A DNA stretch of 64,000 nt from Aeromicrobium sp. A1-2. Lineage in GTDB: Bacteria > Actinomycetota > Actinomycetes > Propionibacteriales > Nocardioidaceae. Location of the stretch: positions 1,984,001 to 2,048,000 of the forward strand of contig NZ_CP027482.1 of the NCBI RefSeq assembly GCF_003443875.1. The letters run 5' to 3'. The notes under the pieces were generated by a model. That model did no database searches and was not told the DNA's origin. It worked only from the letters and a program-made list of their open reading frames with translations. Each line of letters begins with the position of its first letter. Positions within the stretch are counted from its first letter, which is position 1. Below are positions 1-64,000 of this stretch, piece after piece. A program made the translations under genes and the position numbers.

Positions 1-193
1 TGGCCAGGAACCGCTCGATGTCACCGCCGACCCGGCGCAGGTCGCCCTCGGTCAGCTGCACGGCGCTCTCGGCCAGCATCTTCCAGCCGGGCCGCAGGCT
101 GCCGTCGGGCGCCACGACCTCGTCGTAGCGGGCCGGACCGTCCGACAGCGTGGGTTGGGTCACCGCCGCGGAGTAGTCGCGAAGCGCCGTCAT
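1..193 (-). CDS. Circularly permuted ATP-grasp family protein, N-terminal fragment
   Basis: Only the first 64 codons are inside the window; the gene runs off the left edge. The N-terminus contains YDEVVAPDGSLRPGWKML, which resembles the opening of DUF404/DUF407 circularly permuted ATP-grasp proteins (often YDE...DG..R..Y/W). The ATG at 193 begins an uninterrupted frame, 19 bases downstream of the cdsA stop. Family members are often associated with peptide-ligase-like chemistry, but no catalytic residue is visible here, so the function is unassigned and the family call rests on this short segment. Confidence 0.5.
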   Translation of the reverse strand, partial: MTALRDYSAAVTQPTLSDGPARYDEVVAPDGSLRPGWKMLAESAVQLTEGDLRRVGGDIERFLA

Positions 194-212
194 CGACGGG
201 CCGGCCTCATCG

Positions 213-1079
213 TCAGGTGACCGGGACCAGTGCGTGCAGGATCAGCCACGCGATCGGGGCGACCGCGATCAGCGAGTCGAGACGATCCATCAGGCCACCG
301 TGGCCGGGCAGGAGGTCGCCCATGTCCTTGATGCCGAGGTCACGCTTGATCAGCGACTCCGACAAGTCACCCAGCGTCGCGAAGACCACGCCCGCGACGC
401 CCAGGATGATGCCGACCCACCAGTCGCCATCAAGGGCGTACGTGATCGTGACGATGCCCGCGGCGATGCCGAAGAACAACGAACCGGCGAAGCCCTCCCA
501 GGACTTCTTGGGGCTGATGGTCGGAGCCATCGGGTGCTTGCCGAACAGCACGCCGGCGATGTAGCCACCGATGTCCGAGGCGATCGTGGCCACGATGAAC
601 GCGACGATGCGCCACGGGCCGTCGTCCTCGACCAGCATCAGGATGACGAACGTGCCCATCAGGAACAGGTAGCCCAGCACGAAGACGCCGGCGCTGCTGT
701 CGCGGACGAAACCCTCGGCGCCGTCGGAGAGGCGCCAGACGAGCGTCCCGATGACGGTCAGCGCCAGGGCAACCGACGCAGTCTCCATCCCACCGAGGTA
801 GGTGCCGACCAGCATGATCGTCCCGCCGACCAGGACCGGCGCGACGGGGATTCGAATCCGGGCGGTGGAGAAGGCCCGGCTCAGCTCGAACAGGCCGATC
901 CCCAAGGCGATCGCGACGACCCCGATGAAGACCTGCTTCTGGATGAACAGCGCCGCCAGAACCATCCCGACGAGGCCGAGGCCCACCGCGATCGAGGCAG
1001 GCAGATTGCGCCCTGCCCGGCTGGTCTTCTCCGCGGCGACGGGGGGCTCCGGTCTCTCCGCAGGAGACTCAGATGTCAA
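213..1079 (-). CDS. cdsA: Phosphatidate cytidylyltransferase
   Basis: Makes CDP-diacylglycerol from phosphatidate and CTP at the cytoplasmic membrane, the branch point for phosphatidylglycerol, cardiolipin and phosphatidylinositol. The 288-residue protein has about eight hydrophobic segments after a polar Pro/Glu-rich N-terminus. Near the C-terminus it carries the family signature SLIKRDLGIKDMGDLLPGHG followed by GLMDRLDSL, with the conserved K-R, K-D, H-G-G and D-R. The start is TTG, 11 bases inside the frr 3' end, so translation is probably coupled to frr. The order rpsB-tsf-pyrH-frr-cdsA is the usual actinobacterial one. Confidence 0.95.
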   Translation of the reverse strand: MTSESPAERPEPPVAAEKTSRAGRNLPASIAVGLGLVGMVLAALFIQKQVFIGVVAIALGIGLFELSRAFSTARIRIPVAPVLVGGTIMLVGTYLGGMETASVALALTVIGTLVWRLSDGAEGFVRDSSAGVFVLGYLFLMGTFVILMLVEDDGPWRIVAFIVATIASDIGGYIAGVLFGKHPMAPTISPKKSWEGFAGSLFFGIAAGIVTITYALDGDWWVGIILGVAGVVFATLGDLSESLIKRDLGIKDMGDLLPGHGGLMDRLDSLIAVAPIAWLILHALVPVT

Positions 1080-1626
1080 GGAGTTCTGCCTCTTTGTTCT
1101 TGAGCATCTCGTCGATCGTCTCGACGTACTTCTTGGTCAGGCCGTCGAGGCGCTTCTCCGCACCGACGTTCTCGTCCTTGCTGATCTCGGAGTCCTTCTC
1201 GGCCCGGTCCATCGCCTGCTTGGCGTTGCGGCGCTGGTTACGCACGGCGACGCGGCCCTCCTCGGCCTTGCTCTTGGCAAGCTTGATGTACTCCTTGCGG
1301 CGCTCCTCGGTGAGCTCGGGAAGCGTCACGCGCAGGACCTTGCCGTCGTCGCTGGGGTTGACCCCGAGGTCGGACTCACGGATGGCCTTCTCGATCGCGG
1401 CCTTGGCACCCACGTCGTACGGCTGGATGATGACGGTGCGTGGCTCGGGGACCTGGAAGCCCGCGAGCTGGTTCAGCGGGGTCTGCTGACCGTAGTACTC
1501 GGCCGTGATCTGGGCGAACATCGCCGGGGGGGCGCGTCCGGTGCGGATCGCGGCAAACTCGTCGCGGGTGTGCTCGACGGCCTTGGCCATCTTGGTGTCC
1601 GCTTCACGCAGGGTCTGGTCAATCAC
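1069..1626 (-). CDS. frr: Ribosome recycling factor
   Basis: Splits the post-termination ribosome together with EF-G. The 185 residues match the usual RRF length. The N-terminal helix (IDQTLREADTKMAKAVEH) and the conserved EFAAIRTGRAPP segment are present, followed by the beta domain and the long C-terminal three-helix bundle containing the charged ELTEERRKEYIKLAKSKAEE stretch. The start is GTG with a GGAG Shine-Dalgarno sequence seven bases upstream. It lies 33 bases after pyrH and overlaps cdsA by 11 bases. Confidence 0.97.
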   Translation of the reverse strand: MIDQTLREADTKMAKAVEHTRDEFAAIRTGRAPPAMFAQITAEYYGQQTPLNQLAGFQVPEPRTVIIQPYDVGAKAAIEKAIRESDLGVNPSDDGKVLRVTLPELTEERRKEYIKLAKSKAEEGRVAVRNQRRNAKQAMDRAEKDSEISKDENVGAEKRLDGLTKKYVETIDEMLKNKEAELLDI

Positions 1627-1659
1627 GATGTCTCCATCCGGTTCTGGCGGGTCCGACGC

Positions 1660-2415
1660 CTAGGCGGCGTGGACAAGCGTTCCGATCTTCTCACCACGAA
1701 GGACACGGGCGATGTTCCCCTCGCCCTCCATGCCGAACACGATCATGGGCAGGTCGTTCTCCATGCACAACGCAAAGGCGGCGGCGTCGACGACCTTGAG
1801 CCCGAGACGCAGCGCATCGTCGAAGGTGATCTCGTCGAACTTGTGAGCGGTCGGGTCGGTCCGCGGGTCGGCGGAGTAGACCCCGTCGACACCACTCTTG
1901 GACATCAGCACGGCATCCGCACCGATCTCGAGCGCGCGCTGGGCCGAGACCGTGTCGGTCGAGAAGTACGGCATGCCAGCACCGGCACCGAAGATCACGA
2001 CGCGACCCTTCTCGAGGTGGCGGATCGCCCGGCGCGGGATGTACGGCTCGGCGACCTGACCCATCGTGATGGCCGACTGCACGCGGGTCTCGATGCCCTG
2101 CTTCTCGCAGAAGTCCTGCAGTGCGAGGCAGTTCATCACGGTGCCCAGCATGCCGATGTAGTCGGCCCGCGAGCGGTCCATACCCCGCTGGCTCAGCTCG
2201 GCGCCGCGGAAGAAGTTGCCTCCTCCGACAACGATCGCGACCTCGACCCCCTCCGCGACTGCCTCGGCGACCTGCTTGGCGATGCCGTTGACGACGTCCG
2301 GATCGATGCCGATCTTGCCACCGCCGAACACCTCTCCCGAGAGCTTCAGCAGGACGCGCTTGAGCGCATGACCAGAGGCCGGACCATCGACTTCCTGAGC
2401 GGTGTCAGTGTCCAT
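1660..2415 (-). CDS. pyrH: UMP kinase
   Basis: Phosphorylates UMP to UDP in pyrimidine nucleotide synthesis; bacterial PyrH is a hexameric amino-acid-kinase-fold enzyme. Visible motifs: [14 protein letters not shown] near residue 18, the glycine-rich [16 protein letters not shown] around residue 60, and the DADAVLMSK-type nucleotide region ([20 protein letters not shown]). The 251 residues include about 15 extra N-terminal residues relative to the E. coli protein. The ATG is preceded by GGAGG. Position between tsf and frr is conserved across bacteria. Confidence 0.96.
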
Positions 2416-2451
2416 GTTCCGGCCTCCGATGTTGGTCGTGCGAACGGGGTG

Positions 2452-3273
2452 TCAGGCGCCGATCTCGATGTGCGCGAAACGCTTGAGCGTGACGCCTGCC
2501 TCATCGAGGAGAGCCTTGACGGTCTTCTTGCTGTCCTGCACCGAGGACTGGTCGAGCAGCACGGTGTCCTTGAAGAACCCGTTGAGGCGTCCTTCGGTGA
2601 TCTTGACGATGGCCTGCTCGGGCTTGCCCTCTTCGCGTGCCGTGGCCTCGGCGATCTCGCGCTCCTTGGCGACGATCTCGGCGGGGACCTCCTCACGTGT
2701 GAGGTAGCGCGGACGCATCGCCGCGATCTGCATCGCGACGCCGCGGGCGACCTCGTGACCGGCTTCGTCACCCTCGAACTCCACCAGCACGCCGACGGCG
2801 TGCGGCAGGTCGCTGGCGCGACGGTGCATGTAGATCGCCACGTTGCCGTCGAAGCTGGCAACCCGGCCCAGCTCGATCTTCTCGCCGATGACGACGGCCA
2901 GGTCGGCCACGGCTTCGGTAACGGTCTTGCCGCTAGCGAGCTTCGCCGGGGCGAACGCTGCTGCATCGGCCGGCTTGAGCTCGTCGGCCAGAACCGCAAG
3001 CTCCTCGGCCAGCGCGATGAACTGCTCGTTCTTGGCAACGAAGTCGGTCTCGGAGTTGAGCTCGACGATCGCGCTACCGAAGTTGGCGACGAGCCCGGCC
3101 GAAGCCTCACGCTCGGCGCCACGCTTGGCAGCCTTGGCGGCGCCCGAGATGCGGAGCACCTCGATCGCCTTGTCAAAGTCGCCGTCGGCCTCGGTGAGCG
3201 CCTTCTTGGCGTCCATCATGCCCGCGCCTGTGGCGTCGCGGAGCCTCTTGACCTCTGTGGCAGTGATAGCCAT
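2452..3273 (-). CDS. tsf: Elongation factor Ts
   Basis: Nucleotide exchange factor for EF-Tu. The N-terminal UBA-like domain with [19 protein letters not shown] is intact, followed by two dimerisation-like core domains including [13 protein letters not shown]. At 273 residues it is the typical actinobacterial length. It follows rpsB by 38 bases on the same strand, so the two are very likely cotranscribed, as in most bacteria. The ATG at 3273 is the only start that retains the conserved N-terminus. Confidence 0.97.
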
Positions 3274-3311
3274 GGTTGTCTTCTCGCTTCTCAGTTAGTC
3301 GTGTGCCTGAG

Positions 3312-4415
3312 TCACTCGGCAGTCTTGGCCGGTGCCTTCTTGGCGGCGGGAGCCTTCTTGGCCGGAGCCTCGTCAGCGGCGGCTTCGTCAGCAGCAGCGG
3401 CCTTCTTGGCCGGTGCCTTCTTGGCGGCGGGAGCCTTCTTGGCCGGAGCCTCGTCAGCGGCAGGCGCCTCAGCAGCAGAAGCCTCGTCAGCGGCAGCGGC
3501 CTTCTTGGCAGCCGGGGCCTTCTTGGCCGGAGCAGTAGCTTCGGCGGCGGGCGCCTCGGCAGCCGGTGCCTCGACCTTGGAGTCGGCAGCTGCAGCATCG
3601 GCAGCCGGCTTCTCGGCCGCAGCGGCCTCAGCAGCCTTGGACTCCAGGAGCTCGCGCTCCCAGTCGGCCAGGGGCTCCTCGGCGCCAAGCTCGGCGCCGG
3701 GCTCCTCTTCACCGGTCTTGCTGCCACCGCGGGCGATGAGACCCTCGGCAACTGCGTCGGCGATGACACGGGTCAGCAGGCCGACCGAGCGGATCGCGTC
3801 GTCGTTGCCCGGGATCGGGAAGTCAACGTCGTCGGGATCGCAGTTCGTGTCGAGAATCGCGATGATCGGGATACCGAGCTTCTTGCACTCGTCGACCGCG
3901 AGGTGCTCCTTCTTGGTGTCGACGATCCACGCGGCGGCCGGCGTGCGGCCCATGTCGCGGATGCCGCCGAGGGTGCGCGAGAGCTTCGCGTACTCGCGGC
4001 TCATGTGGAGGAGCTCCTTCTTCGTGCGGTTCGATCCCGCAACGTCGTCGAAGTCGATCTCCTCAAGCTCCTTCATACGCTGAAGGCGCTGGTGCATCGT
4101 CTGGAAGTTGGTGAGCATTCCGCCGAGCCAACGCTGGTTGACGAACGGCATGCCGACACGCTTGGCCTGCTCCTCGATCGGCTCCTGCGCCTGACGCTTG
4201 GTGCCGACGAACAGGATCGTGCCGCCGCGGGCCACGGTGGTCTTGACGAAGTCGTAGCCGGCATCGATGTAGGCCAACGACTGCTGGAGGTCGATGATGT
4301 AGATGCCGTTGCGCTCGGTGAAGATGAAGCGCTTCATCTTGGGGTTCCAACGACGGGTCTGGTGCCCGAAGTGGACGCCGCTCTCGAGCAGCTGGCGCAT
4401 GGTGACGACTGCCAT
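3312..4415 (-). CDS. rpsB: 30S ribosomal protein S2 with long Ala/Lys-rich C-terminal tail
   Basis: The core ([20 protein letters not shown] through about residue 250) is a complete S2. A further 110 or so residues form a low-complexity tail of Ala, Pro, Lys and Glu with [10 protein letters not shown]-type repeats. E. coli S2 is 241 residues, so this protein is about half as long again at 367. The ATG at 4415 is chosen because AAGGAG lies eight bases upstream; the open frame continues further upstream but without S2 similarity. First gene of the rpsB-tsf-pyrH-frr-cdsA run. Confidence 0.96.
3329..3540 (-). repeat. Repeats coding the S2 Ala/Lys/Pro tail
   Basis: Imperfect repeats of units coding [17 protein letters not shown] and ADEA-type blocks. 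Nearly identical stretches recur, for example ttcttggccggtgccttctt and ttcttggcggcgggagcctt. They lie entirely within the rpsB reading frame and preserve it, so length changes by slippage would come in multiples of three. Confidence 0.8.
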
Positions 4416-4718
4416 GGTCGTAATCTCCTTGTGGCACACGTGTGCCATTCCTGGTTGACTCACCGCCGGTCGGCGATGACCTGGCGCCTGCCGCGTGCAG
4501 CCCACTCCCTGAGGGAGACCAGGACCGCATCCGTATTCGGCTCTCACGTCATACGGAAGAACAGGCGCGCGAATTCCACCTCCGAAGAAGTGGTTGTCGA
4601 CAGTCTAGGGCACCGAGCCGTCCCGGAGGAAATCCACAACCGCCGCGTTGTGAGAGCGGCTTCCACAGCCGGACCCGGGGGTGGTGCGCGGTCGACCTCG
4701 GCTGCGTTGGCTGGTCCC
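4416..4718. other. Divergent intergenic region rpsB / M23 peptidase
   Basis: This 303-base gap must hold the rpsB leader and promoter (minus strand) and the peptidase promoter (plus strand). It contains the 16-base palindrome described separately and a CTCCC-TGA-GGGAG hairpin at 4505-4517. I saw no convincing coding sequence. No promoter hexamers could be assigned with confidence. Confidence 0.6.
4432..4447 (-). promoter_or_regulatory. Perfect palindrome just upstream of the rpsB Shine-Dalgarno
   Basis: TGGCACACGTGTGCCA is a perfect 16-base inverted repeat. It sits directly upstream of the AAGGAG of rpsB, two bases away, within the presumed mRNA leader. It could be a protein operator or part of an RNA structure for ribosomal-protein autoregulation (S2 represses rpsB-tsf in E. 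coli). The role is inference. Confidence 0.4.
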
Positions 4719-5603
4719 ATGATCCCCCGATTCACGGCCCTCGCAGTCCTCCTACTGCTCGGCGCCTCGCCGGCAGGTGCGGCCACATCGCAGCCCTGGG
4801 CGTGGCCGCTCCAGCACCACACTGTGGACGAGCGCTTCGACCCACCCGCCAGCCCGTACGGAGCCGGCCATCGGGGCGTCGACATCGCAGCCAACGCCGG
4901 CGATGCGGTCCGCGCCGTGGCCGCTGGCCGGGTTTCGTTCGCGGGCCAGGTCGGCGGCACCGGGGTGCTGACGATCGATCACGGCAGTGAGCGATCCACC
5001 TATCAGCCGGTCCGGGCCCGCGTCTCGGTCGGTGATGCGGTCCGCCGCGGTCAGGTCGTCGGGACTCTGCTCGGCACGCCGAGTCACTGCGTGGACGCCT
5101 GCCTGCACCTCGGCCGGCTGATCGGCGAGGACTACCGCGATCCGCTCGACCTGCTCGGCGGTGGACGCTTCCGGCTGATCAGCCCGCACGGCACGCCACC
5201 TCCTCCGCCGGTCGGGACCGGCGGCGACCTGGTGCGGCCGGTCGGTGGGCCGATCACCTCGCCATACGGGATGCGGGTGCACCCCGTCACGCGGGCGCGC
5301 AAGCTGCACGACGGCACGGACTTCGGAGTGCCCTGCGGCACGCCGGTGCACGCGGCGGCCAGTGGCACCGTGGTGGCTCGGTCGTACCGCGGCGCATACG
5401 GCCGACAAATTGTGATCCGTCACCGGTCCGGCTTCGAGACCTCCTACAGTCATCTGAGCGTCCAGTCGGTCGCGATGGGCGCTCGGGTCACTTCGGGCGA
5501 GGTCATCGGCCGATCCGGCACGACGGGCCTGTCGACCGGCTGCCACCTGCACTTCATGGTCGTCCGGTCCGGAAAACCCGTGAATCCCCAGGACTTTCTC
5601 TAG
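4719..5603 (+). CDS. Secreted M23-family protein with two LytM-type domains
   Basis: A signal peptide (MIPRFTALAVLLLLGASPAGA) is followed by two M23/LytM-like modules. The second, about residues 175-294, has the full zinc set: H in KLHDGTDFG and the HLH in TGCHLHFMV. The first has H and D in GHRGVDIA, but its HxH reads C-L-H, so one ligand is lost and it may be catalytically dead. Such proteins cleave peptidoglycan cross-links or activate amidases. The start at 4719 is chosen for the signal peptide; the frame is open far upstream only because it runs antisense to rpsB. 294 residues. Confidence 0.85.
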   Translation: MIPRFTALAVLLLLGASPAGAATSQPWAWPLQHHTVDERFDPPASPYGAGHRGVDIAANAGDAVRAVAAGRVSFAGQVGGTGVLTIDHGSERSTYQPVRARVSVGDAVRRGQVVGTLLGTPSHCVDACLHLGRLIGEDYRDPLDLLGGGRFRLISPHGTPPPPPVGTGGDLVRPVGGPITSPYGMRVHPVTRARKLHDGTDFGVPCGTPVHAAASGTVVARSYRGAYGRQIVIRHRSGFETSYSHLSVQSVAMGARVTSGEVIGRSGTTGLSTGCHLHFMVVRSGKPVNPQDFL

Positions 5604-5627
5604 CCGCCTTGCATCTGCCCCGCAGCC

Positions 5628-6560
5628 TCAGGCGCGCGGATGTGCGAGCTTGTAGGCGGAGCGCAGCCGTTCGGTGCTGACGTGGGTGTAGATCTGCGTC
5701 GTGCCGAGCGAGGAGTGACCCAGGATCTCCTGCACGCTGCGCAGGTCGGCGCCACCTTCGAGCAGGTGGGTCGCCGCTGTGTGCCGCAGACCGTGCGGAC
5801 CGATGTCTGGTGCCCCGTCAACCGCGGCGAGCCTCTCGTGGACGACCCGACGAACGGCTCGCTGGTCCATCCGTCCCCCGCGAGTCCCCAGGAACATCGC
5901 CGCACCGCTCAGATCTACTGCCAGCTCAGGCCGGCCTCGTTCGAGCCAGAGCTCGACGGCCTCAGAGGCCGGCAGACCGTAGGGCACGGATCGCTCCTTG
6001 CTGCCCTTGCCGAGCACCCGGACGACCCGTCGGCCGCGATCAAGGTCATCGATGTCGAGCCCGACGAGCTCCCCGACCCGGATGCCGGTTGCGTAGAGCA
6101 GCTCGAGGATCGCCAGGTCACGCAGCCCACGCGCACCCTCGTCGACGAGCGAAGCAACGGTCGTGTCGAGCAGCGCCCTGACCTCGGCCTGGCTCAGCGC
6201 CACCGGGAGCTCTCGATGCGCCTTGGGGCTGGCCAGGAGTGCGCCTGCGTCGGTCGGCGCCTGCCCCGTTCGGGTCAGCCATGCGGTGAAGACCCGCGCC
6301 GACGTCGCCCGGCGGGCGATCGTGGTCCTGGCCCGGCCCAGGGTCTGCAGGTTGGCCAGCCAGCTGCGCAGCGCACGAAGGGACAGATCGGCCGGATCAG
6401 TCACGCCGAGCCGCTCGGCGTGGGTCGCGAGACTCTCCAGATCGGTCAGGTAGGCGCGGACCGTGTGCGTCGCGAGGCCGCGCTCAGCCTGCAGGTGTTG
6501 CTCGTACGCGGCCAGGATCGCCGACCACGACTCACCGAGGCCCTCCAACTGTGCTGTCAT
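5628..6560 (-). CDS. xerC: Tyrosine recombinase XerC
   Basis: Site-specific recombinase that resolves chromosome dimers at dif with XerD. An N-terminal SAM-like core-binding domain (YEQHLQAERGLATHTVRAYL) is followed by the catalytic domain with R in ATGIRVGELVGL, HGLRHTAATHLL (H-x-x-R), GHSSLGTTQIYTHV with the second His and the Tyr nucleophile. The length of 310 is typical. The neighbours dprA, comM and yraN match the usual chromosomal xerC context, which argues for a housekeeping XerC, not a phage integrase. Confidence 0.92.
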   Translation of the reverse strand: MTAQLEGLGESWSAILAAYEQHLQAERGLATHTVRAYLTDLESLATHAERLGVTDPADLSLRALRSWLANLQTLGRARTTIARRATSARVFTAWLTRTGQAPTDAGALLASPKAHRELPVALSQAEVRALLDTTVASLVDEGARGLRDLAILELLYATGIRVGELVGLDIDDLDRGRRVVRVLGKGSKERSVPYGLPASEAVELWLERGRPELAVDLSGAAMFLGTRGGRMDQRAVRRVVHERLAAVDGAPDIGPHGLRHTAATHLLEGGADLRSVQEILGHSSLGTTQIYTHVSTERLRSAYKLAHPRA

Positions 6561-6587
6561 CGACTCCAGTGTCCGCCGGTCGATGGC

Positions 6588-7727
6588 TCACACCGCGTCG
6601 GCGCGCCGGGCGAGCATCCATGCGGAGCCGACCCTGGCCGCGAGCCCGCGCAGCTCCAGCAAGTCCAGTGCAGCGCGCACGTCCTTGGTCGTGAGTTGCA
6701 CGGCCGAGGCAATCTCGGCAACCTGGTGGGCCGTGCCCCAGTCGAGGCCCTCCAACGTGCTGCGTGCCGCCGTGGGCAACCGGTCGAGCTCGGTCATCGG
6801 CAATGTCGGCTGCTCCTCGCTGCCGGCGCCCAGCCCGGACAGCTCCGCGACGGCCTCGCGCCCAGTCGTGACCAGCACTGCCTTGCCTGCTCGGACTGCC
6901 GCATGGGTGCCTGCCGACTGACGCGACGTCACCGGGCCCGGGAGTGCCATCGTCGTGCGGCCGAGCTGGTCAGCCCAGTTGAGCGTGTTGAGCGATCCGC
7001 TGCGCACCGCTGCCTCGACCACCAGAGTCCCGCGGGTCGCGGCAGCGATGATCCGGTTGCGCGACAGGAACCGCTGCTTGAGGGGCCGCTCCCCCGGCGC
7101 CTGCTCGCTCAGGACGACCCCGGCCTCGGCGATCCGGCCGAGCAGCGCCGAATGCGATGCGGGGTAGTCCAGGTCAGCGCCGCACGCCAGCACCGCGGCG
7201 GTCGGAGAGCCCATCAGGAGCGCACCCCGATGGGCGCAACCGTCGACGCCGTAGGCCGCACCGCTGATCACGGTCCAGCGCGCATCGGCGCAGTCCGCTG
7301 CGAGATCGGATGTGCACTCCGCGCCGTAGGTCGTGCAGTCACGCGCTCCGACGATCGCCACGCTTCGCTCGCACATCTCCCCCAGGTGTCCGGCGCCCCG
7401 CAGCCAGAGCCCGACCGGCGCCCCGGTCGCGCCGTGCAAGGGCTCGACGTGATCGAGGTCGGACAATCCCGGCGGCCATTCCTTGTCGCCCGGCGTGATC
7501 CACCGCAGTCCTGCCGCCCTGGCTCGGCCCGCGGCGGCTTCGGCCAGGGGCTCGATCTGACGCCCCCGCTCGATCCATGCGCTCGGGATCACGGCATCGG
7601 ACAGCCGATGGCGCCCGACGACTGCGGCGAGGATCTCGGCCGGCTCGTGGGCCAGCAGGAGGTCACGCAGCCGCGGATCACCCGGCTCGACGACCAGGCT
7701 CAGACCGAGCCGGTCCTGCCGGGTCAC
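6588..7727 (-). CDS. dprA: DNA-processing protein DprA
   Basis: Loads RecA on incoming single-stranded DNA in transformable bacteria; in many actinobacteria its role is unproven. The Rossmann-like domain carries VAIVGARDCTTYG, SGAAYGVDGCAHRGAL and GSLNTLNWADQLGR. A C-terminal winged-helix-like region (LTTKDVRAALDLLELRGLAAR) resembles the DprA DML1 domain. GTG start, overlapping comM by four bases (GTGA), so translation is coupled. 379 residues. Confidence 0.92.
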   Translation of the reverse strand: MTRQDRLGLSLVVEPGDPRLRDLLLAHEPAEILAAVVGRHRLSDAVIPSAWIERGRQIEPLAEAAAGRARAAGLRWITPGDKEWPPGLSDLDHVEPLHGATGAPVGLWLRGAGHLGEMCERSVAIVGARDCTTYGAECTSDLAADCADARWTVISGAAYGVDGCAHRGALLMGSPTAAVLACGADLDYPASHSALLGRIAEAGVVLSEQAPGERPLKQRFLSRNRIIAAATRGTLVVEAAVRSGSLNTLNWADQLGRTTMALPGPVTSRQSAGTHAAVRAGKAVLVTTGREAVAELSGLGAGSEEQPTLPMTELDRLPTAARSTLEGLDWGTAHQVAEIASAVQLTTKDVRAALDLLELRGLAARVGSAWMLARRADAV

Positions 7728-9304
7728 GAGGCCTGCACCAGGTCACGCAGGGCACTACCCAGCGGGGTCCCGCGTCGTAGCGACAGAGCCGTGTCGACGT
7801 CGTCGGCCGTGGGCACCGCGTGACCGTGCAGGTCCGCGACGCTCCACGACAGGCGAAGGATCCGGTCGGCCGAACGCGGGTTGAGCTTTGCGGTGCGCAG
7901 CTGCTGATCGACCAGGGCGCGACCCGGGTCGCTGACCGGCCATCGTTTGCGCAGCTCGACTCCCGGCACCTCGCTGTTGAGCCGCCACGACGTCTCTCGC
8001 AGCCTGTGCCGCTGCCGCTCGCGAGCCTCGGCAACGTCGATCGCAAGCGCGGCGGTCGAGCGCGCTCCCGAGAGGGCCGAGACCAGCTCGGGTCGCGAAA
8101 GTGGCGACAGGCTGCGGTGGATGTCGATGCGGTCGCGGATCGGTCCGGACAACCGATCGCCATAGCGACGCCGCATCAGCGGGGTGCACCGGCATTGGTC
8201 ACTGACCGCTGAGCTCAGCCCGCACGGGCACGGATTGGCGGCCAGGACGAGCTGGAAGTGTGCGGGGTAGGCCGCGGTCATTGCAGCCCGGGAAACCACG
8301 ACGCGACCGCTCTCCAGCGGCTGCCGCAACGCCTCGAGCACATTGGACGCGAACTCCGGCGCCTCGTCCAGGAACAGCACGCCGTGATGAGCCAACGAAA
8401 GCGCACCGGGACGGATGGACCGGCTGCCCCCGCCGACGATCGACACGGCACTCGCCGTGTGGTGCGGATCCAGGAACGGCGGCCTCCTCAGCAGCGGTGC
8501 ATCGCTGGGCAGAACCCCGGCGACCGAGTGGACAGCGCTCACCGCGAGAGCTTGCTCGTGCGTCAGGTCGGGGAGCAGTCCGGGCAGCCGCTGCGCGAGC
8601 ATCGTCTTGCCGATGCCGGGAGGTCCGGTCATGAGCAGGTGGTGACCTCCGGCTGCCGCCACCACGAGCGCCATGCGGGAGTCCTCCTGGCCCGCGATGT
8701 CGGCCAGGTCGAGATGGCTCAAACGATCCGCCGACGTCCACGACATGCTCGGGACCTCGTCAAGTGGCGGCACGGGTGGATCGTCCGGCTCCTCGCCACC
8801 GGTCAGCAGGGCGACGACTTGCCGGAGGGACCGGACGCCGATGACCGACACGCCGCCGACCAGCTCGGCCTCGGGCGCATTGACCTCGGGCACGAAGATT
8901 CGATCGAATCCGGCCTCGACCGCCGCGAGGGTTGCCGGCAGCACCCCCCGGATGGCGCGCAGCCGGCCGTCCAGAGCAAGCTCGCCGAGAAACACGGCGC
9001 CGGCCAGCCGATCGGCCGGCACCAAGGACTTGGCCGCGAACACCGCCAGCGCGATGGCCAGGTCGTAGTGCGAGCCGGTCTTGGGCAGCGTCGACGGTGC
9101 CAGGTTGATCGTGACCCGCTGATCGGGCCAGGTGGTGCCCGAGTTGGACACCGCCGAGCGGCACCGGTCGCGGGCCTCGCTGACCATGGTGTCGGCCAGG
9201 CCTACCAGCACCGTGGCGGGCAGCCCGCCGGAGATGTCGACCTCGACCTCGATTGGCCGTCCCGACATGCCGTCGAGAGTCACCGAGTGCGTCGCGGCAG
9301 CCAT
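7724..9304 (-). CDS. comM: YifB/ComM family Mg-chelatase-like AAA+ ATPase
   Basis: ComM of Vibrio is a hexameric branch-migration helicase acting in natural transformation; YifB homologues are widespread. Domain order: N-terminal Lon-protease-like domain (residues 1-170), AAA+ core with Walker A GPPGIGKTMLAQR and Walker B VLFLDEAPEF, then a C-terminal Mg-chelatase-like domain with conserved Cys residues (NPCPCG, QCRC). 526 residues is full length. It sits in a tightly overlapping yraN-comM-dprA unit. Confidence 0.93.
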   Translation of the reverse strand: MAAATHSVTLDGMSGRPIEVEVDISGGLPATVLVGLADTMVSEARDRCRSAVSNSGTTWPDQRVTINLAPSTLPKTGSHYDLAIALAVFAAKSLVPADRLAGAVFLGELALDGRLRAIRGVLPATLAAVEAGFDRIFVPEVNAPEAELVGGVSVIGVRSLRQVVALLTGGEEPDDPPVPPLDEVPSMSWTSADRLSHLDLADIAGQEDSRMALVVAAAGGHHLLMTGPPGIGKTMLAQRLPGLLPDLTHEQALAVSAVHSVAGVLPSDAPLLRRPPFLDPHHTASAVSIVGGGSRSIRPGALSLAHHGVLFLDEAPEFASNVLEALRQPLESGRVVVSRAAMTAAYPAHFQLVLAANPCPCGLSSAVSDQCRCTPLMRRRYGDRLSGPIRDRIDIHRSLSPLSRPELVSALSGARSTAALAIDVAEARERQRHRLRETSWRLNSEVPGVELRKRWPVSDPGRALVDQQLRTAKLNPRSADRILRLSWSVADLHGHAVPTADDVDTALSLRRGTPLGSALRDLVQAS

Positions 9305-9666
9305 CAGGCGACCCCGGCGATGCGCGCGACGACGGGCGCCCCACGCGGTGGCACGACGACCGACACCACATCGATGCGGACGCTGGGCGGATCGACGTCG
9401 TGGACCTCCAACCAGTGCATAGCGAGGCGTCTGAGCCGAGCCGCCTTGTGACCCGTCACGGCCTCGAACGGACCGCCGTGGCGCGTGGAGGTGCGGGTCT
9501 TGACCTCACAGATGACCAACGTCGCCCCGTCGCGGGCCACGATGTCGACCTCACCGAACCGGCATGTCCAGTTGCGGGCCAGCACCACCATCCCGAGCGA
9601 CTCGAGGTGGTCGGCGGCGATCCGCTCGCCGAAGGTGCCAAGGGCCTTGTTGCGCGCGTACGTCAT
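9304..9666 (-). CDS. YraN family protein (UPF0102), nuclease-like
   Basis: A small protein with the restriction-endonuclease-like fold signature of the family: GERIAADHLESLG, then FGEVDIVARDG and LVICEVKTRT, which supply the D...ExK residues. The substrate is unknown. The start at 9666 gives 120 residues and the typical MTYARNKALG opening; the longer open frame upstream has no family similarity. Its stop shares one base with the comM start. Confidence 0.88.
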   Translation of the reverse strand: MTYARNKALGTFGERIAADHLESLGMVVLARNWTCRFGEVDIVARDGATLVICEVKTRTSTRHGGPFEAVTGHKAARLRRLAMHWLEVHDVDPPSVRIDVVSVVVPPRGAPVVARIAGVA

Positions 9667-9755
9667 GGTCCCAGCGTCGTCCGAGTCGTCCCGGCATGGC
9701 AGGCTCGATCGACGAGACTGTGGATGGTGACCCGCGCGCCACCCGGTGTGGAAAC

Positions 9756-10373
9756 TCAGCTTCCAGAGACGGGCACTCCGTCCTGGAGAGACGCACGCAG
9801 GAGCGCCCGCGCCGCCCACCGCATCTGGGTGGCTGCCTCGGCCCGAGACAGGCCGCCGACGTCAGTCAGCCATACCAGAGCTTCAATCCCGGTAGCACTG
9901 CGAATCGCTCGGGCCAGGCTCTGCACCCCGGCGTCGGTCAGCTGCGTACGTACGGGCTCCAACGCCTCGACGATCCAACCAATGGCGCGTCCCTGCCGCA
10001 GCGGCAGGTCCTGTCGATTGGGAACGTCATCGGCGAGCGAGAGGCGGAGCATCGTGCGCTGTTGACTCTCGGTCTCGATGATCAGGGACGTGAACGCCTG
10101 GATCACTGCGTCGAGTCGCGGCTCCGGATCTTCAGGTGCGTCATCCCCGAGCAGAGAGCGAGCGTCGGTCTCCGGGTGGGCCGCTGCCAACAACCCATGC
10201 TGGCTTGTGAAGTAGCGGTACGCCGTAGTGCGCGAGACGGCTGCCGCGTCGGCCACCTCGGGGATCGTGGGCGTCAACCCCTGGGCGACCATCTGACGGG
10301 CCGCCGACACCAAGGCAGCACGGGTGCGGTTCTTCTGATCGGTACGTCCTCCGGCTTCATAACCTGTTGACAT
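9756..10373 (-). CDS. TetR family transcriptional regulator
   Basis: The N-terminal helix-turn-helix is clear: PTIPEVADAAAVSRTTAYRYF at about residues 34-54, followed by an all-helical ligand-binding region. 205 residues. It is transcribed divergently from the cupin gene, with a near-perfect 30-base palindrome in the 61-base gap. It most likely represses itself and the cupin gene. The ligand is unknown. Confidence 0.85.
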   Translation of the reverse strand: MSTGYEAGGRTDQKNRTRAALVSAARQMVAQGLTPTIPEVADAAAVSRTTAYRYFTSQHGLLAAAHPETDARSLLGDDAPEDPEPRLDAVIQAFTSLIIETESQQRTMLRLSLADDVPNRQDLPLRQGRAIGWIVEALEPVRTQLTDAGVQSLARAIRSATGIEALVWLTDVGGLSRAEAATQMRWAARALLRASLQDGVPVSGS

Positions 10374-10393
10374 ACACGAAATGGTACTGCAGT

Positions 10394-10423
10394 CTCTTTA
10401 TGGGACACGTATCCCATAAAGAG
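10394..10423. promoter_or_regulatory. TetR-type operator, 30-bp near-perfect palindrome
   Basis: The arms CTCTTTATGGGA and TCCCATAAAGAG are exact reverse complements, separated by CACGTA whose central ACGT is also symmetric. Fourteen of 15 base pairs match. It lies between the divergent TetR and cupin genes and is AT-richer than its surroundings. Binding by the adjacent TetR is inferred from position and symmetry. Confidence 0.75.
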
Positions 10424-10434
10424 TCGAGGCAAAC

Positions 10435-10929
10435 ATGAGCACCCAGACCACCCCACACGCAGTCGTCCGCGCTGACATGGACGGGGAGCGCCGATGGTTC
10501 GCCGGCGGCGGCATGCACACGTGGAAGGTGCACAGCGAGGAGACCGGCGGGGCCTTCATGCTTTTCGAGCACCGGATGGAGCAGGGCAAGCAGACTCCGC
10601 TGCACACGCACCCCGATTCGGACGAGACCATGATCGTCCTCGAGGGCGAGATCGTGATGCACATGGACGGCGTGGATCACCGTGTCGGCCGTGATGGCGT
10701 GGCAGTCGCGACACGCGGGCTCCCCCACGCATTCATGGTCACCTCGCCGTTCGCGCGCCTGCTGTGCCTGCACACGCCGGGGTGCTGCGAGGCGTTCTAC
10801 CGTGACGCCAGCGACCTCGCGGTCGACGGCGAACCCGGCGGCGCCGTGGACTTCGATCGGGTTCGCTCCTCCGCCGCCCGCAACGGCGGGATCGAGCTGC
10901 TGGGTCCGCCACCGTTCACGCAGTCCTGA
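10435..10929 (+). CDS. Cupin domain protein
   Basis: A single cupin fold with metal-binding motif 1 H-T-H-P-x-S-D-E-T (about residues 57-65) and motif 2 GLPHAFMV. The C-terminal third contains LLCLHTPGCCEAF and a Pro-rich end. Similar proteins are called quercetin-dioxygenase-like, but no substrate can be read from the sequence. 164 residues. GAGG lies upstream of the ATG. The divergent TetR and operator suggest induction by a small molecule that the cupin protein may metabolise. Confidence 0.75.
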   Translation: MSTQTTPHAVVRADMDGERRWFAGGGMHTWKVHSEETGGAFMLFEHRMEQGKQTPLHTHPDSDETMIVLEGEIVMHMDGVDHRVGRDGVAVATRGLPHAFMVTSPFARLLCLHTPGCCEAFYRDASDLAVDGEPGGAVDFDRVRSSAARNGGIELLGPPPFTQS

Positions 10930-10930
10930 C

Positions 10931-11242
10931 TCAGTCCGTGACGGGCACCTTGAAGTCCGAGCCCTGCAGCTCCTCGACGTTGACGTCCTTGAAGGTCAGG
11001 ACCTTGACGTTCTTGGCGAACCGCGCGGGGCGGTAGATGTCCCACACCCAGGCGTCGTTCATCGAGACCTCGAAGTAGGCGTCGCCGGTCTCGGACCGCA
11101 CCTTCACATCGACTTGATTGCACAAGTAGAAGCGGCGATCGGTCTCGACAACGTACTTGAAGATCGACACAACGTCGCGATACTCACGATAGAGCGCGAG
11201 CTCCATCTCCGACTCGTAACGATCGAGATCCTCAGAGCTCAT
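10931..11242 (-). CDS. DUF2469 protein
   Basis: A 103-residue protein highly conserved in actinobacteria and almost always beside rnhB (M. tuberculosis Rv2901c type). It contains the family's MSSEDLDRYESEMELALYRE opening and the aromatic-rich WVWDIYRPARF segment. Function unknown. It ends two bases from the cupin stop on the opposite strand and is 27 bases downstream of rnhB. Confidence 0.88.
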   Translation of the reverse strand: MSSEDLDRYESEMELALYREYRDVVSIFKYVVETDRRFYLCNQVDVKVRSETGDAYFEVSMNDAWVWDIYRPARFAKNVKVLTFKDVNVEELQGSDFKVPVTD

Positions 11243-11269
11243 GGCAGACCTGCATCACTGTTCGCTCGC

Positions 11270-11920
11270 TCATGCGGTGCGCCCTTCCATTGCTGCTCGT
11301 ACGTTGACATATCGCCTGCGGTGCTCGGGGCACGGGCCGTTGAGCTCCAACGCCCGCTGGTGGACCGGCGTGCTGTAGCCCTTGTGCGTGGCGAACTCGT
11401 ACGCCGGATAGTCCTCGTGCAGCCGCACCATCATCCGGTCGCGCGTCACCTTGGCGATGACCGAGGCGGCCGAGATCGATGCCGCCACCCGATCACCCTT
11501 CCACATCGCCAAGCCCGGAGCACCCAGGCCATCGACGGGAAAACCGTCGGTCAGGACATAGCCCGGACGCACCGACAACCGAGCCAGGGCTCGGCGCAGC
11601 GCCGCGATGTTGGCGACGTGCAGGCCCATGCGATCGCACTCGCCTGCCGGGACCACGACGACCGATACGTCGACGGCTCGATCCATGATCAGCTCGAAGC
11701 AGGCCTCACGGCGCTTCTCGGTGAGCAGCTTGGAGTCCGCCAGGCCCCTGATGGGGCGGTCGAGGATCACAGCGGCGGCCACCAATGGCCCCGCACACGC
11801 GCCACGGCCGGCCTCGTCGACGCCGGCAACCGGATGCAGGCCCTGCCGGGCGAGCGCACGCTCGAACCCGTAGAGCCCGGCATCACGCCGGATCGTCGAA
11901 CCCTTGGCCAGCCGTGTCAC
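11270..11920 (-). CDS. rnhB: Ribonuclease HII
   Basis: Removes ribonucleotides misincorporated in DNA and RNA from RNA-DNA hybrids. The catalytic DE pair is in [20 protein letters not shown]; the downstream acidic residues are in [11 protein letters not shown], and [12 protein letters not shown] is the conserved family segment. 216 residues, GTG start. In many actinobacteria lepB (signal peptidase I) lies between rplS and rnhB; here only 52 bases separate them. Confidence 0.94.
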
Positions 11921-11972
11921 GCAGTGAGCCTAGCCGCAACTGATGACGCTGCGGCGACGGACGCGCAGACGC

Positions 11973-12323
11973 TCAGATGTCGCGCTTTTCCTTGATCTTG
12001 GCGGCCTTGCCGCGCAGGCTGCGGAGGTAGTAGAGCTTGGCGCGGCGCACGTCGCCGCGGATCGCGACCTCGATCTTCTCGATCACGGGGGTGTGCAGCG
12101 GGAACGTACGCTCCACGCCGACGCCGAAGCTGACCTTGCGGACCGTGAACGTACGGCCGACGCCCGAGCCCTGCACCTTGATGCAGACGCCCTTGAACAC
12201 CTGGACGCGCGAGCGGGTGCCCTCGATGACCTTGACGTGCACGTCGAGCGTGTCGCCGGCGCGGAAGTCAGGAAGATCGGTGCGCAGTGCTGCGTTGCCG
12301 ACCTGATCGACGATGTTGGTCAT
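11973..12323 (-). CDS. rplS: 50S ribosomal protein L19
   Basis: A 116-residue L19 with [19 protein letters not shown] and the C-terminal [26 protein letters not shown] lies upstream of the ATG at 12323. The open frame extends 108 bases upstream without L19 similarity. It is separated from trmD by about 158 bases, so it may have its own promoter. Confidence 0.97.
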
Positions 12324-12481
12324 GGTGTTCTCCTCGCTGGTGCCACAGGTCACCGACGGATAGCTTGCGAAAATGAGGGGGGTCGTGCGGCGGTCATCAC
12401 GATTCCCCTGAGGCAGAATCGTCAGCGCCAAGGGTCAATGTTGCCACATGCGGCCGGTCCGGAGGAAATCGGCCGTCCGGC

Positions 12482-13162
12482 TCAGGTCAGCAGATCGGGG
12501 CGGCGCTGCCGCGTACGTTCCAGCGCCTGCTCCCGGCGCCATGTGGCGATCGCTGCATGATTGCCCGAGAGCAGGATCTCCGGCACGTCCAGACCCCGCC
12601 AGCTGGACGGTTTGGTGTAGACGGGGTACTCCAGCAGGCCGTCGTCGCCGTGCGACTCCTCGACCAGGGACTCGGGGTTGCCCATGAAGCCGGGGATCAG
12701 GCGGACGATCGCCTCGATCATCGCCAGCGCGGCGACCTCTCCCCCGTTGAGCACGAAGTCGCCCAACGACACCTCTTCGACCCGCCAGCGGTCTGCGGCA
12801 TGGTCGATGACGCGTTGGTCGATGCCCTCGTAGCGACCGCAGGCGAAAACCAGATGGCCCTCACGGCTGAGCCGGTCAGCACCACGCTGCGTGAACGGGA
12901 CGCCCGACGGCGTCGGGACGACGATGACGCTCTCAGGGGTGCTCAGCGCGTCGAGTGCCTCACCCCACGGCTCGGCCTTCATGACCATGCCGGCCCCGCC
13001 GCCGTACGGCGTGTCGTCGACGCTGCGGTGCTTGTCGGTCGTGAAGTCGCGCAGGTCGTGAGTCGTGACCTGCAGCAGGCCCGACGCCTGGGCCTTGCCC
13101 GCCAGCGACAACTGGAGGGCATCCAGGTAGGCCGGGAAGATGGACAGGACGTCGATCTGCAC
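12482..13162 (-). CDS. trmD: tRNA (guanine-N1)-methyltransferase
   Basis: Methylates G37 of tRNAs reading CNN codons, preventing frameshifting. It has the SPOUT knot signature: [16 protein letters not shown] and [15 protein letters not shown]. 226 residues with a GTG start, three bases after the rimM stop region. The rpsP-KH-rimM-trmD order is the conserved 30S/tRNA maturation operon. Confidence 0.96.
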
Positions 13163-13164
13163 GG

Positions 13165-13680
13165 TCAGTCGCTCGTCTCGGCCCGGGTCGGGTCGAGCAG
13201 CCCCTCGATCTCGTTGATCGTGACGAAGCCTCCCGCGACATCGACGACAGGCACGATCTCGGTGACGAACGGCACGAACACCTCGCGGTCGTCGATCTTG
13301 ACCGCCAACGTGTCCTGGTGAGGTCCGTGGACGATGCCGGTGACAGTACCCACGACGGTGTCGCCGGTGCGCGCCTCGAGGCCGACCAGCTGGTGGTCGT
13401 AGAACTCTTCCGGATCCGCCGGCACGTCCAGCGGATCGACGAACGCCTCGAGGATCGTGCCGTGGATGGCCTCAGCCGCATTGCGGTCCGGGATCTCCTT
13501 GAACGCGACGACCAGCCGGCCGCTGTGGTGCCGGGCGGAGGCAACCGTGAGGGTGCGCTTGCCGCACACGACCGACGAGCCCGGAGCGAAACGTCGCTCG
13601 GGCTCGTCGGTGCGGATGTCGACGTTCAGCTCGCCGCGAATTCCGTGGGCCCGGCCGATACGACCGATGACGACCTGCAC
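13165..13680 (-). CDS. rimM: 16S rRNA maturation factor RimM
   Basis: Assists late assembly of the 30S head and binds S19. [19 protein letters not shown] is the family N-terminus and the PRC-barrel half follows ([15 protein letters not shown]). The GTG at 13680 is chosen because it begins exactly at the conserved N-terminus and lies four bases after the KH protein stop. 171 residues. The longer open frame overlaps the KH gene and has no similarity. Confidence 0.93.
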
Positions 13681-13684
13681 GGGA

Positions 13685-13933
13685 TCAGCTCCGGCGATCG
13701 ACGTCCACGAAGTCGATGCGCGCACCGCCACGTCCGGCGATCGCGCCCGCGACCTTGCGGATGGCGGTGGCCGTGCGGCCCTGTCGGCCGATGACCTTGC
13801 CGAGGTCGTCGGGATTGACCCGGACCTCGAACAGCTCGCCGTTGCGCGTCTGCTTGGCACGAACCTCGACGTCGTCAGGACTGTCGACGATGCCGGCGAC
13901 GAGATGCTCGATGACCTCGATGATGGGTGCCAC
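13685..13933 (-). CDS. KH-domain RNA-binding protein (KhpA type)
   Basis: An 82-residue single KH domain containing DDLGKVIGRQGRTATAIRKV, with the GxxG loop as GRQG. KhpA-type proteins bind RNA and affect cell division and envelope genes in Gram-positive bacteria. GTG start, two bases after rpsP. Its place between rpsP and rimM is the conserved one. Confidence 0.92.
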   Translation of the reverse strand: MAPIIEVIEHLVAGIVDSPDDVEVRAKQTRNGELFEVRVNPDDLGKVIGRQGRTATAIRKVAGAIAGRGGARIDFVDVDRRS

Positions 13934-13935
13934 GG

Positions 13936-14493
13936 TCAGGCCTTGGCCTCGTCGGCGGCCTTGGGCTCTTCAGCCTTCGGCTCGTCGGCCTTGGGCTTGT
14001 CAGCCTTCGGCTCTTCAGCCTTCGGCTCTTCAGCCTTCGGCTTGTCAGCCTTCGGCTCGTCGGCCTTCGGCTCGTCGGCCTTCGGCTCTTCAGCCTTGGG
14101 CTCGTCGGCCTTGGCAGCAGCCTTCTTGGCAGCGGCGGCCTTCTTGGTCGTCGCGTCGGCCTTGGCCTCGCTGTGGAGCTCCTTGAGGGCGTCCTGGAAG
14201 ATGTCTTCCTTCGAGCGCTTCTCCTCGGCGAACTTCATGGTGTTCTTGCCACCGATGTCGCCGGTGATCTTGAGCAGCGCAGCGACGGCCTCGGTCGGCT
14301 GAGCGCCGACTCCGAGCCAGTACTGGGCGCGCTCGCCATCGACCTTGATGATCGACGGGTCGGCCTTGGGGTTGTACGTACCGATCTCCTCGATGACGCG
14401 TCCGTCGCGCTTGGTGCGCGAGTCGGCGATGACGATGCGGTAGAACGGCGTACGAATCTTGCCCATGCGCTTCAGGCGAATCTTGACTGCCAC
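13936..14493 (-). CDS. rpsP: 30S ribosomal protein S16 with acidic repeat tail
   Basis: The first 80 or so residues ([20 protein letters not shown]) are a normal S16. After a Lys/Ala-rich linker, residues about 130-185 are repeats of [10 protein letters not shown] and PKADK. Total length is 185, against about 82 in E. coli. GTG start with AGGAG twelve bases upstream. First gene of the rpsP operon; the promoter must lie in 14494-14673. Confidence 0.95.
13957..14110 (-). repeat. 15-bp tandem repeats coding the S16 PKA(D/E)E tail
   Basis: About ten copies of a 15-base unit such as cttcggctcgtcggc, cttcggctcttcagc and cttgggctcgtcggc, each coding [10 protein letters not shown] or PKADK. Synonymous variation between copies is small, which suggests recent expansion by slippage or unequal exchange. 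The reading frame is kept throughout. Confidence 0.85.
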
Positions 14494-14673
14494 GAGTGTG
14501 GTGTCTCCTCAGATGTATGAATGTGGTGATCTGCCGGTGTCGCGTGGGGACACGGCCGACGAGATCGGTGAGCCGGAGTGCACGGAGATGAGAGGGTCCC
14601 CGATGCGTACCGGACGCAAGGAGTCATTCTGCCAGAACACCCGCCGTGGCTCCAATTCGGTGCTGCGCTCGGA
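14494..14673 (-). other. Non-coding region upstream of rpsP
   Basis: A 180-base gap between the DUF2236 gene stop and the rpsP start on the same strand. It should contain the rpsP promoter and leader. I found no convincing ORF, terminator hairpin or promoter hexamers. Confidence 0.4.
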
Positions 14674-15504
14674 TCAGACGAGCGGCTTGCCAGCCCGGAT
14701 CCGGCGACGCACGTCCCACATGTAGATGTTGAACGGGAACTCTCGCACGGGCCGTGGTGAGAACCGCGAGACCCACCCGCACGCACGGAAGAACCGGTCG
14801 AACCGCCGCTGCTGACCTGAGCTCCACGTCGCCTGCATCTGGTCGCGCAGAACCTGCGGCAGGAAGCCGATCGTGAAGAACCGACTCGACGGCGCGAACG
14901 GCCACCGCAGCCAGGCGGGCAGCTGTTCGAGGTTGGTCAGCGACCACAGGTACTTGCGGGTCATGTCGTCGATCTCGCACCGCGCCAGCCCTTGCTCCCA
15001 GTACACCGCGAAGGCCGCGCGATCGGTCGGCCACTGGTCGCGGGTGACCTGCAACGAGGTGCCGAGCGTGGCCGCCTCTTGGTAGAGGTGGTCCGCCACG
15101 TCTTCGTCGAGCGGGCCGTGCAGCGCCTCGTGGCCCAGGACGAATCCCATGTAGAGGCAAGCGGCGACCCACAGCTGGAGGTCCTTGTTGAACGCGTTGA
15201 ACTTCACCTCCGCACCCGGTGCGGATTGCACCTGACGGTGCACCCGGTTGACCGCCTCGCGATACGCGTCGATCTCGGCATCGGTGCCCAGCGTCGCGAC
15301 GGCCAGATAGCTCAGCGTCGTCCGCAGCCGCTTCATTGGGTGTTTGAAGACGTTCCCGCTCTCCACCGAGCCGTGGATCACGCCATGCCCGACAGGCCGC
15401 AACGCCAGCTGCATGATGACGTTGGCGGTCGCCCCCTGCAGCATGATCGGGTCGAACGTGTAGCGCAGACGGTGATCGTCCGGGAGGACGGTGGTGGCTG
15501 GCAT
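14674..15504 (-). CDS. DUF2236 / MpaB-like oxygenase family protein
   Basis: A member of the DUF2236 family, which includes the haem latex-clearing protein and MpaB relatives. Visible features: DPIMLQGATANVIMQLA near the N-terminus, HGSVESGNVFKHPMKRLRTT, and VAACLYMGFVLGHEAL, with several His and Arg that could ligate haem. The ATG at 15504 is chosen because GGAG lies six bases upstream; the upstream ATG at 15537 falls inside the operator palindrome. 276 residues. Divergent from a TetR gene. Substrate unknown. Confidence 0.75.
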   Translation of the reverse strand: MPATTVLPDDHRLRYTFDPIMLQGATANVIMQLALRPVGHGVIHGSVESGNVFKHPMKRLRTTLSYLAVATLGTDAEIDAYREAVNRVHRQVQSAPGAEVKFNAFNKDLQLWVAACLYMGFVLGHEALHGPLDEDVADHLYQEAATLGTSLQVTRDQWPTDRAAFAVYWEQGLARCEIDDMTRKYLWSLTNLEQLPAWLRWPFAPSSRFFTIGFLPQVLRDQMQATWSSGQQRRFDRFFRACGWVSRFSPRPVREFPFNIYMWDVRRRIRAGKPLV

Positions 15505-15516
15505 CGCAGCTCCAAT

Positions 15517-15538
15517 TGTGAGAACAGATGTTCTCACA
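15517..15538. promoter_or_regulatory. TetR-type operator, 22-bp palindrome
   Basis: TGTGAGAACA and TGTTCTCACA are exact inverted 10-base arms around GA. It lies between the divergent DUF2236 and TetR genes and just upstream of the DUF2236 start. Local autoregulation by the adjacent TetR is the simplest reading. Confidence 0.75.
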
Positions 15539-15577
15539 TATCGAACCGGTTGAGCTCGCCCATGTCAAGATGTAGCC

Positions 15578-16207
15578 ATGACTCCCTCGTCCTCCGCACG
15601 CCCGTACGGGGGCATCGACGCTGCCCAGCGCGTCGCCGAGCGCCGTGAGCGACTACTCGAGGCGGGGCTCGACCTGCTCGGATCGGCTGACGAAGGCTCG
15701 GCACTGACGGTGCGCGGCGTGTGCACCCGGGCTGGGCTCGTGGCCCGCTACTTCTACGAGGGATTCGCCGACAGCGACGCGCTCGCCGTCGCCGTCTACG
15801 AGCAGGTCGTGCAGGACCTGGTCGAGGATGCGCTCGCCGCCCTGACAGATGCGCCCGCCGACGATCGCGAGCAGATCCGGTTCGGACTCTCAGCGATCAT
15901 CGACCACCTGGCCGACGACCCACGGCGCGGCAGGCTCATGTTCACCACCGCGGTGACACACCCTGCCCTTGCGGCCAAGCGGCTCGAGATGATGCGGATG
16001 TTTGCTGGCCTGCTCGCGACCCAGGCCCAGTCGTTCTACGACACCGATCCCAGCAGTCGACTCGACGCCGTGGCGCGTTTCCTGGTGGGCGGGTTCGGCG
16101 AGACCCTGACTGCGTGGCAGCACGGCGATCTCGACCTCAGCCAGGAAGACCTCGTCGAGGTCTGTCTCGAGCTGTTCGCTGCCTCCTTCACGTCGCTGGG
16201 AGCCTGA
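15578..16207 (+). CDS. TetR family transcriptional regulator
   Basis: The HTH is at residues 45-66 (LTVRGVCTRAGLVARYFYEGF), preceded by the typical QRVAERRERLLEAGLDLL helix. 209 residues. It is divergent from the DUF2236 gene across a perfect-arm operator, so it probably controls that gene and itself. The ligand may be a fatty or aromatic compound, given the neighbours, but this is guesswork. Confidence 0.85.
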   Translation: MTPSSSARPYGGIDAAQRVAERRERLLEAGLDLLGSADEGSALTVRGVCTRAGLVARYFYEGFADSDALAVAVYEQVVQDLVEDALAALTDAPADDREQIRFGLSAIIDHLADDPRRGRLMFTTAVTHPALAAKRLEMMRMFAGLLATQAQSFYDTDPSSRLDAVARFLVGGFGETLTAWQHGDLDLSQEDLVEVCLELFAASFTSLGA

Positions 16208-16212
16208 GCCGG

Positions 16213-16983
16213 TCAGAACGTGCCGTGCCTCCCCTCGCCATCGGCGAACCGCTGGGCGCCGTCCGCGCCCTCGGAGCGAACCATCGGCACGCCGTTCGCG
16301 CCCTCGGAGCGAAGGGCCGCATCGAGCGGCAGGTCCCACTGGCGGTAGGCCGAGGCCCGGTCGACCTTCATGCACTCCGCCGGAAAGGCGGCGATCTGCT
16401 CGGCGATGTGGTGCGCCACGGCGAGCGACTCCCCCACCGGCACGACCCGGTTCGCGAGTCCCATCTGCAGGGCCTCGTGCGCGCCGACCGGTCGGCCGGT
16501 CAGGATCATGTCCAGGGCCCGCCCCTGGCCCACGATGCGCGGGAGACGCACAGTGCCGCCGTCGATCAGCGGGACGCCCCAGCGCCGGCAGAACACACCG
16601 AAGATCGCGTCCTCCTCGACGACCCGCAGGTCCGCGAGCAGCGCAAGCTCCAGGCCGCCCGCCACGGCGTGCCCGGACACCGCCGCGATGACAGGCTTGC
16701 CGATTTCCATCCGACTGGGGCCCATCGGACCACTGCCCAGGCCATCGGGGTCGAGCTGGTTGCGTCGCTCCGGATCACCGACCGCGCTCAGGTCGGCGCC
16801 GGCGCAGAACGTGCCGCCCGCACCGGTCAGGACTGCGACGGCCAGTGTGTCGTCCTCGCCGAAACGCAGGAAGGCCTCGTGCAGCTCGGCGGCCATCGGC
16901 CCGTCGACCGCGTTGCGCACCTCGGGCCGATCCATTGTGATGGTGCAGATGCCTTCGTCGACATCGAAACGAACATGACTCAT
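16213..16983 (-). CDS. Enoyl-CoA hydratase/isomerase family protein
   Basis: Crotonase fold with the CoA-binding oxyanion-hole segments GGTFCAGADLSAV and AAVSGHAVAGGLELALLADL. The start MSHVRFDVDEGICTITMDRP at 16983 fits the family; 256 residues. The C-terminus includes a short duplication (RSEGANG / RSEGADG). It converges with the TetR gene, five bases away. The exact acyl-CoA substrate cannot be read. Confidence 0.85.
   Translation of the reverse strand: MSHVRFDVDEGICTITMDRPEVRNAVDGPMAAELHEAFLRFGEDDTLAVAVLTGAGGTFCAGADLSAVGDPERRNQLDPDGLGSGPMGPSRMEIGKPVIAAVSGHAVAGGLELALLADLRVVEEDAIFGVFCRRWGVPLIDGGTVRLPRIVGQGRALDMILTGRPVGAHEALQMGLANRVVPVGESLAVAHHIAEQIAAFPAECMKVDRASAYRQWDLPLDAALRSEGANGVPMVRSEGADGAQRFADGEGRHGTF
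16258..16313 (-). repeat. Direct repeat, two 23-bp copies at 33-bp period
   Basis: gccgtccgcgccctcggagc followed by gaa at 16258-16280 recurs at 16291-16313 with one mismatch. It lies in the 3' end of the enoyl-CoA hydratase gene and duplicates 11 codons in frame. Confidence 0.8.
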
Positions 16984-17095
16984 GCCGCCATTCTTGCCGC
17001 CCGGCCACTGGCTCCCCACCCGACCGCGCCTTTCGCAGCAGGAAGGTGCGGAAGTCGTGTCACGGAACGCTAGTGCCGCGTCCTGCCGGGCGAGC

Positions 17096-17986
17096 CTAGT
17101 TCCGCCCCGGCGCCCAGCCGGGCGGGGCCAGGACGTAGCCCAGCTTGTCGCGCAGGCGTCGCGTTCGCCTGACGTCGTCCCAGATCTTGACGTACTCGCC
17201 GTACTGCAGGGTCCACACGTTGTAGGTGCCGACGGGATAGGTCAGTCCGTACGTGGGTCGGTGCTGCTCGACCTGGAAGCTGCCGAAGAGCCGGTCCCAC
17301 ACGATCAGGATGCCGCCGTAGTTGCGGTCGAGATAGATCGGGTCCGAGCCGTGGTGCACCCGGTGGTGCGACGGCGTGTTGAACACGGCCTCCCACCAAC
17401 GGGGGAATCGATCGATCCGCTCGGTGTGCAGGTGGAACTGCCAGATCAGGTTGAGTGAGAAGACGAAGTAGATCATCCACGGCGGCACGCCCAGCAGTGG
17501 GAGGGGCAGCCAGATCAGCACCTCGAACCACTGGTTCCACTTCTGCCGCAGTGCGGTGGAGAAGTTGAAGTAGACACTCGAGTGGTGAGCCTGGTGTCCC
17601 GCCCAGCCGATGCGGACCCGGTGCGCGAACCGGTGGTACGTGTACCAGAGCAGGTCGACACCGATGATGACCCCGACCCACGTCCACGGGTTGCTCGCCG
17701 AGAGGTGCCACGGCGCCAGGTGGACGTAGATCACGGTGTAGAGCAGGAACGCAGCGGTGCGGAACACCACCGAGAACCCCAGCGAACCGAGGAACATCGT
17801 CAGACTCGTCCGGGTGTCCTCCTTGAGGTAGCCCATTCCGGGCCGGTCCCCACTCGCTTCGGCCTCCTGCTTGTCGTGCGCATCCTCGCGGCGCACGGCC
17901 GCCATCTCGATGACCATGAACAGCAGGAAGAACGGCACCGCGGCACCAGCCGGGTCACTCAGGTTGTGCTTGAAGGCTTCCCACAT
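17096..17986 (-). CDS. Sterol desaturase / fatty acid hydroxylase family membrane protein
   Basis: An integral membrane di-iron enzyme family. The three histidine boxes are present: HRFAH, HQAHH and HHRVHHG, set among four or more hydrophobic segments. 296 residues from the ATG at 17986 (MWEAFKHNLSDPAG). It lies beside an enoyl-CoA hydratase and a DUF2236 protein, consistent with lipid or isoprenoid modification, but no substrate is indicated. Confidence 0.85.
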   Translation of the reverse strand: MWEAFKHNLSDPAGAAVPFFLLFMVIEMAAVRREDAHDKQEAEASGDRPGMGYLKEDTRTSLTMFLGSLGFSVVFRTAAFLLYTVIYVHLAPWHLSASNPWTWVGVIIGVDLLWYTYHRFAHRVRIGWAGHQAHHSSVYFNFSTALRQKWNQWFEVLIWLPLPLLGVPPWMIYFVFSLNLIWQFHLHTERIDRFPRWWEAVFNTPSHHRVHHGSDPIYLDRNYGGILIVWDRLFGSFQVEQHRPTYGLTYPVGTYNVWTLQYGEYVKIWDDVRRTRRLRDKLGYVLAPPGWAPGRN

Positions 17987-18036
17987 CGGGCCATCGTGGC
18001 ACGCGGGCGGGTCTAAGGTCGTCGTATGCTCACGAC

Positions 18037-18390
18037 ATGTCCGACCTGACGATCCTTCACCACACCGGATGCTCGACATCCCGCCACGCGGTCGAGGCAG
18101 TTGATGCCATCGGTCTCGATGCCGCCGTCGTGACCTACCTCAGCCACCCGCTGGACCGAGCGGCGCTGCTCGACCTGATCGGCAAGCTCGAGGATCCTCC
18201 TGCCGACTTGGTCCGCAAGGACGCCTTCTTCCAGGGGCTCGGCCTCGACCCCGGCGACCACCAGACCCCCGAGGCCGTGGCGGACCTGCTGGTCAAGCAC
18301 CCTCGCCTGATGCAGCGACCGGTCCTGGTCCGCGGTGACCGCGCCATCATCGGTCGCCCCAAGGATCGGGTCGCCGACTTCCTGGCGTGA
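18037..18390 (+). CDS. ArsC/Spx-family arsenate reductase-like protein
   Basis: A 117-residue thioredoxin-fold protein with HHTGCSTSRHAVE (the active-site Cys followed by S-R) and HPRLMQRPVLVRGDRAIIGRP, the typical ArsC C-terminal substrate region. No arsR, arsB or acr3 gene is nearby, so true arsenate reduction is uncertain and a general thiol role is possible. It converges with the ABC exporter, four bases apart. Confidence 0.75.
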   Translation: MSDLTILHHTGCSTSRHAVEAVDAIGLDAAVVTYLSHPLDRAALLDLIGKLEDPPADLVRKDAFFQGLGLDPGDHQTPEAVADLLVKHPRLMQRPVLVRGDRAIIGRPKDRVADFLA

Positions 18391-18394
18391 CGCG

Positions 18395-20320
18395 CTAGAC
18401 CGCGGGCGCGGCGAACTGCGCCGCGTAGAGCCGTTCGTACGCTCCCCCAGCGGCTCGCAACGAGTTGTGGGTGCCCTGCTCGACGATCTGACCGCTTTCC
18501 ATCACCACGATGTGGTCAGCGTCGCGAATCGTCGACAGCCGATGCGCGATGACGAAGGACGTCCGCCCCGACCGCAGCTGCTCCATCGCACCCTGGACGA
18601 GCGCCTCGGTCCGGGTGTCGACCGAGCTGGTCGCCTCATCCAGCACCAGGATCGCCGGGTCGGCGAGGAAGGCACGAGCGATCGTCAGGAGCTGCCGCTG
18701 GCCGGCGCTGACATTGGCGCCCTCGTCCTCGATCACGGTGTCGTAGCCATCGGGCAGAGTCCGCACGAAGTGGTCGACGAAGGCCGCCTCGGCTGCCTCG
18801 ATCACCCGCTCCTCGGAGGCTCGGTGAGCGCCGTACGCGATGTTGTCGCGGATTGAGCCCTTGAACAGCCAAGTGTCCTGAAGGACCACGCCGAAATTCT
18901 CCCGCAGGGGACCTCGATCCATCCGGGCGATGTCGATGCCGTCGAGCGTGATGCGCCCCGACTGGACGTCGTAGAACCGGAGCACAAGATTGGTCAGTGT
19001 CGTCTTGCCGGCGCCGGTCGGCCCGACGATGGCCACGGTCTGACCGGGCTCGGCGACCAGGTCGAGGTGCTCGATCAACGGCTGCTCGGGGTTGTAGGAG
19101 AACGAGACGTCCTCGAAGACGACCCGTCCGCGAACGGGATCGGGGAACGGCGCGTCGGCCTCGTCGGGCCGCTCCTCCTCCTCGTCGAGCAGGGCGAACA
19201 CCCGCTCGGCCGAGGCGACACCCGACTGCAGCAGGTTGACCATTGCCGCGACCTGCGTCAGCGGCTGGGTGAACTGCCGGGAGTACTGGATGAACGCCTG
19301 TACCTCGCCGATGCTGAGCGACCCGGACGCGACCCGCAGGCCCCCGATCACGGCCACCAGCACGTAGTTGATGTTGGCGACGAACATCATGACGGGCTGG
19401 ATCACGCCCGAGATGAACTGTGCCCTGAATGATGCCGCGAACACCGCCTCGTTGCGAGCGTCGAACTCGTGCCGCGCCTCCTGCTGACGACCGAACACCT
19501 TGACGACCTCGTGACCCGTGAAGACCTCCTCGATGTGGCCGTTGAGGCGTCCCGTCGCGCCCCACTGCTTCATGAACTCGGGCTGCGATCGCTTGGTGAC
19601 GCTCTTGGTGATCATGAACGCCAACGGCAGGGTCAGCAGAGCCACGATCGCGAGCAGCGGCGAGATGACCATCATCATCACGAGCGTGCCGATGACCATC
19701 AACACCGAGGTGAGCAGCTGGCTCATGGTCTGCTGGAACGACTGCGCGATGTTGTCGATGTCATTGGTCGTGCGCGACAGGACCTCGCCGCGGTCGGTGC
19801 GATCGAAGTACGCCAGCGGGAGCCGGTTGACCTTGGCCTCGACGTCGTCACGCAGATCGGCGACGGTGCGCTGCACGACGATCGTCGTGAGCCGCCCCTG
19901 GAACCACTGCAGCAGGGATGCGAAGACGTACAGGACCAGGACCCCGCCGAGCACCCAGGACAGGCTCGTGAAGTCGATGCCGGACCCCGGCTGCAGGTCG
20001 ACCGAGGAGATCAGCGACGCCAGCTTGTCGTTGCCGTCTGCGCGAAGCTGCGCGACGACCTCCGCCTTGGTGGCGCCGGCAGGGAACTGGTCGGACAGGT
20101 AGCCCGTGAAGACGATGTCCGTCGCATGGCCAAGCACCCGCGGTCCGACGACCGACAGCGACGTCGCGATGACCCCGAACGCCACGACTCCCCACACCAC
20201 GACGGGATCGCGCCACAGTCGATCGGCCATGCGCCGCAGGGAGCCCTTGAAGTCCCTGGCGCGCGCCGGCGGCATGCCCATCCCCGCCAGCGCCGGTCCG
20301 CCCGGTCCCCGGCCGCTCAT
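18395..20320 (-). CDS. ABC exporter half, heterodimeric type (subunit 2)
   Basis: Six-helix ABC transmembrane domain followed by a nucleotide-binding domain. Walker A GPTGAGKTTLTNLV, signature SAGQRQLLTIARAF and Walker B AILVLDEATSSVD with the catalytic Glu. 641 residues. It is 80 bases downstream of the other half gene. In such pairs one subunit keeps the catalytic Glu, as here, while the other is degenerate. Probably exports a hydrophobic compound or drug; no substrate evidence. Confidence 0.9.
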   Translation of the reverse strand: MSGRGPGGPALAGMGMPPARARDFKGSLRRMADRLWRDPVVVWGVVAFGVIATSLSVVGPRVLGHATDIVFTGYLSDQFPAGATKAEVVAQLRADGNDKLASLISSVDLQPGSGIDFTSLSWVLGGVLVLYVFASLLQWFQGRLTTIVVQRTVADLRDDVEAKVNRLPLAYFDRTDRGEVLSRTTNDIDNIAQSFQQTMSQLLTSVLMVIGTLVMMMVISPLLAIVALLTLPLAFMITKSVTKRSQPEFMKQWGATGRLNGHIEEVFTGHEVVKVFGRQQEARHEFDARNEAVFAASFRAQFISGVIQPVMMFVANINYVLVAVIGGLRVASGSLSIGEVQAFIQYSRQFTQPLTQVAAMVNLLQSGVASAERVFALLDEEEERPDEADAPFPDPVRGRVVFEDVSFSYNPEQPLIEHLDLVAEPGQTVAIVGPTGAGKTTLTNLVLRFYDVQSGRITLDGIDIARMDRGPLRENFGVVLQDTWLFKGSIRDNIAYGAHRASEERVIEAAEAAFVDHFVRTLPDGYDTVIEDEGANVSAGQRQLLTIARAFLADPAILVLDEATSSVDTRTEALVQGAMEQLRSGRTSFVIAHRLSTIRDADHIVVMESGQIVEQGTHNSLRAAGGAYERLYAAQFAAPAV

Positions 20321-20399
20321 GCCGTCCCCGTCGTCGGGAAACCACGATACGAAGCCGACGGCATGATCGCTGCCTCACAACTCGCTCGCTGCCGCTCGC

Positions 20400-22136
20400 T
20401 CATGCTCCCGCCTCCTCGAGCGTGAGCTGGGACAGCACGATCTCGCGGTAGACCTCGCAGGTCTGCATCAAGCCCAGGTGCGTCCCGGTGCCGACCACGC
20501 GGCCCTCGTCAAGGACGACGATGCGGTCGGCTCCTCGGATCGTCGAGACCCGCTGCGCGACGACCACGACCGCAGCATCGGCGGTCACGGTGCGCAACGA
20601 GGCGCGAAGGGCAGCGTCCGTCCCATAGTCCAATGCCGAGAACGAGTCGTCGAACAGGTAGATGCTCGGCTTCTTGATGATCGCGCGCGCGATCGCCAGC
20701 CGCTGGCGTTGCCCGCCGGACACGTTGGTGCCGCCCTGGGAGATCGGCGCGTCGAGCCGCTCCGGCATCGCGGTCACGAAGTCGGTGGCCTGTGCGATCT
20801 CGAGCGCGGCCCAGACCTCATCGTCGGTGGCGTCCGGCCGGCCGTAGCGAAGATTGGAGCCGACCGTTCCGGAGAACAGAAACGGTCGCTGCGGCACCAG
20901 CCCGATCGAAGCCCACACATCCTCGGGGTGCATCGAGCGTACGTCGCGGCCGTCGATCGAGACCGACCCCGCGGTGACGTCGAACAGGCGCGGGATGAGG
21001 CCCAGCAGCGTCGACTTGCCGCTGCCGGTCGAACCGATGATCGCGGTCATTTCACCGGGCCGGGCCATCAGGTCGATCTCGTGGAGGACGTCGTGCTCCG
21101 CGCCGGGAAACGCGAACGACGCCGCCGTGATGTCGATCCGTCCCCCGTCGAGGACTACTGGCCGCGCGTCGTCGGGTGCGCGAACGCTGGGTTCGGTCTC
21201 GAGGACCTCGGTGATCCGCTCGGCGGACACCTCGGCGCGCGGCCACAGCATCAGCATGAAGGTCGCCATCATGACCGCCATGAGGATCTGGACAAGGTAG
21301 TTCTGGAACGCCGTGAGGGTGCCGACGTCCAGATCTCCGCTGCCGACGCGATAGCCGCCCAACCAGGTCGCGAGCACGACCGAGACGTTCATGATCAGCA
21401 TGACGATCGGGAACATCATCGACATCAGCCGGCCGACGGCGATCGCGACCTCCATGTTGGCGCGGTTGGCGTCGCCGAAGCGCTCCGCCTCGTGCTCCTC
21501 CTTGACGAATGCCCGGATGACACGGATGCCCATGATCTGCTCACGCATCACGCCGTTGATCCCGTCGATCTTGACCTGCATCAGTCCGAACAACGGCCGC
21601 ATCTGGCGGATCACCAGTCCGACGCTGATGATCAGGGCCGGGATCACGAGGAGCAGCAGCCCGGACAGCTCAACGTCCTGCCGCAGCGCCATGAAAATGC
21701 CGCCGATGGACATGATGGGCGCCGTGACGAGCAGCGTGAGCGCCATGAACACGATGAGCTGCACCTGCTGGACGTCGTTGGTCGAGCGGGTGATCAGGGT
21801 CGGCGCACCGAGCTCGGCCATCTCACGGGCCGCAAAGGTCTCGACCTTGCCGAAGACGCCGGCCCGCAGGTCCCGCCCGAGCGCCATGGCGGTCCGTGCG
21901 CCGAAGTAGACCGCGACGACCGTGCACACGACCTGCACGACCGTGATCGCGAGCATGATGATCCCCGTACGGATGATGAATCCGGTGTCGCCGGCCACGA
22001 CGCCCTTGTCGATGATGTCGGCGTTGAGTCCGGGGAGATAGAGGTTGGCGAGCGTCTGGATCAGCTGGAAGAGCAGGACCAGGGCGATGGGCCGCTTGTA
22101 GGGCGCGAGGTACGTCCTCAACAGCGGAATCAGCAT
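20400..22136 (-). CDS. ABC exporter half, heterodimeric type (subunit 1, degenerate site)
   Basis: N-terminal transmembrane domain (LIPLLRTYLAPYKRPIALVL) and ATPase domain with Walker A GSTGSGKSTLLGLIPRLF and signature SGGQRQRLAIARAI. The Walker B region reads IYLFDDSFSALD, so the catalytic Glu is replaced by Asp. This is the hallmark of the non-canonical half of heterodimeric exporters. 578 residues. First gene of a two-gene operon. Confidence 0.9.
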   Translation of the reverse strand: MLIPLLRTYLAPYKRPIALVLLFQLIQTLANLYLPGLNADIIDKGVVAGDTGFIIRTGIIMLAITVVQVVCTVVAVYFGARTAMALGRDLRAGVFGKVETFAAREMAELGAPTLITRSTNDVQQVQLIVFMALTLLVTAPIMSIGGIFMALRQDVELSGLLLLVIPALIISVGLVIRQMRPLFGLMQVKIDGINGVMREQIMGIRVIRAFVKEEHEAERFGDANRANMEVAIAVGRLMSMMFPIVMLIMNVSVVLATWLGGYRVGSGDLDVGTLTAFQNYLVQILMAVMMATFMLMLWPRAEVSAERITEVLETEPSVRAPDDARPVVLDGGRIDITAASFAFPGAEHDVLHEIDLMARPGEMTAIIGSTGSGKSTLLGLIPRLFDVTAGSVSIDGRDVRSMHPEDVWASIGLVPQRPFLFSGTVGSNLRYGRPDATDDEVWAALEIAQATDFVTAMPERLDAPISQGGTNVSGGQRQRLAIARAIIKKPSIYLFDDSFSALDYGTDAALRASLRTVTADAAVVVVAQRVSTIRGADRIVVLDEGRVVGTGTHLGLMQTCEVYREIVLSQLTLEEAGA

Positions 22137-22221
22137 TGCCTCAGGCTATCTCGCGCCAGAACGCCCTGAGTCTGACGTGCGCGGGGTCGCTGAGCTGGAT
22201 TCCGGACCGTAGACGTCACGG

Positions 22222-22731
22222 TCAGTGGGTTGGGGGGAGGTCGGCTAGCGACACGAAGGCTTCCACAATCTCGGCCGGGGTGGGGGTGATGTCAAAGGCC
22301 CAACCGTTCTCGTCCTCCTCGAGCGGTTCGAGGGTCCGCTCCTGCGACTCCAGCAGCGACGACGGCATGAAGTGCTCGCGGTGCTCCATGCGGGACTTGA
22401 TCAGGTCGTGATCGCCCACCAGGTGCAGGAAGTGTGTGCGAGGCGCAGCATCGACCAGCACCTCGCGGTACGCGCGACGGAGCGCGGAGCAGCTGATCAC
22501 TCCCCCCGAGGCACCGCGCGCGGCAAGCCAGCGACCGATCTCGGCGAGCCACGGCCAGCGGTCCTCGTCGGTCAAGGGCGCCCCCGCCGACATCTTGGCG
22601 ATGTTGGCCTCGGAGTGGAAATCGTCTCCGTCGGCGTAGTCCAGCGAGAAGCGATCGGCCAGCTCGTGCCCGACCACCGACTTGCCGACGCCCGAGATGC
22701 CCATGACCACGACGAGTGGAGGTGACTTCAT
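22222..22731 (-). CDS. gntK: Gluconokinase
   Basis: Phosphorylates gluconate to 6-phosphogluconate. Walker A in MGISGVGKSVVGHELA, then DYADGDDFHSEANIAKMSAG and PLTDEDRWPWL, all typical of the GntK/shikimate-kinase-like family. 169 residues matches the family. No gluconate permease or dehydrogenase is nearby, so it stands alone between an ABC operon and ffh. Confidence 0.9.
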   Translation of the reverse strand: MKSPPLVVVMGISGVGKSVVGHELADRFSLDYADGDDFHSEANIAKMSAGAPLTDEDRWPWLAEIGRWLAARGASGGVISCSALRRAYREVLVDAAPRTHFLHLVGDHDLIKSRMEHREHFMPSSLLESQERTLEPLEEDENGWAFDITPTPAEIVEAFVSLADLPPTH

Positions 22732-22791
22732 CTCTTGACGCTAAGCCTTGCGGCGCCGCGGCGCACTCCCTGGGGGATCATCCCACCAGGG

Positions 22792-24318
22792 TCACATCAG
22801 GTCCTTGAGCTCCTTGGGCAGCTCGAAGTCCTGACTGCCGCCGGCGGGGAATCCGAACGCATTGGCGCCGTCGTCCTTGGGCGCCGCTCCGGTCGCTGCG
22901 GCCGCTCGCTTGGCCGGATTGCCCGACACCCGTTTGCCCTTCTTCTTCTGCTGCGGCTTCTGCTTGGCGGCGGTGCGCTGGCCCGCACCCGGGATCCCCG
23001 GCATGCCGGGCATCCCGCCACCCTTGGCCATCTGCTGCATCATCTTGCGGGCGTCGAAGAACCGGTCGACGAGACCGTTGACGTCCTTGACCTGGGTGCC
23101 CGAACCCTTCGAGATGCGGATCCGGCGCGAACCGTCGATCATCTTGGGGTTGGTGCGCTCGGCCGGGGTCATCGACAAGATGATCGCCTTGATCCGATCG
23201 ACCTCGCGCTCGTCGAAGTTGGCGAGCTGGTCCTTGTACTGGCCCATTCCCGGGATCAGGCCCATGATCTTGGACATCGAGCCCATCTTGGAGATGGCTT
23301 CCATCTGCTTGAGGAAGTCGTCGAGCGTGAACGACCCGCCCATGAGCTTCTCGGCGTCCTTGGCCGCCTGCTCGGAGTCCATGACCTTCTCGGCCTGCTC
23401 GATCAGGGTCAGCATGTCGCCCATGTCGAGGATGCGCCCGGCCATGCGGTCGGGGTGGAACGCATCGAAGTCGGTCAGCTTTTCACCGGTCGACGCGAAC
23501 ATGATGGGTCGGCCGGTGACCGAGCGGACCGACAGTGCGGCACCGCCTCGGGCGTCACCGTCGAGCTTGGTCAGCACGACACCCGTGAAGTCGACCCCCT
23601 CAAGGAAGGCCTGCGCCGTGACGACGGCGTCCTGACCGATCATCGAGTCGATCACGAACAGGACCTCGTCCGGATCGACCGCCGCACGGATGTCGGCGGC
23701 CTGCTGCATCAGCTCGGTGTCGATGCCCAGTCGTCCGGCGGTGTCTACGATGACGACGTCGTGCAACGTGCGACGGGCCTCGGCCAGACCGCTCGTGGCG
23801 ACTTCGACCGGATCGCCGACGCCATTGCCCGGCTCTGGCGCAAAGACCGTGACACCGGCCTGGTCGCCGACGACCTGAAGCTGCGTGACGGCGTTGGGGC
23901 GCTGGAGGTCAGCCGCGACGAGCATCGGCGACTTGCCCTGGGACTTGAGCCACAGCCCGAGCTTGCCGGCCAGCGTCGTCTTGCCGGCGCCCTGGAGGCC
24001 GGCCAGCATGATGACGGTAGGACCGTTCTTGGCGTATCGGATCCGGCGAGTCTCGCCACCGAGGATCGTGATGAGCTCGTCGTTGACGATCTTGATGACC
24101 TGCTGAGCGGGGTTGAGCGCCTGGCTCACCTCGGCGCCACGGGCCCGCTCCTTGACGTTCGCAATGAAGTCGCGCACCACCGGGACGGCGACATCGGCGT
24201 CGAGCAGCGCGATCCGGATCTCGCGTGCGACGGCATCGATGTCGGCCTCGGAGAGTCGACCCTTGCCGCGCAGGTTCTTGAACGCTGACTGCAGGCGGTC
24301 TTGCAGGGTGTCGAACAT
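22792..24318 (-). CDS. ffh: Signal recognition particle protein Ffh
   Basis: Binds signal peptides on nascent chains and SRP RNA, and pairs with FtsY for membrane targeting. N domain (FDTLQDRLQSAFKNLRGKG), G domain with AGLQGAGKTTLAGKLG and DTAGR, then the M domain with MMQQMAKGGGMPGMPG and a basic C-terminal tail. 508 residues. ffh lies downstream of glnD on the same strand, as in related actinobacteria; the 106-base gap may hold a promoter. Confidence 0.97.
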   Translation of the reverse strand: MFDTLQDRLQSAFKNLRGKGRLSEADIDAVAREIRIALLDADVAVPVVRDFIANVKERARGAEVSQALNPAQQVIKIVNDELITILGGETRRIRYAKNGPTVIMLAGLQGAGKTTLAGKLGLWLKSQGKSPMLVAADLQRPNAVTQLQVVGDQAGVTVFAPEPGNGVGDPVEVATSGLAEARRTLHDVVIVDTAGRLGIDTELMQQAADIRAAVDPDEVLFVIDSMIGQDAVVTAQAFLEGVDFTGVVLTKLDGDARGGAALSVRSVTGRPIMFASTGEKLTDFDAFHPDRMAGRILDMGDMLTLIEQAEKVMDSEQAAKDAEKLMGGSFTLDDFLKQMEAISKMGSMSKIMGLIPGMGQYKDQLANFDEREVDRIKAIILSMTPAERTNPKMIDGSRRIRISKGSGTQVKDVNGLVDRFFDARKMMQQMAKGGGMPGMPGIPGAGQRTAAKQKPQQKKKGKRVSGNPAKRAAAATGAAPKDDGANAFGFPAGGSQDFELPKELKDLM

Positions 24319-24424
24319 ACGTCGGTCGTCGTCCTTGGATGGAAGAATGGGGTCTGGTCAACTCTAACCGAGAGGCCTGCGTACCTCGTCCGTGTGGGCC
24401 GTCATCACCGCGGTGGTCCCCTGG

Positions 24425-26716
24425 TCAGGCCAGCGCCGTCGCAAGGCCGTCCCGCAGTGAGGTTGCGGTCGTGTCGTCGAGCGGGTGCCCTTCCACGTCG
24501 ACGACGTAGAAGACATCGCGGACCTCTTCGCCGTAGGTCGACATGTGCGCCGACCGGATCGAGAGTCCCAACGAGGCGATCTGGTCGCACACGGTCCAGA
24601 CCAGGCCGCGCCGGTCCTGCGCCCGCACCTCCAGCAGCGTGGCGGTGTCGGACAGCTGGTCGAGCACCCGGACTCTGGCGTCCGGAGCATCGGCGATCGA
24701 GGTCAGCTCCAGCCGACCCGCGAGGTCGAGCTCACCGGCCATCGCCGGGCGCAGGCGATCGGTCAGCCGGGCGGTGTCCAGATCGGGCCGCGAGACCTCC
24801 CACAGCGACACCGCTGCATCGCCCCGGGTCACGGTGCGGGCGGACCGGATTGCCAGGCCGGCCAGGGCCAGCCCACCGGCAAGATCTGCCATGACACCGC
24901 GGCGGTTCGAGGTGAGGATCGTCAGCAGGGACCCACCCTGGTGGGGCTCGACCGTTAGCACGAAGTCAGCCGGACCCAACGTCCCGTGGTCGGGGATCGG
25001 TACGGTCGCGGGCCACCCCTCGTACTCCTCGGCGGGCACCACCACGGTGCCGTCCAGGACACCGCGGACCTTCTCGACAAGCCCGCGGACCAGGCCCCTG
25101 CGCCACGCTGTCCAGGCTGTCGGGCCAGTGGCCTGGGCATCAGATGCGGTCAGTGCGGCGAGCAGGTCGAGGAAGTCCTCGGTCTCGACGATCTCGGCGA
25201 CGTTGGCCGCGGTCGACGGGTCCTCGATGTCGCGCCGCGTCGCGATCGTCGGCAGCAGCAGGTGCCACCGCACGAGCCGGCCGATGACGATCGAGTCCGC
25301 GCTGCTGAATCCCCACCGCCGGGCGATGTCGGCGGCTATCGGCTGGCCGACCTCGGAGTGGTCTCCCTCGACGCCCTTGCCGATGTCGTGCAGGAGCGCC
25401 GCGACGGCCAGGAGGTCGGGACGTGCCACGTCGCGCTTGACCGCCGCGGCGAAGACGCAGGTCTCGAGGCTGTGCCGGTCGACCGTGAAGCGGTGGACCG
25501 GCGATGACGAGCCGCGCAGGCGAATCGCCTCCCACTCCGGCAGCAGCCGATCCACGACACCCGCGAAGTCCAGCTCGTCCCACACCCGAACGAGACCCGC
25601 ACCCGAAGTCAGCAGGTCGACCATGAGCCGCGAGGACGACGGCGGCCACGGGTCCGGGAACATGCCCATCGAACGCGCCAACCGGGCGGCCGAGCCTGGG
25701 CTGAGCGGCATGCGGCCGCGGGCGGCTGCGGCCGCCGCACGGAGCGCAACCTCCGGATCGGCGCTCGGATCGGCCTTGGCCGTCACGATGACCTCGCCGT
25801 CGAGCACCCCGACACCATCGGACAACGGCGCGACCAGCGGGCCGGTCGCCGTGATCGCCCGACGCCGGGCCGGGGTCAGGGCCCTGTCGATCTTGTGCCA
25901 CGACAGTGCGGCGAGGTGCGCAATGCGTCGACCGATCTCCCGCGTGTGCAGATCGAGCTCCTCTGCACCCATGCCGAGATAGCGGGCGACGTCCGGGATG
26001 CTGTCGGCGTTGAGTCGATCGACCCGTCGACCGGCGGTCTCGTGCAGCGCATCGCGCACGTCGAGCAGGTCCGAGCGCAGCGACTCGGACTCGCCGTGGG
26101 GCACATCGATCAGCCAGGTCGCGACCAACGCCCGCAAGATGACGCTGTCGCGCAGGCCGCCGCCGGACTCCTTGAGATCGGGCACCGCCGCGTGCGCTAG
26201 CCAGCCCGCACGCTCGATGCGGTCGTTGCGGGCCTGACGTACCTGGTCGACCCGGGCCCGCGCATCGCGCCTCCAGTCCGCCAGGACCTGGGAGCGGAGC
26301 GTCAGGACGAGTCCGGCGTCGCCGGCCACGGTCCGGGCGTCGAGCATGCCCATCGCTGCACGGTGGTCAGTCGCTGCGGTCTCGCGCATCTGTGTCGCGT
26401 CGCGGACCGAGTGGTCGAGCGCAACGCCGTCGTTCCACAACGGGTACCAGATCGCCTCCGCGACCTGGCGCACGACGGCCTCGTCGATCGTCGGGTCGTG
26501 CAGCAGGACGACGTCGAGATCGCTGAACGGGGACAGCTCGGAGCGGCCGTAGCCACCCACCGCGACCAGAGCGAGCTTCGGGCCTTCGCGCGGGTCGGTG
26601 CCGTCCGCCGGCACCGCGGCGGAGAACAGCCCGCGCAACCGGCGGTCGGCAGCCAGCGCCCGGTCGCTGCGCCGCTGGGCCAGCTCATGCGGGCCGGGGA
26701 CGATGTGGTCGGACAC
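24425..26716 (-). CDS. glnD: [Protein-PII] nucleotidyltransferase GlnD
   Basis: Bifunctional nitrogen sensor that modifies and demodifies PII (adenylylation at Tyr51 in characterised actinobacteria). Nucleotidyltransferase motif VGGYGRSELSPFSDLDVVLL near residue 53, an HD domain (ALLHDIGKGVEGDHSEVG), and two C-terminal ACT domains that sense glutamine. 763 residues. The start is GTG at 26716. It is downstream of amtB-glnK but separated by an unusual 233-base segment. Confidence 0.94.
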   Translation of the reverse strand: MSDHIVPGPHELAQRRSDRALAADRRLRGLFSAAVPADGTDPREGPKLALVAVGGYGRSELSPFSDLDVVLLHDPTIDEAVVRQVAEAIWYPLWNDGVALDHSVRDATQMRETAATDHRAAMGMLDARTVAGDAGLVLTLRSQVLADWRRDARARVDQVRQARNDRIERAGWLAHAAVPDLKESGGGLRDSVILRALVATWLIDVPHGESESLRSDLLDVRDALHETAGRRVDRLNADSIPDVARYLGMGAEELDLHTREIGRRIAHLAALSWHKIDRALTPARRRAITATGPLVAPLSDGVGVLDGEVIVTAKADPSADPEVALRAAAAAARGRMPLSPGSAARLARSMGMFPDPWPPSSSRLMVDLLTSGAGLVRVWDELDFAGVVDRLLPEWEAIRLRGSSSPVHRFTVDRHSLETCVFAAAVKRDVARPDLLAVAALLHDIGKGVEGDHSEVGQPIAADIARRWGFSSADSIVIGRLVRWHLLLPTIATRRDIEDPSTAANVAEIVETEDFLDLLAALTASDAQATGPTAWTAWRRGLVRGLVEKVRGVLDGTVVVPAEEYEGWPATVPIPDHGTLGPADFVLTVEPHQGGSLLTILTSNRRGVMADLAGGLALAGLAIRSARTVTRGDAAVSLWEVSRPDLDTARLTDRLRPAMAGELDLAGRLELTSIADAPDARVRVLDQLSDTATLLEVRAQDRRGLVWTVCDQIASLGLSIRSAHMSTYGEEVRDVFYVVDVEGHPLDDTTATSLRDGLATALA

Positions 26717-26719
26717 GGC

Positions 26720-26797
26720 CTAGCGCGCGGACCGGTCGACCGGCACGCGAATCGATCCCCGCGAACGCGGCTGGGCGGCCGCCGTGTGGAGCTTCAT
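26720..26797 (-). CDS. Small ORF in the glnK-glnD gap (GlnK-start-like)
   Basis: 25 codons starting MKLHTAAAQPRS. AAGGAG lies seven bases upstream of the ATG, the best Shine-Dalgarno in the interval, and the ORF ends three bases before the glnD GTG. It may therefore act as a coupling ORF for glnD. The ATGAAGCT start and upstream GGAGTC match the start of glnK, with AmtB-tail-like sequence upstream at conserved spacing. It is probably a relic of a duplicated amtB/glnK junction. Expression is unproven. Confidence 0.4.
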   Translation of the reverse strand: MKLHTAAAQPRSRGSIRVPVDRSAR

Positions 26798-26883
26798 GAT
26801 CGGACTCCTTGCCGAGGTGCGGGTCGCCGAGCGACGATCCCGTGATCGTAGGCGGTCTCGAGGCGCTGGATCTGGTCGATCAT
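26794..26883 (-). CDS. Small ORF in the glnK-glnD gap (AmtB-tail-like)
   Basis: 29 codons from the ATG at 26883 (48 if the in-frame ATG at 26940 is used). It opens MIDQIQRLETAYDHGI, matching IDQVEHLETAYDEAGI of the AmtB cytoplasmic tail coded at 27338-27372; 31 of 35 bases agree. It overlaps the next small ORF by ATGA. It could be a decaying duplicate or a peptide resembling the GlnK-binding region of AmtB. No Shine-Dalgarno is visible, so coding is uncertain. Confidence 0.35.
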   Translation of the reverse strand: MIDQIQRLETAYDHGIVARRPAPRQGVRS

Positions 26884-26930
26884 CGCCCGGACCGGGCGAT
26901 GGCGCGGCACCGTGTCGGCGCCGCGCCATC
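26882..26930 (-). repeat. Two overlapping perfect inverted repeats between glnK and glnD
   Basis: ATCGCCCGG-A-CCGGGCGAT (26882-26900) and GATGGCGCGGC (26898-26908) with GCCGCGCCATC (26920-26930). The two hairpins share the GAT at 26898-26900, so both cannot be fully paired at once. There is no U-run, so a simple intrinsic terminator is unlikely. They may adjust glnD expression relative to amtB-glnK or stabilise the upstream mRNA. Confidence 0.65.
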
Positions 26931-26949
26931 GCTGGGTCATGCTGTGCGG

Positions 26950-27291
<342 letters not shown>

Positions 27292-28539
27292 TCAGACTCC
27301 CGTCTTCAGAGCGGACCCGCCGAGGATTCCGGCTTCGTCGTACGCGGTCTCGAGGTGCTCGACCTGGTCGATGCCGAGGACTTCGTCCTCTTCACTGATG
27401 CGGAACCCGATCGTCATGTCGATCAACTTACCGATGATGTACGTCAGCACGAAGGAGTAGCCCAGCACCACGAACGCGGCGACGGCCTGCTTGCCGAGCT
27501 GGCTCAGGTCTCCACCGTAGAAGAGGCCGATGTCACCCGTCGCGAGGAAACCGATCAGCAGCGTGCCGATCAGACCACCCACGAGGTGGACACCCACGAC
27601 GTCGAGCGAGTCGTCATAGCCGAACTTGTACTTGAGGCCGACTGCCAGAGCACACAGCGCTCCGGCGATGACGCCGAGGGCGATCGAGCCGACCGGTGAC
27701 AGCGCCCCGGCGGCCGGGGTGATCGCCACAAGTCCGGCGATGGCACCGGACGCGCCGCCAAGGCTGGTGGCCTTCTTGTCGCGAATCGCCTCCACCAGGA
27801 GCCAGCCCAGGATTGCCGCGCCGGTGGCAACTGTCGTGTTGACCAGAGCCAGCCCTGCCAGTCCGTTCGCGCCAACTGCCGAGCCGGCGTTGAAGCCGAT
27901 CCAGCCGAACCAGAGGAGTCCCGCACCCAGCAGGACGAACGGCAGGTTGTGCGGGCGCATGGGGTCACGCTTCCACCCCGTGCGCTTGCCCAGGACCAGC
28001 GCTAGCGCGAGACCGGCTGCACCGGCGTTGATGTGGACCGCGGTACCGCCGGCGAAGTCGAGTGCCTCGAGCTTGGTCGCGATCCAGCCGCCGTTGTCGC
28101 CGAAGTCGAAGACCCAGTGCGCGACCGGGAAGTAGACGACCGAGACCCAGATGACGATGAACAGCGCCCACGCGCCGAACTTCGCACGGTCAGCGATCGC
28201 ACCGCTGATCAGCGCGACCGTGATGATTGCGAACATCAGCTGGAAGCCGACGAAGACGTACTCGGGGATCGTCCCGTACGCCGTGTCGACGGCGATGTTG
28301 TTCAGGCCGAGGCGCTCGAAGCCGCCCAGCAGACCGTTGCCGCCGGGGCTGAATGCGAACGAGTAGCCGTACAGGACCCACAGCACCGGCACGATGGCCA
28401 GACCCATGAAGCTCATCATCATCATGTTGAGGACGGTCTTGGAGCGGACCATGCCGCCATAGAAGAACGCCAGTCCTGGCGTCATGAGTAGAACCAAGGC
28501 CGAGCTGGCCAGGATCCATGCAGTATCGCCGGTATCCAT
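27292..28539 (-). CDS. amtB: Ammonium transporter AmtB
   Basis: Trimeric ammonium channel with about 11 membrane helices. Family features include TPGLAFFYGGMVRSKTVLNM, DFAGGTAVHINAGAAGLALA with the conserved Asp, and VHLVGGLIGTLLIG with a pore His. The cytoplasmic C-terminal region VLGIDQVEHLETAYDEAG is the part that contacts GlnK. 415 residues, with CGGAGG just before the ATG. The leader carries a stem-loop and a weak GlnR-like site. Confidence 0.96.
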   Translation of the reverse strand: MDTGDTAWILASSALVLLMTPGLAFFYGGMVRSKTVLNMMMMSFMGLAIVPVLWVLYGYSFAFSPGGNGLLGGFERLGLNNIAVDTAYGTIPEYVFVGFQLMFAIITVALISGAIADRAKFGAWALFIVIWVSVVYFPVAHWVFDFGDNGGWIATKLEALDFAGGTAVHINAGAAGLALALVLGKRTGWKRDPMRPHNLPFVLLGAGLLWFGWIGFNAGSAVGANGLAGLALVNTTVATGAAILGWLLVEAIRDKKATSLGGASGAIAGLVAITPAAGALSPVGSIALGVIAGALCALAVGLKYKFGYDDSLDVVGVHLVGGLIGTLLIGFLATGDIGLFYGGDLSQLGKQAVAAFVVLGYSFVLTYIIGKLIDMTIGFRISEEDEVLGIDQVEHLETAYDEAGILGGSALKTGV

Positions 28540-28555
28540 GAAACCTCCGGTTGAA

Positions 28556-28602
28556 AGTGTGTGTTGCCGCAGGCAGAGGAACTGCCTACCGGGCTACACA
28601 CT
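28556..28602 (-). promoter_or_regulatory. Two-tier stem-loop in the amtB leader
   Basis: An outer stem pairs 28556-28562 (AGTGTGT) with 28596-28602 (ACACACT). An inner stem pairs 28571-28576 (AGGCAG) with 28582-28587 (CTGCCT) around AGGAA. It lies just upstream of the amtB Shine-Dalgarno. It does not match a riboswitch I know; it could affect amtB translation or mRNA stability. Confidence 0.45.
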
Positions 28603-28666
28603 GGGTGCCGGGGGTTTCAGGGTGCGGGCCGTGATGTTGCCCTCAGGTCACAAATGCCGCTGTCGT

Positions 28667-28682
28667 GTAAACAGCGTGTTAC
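28667..28682 (-). promoter_or_regulatory. Possible GlnR-type box upstream of amtB
   Basis: On the minus strand this reads GTAACACGCTGTTTAC. It fits the AC-n9-AC core spacing of actinobacterial GlnR sites and the GTnAC half, but the second half is TTTAC where GnAAC is expected. Only one pair of half sites is present. Position upstream of amtB-glnK supports the idea; the match is weak. Confidence 0.3.
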
Positions 28683-28692
28683 GCAGGCGGGG

Positions 28693-29859
28693 CTACTCGA
28701 GCAGGGCGTCGACGAACTCTGCTGGATCGAATGGTGCGAGGTCATCGGCTCCCTCGCCGAGCCCCACGAACTTGACCGGGACACCGAGCTCGCGCTGCAC
28801 AGCGATCACGATGCCACCCTTGGCGGTGCCGTCGAGCTTGGTCAGCACGATGCCTGTGACATCGACGACCTCGCCGAACACCCGTGCCTGGGTCAGCCCG
28901 TTCTGCCCCGTCGTCGCGTCGATGACGAGCAGGACCTCGGTGACCGGCGCCTGCTTCTCGATGACCCGCTTGACCTTGCCGAGCTCGTCCATCAGTCCGG
29001 CCTTGGTGTGCAGCCGCCCAGCGGTGTCGACCAGCACGACGTCGGTGCCGTCGGCGATGCCACGCTGGACCGCCTCGAAGCCGACGCTGGCCGGGTCGCC
29101 GCCCTCAGGGCCGCGGACCGTCGGTACGCCGACCCGCTCGCCCCAGGTCTGCAGCTGGTCGGCCGCAGCGGCGCGGAACGTGTCCGCAGCGCCGAGCACG
29201 ACGGACTTGTCCTCGGCAACCAGGACGCGGGCGAGTCGGCCGACCGTAGTGGTCTTGCCGGTGCCGTTGACACCGACGACCAGCACGACACCGGGCTTGC
29301 CGTCCGTGCCGGTCGAGATCAACGTGCGGTCCAACGAAGGGCCGATCAGTCCGATGAGTTCCTCCCGGAGCGCGGCCTTGGCCCGGGCCGGGTCGTCGAT
29401 GCCCTCGACCTGCATGCGGGTCCTGAGGTTGGTGACCAGCTGGTCGGTCGCCGTCACGCCGACGTCGGCGGCGAGCAGGGTGTCCTCGATCTCCTCCCAC
29501 GCGGCATCGTCCAGGGTCGAGCGGCTGAGCACCGCCAGCAAACCTTTGCCGAGCGAGCCCTGGGAGCGGGCCAGCCGGGCACGCAGCCGGACGAGGCGTC
29601 CCTGCGTCGACTCGGGGCGCTCGATCGTGTCGACGGCCGTGTCGGAGGCCGAGTCGGAGGCCGGGGACTCCTCCGGCGCGAGCTCGTCCTCGAGGTGCGG
29701 CTCGGGGTGCTCGGGATGCTCGATGACCTCCTCGGTCACCCGATCCAACTCGGATGGCGGCGGCAGCTCCTTACGGCCGCGGCCGATGACGAGGGCGGCA
29801 CCGGCACCGAGCACGACGACGGCGACGAGAATGATCAGGAGCAGCACAGTCAGGGTCAC
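28693..29859 (-). CDS. ftsY: SRP receptor FtsY
   Basis: Receives Ffh-ribosome complexes at the membrane. A single N-terminal hydrophobic segment (LTVLLLIILVAVVVLGAG) and an acidic linker precede the NG domain with VVGVNGTGKTTTVGRLAR, DTAGR and TKLDGTAKGG. 388 residues, GTG start. It sits 79 bases downstream of the thioesterase gene, in the smc-ftsY-amtB order common in actinobacteria. Confidence 0.96.
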   Translation of the reverse strand: MTLTVLLLIILVAVVVLGAGAALVIGRGRKELPPPSELDRVTEEVIEHPEHPEPHLEDELAPEESPASDSASDTAVDTIERPESTQGRLVRLRARLARSQGSLGKGLLAVLSRSTLDDAAWEEIEDTLLAADVGVTATDQLVTNLRTRMQVEGIDDPARAKAALREELIGLIGPSLDRTLISTGTDGKPGVVLVVGVNGTGKTTTVGRLARVLVAEDKSVVLGAADTFRAAAADQLQTWGERVGVPTVRGPEGGDPASVGFEAVQRGIADGTDVVLVDTAGRLHTKAGLMDELGKVKRVIEKQAPVTEVLLVIDATTGQNGLTQARVFGEVVDVTGIVLTKLDGTAKGGIVIAVQRELGVPVKFVGLGEGADDLAPFDPAEFVDALLE

Positions 29860-29938
29860 CCGACGATCCTATGCAGAATGTGGTGCTGGACCAGCTCACC
29901 CGCCCGCGCGCCCGGCGGAAGTTCGGCCGCGTGCCTCG

Positions 29939-30424
29939 TCAGCTGGCGGAGGATTCGCCGATCGCGGACGCCTGTCGGACCACCAGAGGTCCAACCGCCG
30001 CCCGGATCGCCTCGGGGATCGGGGTCACGGCCCGTGTCGTGGCGTCGACGTAGACATGCACGAATCGTCCGATCGCCGCGGGCTCGTCCGAATCGCCCTG
30101 GAACAGGCCGATCCGGTAGACGATGCTCGAGGTACCGATCCGGGTGATCGCGAGCCCAGCGTGCACGTCCCCCGGAAAGCCCAGCTCGCGCAGGAACTCG
30201 CACTGCGTCTCGGCGACCAGTCCCACGGCGTCGAGCCGTCGGATGTCGCTGCCGGTGGCCTCGATCAGGAAGCCGTTGACCGCGGTGTCGAAGAACGAGT
30301 AGTAGACGACATTGTTGATGTGCCCGTAGACGTCCTCGTCCTCCCACCGCGTCGTGATCGTGCGGAGCACGTCGAACTCCGAGCGCCGGAAAGGAATCTG
30401 CTCACCACGACCCTGCCCGACCAT
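29939..30424 (-). CDS. Acyl-CoA thioesterase (4HBT hotdog family)
   Basis: Hotdog-fold protein with TRWEDEDVYGHINNVVYYSF, whose D-x-x-GH-x-N-N is the 4-hydroxybenzoyl-CoA thioesterase-type motif. 161 residues. The ATG at 30424 shares one base with the smc stop (TGATG), indicating coupled translation. The acyl substrate is unknown. Confidence 0.85.
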   Translation of the reverse strand: MVGQGRGEQIPFRRSEFDVLRTITTRWEDEDVYGHINNVVYYSFFDTAVNGFLIEATGSDIRRLDAVGLVAETQCEFLRELGFPGDVHAGLAITRIGTSSIVYRIGLFQGDSDEPAAIGRFVHVYVDATTRAVTPIPEAIRAAVGPLVVRQASAIGESSAS

Positions 30425-33400
30425 CAGGCGGTGTCTTCCTCGCGGAGCCGCTGGCTGATGACCGCCGAGACGCCATCGCCTCGCATCGAAACGCCATAGA
30501 GCGCGTCGGCGACCTCCATCGTGCGCTTCTGGTGGGTGATGACGATGAGCTGGGAGTTGGCCCGCAGCTCCTCGTAGAGGTCCAGGAGGCGACCCAGGTT
30601 GGCATCGTCGAGCGCGGCCTCGACCTCGTCGAGGATGTAGAACGGGCTGGGGCGCGCCTTGAACAGCGCGACCAGGAACGCCACAGCAACCAGTGACCGC
30701 TCGCCTCCGGACAGCAGCGACAGTCGCTTGACCTTCTTGCCCGGCGGACGCGCCTCGACGTCGATGCCGGTGGTCAGCATGTTCTGCGGATCGGTGAGGA
30801 TCAGCGCGCCCTCGCCCCCGGGGAAAAGCCTGGAGAAGACGTCCTGGAATTCCCGCTCGACGTCGTACCACGCCTCGGTGAAGACCTGCTCGACCTTGGC
30901 GTCGACCTCATCGACGATCTCCAGCAGGTCCTGCCGGGTCTTGCGGAGGTCGTCGAGCTGCTCGGAGAGGAACTGGTGACGTTCCTCGAGCGCGGTGAAC
31001 TCCTCCAGCGCGAGTGGGTTGACCTTGCCGAGCATCGCCATCGAGCGCTCCGCCGAGCGCAGTCGCTTGACCTGCGCATCGCGCTCGTACGGCACGGGCT
31101 CGCCGGGCTCGGCGCCGTCCTCGGCGATCGGGGGCACGAGCTGCTCAGGGCCGTAGTCGGCCACCAGAGTGTCGACCTCGAGCCCCAGCTCGTCCAGCGC
31201 CCTTCCTTCGAGTCCCTCGAGGCGTAGCCGCAGCTCGGCGCGCGCCATCTCGTCCTTGTGCACCGAGTCGGTCAGTCCGTCGAGCTCGGCGATCTGCTCC
31301 CGCAGCTGGGCGCGGACATTGCGGAGCGTCTCCTCCCGACCTGTGCGGGACTGCTCGATCTCGGCACGCAGCGCTGCCGCCCGGGTCACAGACTGCTCGA
31401 GGTGCACCAGAACCTGGTCGCTCGCGGCGATCACGGCCCTGGCTGTCTCCGCCTCGCGCAGCTGGCGCTCGCGCCGTTCCTTGGCCTTGATTCGCGCCTC
31501 ACGCTCAGCCTCGGCCGCCTCGAACAGGGCCGTGACCTGTCCCGCCAGGGCCCGCACACGTTCTTCGTTGGTGCGCAGAGACAAGCGGGCGTCGGTCTCG
31601 GATCGGCGCAGGGTCGATGCGGCTTCGGCGAGCTCCTCGAGCAGGGCCGTGTCCGGCTCCTCCTCGGGAGCTGACTCGGCCTGGGTCAGCCGGTCCTCGA
31701 GCTCAGTCAGCCCGGACAGATCGCCGGCCTGCGACTCCTCGGCCTTGGTGATCGCGACGGCCAGCCGCTCGGCCTCGCCGCGGGCGGCACGTGCCGTCGC
31801 ACCCAGGTGCCCGAGGTTCTCCGCGACTGCCGCCATTGTCGCGTCGGACTCGTGCAGGCGGCCGAGCGCAGCGTCGACACGTTCCTGCGCCGCGGCGCGC
31901 GTGGTCTCGGCGGTCTCCTGCTCGAATCGCAGGCGCTCCAGCGTGTGGACCGCCCGGCCGAGATCGTCCGCGGCCTGGGTGATCGCGGCCTGGACCTCGA
32001 TCAGGCTCTGCTTGGACGTCGACCCGCCGGCGGCAAAGTGTGCGCCGAGCACGTCGCCGTCCTGCGTCACCGCTGTGACGTCCGGCGCGTGCCGGATGAG
32101 CTCCTGGGACTGCTCGAGGCTCTCGACGACCGCGACCTTGAACAGCAGCCGACGCAGGGCACCCTGCAGGGCAACGGGCCCGTCGACGACGTCGATCGCG
32201 TACGTCGCGAAGTCCGGCAGGCCGGGCCACGTCGAGTCATCGACCTCGCCGCCGCCCAGCAGCATGCCAGCGCGACCGAGGTCCTCGGACTTGAGCTTCT
32301 CCATCGCGGACACCGCGGTGTCCAGGTGATCGACCGCGACGGCGTCGGCCGCGGACCCCAGCGCCGAGGCGATCGCGGTCTCGTATCCGGCCCGGACAGT
32401 CAGCAGCGCGGCCACCGAACCCAGCAACCCGCTGATCTCGTCGGTTGCGGCCAGCAGAGCGCCGGCGCCGTCCTTGCGAGAAAGGCCCAGCTCAAGCGCC
32501 TCCTTGCGGGCGGCCAGGGCTGCCTGCTGACGCTCGGCCTCTTGTGACTGCGCTCCCAGCGAGGCCAGCCGCTCAGTGATCTCGGCCAAGGTGTCCTCGG
32601 CGCCTTCGAGCTCCTCGTCGAGGCCCGACTCCCCCGCGTTGAGCCCCGCTATCCTGTTCTCCAGGGCCGTGAACTCGCGCTGCGCCTCGACGGCCCGGGA
32701 CTCGGCCTCCTCACGCGCTGCGGTCAGCCGGCCGATCTCCTCACCGGCCGCCGTGGAACGGCTCTTGAGGGCGTTGACCTGCCCGTGCAGACGGGCCAGT
32801 CCCTCGCGCTGGTCGGCCGCCGCACGGAGGAGACCAGCGACGCGCCGCTCCTCCGCGGTATAGGCGGTCTCGGCGTCCTTGCGCTCGGTGATGACCGTCT
32901 CGAGCGCGCGGGTCGACTCGTCGACGCCGGCACTCAGCTGCTCGAGCTGCTCCTGGGCGCGACGCGCGTCGGCCTCGAGCTCTTCGGGCTCCCGACCGAC
33001 GCGGCGATCCTCGGCCTCGACGGCGGCCAGGCGGACACGCTCGTTGGCGAGTCCAGCGGTGCCCCGGATGCGTTCCCGCAGGCCCGACAGGCTGTACCAC
33101 GTCTCCTGGGCGGCGGACAGACGCGGCGAGTCCTCCCGGAGCTGGTCCTCCAGCATGGTTTCCTGCTCGCGGGCCGTGGCGATCGACTGCTCGACGGCCT
33201 GGCGACGGTCCTTGAGTGCGGTCTCATCGGCTAGTTCCTCGGCGATGACCGAGCGTGCGCTGACGATGTCGTCGGCGAGGATGCGGGCGCGGGCATCCCG
33301 GACGTCGGCCTGGATGACGGCGGCGCGGCGGGCGACCTCGGCCTGCCGGCCCAACGGCTTGAGCTGGCGTCTCAGCTCGGTCAGGACGTCGTTGAGCCTG

Positions 33401-33966
33401 GTCAGGTTGCCTTGTGTCGCATCGAGCTTGCGGAGCGCCTTCTCCTTGCGCTTGCGGTGCTTGAGGACCCCCGCGGCTTCCTCGATGAAGCCGCGACGCT
33501 CCTCCGGCGTGGCCCGCAGGACCCCGTCGAGCTGACCCTGGCCGACGATGACATGCATCTCGCGGCCGATGCCCGAGTCACTCAGCAGCTCCTGGACGTC
33601 GAGCAGGCGGCAGGTGCTGCCGTTGATCGCATACTCCGAGCCGCCGTTGCGGAACATCGTGCGCGAGATCGTGACCTCGGTGTACTCGATCGGCAGCGCG
33701 CCGTCGGTGTTGTCGATCGTCAGCACGACCTCGGCGCGACCGAGCGGCGGACGCCCCGACGTGCCGGCGAAGATGACGTCCTCCATCTTGCCGCCGCGCA
33801 GCGACTTGGCGCCCTGCTCGCCCATGACCCAGGACAGCGCGTCGACGACATTGGACTTGCCCGAACCATTGGGTCCGACGACGCAGGTGATGCCCGGCTC
33901 GAGCTGAAGGGTCGTCGACGACGCGAACGACTTGAACCCACGCAAGGTGAGGCTCTTGAGGTACAA
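30424..33966 (-). CDS. smc: Chromosome segregation protein SMC
   Basis: Condensin ATPase. Walker A in VVGPNGSGKSNVVDALSWVM at residues 30-50, a long coiled coil interrupted by a hinge near residues 500-650, a second coiled coil, and the C-terminal signature LLSGGERSLVAVAFL with Walker B FYILDEVEAALDD. 1180 residues is standard. TTG start with AGGAG seven bases upstream. No scpA or scpB is in this window. Confidence 0.97.
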   Translation of the reverse strand: MYLKSLTLRGFKSFASSTTLQLEPGITCVVGPNGSGKSNVVDALSWVMGEQGAKSLRGGKMEDVIFAGTSGRPPLGRAEVVLTIDNTDGALPIEYTEVTISRTMFRNGGSEYAINGSTCRLLDVQELLSDSGIGREMHVIVGQGQLDGVLRATPEERRGFIEEAAGVLKHRKRKEKALRKLDATQGNLTRLNDVLTELRRQLKPLGRQAEVARRAAVIQADVRDARARILADDIVSARSVIAEELADETALKDRRQAVEQSIATAREQETMLEDQLREDSPRLSAAQETWYSLSGLRERIRGTAGLANERVRLAAVEAEDRRVGREPEELEADARRAQEQLEQLSAGVDESTRALETVITERKDAETAYTAEERRVAGLLRAAADQREGLARLHGQVNALKSRSTAAGEEIGRLTAAREEAESRAVEAQREFTALENRIAGLNAGESGLDEELEGAEDTLAEITERLASLGAQSQEAERQQAALAARKEALELGLSRKDGAGALLAATDEISGLLGSVAALLTVRAGYETAIASALGSAADAVAVDHLDTAVSAMEKLKSEDLGRAGMLLGGGEVDDSTWPGLPDFATYAIDVVDGPVALQGALRRLLFKVAVVESLEQSQELIRHAPDVTAVTQDGDVLGAHFAAGGSTSKQSLIEVQAAITQAADDLGRAVHTLERLRFEQETAETTRAAAQERVDAALGRLHESDATMAAVAENLGHLGATARAARGEAERLAVAITKAEESQAGDLSGLTELEDRLTQAESAPEEEPDTALLEELAEAASTLRRSETDARLSLRTNEERVRALAGQVTALFEAAEAEREARIKAKERRERQLREAETARAVIAASDQVLVHLEQSVTRAAALRAEIEQSRTGREETLRNVRAQLREQIAELDGLTDSVHKDEMARAELRLRLEGLEGRALDELGLEVDTLVADYGPEQLVPPIAEDGAEPGEPVPYERDAQVKRLRSAERSMAMLGKVNPLALEEFTALEERHQFLSEQLDDLRKTRQDLLEIVDEVDAKVEQVFTEAWYDVEREFQDVFSRLFPGGEGALILTDPQNMLTTGIDVEARPPGKKVKRLSLLSGGERSLVAVAFLVALFKARPSPFYILDEVEAALDDANLGRLLDLYEELRANSQLIVITHQKRTMEVADALYGVSMRGDGVSAVISQRLREEDTA

Positions 33967-34020
33967 CGCTGACTCCTACGACGGACGACCGTTTGGGAGC
34001 CACCCTAGACCGATGGGACG

Positions 34021-34221
34021 CTAGTGGGTCGCAGGCTCCATCAAGTCGCCAGCAGTCACGCTGTCGACCCGCTCCCGGATCGTCAGGAGCAGTCCGTCGT
34101 TCTCGACCTTGAGGCGCATGATCTCGTCCTCGAGGTCGAGGATCCGACGTTGGAGCGAGGCGGTTTCGCGCAGCTGACCGGTGGTGGGGCCACCGATGAA
34201 GCCGACAAGTGCTTTGGCCAT
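34021..34221 (-). CDS. Small conserved coiled-coil protein
   Basis: 66 residues beginning MAKALVGFIGGPTTGQL, followed by a leucine/charge-patterned helix (SLQRRILDLEDEIMRLKVEN). GGAG precedes the ATG. Proteins of this form, with a short glycine-containing start and a coiled coil, occur as uncharacterised small proteins in actinobacteria. It lies 54 bases upstream of smc on the same strand; any link to SMC is speculation. Confidence 0.65.
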   Translation of the reverse strand: MAKALVGFIGGPTTGQLRETASLQRRILDLEDEIMRLKVENDGLLLTIRERVDSVTAGDLMEPATH

Positions 34222-34420
34222 GAAAAATCTCCGCGGGATGGAACTGAGGGAAGGGCAGATGAGGCTGATCTGCGTCTGCCAGTCTCCCACCGCGGGACGT
34301 CCGGGGTCAACTTTCGGACTGCGCCTGCGGGCCTTCGACGCCACGGGAGGACCACACCCGCCGAGATGCGGAGCGCCCGCCACGGTCGGGTGGATCGGAC
34401 GCTCCGCGTAGGGTCGCGAC

Positions 34421-34912
34421 GTGGACGATCTCTTCAGGCCCCCTGCCGGGCAGTGGCAGCCCGTGTCGCCGCGGCTCGCGACAATCCGCCGCATCCTGAT
34501 TGCTGTCCCGGCCGCGGTCCTGGCCATCGTGGGTGTCGTGCTGCTCCTCGCCCTCCCCCGGCTGCAGTGGATCGGCGCCCTCCTCGCAGCGCTGGCCGCC
34601 GCCGGCTACGTTTGGGGGTGGTTCTGGGCCGCCCGCAACCAGCGCAACTGGGGCTATGCCGAGAACGACGACGACCTTCTGGTGACCAGCGGCGTGATGT
34701 TCAAACGGCTCGTCGCGATCCCCTACGGTCGGATGCAGTTCGTCGACGTCGAGGCCGGCCCGCTGGCCCGGGCGTTCGGCGTCGCGACCGTCACACTGCA
34801 CACCGCGAGCGTCGAGACCGCGGCCGACATCCCCGGCCTTCCCGCGGCGGAGGCAACCCGGCTTCGCAACCGGCTCACGGAGCTGGGCGAGGCCCATGGC
34901 GCCGGTGTCTGA
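34421..34912 (+). CDS. Membrane protein with bacterial PH domain (YdbS-like)
   Basis: Two adjacent hydrophobic segments (about residues 25-65) precede a bPH2 (DUF304) domain with DDLLVTSGVMFKRLVAIPYG and RMQFVDVEAGPLARAFG. 163 residues, GTG start. It overlaps the next gene by 17 bases. YdbS/YdbT pairs in Bacillus confer resistance to certain antimicrobial compounds; here the function is unknown. Confidence 0.8.
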   Translation: MDDLFRPPAGQWQPVSPRLATIRRILIAVPAAVLAIVGVVLLLALPRLQWIGALLAALAAAGYVWGWFWAARNQRNWGYAENDDDLLVTSGVMFKRLVAIPYGRMQFVDVEAGPLARAFGVATVTLHTASVETAADIPGLPAAEATRLRNRLTELGEAHGAGV

Positions 34913-36212
34913 GTCGGCGCCCGAGGCGATCGGTCTCCGTACCCATCCGCTGACGGGTCTGGTCCAGGGCGCCCTGTGGGCGGCCGCCGCATCGGTGGGG
35001 CTGGTCGGCTCGGTGTTCTCCGGCGACGGTTGGGGCACCATGGGCCCGCTGCTGAGCCTGCTGGTCGCCCTGGTCGGCGGGCTCCTCGTGGGCATGGGCT
35101 TCGGCTTTCTGACCTGGGCCTTCACGCGATATGTCATCGACGGCGCCGAGCTGCGGATCAACACCGGCGTGATCACCAAGGCCTCGCGACGCATCCCGTA
35201 CGAACGACTGCAGTCGGTCGACATCGCCGAGCCCCTGGTCGCGCGCCTGTTCGGTCTGGCCGAGCTCCGGATCGAGATGGCCGGCGGCAAGGACTCACGG
35301 ACGTCACTCCGCTTCCTCACACTCGCCGACGCCCAGGACCTACGGCGCGTCCTGCTGGCCAAGGCCCATGGCGAGACCGACACTGCCGTCGCGCTCGACG
35401 AGCAGCGCACCATCATCACGGTCGTCCCCCCGCAGCGGGTCGTGATCGGCACCCTGCTGTCGCTGGACTTCCTGTTCGCCGCGGTCGGCTCTCTCGTCCT
35501 GCTCGGCGGCGCGCTCTGGTTCGACCAGGTCATTGTGCTGCTGGGCGGCATCATCCCGCTCGGGACATGGCTGGTCCAGATCGTCGGCAAGCGGGTGCTC
35601 CAGCAGTGGGACTTCACCCTGTCCCGTGGCGCGAACGGGTTGCGGATCGAGCGCGGCCTGTTGTCCCGCACCTCCCAGACCATCCCGTTCGCACGGGTGC
35701 AGGGCATCGCGGTCAAGGAGCCGTTCGTGTGGCGGAGGTTCGGCTGGCAGCGGCTCGAGGTCGATGTCGCCGGATTCGCCGCACACGGCGATGACGACGG
35801 CACCGACTCGTCCTCGACCCTGCTGCCGATCAGCGATGGCCCACTGGCCGATGCGATCATCGCCGAACTGATCCCCGGGTCCGCCGTCGAGTCCGTGTCA
35901 CGGATCCGAGCACCCCGCCGGTCGTGGCTGTTCGCACCGATCGGCTGGCGCTATCGCTGGGTCGGCGCCAACCAGAGCACCTTTGTGGCTCGTGAGGGCT
36001 GGATCGAGCGCACGACCGACATCGTGCCGCACCGCAAGACCCAGTCGGTCGAGCTGCGCCAGGGCCCGATCCAACGGCGACGGCACGTCGCGACGGTCGA
36101 GGTGCACACCCCGCAGGGCCCGGTCGACGCCGACGGCCAGCATCTCGACGAGCTCGACGCCAGGTCGATCCTGCTCGACCAGCTCGAGCGCGCCCGCGTC
36201 GCGCGGGGCTAG
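34896..36212 (+). CDS. Membrane protein with tandem bacterial PH domains (YdbT-like)
   Basis: Contains at least two to three bPH2 segments, each following hydrophobic helices: INTGVITKASRRIPYERLQS, RIERGLLSRTSQTIPFARVQ and VAREGWIERTTDIVPHRKTQ. 438 residues. It overlaps the upstream YdbS-like gene and converges with the permease gene, sharing four bases at the stops. The two-gene arrangement is conserved in Gram-positive bacteria. Confidence 0.82.
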   Translation: MAPVSESAPEAIGLRTHPLTGLVQGALWAAAASVGLVGSVFSGDGWGTMGPLLSLLVALVGGLLVGMGFGFLTWAFTRYVIDGAELRINTGVITKASRRIPYERLQSVDIAEPLVARLFGLAELRIEMAGGKDSRTSLRFLTLADAQDLRRVLLAKAHGETDTAVALDEQRTIITVVPPQRVVIGTLLSLDFLFAAVGSLVLLGGALWFDQVIVLLGGIIPLGTWLVQIVGKRVLQQWDFTLSRGANGLRIERGLLSRTSQTIPFARVQGIAVKEPFVWRRFGWQRLEVDVAGFAAHGDDDGTDSSSTLLPISDGPLADAIIAELIPGSAVESVSRIRAPRRSWLFAPIGWRYRWVGANQSTFVAREGWIERTTDIVPHRKTQSVELRQGPIQRRRHVATVEVHTPQGPVDADGQHLDELDARSILLDQLERARVARG

Positions 36213-37474
36213 GCAGCCGCGTCGCTGCGGAGCCGCTCGACCGTCGTCATGACATGGAACACCACGACCGCCGCGATCGTGCCGAGCGCGATCCCGGTGA
36301 AGACCAGATCGCCCAAGGTGATCGTCAGGTTGCCGATGCCGATGACCAGGGCGACCGCCGCCGTGAACTGGTTGACCGGGCGGGAGAAGTCAACCCGGTT
36401 GTCGATCCAGATCTTGACGCCGATGATGCCGATCAGGCCGTACAGAGCTGTCGTGATGCCACCCAGCACACCGATCGGGATCGTGTTGATCAGTGCGCCG
36501 ATCTTGGGTGAGAGACCCAGCAGGATCGCCACGACGCCCGCGACCCAGTAGGCGGCCGTCGAGTAGACCCGGGTCGCAGCCATGACACCGATGTTCTCGC
36601 CGTAGGTCGTGGTGCCTGATCCGCCGCCGGCGCCGGCCAGCGTCGTGGCGAGTCCATCGGCCAGCAGGGCGCGGCCCGTGCGCCGGTTGAGCGACTCATC
36701 GCCGGTGAGGTGCGCGACGCTGCGCACGTGTCCCACGTTCTCGGCCACCAGCACCAGGACCACCGGAAGGAACGTCGGCAGCACCGACCAGGCCGCGGTC
36801 GGCGTGTGGAACTCAGGAAGGCCGATCCATGCGGCCTGTCCAACCGCCGTGAAGTCGATGTTGCCGGCGACCAGCGCGAAGACGTAGCCGATCACGACGC
36901 CCGCCACGATCGACAGCCGCGCCGTCAGACCCCGGAACGCCACCGCGATGAGCAGCACCGCGGACAGCGTCACGAGCGCGGTCCACGGCGCCTTGCCGAA
37001 GTTGTCCGTCGCGACGGGCGCAAGGTTGAGCCCGATCAGCGCCACGATCGCACCCGACACGACCGGTGGCATCAGCGCATCGATCCAGCCTGTGCCGGTG
37101 ATCATGACGATGCCGCCGACCACCGCCAGCAGGATGCCGATGACCATGATCCCGAACAGCGCGCCGCCCATGCCATCGGTCGCCGTCGCGGCGCCGATCG
37201 GGGCGATGAAGGCGAAGGACGAGCCGAGGTAGCTCGGCAGCCGGTTGCCCGTGATGATCAGGAACAGCAGCGTGCCGACGCCGGAGAAGAACAACGTCGC
37301 CGAAGGCGGGAACCCGGTCAGCAGCGGCACGAGGAACGTGGCGCCGAACATCGCGACGACGTGCTGTGCGCCGAATCCGATCGTACGGGGCCACGTCAGG
37401 CGCTCGGCCGGGCCGACGATCTCGCCGTCGGTGATCGTGCGGCCGTCGGCGTGCAGGGTCCAGGGCAGGGGCAT
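36209..37474 (-). CDS. Uracil/xanthine permease (NCS2 family)
   Basis: About 12-14 membrane segments. Family motifs include GFGAQHVVAMFGATFLVPLL at the N-terminus, the conserved AENVGHVRSVAHLTGD region and GGSGTTTYGENIGVMAATRV, typical of uracil permeases. 421 residues. Uracil is the likeliest substrate from the TTYGEN motif, but xanthine or another base is possible. No other pyrimidine salvage genes adjoin it. Confidence 0.88.
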   Translation of the reverse strand: MPLPWTLHADGRTITDGEIVGPAERLTWPRTIGFGAQHVVAMFGATFLVPLLTGFPPSATLFFSGVGTLLFLIITGNRLPSYLGSSFAFIAPIGAATATDGMGGALFGIMVIGILLAVVGGIVMITGTGWIDALMPPVVSGAIVALIGLNLAPVATDNFGKAPWTALVTLSAVLLIAVAFRGLTARLSIVAGVVIGYVFALVAGNIDFTAVGQAAWIGLPEFHTPTAAWSVLPTFLPVVLVLVAENVGHVRSVAHLTGDESLNRRTGRALLADGLATTLAGAGGGSGTTTYGENIGVMAATRVYSTAAYWVAGVVAILLGLSPKIGALINTIPIGVLGGITTALYGLIGIIGVKIWIDNRVDFSRPVNQFTAAVALVIGIGNLTITLGDLVFTGIALGTIAAVVVFHVMTTVERLRSDAAA

Positions 37475-37511
37475 GTCGATCCTTCGAACGGGTCAGGGGT
37501 GCGAGGTGACG

Positions 37512-38663
37512 CTATCCCCCGCTGGTGCCGTCCTCCGCCGCGGGATCCATCGGCGCGACGATGTCACGCGAATCCAGCCAGCCGTCCGGTACCGAGACCT
37601 TCTTGGGTGTGCCCTGCCGCCCCCGCGGCGTGCCCAGCTCGGCGACCGGATAGGGCTCGGTCGGGTCGAGCCTGGACAGCAGGTCGTCGAGATCGGCGAG
37701 TGACGACACCATCCCCAGCCTGTTGCGGACGTCCTTGCCCGCGGCGAATCCCTTGAGGTACCACGCGATGTGCTTGCGGAACTCGATGCAACCCCGCTCC
37801 TCACCCAGGATCCCACTGAGCAGCTCGGTGTGACGCCGCATGACCGCGGCCACCTCGCCGAGCGTCGGCAGCCCGACGACGTGCTCGGAGGAGAAAGCCG
37901 CCGCGAGGTCACGGAACAGCCAGGGCCGGCCCAGGCAGCCGCGGCCGACGACGACGCCGTCGCAGCCCGTGTGCTCGACCATGCGGATCGCGTCGGCGGC
38001 CTCCCAGATGTCGCCGTTGCCCAGCACCGGGATGTCGACCGCCGCCTTGAGCTCGCCGATCGCGTCCCAGTCAGCCTGACCCGAGTAGTGCTGCACCGCC
38101 GTACGGCCATGCAATGCGATCGCAGCACACCCGGTCTCCTGCGCGATGCGCCCGGAGTCGAGATAGGTCAGGTGGTCGTCGTCGATGCCCTTGCGGGTCT
38201 TCATCGTGACCGGGACGCCATACGGCTGGGCGGCCGACACCGCTGCAGTGAGGATCTCGCCGAGCAGGGTGTCCTTCCACGGCAGCGCCGCCCCGCCGCC
38301 CTTGCGCGTCACCTTGGGAACGGGGCAGCCGAAGTTGAGGTCGACGTGGTCGACGCCGTGGTCGGCGCACAGGATCTCGACCGCGCGGCCCACATGGATC
38401 GGGTCGATGCCGTAGAGCTGTACCGATCGCACGGTCTCGTTGGGGGCGAACGTCAGCATCGACAACGACGTCTTGTCACCCTCGACGATGCCGCGGGACG
38501 TGATCATCTCGCACACGTACAGTCCTGCGCCCTGCTCGGCGCAGAGCTGTCGGAACGCCGCATTCGTGACGCCCGCCATCGGCGCGAGCACGACGGGCAC
38601 GGGGACCTCGAGGTCTCCGAGCCGGAGGGATCGCGGCAACGTGGCGGTGGGCATGCCCACCAT
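37512..38663 (-). CDS. dusB: tRNA-dihydrouridine synthase
   Basis: FMN-dependent reduction of tRNA uridines. TIM barrel with VVLAPMAGVTNAAFRQLCAE, the catalytic Cys in VDLNFGCPVPKVTRKGGGAA and FMN-binding GNGDIWEAADA. 383 residues; a start three codons later (38654) is equally possible. DusB-type by overall similarity. It is 38 bases from the permease gene and could be cotranscribed. Confidence 0.9.
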   Translation of the reverse strand: MVGMPTATLPRSLRLGDLEVPVPVVLAPMAGVTNAAFRQLCAEQGAGLYVCEMITSRGIVEGDKTSLSMLTFAPNETVRSVQLYGIDPIHVGRAVEILCADHGVDHVDLNFGCPVPKVTRKGGGAALPWKDTLLGEILTAAVSAAQPYGVPVTMKTRKGIDDDHLTYLDSGRIAQETGCAAIALHGRTAVQHYSGQADWDAIGELKAAVDIPVLGNGDIWEAADAIRMVEHTGCDGVVVGRGCLGRPWLFRDLAAAFSSEHVVGLPTLGEVAAVMRRHTELLSGILGEERGCIEFRKHIAWYLKGFAAGKDVRNRLGMVSSLADLDDLLSRLDPTEPYPVAELGTPRGRQGTPKKVSVPDGWLDSRDIVAPMDPAAEDGTSGG

Positions 38664-38701
38664 TGTCCCCGACGCCCCTCAGGGTTGTCGAAAGCAGGGA
38701 C

Positions 38702-39277
38702 CTACGGGGTCCAGGTGATGGCGTCCTTGGCGGAGCCGGTCTGCAGGTCGACCGACTGCAGGGCCCTGCCCTTGGGCACCAGGTAGACCAGGCACAGCTT
38801 CGCGGTCGCCCCGGGCAGGAAGCTCTTGGGCAGTGTCGAGTTCTGGCAGGGCAGGAGCGTCCCGACAATGTCGTTGGCCGGCAGGTTGGTGTTGCTGGAG
38901 TCGTGCGCGAAGATCGGCAGCGCCGCGCCGCCCAGACCCGCCGGGCCCTCGTTCGTGACCGTGATGTCGACGTAGAACGGTGTCGCGGCCTTGGTCTCGT
39001 CGTCGAGGGAGAAGAACGTGAAGTCCTCCTTGATCGATCCCTTGCGGACGGCCGAGACCGTGACCGTGATGGCGCTCGTGGCTTTGGTGCCGACCTGGTA
39101 GATGACGCTGGCCGGCTTGTCCTCGGTCAGCGTCGTGCCGCCCTTGGTCAGCGTCACTCCCGCCGGTACGTCGAATCCCTGGGGGACCGGCACCGCATCG
39201 GACTTCTTCTCGGGCGTTGACGAGCATCCGCCGACGAGGGCCAGCGACACGGCCGCCGCGATCCAGAAACGCTTCAC
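38702..39277 (-). CDS. Putative secreted lipoprotein of unknown function
   Basis: Signal peptide MKRFWIAAAVSLALVGGC ends in a lipobox (LVGG-C). The mature part is beta-rich with no motif I recognise; ITVTNEGPAGLGGAALPIF resembles the NEG(P) segments of DUF4352-like immunoglobulin-type lipoproteins. 191 residues, GTG start. It lies alone between dusB and glyS. Confidence 0.65.
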   Translation of the reverse strand: MKRFWIAAAVSLALVGGCSSTPEKKSDAVPVPQGFDVPAGVTLTKGGTTLTEDKPASVIYQVGTKATSAITVTVSAVRKGSIKEDFTFFSLDDETKAATPFYVDITVTNEGPAGLGGAALPIFAHDSSNTNLPANDIVGTLLPCQNSTLPKSFLPGATAKLCLVYLVPKGRALQSVDLQTGSAKDAITWTP

Positions 39278-39302
39278 CGGCCGATTGTCGCCTACGAGCC
39301 GA

Positions 39303-40688
39303 TCAGCACCCCGGCAGGCGCGCCGCGAGCCACGACGTCACCTGGTCGAGGGCGATGCGCTCCTGCGTCATCGAGTCGCGCTCGCGGATCGTCACGGCCT
39401 GGTCGTCGAGGGTCTCGAAGTCGACCGTGATGCAGTACGGCGTGCCGATCTCGTCCTGGCGGCGGTAGCGCTTGCCGATCGCCTGGGCATCATCGAAGTC
39501 GACGTTCCAGAATCCGCGCAGCTCGGCAGCCAGCGCCCGCGCCTTGGGCGAGAGGTCCTCGTTGCGAGACAGCGGCAGGACAGCGGCCTTGACCGGCGCC
39601 AGGCGGTGGTCGAGCTTGAGCACGGTGCGCTTGTCGGTCCCGCCCTTGGCGTTGGGGATCTCCTCCTCGACGTACGCGTCGATCAGGAACGCCATCATCG
39701 AGCGGTTGACGCCCGCGGCAGGCTCGATGACGTAGGGCGTCCAGCGCTCGTTGTTGGGCTGGTCGAAGTACGAAAGGTCCTTGCCCGAGTGCTCGCTGTG
39801 CGTCTTGAGGTCGAAGTCGGTGCGGTTGGCGACGCCCTCGAGCTCGCCCCACTCCGAGCCGGCGAACTCGAACTTGTACTCGATGTCGACGGTGCGCTTG
39901 GAGTAGTGCGAGAGCTTCTCGGCTGCGTGCTCGTAGAGGCGCAGGTTGTCGGGGCTGATGCCCAGACCGACGTACCAGTCCATGCGGTTCTTGATCCAGG
40001 TCTCGTGCCACTCCTCGTCCGTGCCCGGCTCGACGAAGAATTCCATCTCCATCTGCTCGAACTCGCGGGTGCGGAAGATGAAGTTGCCCGGCGTGATCTC
40101 GTTGCGGAAGCTCTTGCCGATCTGGGCGATGCCGAACGGAGGCTTCCTGCGCGAGGTGCCCATGACGTTCGCGAAGTTGATGAAGATCCCCTGGGCCGTC
40201 TCGGGGCGCAGGTAATGCATGCCCTCCTCGGACTCGACCGGGCCGAGGAAGGTCTTGAGCAGGCCATTGAACATCCTGGGCTCGGTCCACTGTCCACGGG
40301 TGCCGCAGTTCGCGCAGACGATGAGCTCCATGCCGACAGCGTCCGGGTCGTCGAGACCCTTCTTCTCGGCGTAGGCCTCCTGCAGGTGGTCCTGGCGGTA
40401 GCGCTTGTGGCAGTTCTGGCACTCGACCAGGGGGTCGACGAACGCCGACAGGTGGCCCGAGGCCTGCCAGACAGGCGTGGGGAGGATGACCGACGAGTCC
40501 AGGCCGACGACATCGTCCCGGCCCTGCACCATCGAGCGCCACCACTGGCGCTTGATGTTGTCCTTGAGCTCGACGCCGAGCGGGCCGTAGTCCCACGCGG
40601 ATCTGGTGCCGCCGTAGATCTCTCCACACTGGTAGACGAAGCCTCGGCGCTTGCTGAGGCTGATGACGTTGTCAACGGTCGATGCCAT
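39303..40688 (-). CDS. glyS: Glycine--tRNA ligase, dimeric class II
   Basis: Single-chain GlyRS of the type shared by actinobacteria, archaea and eukaryotes. Motifs: [20 protein letters not shown], the class II motif 2 region [20 protein letters not shown] and [21 protein letters not shown] zinc-binding CQNC/CANC pair is in the first third. 461 residues. The ATG at 40688 is chosen from the conserved N-terminus; the open frame continues upstream without similarity. Confidence 0.95.
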
Positions 40689-40834
40689 GGGAGATTTTCC
40701 AATCCGGCTGGGTGTCGGCGGGCCAGTGGACGCGGTCGTGACCGCGTGCGCCCGAGGGTCGTTCCATGTTAGTCCGTACGGCCCACCACCTACCGTGCCG
40801 CCCCGCGCTGCCCCACCCCAATGCGACCGTGAAG

Positions 40835-40863
40835 TTGACAACGGTTCCCAACTACTTGAGAAT
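40835..40863 (+). promoter_or_regulatory. znuA promoter
   Basis: TTGACA (40835-40840), 17 bases, then GAGAAT (40858-40863). The predicted start of transcription falls at about 40870-40871, coinciding with the znuA ATG at 40871, so the mRNA is probably leaderless. The -10 element lies inside the Zur-type palindrome. Confidence 0.65.
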
Positions 40864-40871
40864 GATTGTCA
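40857..40871 (+). promoter_or_regulatory. Zur operator
   Basis: TGAGAATGATTGTCA is a 15-base interrupted palindrome (TGA-AAT / ATT-TCA), close to Zur sites of actinobacteria such as TGAAAATGATTTTCA. It covers the -10 and the start point of znuA, so bound Zur would block initiation. The Zur-like regulator is coded in the same operon. Confidence 0.75.
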
Positions 40872-41803
40872 TGAAGAAGTCACTAGCCCTGCTCGGCTCG
40901 CTGCCGCTCGTCCTGATCCTCGCCGGCTGCGGCGACTCCCCCCAGGACGGCGGTGACACGACCGAGGTCATCGCGTCCTTCTATCCGTTCGCGTACGTCG
41001 CGGAGCAGGTCGGCGGCTCGTTCGTCGACGTCTCCAACCTCACCTCACCCGGCGTCGAGCCGCACGACCTCGAACTCAAGCCCAAGCAGGTCGCCGCGGT
41101 TCAGGAAGCCGACCTCGTCGTCTACGAGCAGCACTTCCAGGCCGCCGTCGACGAAGCGATCGACCAGGCCGGCCGCTCGTCCGAGGGCACCCTCGACATC
41201 GCGAAGACCCTGACCCTCAAGCCGGCTCAGGACGGCGCCGACGAAGACGGGCACGACGATGGGCATGACCACGACGAGGCGGACGAAGATCCGCACACCT
41301 GGCTCGACCCTCGCAACATGATCACCGTGACCGAGGCGGTCGAGCAGAAGCTCGCGGCCATCGACCCCGACCACGCTTCGGCCTACGCCGCCAACGCTGC
41401 CCGGTTCACCGCCGAGCTCACCGCGCTGGACCAGAATTTCGAGGCGGGCCTGAAGTCGTGCCGCACCGACACGATCGTGACGAGCCACGCCGCCTTCCAG
41501 TACCTCGCCGACCGCTACGGGCTGACGCAGGTGCCGATCGCCGGGATCGATCCTTCCAACGAGCCCTCCCCCTCCCAACTGGCTGACATCACCCGGCTGG
41601 TCCGGGCGCAGAACATCACGACGATCTTCACCGAGGAGCTGGTGAGCCCGGCGATCGCCGACACCATCGCGGCCGAGACCGGGGCTCGCACCGCTACGCT
41701 CGACCCCATCGAGGGGCTGTCGGACGCGACCAAGGACGAGACGTACCTGACCCTGATGCGCAAGAACCTCCAAACCCTGCGGAAGGCGAACTCCTGCTCA
41801 TGA
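40871..41803 (+). CDS. znuA: Zinc ABC transporter substrate-binding lipoprotein
   Basis: Signal peptide and lipobox MKKSLALLGSLPLVLILAGC. Cluster A-I metal-binding fold: the first His in VEPHDLELKP, a His/Asp-rich loop (GHDDGHDHDEADEDPH) typical of zinc binders, and further ligands in TSHAAFQYLA and TIFTEELVSP. 310 residues from the ATG at 40871, chosen because the promoter predicts a leaderless start; an in-frame ATG at 40862 is possible. First gene of znuACB-zur. Confidence 0.92.
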   Translation: MKKSLALLGSLPLVLILAGCGDSPQDGGDTTEVIASFYPFAYVAEQVGGSFVDVSNLTSPGVEPHDLELKPKQVAAVQEADLVVYEQHFQAAVDEAIDQAGRSSEGTLDIAKTLTLKPAQDGADEDGHDDGHDHDEADEDPHTWLDPRNMITVTEAVEQKLAAIDPDHASAYAANAARFTAELTALDQNFEAGLKSCRTDTIVTSHAAFQYLADRYGLTQVPIAGIDPSNEPSPSQLADITRLVRAQNITTIFTEELVSPAIADTIAAETGARTATLDPIEGLSDATKDETYLTLMRKNLQTLRKANSCS

Positions 41804-42564
41804 GCATTGTGCTCCAGGCCCGCGGCGTGACCGTGGCACTTGACGGTCGACAGGTCCTGCGCCAGGTCGATCTCGATGTGTCCAGCGGCGAGTTCGTGGC
41901 TCTGCTCGGCGCCAACGGCTCCGGCAAGTCGACGCTCGTGCGCGCCGTGACCGGGCTGACCCCGATGACCGGTGGCACGGTCGAGCTGTTCGGCATCCCG
42001 CTCGCTGACTTCCACGACCGGCACCGGCTCGGCTACGTCCCGCAACGCTCACGAGCCGTCGCCGGTGTGCCCGCAACGGTGCACGAGGTCGTGATGAGCG
42101 GACGCCTGGCCCGCCGACGGTTCTTCGGCTGGAGCAACAAGGCCGACGCGTCGGCGGTCGCCGCCGCCATCGCCCGGGTCGGTCTGGCCGACCGCACCCG
42201 CTCCGCGCTCAGCGACCTGTCCGGCGGGCAGCAGCAGCGGGTCTTGATTGCCCGTGCGCTGGCCACCGAGGCCGAGCTGCTGATCATGGACGAGCCCACG
42301 GCAGGGGTCGACCACGACAACCAGGAGTCCCTCGCCGAGCTGCTCGGCGGCCTGGTGCATGACGGCTCCTCGGTGCTGCTGGTTGCCCACGAGCTCGGAC
42401 CGCTGCGTCCGTTGATCGACCGCGCGGTCGTGCTGCACGCAGGCCGGGTCGCGTACGACGGACCCGTCGAGGGCCTGACCGGCGAGGATCACGCGCACGT
42501 CCACATGCACACGGGCGCTCCCCCACTCCCCGAGGGACTCACCGGGGAAGGGGTGTGGCGATGA
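41800..42564 (+). CDS. znuC: Zinc ABC transporter ATP-binding protein
   Basis: Walker A GANGSGKSTLVRAV, Q-loop LGYVPQRSRAVAG, signature LSGGQQQRVLIARAL, Walker B LLIMDEPTAGVD and the switch His in VLLVAHEL. 254 residues. It overlaps the znuA stop by ATGA. The C-terminus is His-rich (DHAHVHMHTG), which could bind zinc. Confidence 0.93.
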   Translation: MSIVLQARGVTVALDGRQVLRQVDLDVSSGEFVALLGANGSGKSTLVRAVTGLTPMTGGTVELFGIPLADFHDRHRLGYVPQRSRAVAGVPATVHEVVMSGRLARRRFFGWSNKADASAVAAAIARVGLADRTRSALSDLSGGQQQRVLIARALATEAELLIMDEPTAGVDHDNQESLAELLGGLVHDGSSVLLVAHELGPLRPLIDRAVVLHAGRVAYDGPVEGLTGEDHAHVHMHTGAPPLPEGLTGEGVWR

Positions 42565-43400
42565 TCGACCTGCTCAGCTACGAGTTCATGCGCACGGCCC
42601 TCATCGCGGCGACCTTCACCGGACTCGCGGCCCCGGCGATCGGCACGTTCCTCGTCCAGCGCCGGCTCGCCCTGCTGGGGGACGGCATCGGCCACGTGGC
42701 ACTGACCGGAGTCGCGCTCGGACTGCTCACCGGCGTCGCGCCGATCCTCACGGCGGTCGTCGTGGCAACCCTCGGCGCGATCGTGATCGAGCTGCTGCGC
42801 ATGTACGGGCGGACCAGCGGCGACGTCGCGCTCGCGATGCTGTTCTACGGCGGCATCGCGGGTGGAGTCCTGCTCACCAACCTCGCGGGTGAGAGCGCCT
42901 CGACCCTCAACAGCTATCTGTTCGGCTCCATCCTGACCGTGTCATCGGCCGATCTGGTGTTGGTGGCTGGGCTTGGTGTCCTCGTGATCATCCTGGCCGT
43001 AGGCCTCTCGCCACAGCTGTTCGCGGTGTGTCAGGACGAGGAGCACGCCAAGGTCAGCGGGGTCCCGGTCCGCGCGTACAGCATCCTGATCGCGATCCTG
43101 GCCGCCGTCACGATCACGGTCGCGATGCGCACCGTGGGACTGCTGCTGGTCTCGGCCCTGATGGTCGTGCCGGTCGCGGCATCCCAGCAGCTGACCCGCA
43201 GCTTCCGCACGACGCACATGGCGGCGATGGCCATCGGCCTCGTCGCGGCGCTTGGGGGAGTCGTCGCGAGCTACCAGATCAACACCCAGCCCGGTCCCAC
43301 GATCGTGATGCTCGCGCTGGCGATCTTCGCCGTCTCCGCGCTCGTCGGAGTCGCCGCCAGACGTCTGCGCAATCACCGTCGTCCAGCAGAATTCGCCTAG
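42561..43400 (+). CDS. znuB: Zinc ABC transporter permease
   Basis: ABC-3 family integral membrane protein of about eight helices: ALIAATFTGLAAPAIGTFLV, LLGDGIGHVALTGVALGLL and LLLVSALMVVPVAASQQL are family segments. The ATG at 42561 overlaps the znuC stop by four bases; a GTG two codons earlier is an alternative. 279 residues. Confidence 0.92.
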   Translation: MIDLLSYEFMRTALIAATFTGLAAPAIGTFLVQRRLALLGDGIGHVALTGVALGLLTGVAPILTAVVVATLGAIVIELLRMYGRTSGDVALAMLFYGGIAGGVLLTNLAGESASTLNSYLFGSILTVSSADLVLVAGLGVLVIILAVGLSPQLFAVCQDEEHAKVSGVPVRAYSILIAILAAVTITVAMRTVGLLLVSALMVVPVAASQQLTRSFRTTHMAAMAIGLVAALGGVVASYQINTQPGPTIVMLALAIFAVSALVGVAARRLRNHRRPAEFA

Positions 43401-43408
43401 GGAGAGTC

Positions 43409-43798
43409 ATGGTCGAAGCACTCCGCAACACCCGCCAGCGCCGCGCAGTCGTGGCGATCCTCGAGGACCTCGACGGGTTCGCGAGCGCGCAGGAGATCCA
43501 CGACATCCTCAAGCAGCGCGGCGAGTCGGTCGGCCTGTCGACGGTCTATCGCAGCCTGCAGGTCCTGGCCGATGCGGCCGAGGTCGACGCTCTCCGCAAC
43601 GACGACGGCGAGGTGCTCTACCGCCAGTGCAGCGCGGGTCACCACCACCACCTGGTGTGCCGCTCGTGCGGACGCACCGTCGAGGTCGAGGGCCCCACCG
43701 TCGAGCGGTGGGCCGACAAGATTGCCGAGGAGAACGGCTTCCGGGACATCTCCCACACCCTGGAGATCTTCGGCACATGCCAAGGATGCGGTCGATGA
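43409..43798 (+). CDS. zur: Fur-family zinc regulator
   Basis: Fur fold with winged helix NTRQRRAVVAILEDLDGFAS and VGLSTVYRSLQVLA. Metal sites: GHHHHLVCRSCGRTVEVEG and a C-terminal CQGCGR forming the structural Cys4 zinc site. 129 residues. It starts nine bases after znuB in the same operon and presumably acts on the palindrome over the znuA start, giving zinc-dependent autoregulation. Confidence 0.9.
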   Translation: MVEALRNTRQRRAVVAILEDLDGFASAQEIHDILKQRGESVGLSTVYRSLQVLADAAEVDALRNDDGEVLYRQCSAGHHHHLVCRSCGRTVEVEGPTVERWADKIAEENGFRDISHTLEIFGTCQGCGR

Positions 43799-44229
43799 TC
43801 CGCACGATTGCCGGCGCCGACCTCACCGCCCAGGACGTCTATGACATCTGGCGGATCCGCGATGCGGTCTTCGCAGTCGAGCAGCAGGTCGAGGAGGAGG
43901 ACGTCGATGGACGGGATCTCCTGTCCACCACGACACACCTGTGGTTCACCGACACAGACGGTCCGACGAGCTATCTGCGGGTGTACGTCGGCAGCGACGG
44001 CATCCGACACATCGGCCGGGTCTGCACCCGCAAGGATCAACGCGGCCAGGGACTCTCGGGCCGGCTGATGGCCGAGGTCACCGGGCTGTGGGGCGACGGT
44101 GAGCTGCAGCTCAACGCACAGGCCTACCTCGAGCAGTGGTACGCCTCGTTCGGCTACGTCCGGTCGGGCGACAACTACCTCGAGGCCGGCATCGTCCACG
44201 TGCCGATGACCCGCCGTGCCGGTGGCTGA
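43795..44229 (+). CDS. GNAT acetyltransferase, ElaA-like
   Basis: 144 residues. The N-terminus DIWRIRDAVFAVEQQVEEED and DGRDLLSTTTHLW resemble ElaA; the acetyl-CoA loop reads TRKDQRGQGLSGRLM (R/Q-x-x-G-x-G/S). It overlaps the zur stop by ATGA, so it belongs to the zinc operon's transcript, but no link to zinc is evident. Substrate unknown. Confidence 0.8.
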   Translation: MIRTIAGADLTAQDVYDIWRIRDAVFAVEQQVEEEDVDGRDLLSTTTHLWFTDTDGPTSYLRVYVGSDGIRHIGRVCTRKDQRGQGLSGRLMAEVTGLWGDGELQLNAQAYLEQWYASFGYVRSGDNYLEAGIVHVPMTRRAGG

Positions 44230-44231
44230 CT

Positions 44232-44984
44232 CTACGCCTCGCCCACCGCGTTGAGTGCCTCGGCGACGTCGCCCTTGAGCTGCGTCGCGTAGTCGCTGAC
44301 GGCGTCGGCCGCCGCCTGGAACTGGTCCTGGTAGGAGAATGAGAAGCTCTGCCTGCTGTCGATCCGCTGCGCGAGCACCGCCGCCTGATCAATGACGTAC
44401 TGGACCGCGCCGCTGACCTTGTCGGCAAGCTCCTGCTGACCCGACGGCACCTTGACCTGGGCGAACTCGTCGCGCGCCCTGGTGAATGCCGGAATCAGCG
44501 AAGAGCGAACCAGCTCGCTGCTCGACACGTCCGTACTGATGTAGTCAGTCGCTCGCAGCGCGAGCACCGTCCGCGCCGATGCGATGAAGTCCACCCCCGT
44601 GTCGGCCCGTTTCAGCGTCTTGCTGAGGCTCGTGAACGGCTCGAGGACGGTCGCCTGTGTCTGCTCAGCCTCGGCGTACACCGTGGAATGCTCCCGACCG
44701 TACTTCGGGGCATCCGCGAGCTTCGGCGGTTCGGCGATCCCGCGCTCGACGATCTTGCGCAGCGCCCCAGGATCGGTCTCCTTGGCCGCCGAGACCTGCT
44801 TGACGACCGCAGCGCGGAACGAGGCGACCGCCGCGAGGTAGTCCTGGGCGATCAGGTCAGCCCTAGCCACCTGCTCGGTCTGCCGCTGGTTCTGCACCAC
44901 CACGAGCGCGCCGATGACCCCGGCGATCACCAGGGTCAGGACGACCGGCAGGGCGACCACGAGCCTGCGAGCACGGACATTCAC
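44232..44984 (-). CDS. Putative membrane-anchored protein of unknown function
   Basis: A single N-terminal transmembrane helix (LVVALPVVLTLVIAGVIGAL) after NVRARR, then an all-helical, Ala/Gln-rich extracellular domain of about 210 residues. I do not recognise a family. GTG at 44984 gives 250 residues; no Shine-Dalgarno is obvious, so the start is uncertain. It lies between the GNAT gene (convergent) and cimA (same strand, upstream). Confidence 0.6.
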   Translation of the reverse strand: MNVRARRLVVALPVVLTLVIAGVIGALVVVQNQRQTEQVARADLIAQDYLAAVASFRAAVVKQVSAAKETDPGALRKIVERGIAEPPKLADAPKYGREHSTVYAEAEQTQATVLEPFTSLSKTLKRADTGVDFIASARTVLALRATDYISTDVSSSELVRSSLIPAFTRARDEFAQVKVPSGQQELADKVSGAVQYVIDQAAVLAQRIDSRQSFSFSYQDQFQAAADAVSDYATQLKGDVAEALNAVGEA

Positions 44985-45030
44985 GAGATCACGTTCCCAG
45001 CGCCCCGGTCGCCGGTCAAACCGAAGCCGA

Positions 45031-46665
45031 TCAGTCGTTGATCCGTGGCACCACCGCGTGCCGGCGCAGACCATAGGTCAACGCGTCCACGAGCGCCTCC
45101 CACGACGCCTCGATGATGTTGGCGCCGACACCCACCGTGACCCAGGCGTCCTTGCCGTCAGACGTCTCGATCAGGACCCTGGTGATGGCGTCCGTGCCGT
45201 GTCCCTGGTCGAGGATGCGCACCCGAAAGTCGATCAGGTGGAAGCGGGCGACATCGGGATAGACCTGCTCGATCGCCTGACGCAGCGCGTGGTCGAGGGC
45301 GTTGACCGGGCCATTACCCTCGCCGATCACCGCGAGCCGCACGCCACCGGCAGTCAGCTTGACGGTCGCCTCGGCCACAGCGTCGTCGCCGCGCGCCGAT
45401 TCGGCCAGGACTCGCCACGACTCGACGTCGAAGTACGACGGACGTACGCCATCGACCTCTTCGGCGAGGAGCAGCTCGAACGAGGCGTCGGCCGCCTCAA
45501 ACGTGTAGCCGGACTGCTCCATCGACTTGACCCGGTCGGTGACCCGGCTCAGCAGCACCGCGTCGTTGGCGAGGTCGAAGCCCAGCTCCTTGCCCTTGAG
45601 CTCGATCGTCGCGCGACCGGCCATCTCGGAGACCAGGAGCCGCATGTCGTTGCCGACCAGGGTCGGTTCGATGTGCTGGTAGAGGTTGGGATCGACCCGG
45701 ATCGCGCTGGCATGTAGACCCGCCTTGTGGGCAAACGCCGAGACACCCGTGTAGGGCTGGCGCGCCGACGGCGGATAGTTGGTGATCTCGGCGATCGCGT
45801 GCGAGATCCGGGACGCCTCGGCGAGGGCACCCTCGGGCAGCACCGTCATGCCGAGCTTGAGCTCGAGATTGGCCACGCACGTGACCAGGTCGGCGTTGCC
45901 CGTGCGCTCGCCATAGCCGTTGATGCACCCCTGGACGTGGGTCACTCCGGCCTGGACTGCGGCCATCGAGTTGGCGACGGCACATCCGGTGTCGTTGTGG
46001 GCATGGATGCCCAGTCGTACGCCGGTCTGCGCCACGTCGGTGACGATCTCGGAGACCCAGTGCGGGAGCATGCCCCCGTTGGTGTCGCACAGGATCACGA
46101 CCTCGGCGCCGGCCTCGCCCGCAGCACGGACGACCTCGAGCGCATAGTCGCGGTTGGCGCGGTAGCCGTCGAAGAAGTGCTCGAGGTCCACGAACACCCG
46201 CTGTCCCTCGTCCCGGAGGTACGTCACGGTGTCCCGCACCATCGCGAGGTTCTCCTCCAGCGTCGTGCGCAATGCCTCGGTGACGTGCCGGTCGTGACTC
46301 TTGGCCACGAGCGTCACGACGGAGGCGCCCGAGTCACGCAGCGCCTGGATCAGTGGGTCGGCGGCAGCAGCGACGCCGGCCCGCCGGGTCGCCCCGAACG
46401 CCGCGAGCGTCGCGTGCTTGAGGTCGAGCTCCTTGGCCGCCAGCGCGAAGAACTCGGTGTCCTTGGGGTTCGAGCCCGGCCAGCCGCCCTCGATGTAGCC
46501 GACGCCCAGATCGTCGAGGTGACGCGCAATGTGCATCTTGTCCTGCACGGAGAGGTTGAGTCCCTCCTGCTGCGCGCCGTCACGCATCGTGGTGTCGTAG
46601 ACGTGGAAGTCGCTCACGCTCTGGTGTCCTGCGTTCACTGCGGTGTCCTTCGTTCCGGTCGGCAT
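45031..46665 (-). CDS. cimA: Citramalate synthase
   Basis: Condenses pyruvate with acetyl-CoA to citramalate, the threonine-independent route to 2-oxobutyrate and isoleucine. HMGL-like catalytic domain with YDTTMRDGAQQEGLNLSV and GIHAHNDTGCAVANSMA, and a LeuA-type allosteric domain at the C-terminus. 544 residues. The ATG at 46665 follows directly after an attenuator; a GTG at about 46637 is an alternative. The leader peptide suggests control by isoleucine. Confidence 0.92.
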   Translation of the reverse strand: MPTGTKDTAVNAGHQSVSDFHVYDTTMRDGAQQEGLNLSVQDKMHIARHLDDLGVGYIEGGWPGSNPKDTEFFALAAKELDLKHATLAAFGATRRAGVAAAADPLIQALRDSGASVVTLVAKSHDRHVTEALRTTLEENLAMVRDTVTYLRDEGQRVFVDLEHFFDGYRANRDYALEVVRAAGEAGAEVVILCDTNGGMLPHWVSEIVTDVAQTGVRLGIHAHNDTGCAVANSMAAVQAGVTHVQGCINGYGERTGNADLVTCVANLELKLGMTVLPEGALAEASRISHAIAEITNYPPSARQPYTGVSAFAHKAGLHASAIRVDPNLYQHIEPTLVGNDMRLLVSEMAGRATIELKGKELGFDLANDAVLLSRVTDRVKSMEQSGYTFEAADASFELLLAEEVDGVRPSYFDVESWRVLAESARGDDAVAEATVKLTAGGVRLAVIGEGNGPVNALDHALRQAIEQVYPDVARFHLIDFRVRILDQGHGTDAITRVLIETSDGKDAWVTVGVGANIIEASWEALVDALTYGLRRHAVVPRIND

Positions 46666-46678
46666 CTCGGTCGGGCAA

Positions 46679-46722
46679 CAAAAAAGCCCCCCACGACATG
46701 GGAGGCAGCGCGTCGGGGGCTT
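46679..46722 (-). terminator. Attenuator terminator upstream of cimA
   Basis: On the minus strand AAGCCCCC pairs with GGGGGCTT (8 bp, plus GAC/GTC after a bulge) around a 14-base loop, followed by six U. It lies between the leader ORF and cimA. The leader GGGC at about 46734-46737 could pair with the GCCC of the 5' arm as antiterminator. Confidence 0.8.
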
Positions 46723-46726
46723 GAAA

Positions 46727-46771
46727 TCAGTGCCCGGCGCGCCTGTCGATAATGATCGAGATGCTCTGCAT
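46727..46771 (-). CDS. cimA leader peptide (isoleucine)
   Basis: Encodes MQSISIIIDRRAGH, with four Ile codons (ATC, ATC, ATT, ATC) in 14 residues, three of them consecutive. The stop is five bases before the terminator stem. A TAGACT -10 element seven bases upstream of the ATG predicts a leaderless transcript. This is the classic layout of transcription attenuation, here sensing charged tRNA-Ile. Confidence 0.8.
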   Translation of the reverse strand: MQSISIIIDRRAGH

Positions 46772-46777
46772 GAGGCC

Positions 46778-46789
46778 CAGTCTAGACTG
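46778..46789. promoter_or_regulatory. Palindromic bidirectional -10 region
   Basis: CAGTCTAGACTG is a perfect 12-base palindrome containing TAGACT in both directions. On the minus strand TAGACT is seven bases before the cimA leader ATG (46771). On the plus strand it is nine bases before the ATG at 46798. Both transcripts would be leaderless or nearly so. No strong -35 is visible on either side. Confidence 0.55.
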
Positions 46790-46797
46790 ATCGACCT

Positions 46798-47493
46798 ATG
46801 ACCGCCAGACCCGTTCCCGTCAACGTGGACCCGACGGTGATGTATGCGGTCATGACCCCGCGGCCACTGGAGTCCAAGGACCTGATCCCGCCGCCCTCCC
46901 CCGAGCTGCTGCGGCACTACGGTTCGTCCGATCTCGCGATGCGCCGGCTGCGATCCCGACCGCACCAGCACCTGATCCTGCGGCAGGCCACACTGGAGGA
47001 CGTCGCCTTCATGACCCGCGACGCCCGGATCGACGCCCTGCTGCTGGCCGAGCAGCACGACGGCCTCGTGATCGACCTGAGCATCCCTCGCGTCGTCGAG
47101 CACCGCTCCGACGAGGTCTCGCTCGCCCACGCGACCCAGTGGTACGTCGTGAGCTACGACGATCTTGCCGAGGGCCGCCTGCGGACGATCGGTCTGACGT
47201 CGTTCGGCCTGCCAGAGGCGATCGTGCTCGGCGTCGACGAGCAGACCCACGCGATGTTCAGCGCCGTGCTGGCCGGTCTGGTGCATCGGTTGCTCGCCGA
47301 GTGGCCCGCCAACGACCCGGTCGGGAGCGCGACCGTGACCCTCCGCGACATCGCGTACGGGCTCGGTGATGCCGAGGCCGCGTCGACGCCACGGGATCGC
47401 GCGATCGACATCGACGTGGCGTACGACGCCGACGACAACCTGCTGCTGATCACTCTCCAGGCCGATCCGGCAGAGACGCTTTTCGCACCCTGA
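46798..47493 (+). CDS. Conserved hypothetical protein
   Basis: 231 residues with no motif I recognise. It starts MTARPVPVNVDPTVMYAVMT and contains a Leu/Val-rich mixed alpha-beta middle (DGLVIDLSIPRVVEHRSDEV). No signal peptide or membrane segment. It is divergent from cimA and shares its promoter palindrome, and it converges with aspA, five bases apart. Codon use fits a real gene. Confidence 0.65.
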   Translation: MTARPVPVNVDPTVMYAVMTPRPLESKDLIPPPSPELLRHYGSSDLAMRRLRSRPHQHLILRQATLEDVAFMTRDARIDALLLAEQHDGLVIDLSIPRVVEHRSDEVSLAHATQWYVVSYDDLAEGRLRTIGLTSFGLPEAIVLGVDEQTHAMFSAVLAGLVHRLLAEWPANDPVGSATVTLRDIAYGLGDAEAASTPRDRAIDIDVAYDADDNLLLITLQADPAETLFAP

Positions 47494-47497
47494 CCGG

Positions 47498-48922
47498 TCA
47501 GGACACGGTGGGTGGCGTCGCGCGCGGCGCCAGGTTGGCCAGTGTCTCGGGGCGCAGGATCGCCTCAAGCTTCTCCGGCGGGAGCAGCCCGCGTTCGAGC
47601 ACGATCTCGGCGACGCCGCGTCCGGTGGCCAGCGCCTCCTGGGCGACATCGGTCGCCGCGGCATAGCCGATGTAGGGATTGAGGGCCGTGACCAGACCGA
47701 TCGAGTTCTCCACCTCGGCGCGCAGCAGCTCGACGTTCGCCGTGATGCCATCGACACACCTGGTCGCCAGCACCAGGATCGCCTCGCGCAGTCGGGAGAT
47801 GCCGGCCGACAGTGAGTAACAGATGATCGGCTCGAAGGCATTGAGCTGGAGCTGGCCACCCTCGGCCGCCATCGTGACGGTGAGGTCGTGACCGATGACC
47901 TGGAACGCGACCTGATTGACGACCTCGGGGATCACCGGGTTGACCTTGCCGGGCATGATGCTCGACCCGGCCTGCACTGCCGGGAGGTTGATCTCGTTGA
48001 ACCCGGCGCGCGGGCCCGAGGAGAGCAGTCGCAGGTCGTTGCAGATCTTCGACAGCTTGACCGCGACCCGCTTGAGCGTGCCCGACAGCTGGACGAACGC
48101 GCCGCAGTCCTGCGTCGCCTCGATCAGGTCGACGGCACTTTGCAATGGCAGGCCGGTGAGCCGCGAGAGATGCTCACAGGCCGCCGGGACGTAGCCCGCC
48201 GCGGCGTTGAGCTGGGTGCCGATCGCCGTTGCACCCAGGTTGATCTCGTGCAGCAGCATGACGGCCTCGGACAGCCGGCTGCGGTCCTCGCCGATCATCA
48301 GCGAGTAGGTCCGGAACTCCTGGCCCAACGTCATCGGCACAGCGTCCTGCAGCTGCGTTCGTCCCATCTTGAGGACGTCGTGGAACTCGTCGGCCTTGGC
48401 GGCGAACGAGTTCTCGAGCACCTCCATCGCCTCGAGCAGGGCGTGCGTCGCCAGAATGATGGCGATCTTGACCGCCGTCGGGTAGACGTCATTGGTCGAC
48501 TGGCTCAGGTTGACGTGCTCATTGGGGTGGATGACGTGATAGTCACCCTTCTTGTGGCCCATCAGCTCGAGCGCCCGGTTGGCGATCACCTCGTTGGCGT
48601 TCATGTTCGTCGACGTGCCCGCGCCGCCCTGGATCACGTCGACGACGAACTCGTCCCGCAGGCTGCCGGCGCGGATCTCCTCGCAGGCCGTGCGAATCGC
48701 GCCGAAGCGTTCGTCATCCAGCAGACCGAGGTCGTGGTTGGCCGTCGCCGCCGCCTCCTTGACCGCAGCGAGCGCCTCGACCAGATAGGGACTGATGCCG
48801 ATCGGGATGCCGGTGATCGGGAAGTTCTCGAGGGCCCGGAGCGTGTGGACCCCCCAGTAGGCCTCGATCGGGACGTCACGGTTGCCGATCAGATCGTGCT
48901 CGGAGCGCGTGGCATTGGTCAT
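47498..48922 (-). CDS. aspA: Aspartate ammonia-lyase
   Basis: Converts aspartate to fumarate and ammonia. Fumarase/aspartase superfamily signature GSSIMPGKVNPVIPEVVNQV, with the mobile-loop serine, and TSTNMNANEVIANRALELMG. The VPIEAYWGVHTLRALENFPI opening and ETYS-like segments favour aspartase over fumarase. 474 residues. GGAGG precedes the ATG at 48922. A 22-base palindrome lies upstream. Confidence 0.9.
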   Translation of the reverse strand: MTNATRSEHDLIGNRDVPIEAYWGVHTLRALENFPITGIPIGISPYLVEALAAVKEAAATANHDLGLLDDERFGAIRTACEEIRAGSLRDEFVVDVIQGGAGTSTNMNANEVIANRALELMGHKKGDYHVIHPNEHVNLSQSTNDVYPTAVKIAIILATHALLEAMEVLENSFAAKADEFHDVLKMGRTQLQDAVPMTLGQEFRTYSLMIGEDRSRLSEAVMLLHEINLGATAIGTQLNAAAGYVPAACEHLSRLTGLPLQSAVDLIEATQDCGAFVQLSGTLKRVAVKLSKICNDLRLLSSGPRAGFNEINLPAVQAGSSIMPGKVNPVIPEVVNQVAFQVIGHDLTVTMAAEGGQLQLNAFEPIICYSLSAGISRLREAILVLATRCVDGITANVELLRAEVENSIGLVTALNPYIGYAAATDVAQEALATGRGVAEIVLERGLLPPEKLEAILRPETLANLAPRATPPTVS

Positions 48923-49004
48923 GGTGATCCTCCAGTTTCGAGGCACGACGTTGGGCCTCGCACACCGACCATAGAACACGCGACCGGTCCGGTGTGGGAG
49001 ACGT

Positions 49005-49026
49005 CACTGTACTGGCCGGTACAGTG
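49005..49026. promoter_or_regulatory. Operator-like palindrome upstream of aspA
   Basis: CACTGTAC and GTACAGTG are exact 8-base arms around TGGCCG; the centre is itself nearly symmetric. It lies 83 bases upstream of the aspA start and 24 bases beyond the ilvE stop. A TATGGT -10-like hexamer at 48968-48973 lies between it and aspA. The likely role is an operator for aspA; the regulator is not adjacent. Confidence 0.5.
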
Positions 49027-49049
49027 CCACGCTCCGTCCGAGACAGGGA

Positions 49050-50150
49050 TCAGCCGGGCAGGACCTGGGTCATCCAGCCGTGTCGGTCGGCCGCACGACC
49101 GTACTGGATGTCGACCAGTGCAGAGCGGATGTCCGTCGTGACCTTGCCGGCCTCGCCGTCGCCGCTGACGGCCTCGCCACCGTCCCACTTGAGCGATGCC
49201 ACCGGCGTCACCACGGCCGCTGTGCCGCACGCAAAGACCTCGGTGATCGTGCCGTCCGAAGTCCCGTTGCGCCACTCATCGATGCTGACCCGACGCTCGA
49301 CGACCTCGTGGCCCAGATCCCGGGCGATCGCCATGATCGAGTCACGCGTGACGCCCTCGAGGATCGACCCGGACAGCGCCGGCGTCACGATCGAGCCATC
49401 GGACTGGACGAAGTACAGGTTCATGCCGCCGAGCTCCTCGACCCACTTGTGCTCGGTCGAGTCCAGGAAGGCGACCTGGGCGCAACCGTGATCGGCGGCC
49501 TCCTGCTGCGGCAGCAGGCTCGCTGCGTAGTTGCCGCCGCACTTGGCCGCGCCCGTGCCACCGGCACCCGCGCGCGAATAGTCGGCAGACAACCAGATCG
49601 AGACGGCCTGCACTCCCCCGGCGAAGTACGCACCTGCGGGTGAGGCGATGACCGAGTAGGTCACGTGTTGGCTCGGGCGGACGCCCAGGAAAACCTCCGA
49701 CGCGAACATGAACGGCCGCAGGTAGAGGCTCTTCTCGCCGCCGGCCGGCACCCAGTCACGATCGGCTTCGATCAGCGCGCGGACCGACCCGAGGAACCAG
49801 TCCACCGGCAGCTCCGGGAGCGCCAGGCGATGCGCCGAGCGCTGCATGCGCGCCGCGTTGGCCTCCGGGCGGAACAGCCAGACCGAGCCGTCCGCGTGGA
49901 CGTACGCCTTGAGACCCTCGAAGATCTCCTGCGCGTAGTGCAGAACAGCCGTCGCGGGATCCAGCATCAGCGGCCCGTACGGCACGACCCGCGCATCGGC
50001 CCAGCCGGTTGCCGGGGTCCACTCGGCCAGGAACATGTGGTCGGTGAAGTGGTTGCCGAAGCCGGGATCGGCCAGGATGGCGTCGCGCAGCTCAGCGGTC
50101 CGCGCAGCGGGATTTGGTTCGAACCTGCTCGCGAATTGCTTGGAAGTCAT
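49050..50150 (-). CDS. ilvE: Branched-chain amino acid aminotransferase
   Basis: PLP enzyme for the last step of Ile, Val and Leu synthesis. The Schiff-base Lys is in GTGAAKCGGNYAASLL, and FAGTGAAxV-type segments (VFACGTAAVVTPV) contact the phosphate. The start MTSKQFASRFEPNP at 50150 gives 366 residues; an upstream in-frame TTG at 50180 is possible. It follows leuB by 43 bases and is probably cotranscribed with it. Confidence 0.93.
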   Translation of the reverse strand: MTSKQFASRFEPNPAARTAELRDAILADPGFGNHFTDHMFLAEWTPATGWADARVVPYGPLMLDPATAVLHYAQEIFEGLKAYVHADGSVWLFRPEANAARMQRSAHRLALPELPVDWFLGSVRALIEADRDWVPAGGEKSLYLRPFMFASEVFLGVRPSQHVTYSVIASPAGAYFAGGVQAVSIWLSADYSRAGAGGTGAAKCGGNYAASLLPQQEAADHGCAQVAFLDSTEHKWVEELGGMNLYFVQSDGSIVTPALSGSILEGVTRDSIMAIARDLGHEVVERRVSIDEWRNGTSDGTITEVFACGTAAVVTPVASLKWDGGEAVSGDGEAGKVTTDIRSALVDIQYGRAADRHGWMTQVLPG

Positions 50151-50193
50151 AGTAATCACGGTAATACTTTCTCGGGTCAAAGGTAAGCGGGCA

Positions 50194-51252
50194 TCAGCTC
50201 ACCGATACACCCTCGGCCACGCGTGACGTGATGGCCTCCCCCACCTCCTCGGTGGTCCGGACGGTCGCGTCGCGCTCGGCGATGTCGGCCTCGACCGCCG
50301 ACGTGATGCGGGCCGCGGCCTCGGGCAGTCCGAGGTGGTCCAGCAGCAGGGCACCCGACAGGATCGCCGCGGTGGGATCGGCCTTGTGCTGGCCGGCGAT
50401 GTCAGGCGCAGATCCGTGCACGGGCTCGAACATGCTGGGCGCGGTCCGGTCGGGGTTGATGTTGCCGCTGGCGGCCAGGCCGATGCCACCGGTGATCGCC
50501 GCGGCGAGATCGGTCAGGATGTCGCCGAACAGGTTGTCGGTCACGATGACGTCGAACCGGGCCGGATCGGTGACCAGGAAGATCGTCGCGGCGTCGACGT
50601 GCAGGTAGTCAACCGTGACATCGGGGAACTCGGTCGCGACGGCGTCGACCGTGCGCGTCCACAGGTGTCCCGCATGGACCAGCACATTGTTCTTGTGGAC
50701 CAGCGTGAGCTTGCGCCGCGGCCGCGCCTGCGCACGGGCGAAGGCGTCGCGGACGACACGCTCCACGCCGTACGCCGTGTTGATGCTGACCTCGGTCGCC
50801 ATCTCGTGCGGCGTGCCGACCCGGATTGCCCCGCCGTTGCCGACGTACGGCCCCTCGGTGCCCTCACGGACCACGACGAAGTCGATGGCGCCGGGATCGG
50901 CCAGTGGCGTGGCGACGCCGGGGAACAGCTTCGACGGGCGCAGGTTGACGTAGTGGTCGAGCGCGAAGCGGAGCTTGAGCAGCAGCCCGCGCTCCAGGAT
51001 GCCCCAGGGCACGCTGGGATCGCCGACTGCGCCGAGCAGGATCGCGTCGTGTCCGCGAATCTCCTCCAGCACCGAGTCCGGCAGCGTCTCGCCGGTCGCG
51101 TGCCAACGCTTGGCACCCAGGTCGTACTGGGTGCGACTGAAGGCGACGTCGTGATCAGCTGCGACGACGTCGAGGACCTGGAGGGCCTGGGCCGTCACTT
51201 CGGGACCGATGCCATCTCCGGGCACCACTGCAAGCGAAAACGTACGAGTCAT
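50194..51252 (-). CDS. leuB: 3-isopropylmalate dehydrogenase
   Basis: Leucine biosynthesis; LeuB-type enzymes also oxidise 3-methylmalate in the citramalate pathway, so it may serve the cimA route. Signatures: [36 protein letters not shown] and [14 protein letters not shown]. 352 residues from [10 protein letters not shown]; the ATG three codons upstream (51261) is an alternative. A leader ORF and paired hairpins lie 320-370 bases upstream. Confidence 0.94.
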
Positions 51253-51308
51253 GTGTCTCATCCTAGGCAGCACATCTCAGAATGTGAAACCCGCATCTTG
51301 ATATGTGG

Positions 51309-51398
51309 TCAGTTGTCGTCAGGCCGGTCGGACAGCTCGAGCGGCTTGGCCTCGTCGCGCAGGTGCGCGGGGCCCCACTCCATCAGCTGGGGTTCCAT
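51309..51398 (-). CDS. Small ORF upstream of leuB
   Basis: 29 codons beginning MEPQLMEWGPAHLRDEAKPL, with AAGGAG five bases upstream of the ATG, the strongest Shine-Dalgarno in the region. It ends 56 bases before leuB. It is acidic, has no signal peptide and no cluster of branched-chain codons, so it is not an obvious attenuator. It resembles no family I know. Confidence 0.5.
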   Translation of the reverse strand: MEPQLMEWGPAHLRDEAKPLELSDRPDDN

Positions 51399-51518
51399 GA
51401 TGTCTCCTTCGATTGGACGGGAGCGGGGATCGGCGAAGGGTCCGCCGTTCCACCAGACACATGTCCGGAGATCATCCGAGGAGAGTACGAAAGCGAGCGA
51501 TCAGATCATGATCAGCAA

Positions 51519-51589
51519 CCCTGCGGCGAAACGGCGGGCCAACGCCGAAACTCCGCGGCAGGGTGTAGCCCTAAGAGGCCCTGCCGCGG
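51519..51589 (-). promoter_or_regulatory. Alternative RNA hairpins of a leuB attenuator
   Basis: Segment 1 CCGCGGCAGGG (51589-51579) pairs with segment 2 CCCTGCCGCGG (51563-51553), 11 bp. Segment 2 can instead pair with segment 3 CCGCAGGG (51526-51519). Segment 1 overlaps the leader ORF and its stop is in the first loop. This is the mutually exclusive pairing expected of attenuation, but no U-run terminator follows. Gap 51399-51747 otherwise shows no gene. Confidence 0.55.
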
Positions 51590-51618
51590 CAAGCGATTAC
51601 TACGAGCTGCTTCCGCAT
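51571..51618 (-). CDS. leuB-ilvE leader peptide (Leu-Val-Val-Ile)
   Basis: Encodes MRKQLVVIACRGRAS. Four consecutive branched-chain codons (CTC GTA GTA ATC), including two rare-looking GTA, precede the hairpin. A TAGCGT -10-like element lies nine bases upstream of the ATG, suggesting a near-leaderless transcript. leuB is 319 bases downstream of the leader stop, a long but possible leader. Confidence 0.6.
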   Translation of the reverse strand: MRKQLVVIACRGRAS

Positions 51619-51747
51619 GATGCGGCCACGCTACTCCTGTCCACCAGGATCCGTGCAGACAGCCCCAAGATGTCTCACCTGGTGGGCTCACGGCGACACA
51701 GAGCCACACGTGCGGCCTGCTGCCGGGCCTCGTGACAGACTGACCGC

Positions 51748-52311
51748 GTGAGCGCACCCGCCGAAGTCCCTGAGCTCGTCTCGAGGACGCTCGATCTCTC
51801 GCGTCAGCGCGGATTCATCACCTCGATCCGCAACGAGACCGGCCGACTGCTGGCCTCCCTCGCCGCGTCCCGCACGGGGACCCTGGCCGAGCTCGGAACC
51901 GGCTGTGGTGTTGGGTCCGCGTGGCTGTCGAGCGGATCGCCTGCGGACGCTCGAGTCGTCAGCGCCGAGCTTGATCCGGCCTTGGCCGGCGACGTCCAGA
52001 AGATCTTCGCCGACACCGACAACGTCGACGTCATCGCGGGCGACTGGTCGACTCTGGAGAAATATGCCCCCTTCTCGCTGCTGTTCGTCGACGTGCGCGA
52101 GGTCATGGAGAGCATCGATGTCATCGCCGGCCTGCTGGAGCCCGGGGGCATCGCGGTGCTTGACGACTTCGTGCCCTCGGCCTTCTGGCCACCCATCGTC
52201 GAGGGCAGGGTCGACACGGTGCGCGAGCGCTGGCTGACCGACGAGCGCTTCGCCGCGGTTGAGATGTTGATCGACGTAGACGCCTCGCTGATCATCGCGA
52301 CCCTTCGCTAG
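51748..52311 (+). CDS. SAM-dependent methyltransferase, O-methyltransferase-like
   Basis: 187 residues with the class I SAM motif LAELGTGCGVGSAWL, DPALAGDVQKIF with the acidic residue of motif II, and FVDVRE in place of the usual DADK-type metal site of O-methyltransferase family 3. GTG start. Substrate unknown. It converges with the APC permease gene, overlapping four bases. Confidence 0.75.
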   Translation: MSAPAEVPELVSRTLDLSRQRGFITSIRNETGRLLASLAASRTGTLAELGTGCGVGSAWLSSGSPADARVVSAELDPALAGDVQKIFADTDNVDVIAGDWSTLEKYAPFSLLFVDVREVMESIDVIAGLLEPGGIAVLDDFVPSAFWPPIVEGRVDTVRERWLTDERFAAVEMLIDVDASLIIATLR

Positions 52312-53861
52312 CGGTATCCGGCCCGGTGCGCCCCCGGCTGCCTCTCGCTCACGGCGGCCCCGTCCGTGGCGTCCTCGGGAGCAGGCGGCAGCTCCTCACG
52401 GTTGCCCAGCGCGCTGTGGCCCCGCCCGTACAGCCCGTAGACCAACAGGCCCACGATCATCCAGATGACGAAGTTGCGCCACGTGGTCCAGCTCAGGTTG
52501 AACGACAGCCAGATCGTGGCCACCAACGACACGATCGGCAGAAATGGCACCATCGGCACCATGAAGCCGCGCTCGAGGTCGGGTTGTGACTTCCGCAGCC
52601 GGATGACGCCCACGGCGCAGAACCCGAAGGCGAACAACGTGCCGAGCACCAAAAGCTGCTCGCGGTTGGCAGTGCCCGGATCCAGTGCCAGCAGGGCCGC
52701 AGCGAGTCCGGCGACCAGCGCAGCCCGCGCCGGTGCGGAGCCGGTGCCGACGTGCGAGAGGCTGCGCGGCAGCAGACCGTCGCGACCCATCGCGAACAGC
52801 ACGCGACTCTGGGCGATCAGCACGACCAGGACCACCGTCGTCAGGCCGAACAGGGCACCGATGTTGATGACGTCGGAGCTCCAGCCCGGGCCGATCGACC
52901 GCAGCGCATCGGAGACCGGCGCGTCGGTGCCCAGCTCCTGATACGGACGCAGGCCGACCAGCACGGTCGCCATCACGACGTAGAGCACCGTGACGATGCC
53001 GATCGCGCCCAGCATCGCCCGCGGGATCGAGCGCCGCGGGTTGCGGGTGTCCTCCGCGGCCGTGGCAATCAGGTCGAAGCCGATGAAGGCGAACACGATG
53101 ACACCCGCGGCGGTGAAGATCCCGGTCAGGCCGAAGGCGTCTCCCGTGCCGCCCGTGAGGCTCTGGAGGACGCTGCCGCGCGCACCGGCACCGGTGACGA
53201 CGTCGGGCACGAACGGGGCGTAGTTGGAGGCCTTGACGTGGCCTGCTCCGATCACGATGACCAGGGCGACTGCGATGAGCTTGGCGGCGACAATCCCCGT
53301 GAGCACGCGGCCGGAGAGCTTGGTGCCGGCCGCGACCAGCAGGGCGAGGACGATGACCAGCAGCGCCGCGATCCACCCCGTCCCCTCGGTCACGGATGAA
53401 TGGTCAGCCACGAAGGCCGGAACGCCGATGCCCAGACCGCCGAGCGTCGAGGTGAAGTACGCCGCCCAGACCCGCGACACCAGTGCGGCCGCGACGACCA
53501 GCTCGAGGACCAGAGCCCAGCCCACGATCCACGCCCACACCTCGCCGAATGCGACGTAGGCGAACGTATAGACACCACCCGCGGTCGGCAGCGTCGAGGA
53601 GAGCTCGGCGTACGACAACGCCGCGAGCACGCACACCACCGCAGCGATCAGGAACGAGATGATCACTGCTGGACCTGCCATGGAGGCGGCCTGCTGGCCG
53701 GCCAGCGAGAAGATGCCTGCGCCGATCATGACCCCCAGAGCGAGCACGATCAGGAGCCCCGTGCCGAACACGGCCGGCAGGCGGTGGCGGGCATTCGTGA
53801 TGCGCAGCATCGCGAGCTCCGGTGGCAGGCGTCTAGCCCTTGTGATCTGTGCATCAACCAT
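52308..53861 (-). CDS. APC-family amino acid permease
   Basis: About 14 hydrophobic segments. VFGTGLLIVLALGVMIGAGI carries the GxG motif of helix 1, followed by AALSYAELSSTLPTAGGVYT and FAFIGFDLIATAAEDTRNPR, typical of cationic-amino-acid-transporter-like members. 517 residues from the ATG at 53861, preceded by GGGGGA; the substrate is not predictable. Confidence 0.85.
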   Translation of the reverse strand: MVDAQITRARRLPPELAMLRITNARHRLPAVFGTGLLIVLALGVMIGAGIFSLAGQQAASMAGPAVIISFLIAAVVCVLAALSYAELSSTLPTAGGVYTFAYVAFGEVWAWIVGWALVLELVVAAALVSRVWAAYFTSTLGGLGIGVPAFVADHSSVTEGTGWIAALLVIVLALLVAAGTKLSGRVLTGIVAAKLIAVALVIVIGAGHVKASNYAPFVPDVVTGAGARGSVLQSLTGGTGDAFGLTGIFTAAGVIVFAFIGFDLIATAAEDTRNPRRSIPRAMLGAIGIVTVLYVVMATVLVGLRPYQELGTDAPVSDALRSIGPGWSSDVINIGALFGLTTVVLVVLIAQSRVLFAMGRDGLLPRSLSHVGTGSAPARAALVAGLAAALLALDPGTANREQLLVLGTLFAFGFCAVGVIRLRKSQPDLERGFMVPMVPFLPIVSLVATIWLSFNLSWTTWRNFVIWMIVGLLVYGLYGRGHSALGNREELPPAPEDATDGAAVSERQPGAHRAGYR

Positions 53862-54065
53862 GGCGAATCCCCCGGCGTACGGGCGGGACATCCTGTGGGA
53901 CGATCCCGCTTTGACCGAAACCTACCGGCGGACGGCGACGGCGGCCAGTGCAGGCGCACCCGCGGCGCCGAGATACCCGTCTGACGATGTGCGGCGGGAC
54001 AGCGCGGGTCAAGATCGCCCCACGTGGTCCAAGATGGGGTCAGCATCGCCGAGCCGAGGAGGGGC

Positions 54066-56333
54066 ATGACCAAGGCCTACGTCATCCTCGGCGCCCTCGT
54101 GATGGCGATCTACCTCGTCGTCCCCCGGACAGCCAGCGACGTGCTGTACGTACTCGTCGGGCTGTCGTGCGTCGCAGCCATCGTCGTGGGCGTTCGGGTC
54201 AACCGGCCGCTCAAGCGCACACCGTGGCTGCTCCTCGCGGCAGGCCAGGCCGCCGCCGTCACGGGTGACATCCTGTTCGCGACGGTCGGCACGGATCGTC
54301 GCACGCCGTCGGCGGCCGACATCGCATTCCTGGTCAGCTACCTTCTCCTCGCCGCCGGCATCGGAGCACTGATCCGTGACCGCCGTCCTCGTCACGATGT
54401 CCCCGGGCTCGTGGACAGCGCGATCGTCACGATCGGCTTCGGGCTGCTGCTGTGGGTGTTCGTGGCGAGTCCGATCCTCGAAAACGGCGAGGTACCGGCG
54501 ATCGAGCGGGCCGTCGATGTGGCCTATCCGGTCTGCGACATCCTGCTCCTGGCGATGGCGCTCCGCCTGATGACCGTCCCCGGCACGCGTTCCGCGTCGT
54601 TCCGTCTCATGATCGGCGCGATCGTTCCGCTCATCGTCGCCGATGCGGTCTGGGCCGCGACCGCCACTGACGCCGGGGCGCTTCGCCAGCTCGACCTGCT
54701 CTGGATCGCCAGCTACGTCCTGCGGGGGGCCGCGGCTCTGCACCCGACGATGGCCCAGCTTTCCAGCCCGACAAACGTCCGGGTCGCCCCGTTCACGTCT
54801 CGCCGCCTTGTGGCGCTGACCTGTGCGGTCCTGATCGGACCCCTGTTGATGGTCGCGCAGTGGGCGTTCGGGCTCCGCGTAGAGGTGTGGGTCGTCGTGC
54901 TGGCGGCCAGCGCGGTGTCCCTCCTGGTCGTGTGGCGGATGGCCTATAACATCGAGGAGATCCGCGCGACGGTCCTCCAGCGCGACCGGCTGCAGGCAGA
55001 CCTGTGCGAACAATCCTCACGTGACTTGCTGACGGGCCTGTCCAACGGTCCGCACATGCGCGAGTTGATCGGCGCTGCCCTGCGCCGAAGCCGGACCGAG
55101 GGCCCCCCGGTCAGCCTGCTGCTCGTCGGTTTGGACGACTTCACGCAGGTCAACGATCAATTCGGCCACGGCGTCGGAGATGCGGCGCTCAGCGAGGTGG
55201 GTCATCGGTTCCAGGAGGAAGTGCGCGACTCCGGCTCGGTCGGACGCATGGGCGGCGTTCAGTACGTCGTCCTGATCGACCCGGGAGAGTCCGAACGCGA
55301 TGCGGTGGCGCTCGCGGGGCGCCTGCTGGCCGCGGTCCAGCGCCCCATCAGGGTGGGTGGCCAGCGGATCTCGGCGACCGCTTGCGTCGGAGTGGCGACC
55401 AGCCTGGACGGCGGGACCGACCCCGACGCGCTCCTGCACCAGGGGGGGATCGCGCTGCGACGGGCCCACGACGCCGGGCGCGGTCAGATCGAGCTCTTCG
55501 GTCAGGCGCTGCGGAGCGAGATCGGCGAGCTGGCAAAGGTCGAGGCGGCCCTGGCGGCCGGAATGTCTAATGGCGATCTGGAAATCTGGTATCGACCCGT
55601 CGTGGCCGTGCGGACCGAGATCCTCGACGGATACGAGGCTCAGATCGTGTGGCGTCACCCGTCCCACGGGGTGCAGGATCCAGACAGCTTCCTGGCCCTC
55701 GCAGCAGCGTCGGACCTGATCTGCCAGCTCGACCGCTGGCTGCTCAGCCGGGCGACGGGCGCCATGGCCGACCTCACGGCAGCCGATCCGGCCCGGTTCG
55801 AGGACCTGACGATCTCGGTGACGATCTCGGGGCGGACGCTGGCTGACCCCGGCATGGTCGACCACGTCCGCGCGGTCCTGCACAGCTCCGGACTGGAGCC
55901 GCACCGGTTGACGATCGGCGTCACCGAGATGGTGCTCGTCGACGTGCCGAACGTCGCTCTCCCTCTCGCTGCGCTGCGCCGCGCTGGTGTGTTCGTCTGC
56001 ATCGAGGACTTCGGCACCGGACGCACCCCGATCGCACAGCTGCAGCACCTCCCGGCTGACGCCCTGAAGATCGATCGGGAGCTGCTCACATCGACACATC
56101 CGGGTGCCGACGACCTGCTCAGGTTGCTGGTCGACGCCGCGCACGGGTGTGGGCTCCTGGTCGTGGCAGATGGTGTCGACGGGCTGGACGGGCTGGACTC
56201 CTTGAGGACGCTCGCCTGCGACTCGGCTCTCGGGATGTATGCCGCCACGCCACGCCCCTCGGACGGCCTCGTCGCCACGAGTCCAGTTGACCCGAAGGGG
56301 CGTCAGCTCTGGATCGTGCCCGAGGATACGTGA
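54066..56333 (+). CDS. Membrane protein with degenerate GGDEF and EAL domains
   Basis: The first 300 residues hold about nine membrane helices (MHYT/MASE-like, type unclear). A GGDEF domain follows in which GGDEF reads GGVQY at about residue 395, then an EAL domain in which EAL reads EAQ (about 523), the DDFGTG motif reads EDFGTG and VVAEGVE reads VVADGVD. Key catalytic acids are thus altered in both, so it probably does not make or break cyclic di-GMP and may bind it. GAGGAGG precedes the ATG. 755 residues. Confidence 0.85.
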   Translation: MTKAYVILGALVMAIYLVVPRTASDVLYVLVGLSCVAAIVVGVRVNRPLKRTPWLLLAAGQAAAVTGDILFATVGTDRRTPSAADIAFLVSYLLLAAGIGALIRDRRPRHDVPGLVDSAIVTIGFGLLLWVFVASPILENGEVPAIERAVDVAYPVCDILLLAMALRLMTVPGTRSASFRLMIGAIVPLIVADAVWAATATDAGALRQLDLLWIASYVLRGAAALHPTMAQLSSPTNVRVAPFTSRRLVALTCAVLIGPLLMVAQWAFGLRVEVWVVVLAASAVSLLVVWRMAYNIEEIRATVLQRDRLQADLCEQSSRDLLTGLSNGPHMRELIGAALRRSRTEGPPVSLLLVGLDDFTQVNDQFGHGVGDAALSEVGHRFQEEVRDSGSVGRMGGVQYVVLIDPGESERDAVALAGRLLAAVQRPIRVGGQRISATACVGVATSLDGGTDPDALLHQGGIALRRAHDAGRGQIELFGQALRSEIGELAKVEAALAAGMSNGDLEIWYRPVVAVRTEILDGYEAQIVWRHPSHGVQDPDSFLALAAASDLICQLDRWLLSRATGAMADLTAADPARFEDLTISVTISGRTLADPGMVDHVRAVLHSSGLEPHRLTIGVTEMVLVDVPNVALPLAALRRAGVFVCIEDFGTGRTPIAQLQHLPADALKIDRELLTSTHPGADDLLRLLVDAAHGCGLLVVADGVDGLDGLDSLRTLACDSALGMYAATPRPSDGLVATSPVDPKGRQLWIVPEDT

Positions 56334-56938
56334 GACCGCCCCACGGCGCCTGATGCCAGGCGCACCTCGGTGTACGGCAGGAAGAACTGCACGATCGGTC
56401 CGATAGCCAGGGCATACAGCACCGTGCCCAGACCCACTGTGCCGCCGAGCAGGAAGCCGGCCACGACCACAGAGACTTCGATGACGGTCCGCCAGACCCG
56501 GACGCTGTGTCCCGTGCGTCGAACCAGTCCGAGCCACAAACCGTCCCGAGGTCCGGGACCCAGCTGCGCACCGATGTAGAGCGCGCCGGCGAAGCCGTTG
56601 CCAACCACGCCACCGATCAGCAGGAGCGCCCGCAGCCAGAGTGCATCGGGCTGGGCGATGACCGCGATCCCGAAGTCGGCGGCCAGCCCGATCACGATGA
56701 CGTTGAGCACGGTGCCGACGCCGGGCATCTGCCGCAGCGGGATCCACAGCAGCAGCACTGCGGCCCCGACCATGATGACGACCTGGCCGAAGGTCAGCGG
56801 CACGTGGTGGGCCAGACCCTCGTGGAACACGTCCCACGGATCCAGGCCGAGGGTCGACTCGACCAACATGGCCATCGTGAAGCCGTAGAGGAACAAGCCC
56901 AGCAGGAGCCTCGCCAGGCGCGCGGTCATCCCGCTCAT
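56303..56938 (-). CDS. YczE/YyaS-type integral membrane protein
   Basis: About six membrane helices; MLVESTLGLDPWDVFHEGLA and GAQLGPGPRDGLWLGLVRR are typical of the YczE family. 211 residues from the ATG at 56938; an upstream ATG at 56962 is an alternative. It overlaps the small ORF upstream by ATGA and converges with the GGDEF/EAL gene with a 31-base overlap. The divergent MocR gene matches the known yczR-yczE type pairing. Confidence 0.8.
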   Translation of the reverse strand: MSGMTARLARLLLGLFLYGFTMAMLVESTLGLDPWDVFHEGLAHHVPLTFGQVVIMVGAAVLLLWIPLRQMPGVGTVLNVIVIGLAADFGIAVIAQPDALWLRALLLIGGVVGNGFAGALYIGAQLGPGPRDGLWLGLVRRTGHSVRVWRTVIEVSVVVAGFLLGGTVGLGTVLYALAIGPIVQFFLPYTEVRLASGAVGRSHVSSGTIQS

Positions 56939-57093
56939 CGCTGGAGCTCCTGAACGAGCCATGACCCGGCCTCCGCGACGTGGCTGCTTGGAGCATGGCG
57001 CGATCCATGGCCGTCCCACGCGACAGGACGCGCGAGGGAGCCGCACGCACCCAGCAGGAGCGCGAAGAGCGTCACGACGGTGAGGATGTCCAT
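56935..57093 (-). CDS. Small putative lipoprotein upstream of the YczE gene
   Basis: 52 codons beginning MDILTVVTLFALLLGACGSL: a short signal peptide with a lipobox-like LGAC. The C-terminal half is polar. Its stop overlaps the YczE start (ATGA), and CAGAAT six bases upstream of the ATG fits a leaderless -10. Codon use is GC3-rich in the first half. I recognise no family. It may be a membrane partner, or a leader ORF that couples translation. Confidence 0.5.
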   Translation of the reverse strand: MDILTVVTLFALLLGACGSLARPVAWDGHGSRHAPSSHVAEAGSWLVQELQR

Positions 57094-57119
57094 GCATCCA
57101 TTCTGACCACGATTGGCCC

Positions 57120-57161
57120 TTGATCACATAGCCAATAGTGGGATAGTGGCCATGTGGCTAT
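57120..57161 (+). promoter_or_regulatory. mocR promoter and operator repeats
   Basis: TTGATC (57120-57125) and GATAGT (57142-57147) spaced 16 bases put transcription start at the GTG at 57154. Overlapping are two direct ATAGTGG copies (57135-57141 and 57143-57149) and the inverted pair ATAGCCA (57128-57134) / TGGCTAT (57155-57161). MocR regulators bind such repeats. Binding would block both divergent promoters. Confidence 0.6.
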
Positions 57162-58602
57162 CACCGTCTCCCCGCGCCGACTTGCCGACCTGCTCGGACC
57201 CTCGAGCGGGAGCGGCCCTGCGTACCGCGAGATTGCTGACGGGATCCGGCTGCTCGTGGTCGACGGCCGGGTGCCCGATGGATCGCGACTCCCGAGCGAG
57301 CGCGAGCTGGCCGTCGCCCTCGGGGTGAGCCGCACGACCACGACCCGGGTCTACGCCGAGCTCCGCGACTCGGGGCTGCTCCGGTCGCGCCGGGGCTCGG
57401 GCAGCGTCGTCAACGTACCGATCGCGGCGTCCAGCGCCAGCAGTCTGATCATCACTCCCGACGATGCCGACACGATCGCCCTGACCTATTCGGCGCCGGT
57501 CGGGCCCCCCGGCCTCGCCCGGGCGTTCGAGGCGGCCGTGAGCCGACTGCCGGGGCTCCTGTCGACGACCGGATACCTGCCGGACGGGCTCCCTGCGCTG
57601 CGCCAGATCCTGGCGCAGCGCTACACCGACGAAGGTCTGCCGACCGACCCCGACCAGATCATCGTGACTAGCGGGGCGATGGGCGCGGTCTCACTCCTGG
57701 CCCGCACGCTGCTGACCCGCGGGCAGCGGATCGTCGTTGAGGGCGCGAGCTATCCGCACGCCCACGAGTCGCTCGCCGCGGCGGGCGGACGTCTCACCGC
57801 CTTGCCGATCGACGATCGGCCCTGGTCTCCCGATGCGGTGCGCGCTGCGCTGGCCGGCGCGCCGCACCGCGCGGCGTACATCGTCCCGGACTTCCACAAT
57901 CCGACCGCTGCGGTGATGGACCACGAGGAGCGGTTGGCCTGGGCGCACGCGTTGCGCCGCCACGATGTCGTCCCGGTGATCGACGAGTCGCTGCGCGAGA
58001 TCAACCTCGACGGGATCGAGATGCCGCCGGTCTTTGCGACCTACGACCCGCGGGCGCTGCTGATCGGCTCATCATCGAAGTCCTACTGGGGCGGGCTGCG
58101 GGTCGGTTGGATCCGGGCACCACGTAGCGCGATCATGCCGATCATCCAGGCCCGCATGATGGACGACCTAGGGTCGTCGGCGTTCGACCAGCTGGTGCTT
58201 GCCGAACTGTTGACCGAGGGCGGGCAAACCGCCGCGGCCGGACGGGCGAGGCTGCGAGCGGCCCGAGACCACCTGCTTGCCGAACTGGCCCAGGAGATGC
58301 CCGAGATCGTCGCGCCGTGCCCGGCCGGCGGCCTCAGCCTGTGGGTCACGCTGCCGAGCCGGATGTCTTCGCGCCTGACGACGGCGGCCGAACGGCACGG
58401 GCTGCTGCTGACCCCCGGGCCACGCTTCTTCGCCTCGGCGGGCGCCACCGGCGAACGGCACCTGCGGCTTCCGTACACCCAGTCGCACGAGACCCTCACC
58501 GAGGCGGTCCGTCGACTGCGTCGGGCGTACGACGACGTCGTCAACAACACCGCGACGACGTCCCGGCGGGATCACCACGACACGCTCGAGCTCATTGCCT
58601 GA
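57154..58602 (+). CDS. MocR-family regulator (GntR HTH plus aminotransferase domain)
   Basis: GntR-type winged helix at residues 20-90 (SRLPSERELAVALGVSRTTT, GLLRSRRGSGSVV) fused to a class I aminotransferase fold with the PLP Lys in LIGSSSKSYWGGLRVGWI. 482 residues, GTG start. Divergent from the YczE-type gene. Probably PLP-dependent and self-regulated. Confidence 0.88.
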   Translation: MAITVSPRRLADLLGPSSGSGPAYREIADGIRLLVVDGRVPDGSRLPSERELAVALGVSRTTTTRVYAELRDSGLLRSRRGSGSVVNVPIAASSASSLIITPDDADTIALTYSAPVGPPGLARAFEAAVSRLPGLLSTTGYLPDGLPALRQILAQRYTDEGLPTDPDQIIVTSGAMGAVSLLARTLLTRGQRIVVEGASYPHAHESLAAAGGRLTALPIDDRPWSPDAVRAALAGAPHRAAYIVPDFHNPTAAVMDHEERLAWAHALRRHDVVPVIDESLREINLDGIEMPPVFATYDPRALLIGSSSKSYWGGLRVGWIRAPRSAIMPIIQARMMDDLGSSAFDQLVLAELLTEGGQTAAAGRARLRAARDHLLAELAQEMPEIVAPCPAGGLSLWVTLPSRMSSRLTTAAERHGLLLTPGPRFFASAGATGERHLRLPYTQSHETLTEAVRRLRRAYDDVVNNTATTSRRDHHDTLELIA

Positions 58603-58633
58603 CCCGACCTCACGCCGCCTCCAGGTCAAGACA

Positions 58634-58699
58634 CCGCTGGGCCTGACGTTTCTGCTGTGCCGACACGGTGTGTCGGCACAGAAACGTCAGGCCCAGCGG
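58634..58699. repeat. Long near-perfect palindrome between mocR and ilvC
   Basis: A 33-base left arm (58634-58666) and a 30-base right arm (58670-58699) are fully complementary except for a 3-base insertion in the left arm; the loop is GGT. The tips read CCGCTGGGCC and GTGTCGGCAC. It lies between convergent mocR and ilvC. There is no U-run. It could be a bidirectional terminator or a copy of a genome-wide repetitive palindrome. Confidence 0.8.
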
Positions 58700-58709
58700 G
58701 GAGGTGAGG

Positions 58710-60284
<1,575 letters not shown>

Positions 60285-60285
<1 letters not shown>

Positions 60286-62051
60286 CAGAGGTCCTCCTCA
60301 TCCCACTCTGGCGCGAGGTCTCGCGCGATCTGGATGGCATCGTTGCTGGCGCCGCCGTGGACCATGGGCCACACCATGGCGTCCCGCTCGACCACGAAGT
60401 CGATCACGACCGGACGATCGGTGATCGCCATGGCCTTCTCGATCGTCGCGTCGAGGTCGGCCTCGCTGTCACACCGCAGGCCCACGCAGCCGTAGGCATC
60501 GGCGAGCTTGACGAAGTCGGGGATGCGGCGGGCGCCGATCGACTCCGGCCCGGTGTTGAGGTCGGTGTTGGAGTAGCGACCCTCGTAGAGCAGCGTCTGC
60601 CACTGGCGCACCATGCCGAGCGAGGAGTTGTTGATGACCGCGACCTTGATCGGGATGCCCTCGATCGCGCACGTGGCGAGCTCCTGGTTGGTCATCTGGA
60701 AGCAGCCATCGCCATCGATGGCCCAGACGACGCTGCCCGGCAGACCCACCTGGGCGCCCATCGCGGCGGGAACCGCGTAGCCCATCGTGCCGGCGCCACC
60801 GGAGTTGAGCCACTGGCGCGGACGTTCGTAGTCGACGTAGTGCGCGGCCCACATCTGGTGCTGGCCGACACCCGCGACGTACGTGGCCTCCGAGCCGGCG
60901 ATCGCGCTGATGCGCTCAATGACGGTCTGCGGCGCCAGGCCCGTGTCGGGCTTGTCGTAGCCGACGGGGTACTTCGCCTTGACGCCCAGCATCTGCGACT
61001 TCCAGGCGGAGTAGTCGCCCTCGACGCCATCTTCGGCGGCCTGCTTGCGCAGCGTCGAGACCAGATCGGCGATGACCTCACGGCAGTCGCCCACGATCGG
61101 GACGTCCGCGGTGCGGTTCTTGGAGATCTCGGCCGGGTCGATGTCGGCGTGGATGATCTTGGCGAGCGGCGCGAACGACGACAGCTGGCCGGTGACGCGA
61201 TCGTCGAACCGCGCACCCAGCGTGATCAGGAGATCACTCTTCTGCAGCGCGGACACTGCGGCGACGGTTCCGTGCATCCCGGGCATGCCCAGGTGCAGCT
61301 CGTGCGAGTCGGGGAACGCTCCGCGCGCCATCAGGGTCGTGACGACCGGGATCTGCGTCATCTCAGCGAGGATCTTGAGCTCTTCGGCCGCGTCCGCCTT
61401 GATGACACCGCCGCCGACGTACAGGACCGGACGCTCCGACGCCGCGATGAGGCGCGCCGCCTCACGGACCTGCTTGCCGTGGGGGCGGGTCGTCGGACGG
61501 TAGCCGGGCAGCGCCAGCTCGGTCGGCCACGCGAACGTCGTCATGGCCTGCAGGACGTCCTTGGGGACGTCGACCAGGACCGGTCCGGGACGACCTGTGC
61601 TGGCGATGTGGAACGCCTCGGCGATCACCAGCGGGATCTCGTCGGCGTCGGTCACCAGGAAGCTGTGCTTGGTGATCGGCATCGTGATGCCGCGGATGTC
61701 GGCCTCCTGGAAGCCGTCCGTGCCGATCAGGTGGGTCGCGACCTGGCCCGTGATCGCGACGATCGGGACCGAGTCCATGTACGCATCGGCGATCGCAGTC
61801 ACGAGGTTCGTCGCGCCCGGGCCGGAGGTCGCCATGCAGACGCCGACCTTGCCGGTGACCATCGCGTAGCCCTGCGCTGCGTGCCCGGCACCCTGTTCGT
61901 GACGGACCAGGATGTGGCGGATCTTCTCGGAGTCGAAGAGGGGGGCGTACGCGGGCAGGATCGCACCGCCCGGAATGCCGAAGATGGTGTCAACGTCGGC
62001 GTGCTCCAGCGCCCGCACGAGGCTCTGTGCCCCCGTGAGCTGCTCGGTCAT
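60285..62051 (-). CDS. ilvB: Acetolactate synthase large subunit
   Basis: ThDP/FAD enzyme forming acetolactate or acetohydroxybutyrate. The catalytic Glu is in the [16 protein letters not shown] segment; the ThDP motif is [19 protein letters not shown] to [12 protein letters not shown]. 588 residues from [16 protein letters not shown], preceded by AAGGAC. An in-frame ATG at 62108 lies within the terminator U-run and is unlikely. Attenuator upstream. Confidence 0.96.
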
Positions 62052-62108
62052 GATGTCGTCCTTTGTTTCGGTCAATCGTATGTCGTCAAGTGACCCGGCT
62101 GTTCGCAT

Positions 62109-62131
62109 AAAAAAATCCCTCGGCCCGAGGG
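62109..62131 (-). terminator. ilvB attenuator terminator
   Basis: On the minus strand CCCTCG-GGC-CGAGGG (6-7 bp) is followed by A and seven U. It lies between the leader ORF and ilvB. Upstream CGGCCC and downstream GGGCCG can pair as an alternative structure, as can GGCC/GGCC earlier in the leader, so antitermination is plausible. Confidence 0.85.
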
Positions 62132-62169
62132 CTATCGAGGGAGACGCGGGGCCGGATCAGGCCATCACG

Positions 62170-62202
62170 TCAAACGCGTACTACGAGAATCTCTGCATGC
62201 AC
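62170..62202 (-). CDS. ilvB leader peptide (Ile, Leu, Val)
   Basis: GTG-initiated ORF encoding MHAEILVVRV, in which five of the last six residues are branched-chain (ATT CTC GTA GTA CGC GTT). It ends 39 bases before the terminator. The promoter predicts transcription starting at this GTG. Equivalent leader peptides are known before ilvB in other actinobacteria. Confidence 0.85.
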   Translation of the reverse strand: MHAEILVVRV

Positions 62203-62208
62203 GACTCC

Positions 62209-62237
62209 AGTGTCGTCCGCGGACCCGCCGTGGTCAA
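62209..62237 (-). promoter_or_regulatory. ilvBNC promoter
   Basis: On the minus strand TTGACC (62237-62232), a 17-base spacer, then GACACT (62214-62209). Six bases later comes the leader GTG at 62202, so the leader peptide mRNA is leaderless. Confidence 0.75.
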
Positions 62238-62347
62238 GTGGTGAGACGACTCGTACCAACATGTGGACGCACGATCGAAGCTCACGGCAGCGGGGGTCGT
62301 CGATCGCGGGTCCGTGACCAGCGACCTCGGCGTACGCTCCTGGTTGC

Positions 62348-63802
62348 TCACCACGGCGACGCCTCGTAGTCCTTGAGGAACACCCCGTGGACGTCGTCGC
62401 CCGCCTCGCCGCGCACGATGGGGTCGTAGACGCGCGCGGCCCCGTCAACCAGGTCCAGCGGAGCCTTGAACCCCTCTTCGGCGAGCCGCAGCTTCGTCGG
62501 GTGCGGACGCTCGTCGGTGATCCAGCCGGTGTCGACGGCCGTCATGAGGATGCCGTCCTGCTCCAGCATCTCCCCCGCGCTGGTGCGGGTCAGCATGTTG
62601 AGCGCGGCCTTGGCCATGTTGGTGTGCGGATGCCCCGGCCCCTTGTAGCGGCGGCTGAACTGGCCCTCCATCGCCGAGACGTTGACGACATACGTCCGCT
62701 CGGCTGCTGCTGCGGCCATCGACGGTCGGAGCCGGCTGACGAGGATGAACGGAGCGGTCGTGTTGCACAACTGCACCTCGAGCAGCTCCAACGCGTCGAC
62801 CTCGTGGACCCGCTGGGTCCAGCTGTTGACGTCGACGGTGTCCGGCACGAGCCCACCCGCGTCGATCCGCTCGAGATCGGCCGAGCCCGCCGACAGCGCC
62901 AGCGACGTCAGCTCCTCCGCGGTGTGCGCGTCACCCGCGAGCACCGGGTGTGCGGCGACGGACCCGACCAGCGCCGCGGGGTGCGCATCGCTGGTGTGCC
63001 CGAAGGTCAACAGCTCAGGCAGCGGGCCATCCGGCAGCGGCGCCGACTCGGCCTCGGCCAGCGGAGCGTAGGCGCCGGGGGTGCGCCGCACGGTCTGCGC
63101 AGCGTTGTTGATCAGGATGTCGAGCGGACCTTGTGCGGCGACCGCGTCCGCCAGCCCCACGACCTGGGCAGGATCACGCAGATCGATGCCGACGATCCGC
63201 AGACGATGGATCCAGTCCGCGCTGTCGTGCATCGCGGTGAACCGGCGCACCGCATCGTGCGGGAACCGGGTCGTGATCGTGGTGTGCGCGCCGTCCCGAA
63301 GCAGTCGCAGGGCGATGTACATCCCGATCTTGGCGCGTCCTCCGGTCAGGAGTGCACGGCGACCTGTGAGGTCTGTGCGGGCGTCGCGCTTCGACCGGTT
63401 CAACGCGGCGCAGGCCGGGCACAGCTGGTGGTAGAACGCGTCCACCGCGGTGTACTTCTGCTTGCAGATGTAGCAGGGGCGCGCAACCAGCAGCGTGCCC
63501 GCCGACGCACCGGCGGCATTCGAGACCAGCGGGATGCCCTCGGTCTCGTCGTCGATGCGGGTCGGCGATCCGGTCGCGGTCGCGGCAACGACCGCGCGAT
63601 CGGCGGCGGCGACCTCGGCACGCTTGGCGAGCCTGCGGTGCTTCTTGACGTTCTTGTAGAACGTCCCGCAGGCGCGTCGGAGCGCGACGTAGTCGGGATC
63701 CTCCTCGTCGAGTCGCTCGGCGGCAGCGAGCACCTTCAGCGCGACCGCAAGCTCGTCGGGATCGATCAGGTCCGTCACGACCTCAGCCGCACACTGCGCC
63801 AT
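62348..63802 (-). CDS. SDR-family protein with N-terminal zinc-finger-like region
   Basis: About 150 N-terminal residues include [20 protein letters not shown] and C-A, a four-Cys putative zinc site. A short-chain dehydrogenase domain follows: [29 protein letters not shown] and [12 protein letters not shown]. The usual YxxxK reads TNMAK, so the catalytic Tyr is absent. 484 residues. The start overlaps the ilvD stop by 20 bases. Substrate and activity are unknown. Confidence 0.8.
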
Positions 63803-64000
63803 CGGCCGCGGAGCTCACGAGCTTGCGGTACTTCGCCAGGACGCCGGTCGTGTACTTCGGCGGCATGGGCTCCCAACCGACCTTGCGGGCCTCGAGCTCG
63901 TCGGCATCGACCTCGACCTCGAGCGTGCGGTTGGCCATGTCGAGCACGATCGGGTCACCGTCCTTGACGAAGGCAATCGGTCCGCCGTCGACGGCCTCGG
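63783..64000 (-). CDS. ilvD: Dihydroxy-acid dehydratase, C-terminal fragment
   Basis: The C-terminal 72 residues fall inside the window and the gene runs off the right edge. [40 protein letters not shown] and [10 protein letters not shown] are the characteristic IlvD end. It supplies the third step of Ile and Val synthesis, upstream of the SDR gene and then ilvBNC on the same strand. Confidence 0.88.

Follow-up and report, generated by a model that had tools for sequence, protein, structure and literature searches.

In Aeromicrobium, the gene of citramalate synthase (cimA), the enzyme that opens one route to isoleucine, is preceded by a short element that is probably, with a probability of about 0.8 by our estimate, a ribosome-mediated transcription attenuator sensing charged tRNA-Ile, in which one hairpin may exclude the next by contact. 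The element lies on the minus strand of the 64-kb stretch of DNA analysed here as a whole (the window), and its parts are collected in Table 1. The leader ORF reads ATG CAG AGC ATC TCG ATC ATT ATC GAC AGG CGC GCC GGG CAC TGA, with four Ile codons and without Leu or Val, as the first-pass annotation of this DNA had stated. The same annotation named the gene downstream of the terminator cimA, and the profile match of the product to TIGR00977 (660.5 bits, cutoff 450) bears this out. Its "8-bp GC stem with six U" was right in that a terminator and T6 are present, but the stem it had drawn, AAGCCCCC/GGGGGCTT, is not conserved: the terminator can be drawn in that way or with the 9-bp stem GCCTCCCAT/GTGGGGGGC, and the relatives keep the second alone. 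Overlooked were hairpin P1, which begins inside the leader ORF five bases past the final Ile codon and adjoins the terminator hairpin P2, the -10-like TAGACT, and the absence of an SD-like motif before the leader ORF in the window. Upstream of cimA, the same strand carries genes for an aspartate ammonia-lyase-like protein, IlvE and a 3-isopropylmalate dehydrogenase-like protein.

Table 1. Parts of the putative cimA attenuator and the gene it precedes, in window coordinates.
Feature	Position	Strand	Basis or remark
-10-like hexamer TAGACT	46779..46784	-	sequence; 7 nt 5' of leader ATG
Leader ORF MQSISIIIDRRAGH and stop, 14 codons, ATG...TGA	46727..46771	-	conserved in relatives; predicted leaderless
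Further Ile codon of leader ORF	46762-46760	-	
Regulatory Ile codons ATC ATT ATC	46748..46756	-	Ile at codons -3 and -2 (counts in text)
Hairpin P1, ribosome-sensitive	46708..46742	-	arms 46742-46734 and 46716-46708; covariation above 500 shuffles
Hairpin P2, intrinsic terminator	46680..46706	-	hairpin 46706-46686, T6 46685-46680
cimA, citramalate synthase (putatively regulated gene)	45031..46638	-	GTG start 46638; TIGR00977

A terminator search of a 501-bp region returned three overlapping matches against 0.1 expected in shuffles. Single-sequence folding of the leader is unexceptional (z -0.96), and Ile-Ile-Ile occurs in only 2 of the 536 short ORFs (8-30 codons) of the window, the leader ORF included; the evidence for the leader is therefore comparative. 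The unexceptional folding and the second occurrence of the Ile triplet would both suit a plain terminator next to a chance short ORF, with no regulation at all, yet codons, spacing and hairpins are conserved across many genera, and such a coincidence is extremely improbable. When the organism's own genome was searched for more copies of the element, the window copy alone was credible.

The relatives of cimA were gathered by protein in two ways, from family genomes and as 80 loci from named genome records. A protein match at the search cutoff was found in 245 of the 246 family genomes, some of the matches being weak, so that not all of them are cimA. Nearly all cimA upstream regions gathered carry a short Ile-rich ORF and a terminator. 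The first-pass annotation had said that its proposal would fall if the Ile run or the terminator were not conserved in relatives; in the aligned upstream regions both are conserved. Of the 80 cimA loci gathered by protein alone, 79 have a match to a covariance model of the element built from 24 diverse cimA leaders. At the one remaining locus (L053), cimA is probably co-transcribed with ilvE, since the ilvE coding sequence lies directly upstream. In evenly drawn samples, the model has matches, before any gene, in 272 of 395 genomes and 108 of 137 genera of the class, and in 54 of 396 genomes of the phylum.

Both helices covary in the 84 cimA elements aligned. Paired cells amount to 95.9%, as compared to 88.0% in shuffles, and double changes, which involve 10 pairs, number 126 vs. 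25. None of the 500 shuffles was as high in pairing and covariation, and slid registers drop to 39-60% paired. Fitting of the alignment to the model favours pairing; an unfitted alignment of 24 sequences gave the same verdict. In two Aeromicrobium species (L026 and L031), leader and terminator are missing and TAGACT immediately precedes the start codon of cimA, which looks like a clean deletion of the putative attenuator. An actinobacterial cimA with an actinobacterial leader was also met on a contig labelled as a Spirochaetaceae MAG (L056), which is probably misbinned.

Ile occupies codon -3 in 77 of the 84 leaders, codon -2 in 77 and both in 70, the Ile frequency in the downstream reading frames being 2.7%. 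ATT and ATC interchange at the same leader position, and it is therefore the amino acid that is constrained. Codon counts among the model's cimA matches are slightly biased by its training on Ile leaders; the 80 loci gathered by protein are free of this bias, and the same training makes the finding of Leu and Val leaders with the model conservative. "Ile-only", as the leader was called at first, does not hold as a general trait, since codon -4 encodes Leu, Val or Met in many relatives (the Streptosporangiales leader MFYGLLIIGRRAG is an example of a non-Ile residue there).

The scaffold is not confined to cimA. The 120 elements from 62 genomes comprise 54 before cimA, 47 before ilvB, 15 before leuS (identified by protein motifs and a single profile match), one before leuA and three others. 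The window leader shares its codon register, P1 and terminator with the elements before ilvB and leuS. At codon -3, cimA leaders have Ile in 49 of 54 (pattern ...IIx) and ilvB leaders have Val in 41 of 47, with Leu, Val or Ile beside it (...LVL, VVL, LVV), while Leu is found in 13-14 of the 15 leuS leaders (...LLLT). The leuA leaders read NLLLT before the stop codon (L228) or, in a more distant genome, ALLLL (L140). Within one family, the scaffold also precedes ilvA, with IMIIS and MAIT before the stop codon (L283 and L288); its product, threonine ammonia-lyase, provides the other entry into isoleucine synthesis, and the ilvA leaders too have Ile codons. At another locus (L210), a leader MFTPRIII with both hairpins stands before an ORF of 112 aa that looks ACT-domain-like by eye and has no NCBIfam match.

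On the sequences compared, the codons follow the downstream gene within one RNA scaffold. This bears directly on the idea of a ligand-binding riboswitch or a T-box with an incidental ORF. A structured and conserved two-hairpin element is what such an RNA would require, but codon identity tracks the gene in a fixed register, which is strong evidence against a ligand riboswitch and in favour of sensing by the ribosome. Moreover, the start codon and in-frame stop are retained, and Rfam, searched at gathering and relaxed thresholds, gave nothing real in the window, including the locus itself, and only a tRNA in the relatives. A riboswitch or T-box is thus very improbable. Isoleucine-specific, ribosome-mediated attenuation of cimA, the central proposal of the first-pass annotation, appears well founded: Ile codons, terminator and spacing are conserved, and the codons change with the downstream gene.

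At the regulatory positions of cimA, ilvB and leuS leaders (L171-L290), rare synonymous codons are preferred. Of the Ile codons in the leaders, 51% are ATT, vs. 9.6% in the background, and the rare codons GTA and CTT recur in ilvB and leuS leaders. Slowly decoded codons may be favoured at these positions; a reason at the RNA level is also possible.

A [TC]ANNNT hexamer is separated from a leader start codon downstream of it by 6-8 nt in 68 of the 84 elements and by 6-12 nt in 77, as compared to 15 of 84 in an upstream control window, and no SD-like signal was found before the leader ORFs of the 84. The position of this -10-like box implies that the leader ORF is leaderless and that the transcript would begin at or beside the leader ATG. 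A transcription start 3' of the leader ORF, which would have spoken against the earlier proposal, is unlikely, the promoter-like box being at the leader ORF and not downstream. The S. lividans leaders ilvL, leuL2 and trpL are leaderless by RNA-seq (PMC8079986), and a paper cited in PMC10272879 states in its title that the C. glutamicum ilvBNC leader is translated without a ribosome binding site. A perfect palindrome, AGTCTAGACT (46779-46788), lies between the leader ATG and a divergent gene on the plus strand, which starts at ATG 46798 and whose product of 231 aa has no NCBIfam match; the palindrome is present in Aeromicrobium relatives too. Either strand offers TAGACT as a -10 box, which likely makes a symmetric bidirectional promoter.

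Codon -2 and P1 are 5-6 nt apart in 83 of the 84 elements, and the stop codon lies anywhere from -3 to +16 (once +52) relative to the start of P1. With the first spacing fixed and the stop variable, the constant feature is that P1 would be left free by a ribosome on the first Ile codons, while one at the stop would cover the 5' arm of P1. The gap between P1 and P2 is 0-1 nt in 77 of 83 relatives, though the length of the P1 loop ranges from 3 to 53 nt. Comparison thus establishes the codons, the spacing, both hairpins, their abutment and the match of codon to gene. The effect of the ribosome was computed under an assumed footprint reaching from 15 nt before to 12 nt after the first base of the A-site codon. 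The mean probability of P1 is 0.90 in the free RNA and is still 0.90 when the ribosome stands on codon -4; on codon -3 it is 0.66 and on the stop codon 0.01, so that P1 is lost only in the last state. The probability of P2 is about 0.9 in every ribosome state, P1 and P2 being compatible in thermodynamic folding. Of the original claim that a stalled ribosome favours readthrough, the Ile sensing stands, but the simple logic is incomplete as it was put, since both hairpins can form.

Can the two hairpins exclude each other by base pairing after all? In a classical trp-type attenuator, an extended P1 would overlap the terminator and make P1 and P2 truly exclusive. Pairing between AGGC (46744-46741) and GCCU of the terminator 5' arm is feasible in the window around one bulged U, an option common to Aeromicrobium relatives. 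However, the overlap is missing from most other families, where GCGC is the end of P1 and P2 follows after 0-1 nt, and the MFE structure of the window keeps both hairpins, which do not overlap. In swap and shuffle tests, neither arm of P2 showed conserved pairing with the P1 loop or with the codon region (helix score for P1 loop and terminator 11.56 observed vs. 11.50 swapped). The P2 arms served as positive control, and their signal was clear. An antiterminator that excludes the terminator by base pairing, as strict trp-type attenuation has it, was not found in the cimA leader, apart from the partial overlap possible in Aeromicrobium. The leader would work in a similar way all the same, and we regard exclusion by overlapping helices as rather unlikely. 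A GGUCUGC:GCAGACC pairing seen in Streptosporangiales was considered as a general feature and rejected, being absent in Actinomadura.

It is highly probable that charged tRNA-Ile controls termination in the direction stated, shortage leading to readthrough. We infer the start site, the regulation itself and the way in which P1 would block P2, as follows. Transcription would start at or beside the leader ATG, as the -10 box suggests. With enough Ile-tRNA, the ribosome would reach the stop codon and cover the 5' arm of P1, P1 could not form, the terminator P2 would fold, and RNA polymerase would halt before cimA. With Ile-tRNA in short supply, the ribosome would stall at the Ile codons, 5-6 nt before P1, and P1 would fold. 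Formed first, P1 would hinder the closing of the P2 base in the RNA exit channel, because it adjoins P2 with 0-1 nt between. Once polymerase had moved beyond the U-tract with P2 still hindered, cimA would be transcribed. In Aeromicrobium, the 4-bp overlap AGGC/GCCU could add classical exclusion. Blocking of P2 through abutment is the more delicate part, with odds that we place a little short of even, and the literature search found no precedent for antitermination by hairpin contact.

Leader translation might act through pausing instead, P1 being a pause hairpin that synchronises polymerase and ribosome, or the arrival of the ribosome altering RNA polymerase. P1 is transcribed before P2, the ribosome at the stop codon removes P1 in the folding model, and the compatibility of the two hairpins there agrees with such a scheme. 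Pausing alone, however, explains neither the abutment in 77 of 83 relatives nor how stalling would yield readthrough, and we consider it improbable.

Ribosome-mediated attenuation and the actinobacterial ilvB and leuS leaders are known already (PMC1262725, PMC8079986, PMC10272879). The Streptomyces ilvL leader MRTRILVLGKRVG of ilvBHC (PMC8079986; Craster 1999 as cited in PMC1262725) has the same scaffold as the cimA leader, is leaderless and has a terminator with a U-run, but its codons are mixed Ile/Leu/Val and its gene is ilvB, not cimA. One of our loci (L266, family f3) encodes exactly this peptide before ilvB and matches the cimA model. The Streptomyces leuS attenuators, such as leuL2 MRAVRLLLSEPR (PMC8079986; PMC1262725), have register and hairpins as in the cimA leader, e.g., MRTGLLLTEPR, but carry Leu codons and precede an aminoacyl-tRNA synthetase gene. 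The ilvB-II motif, including the C. glutamicum ilvBNC leader, responds to minimal and rich medium in a reporter, with no ribosome binding site described (PMC10272879). Like the cimA leader, it has its uORF in the first stem and its terminator as the second; in its antiterminator, the terminator 3' shoulder pairs with the P1 loop (PMC10272879), whereas an analogous pairing in the cimA leader is not supported. The E. coli trp-type attenuators share the codon run, the stalling logic and the terminator, but use overlapping 1:2, 2:3 and 3:4 pairings where the cimA leader has abutting, non-overlapping hairpins. In S. coelicolor ilvB, a relative of the cimA scaffold, substituting the putative regulatory codons was reportedly without effect on regulation (PMC1262725), which weighs against simple extrapolation to the cimA leader. 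A table of eight S. lividans attenuators is without a cimA leader (PMC8079986), and none is described in Rfam or the openly licensed papers searched, although absence there is not proof.

On these data, the citramalate route would be under isoleucine-specific control in most of the actinobacterial genera sampled. The ilvB and leuS leaders, so far described separately, join those of cimA, leuA and ilvA in one scaffold, the specificity of which would be set by two to four codons. A modular attenuator class across the actinobacteria, made up of a codon window, a ribosome-sensitive hairpin and a terminator adjoining it, sensing Ile, Leu or a mixture by codon swap and blocking termination by hairpin contact without overlapping pairs, is a tentative extension that we hold to be somewhat doubtful. 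Attenuation without overlapping antiterminator and terminator helices is a testable puzzle, which may bear on the ambiguous codon experiment in S. coelicolor ilvB. In general, actinobacterial producers of amino acids and antibiotics could be engineered via leaders of the cimA type.
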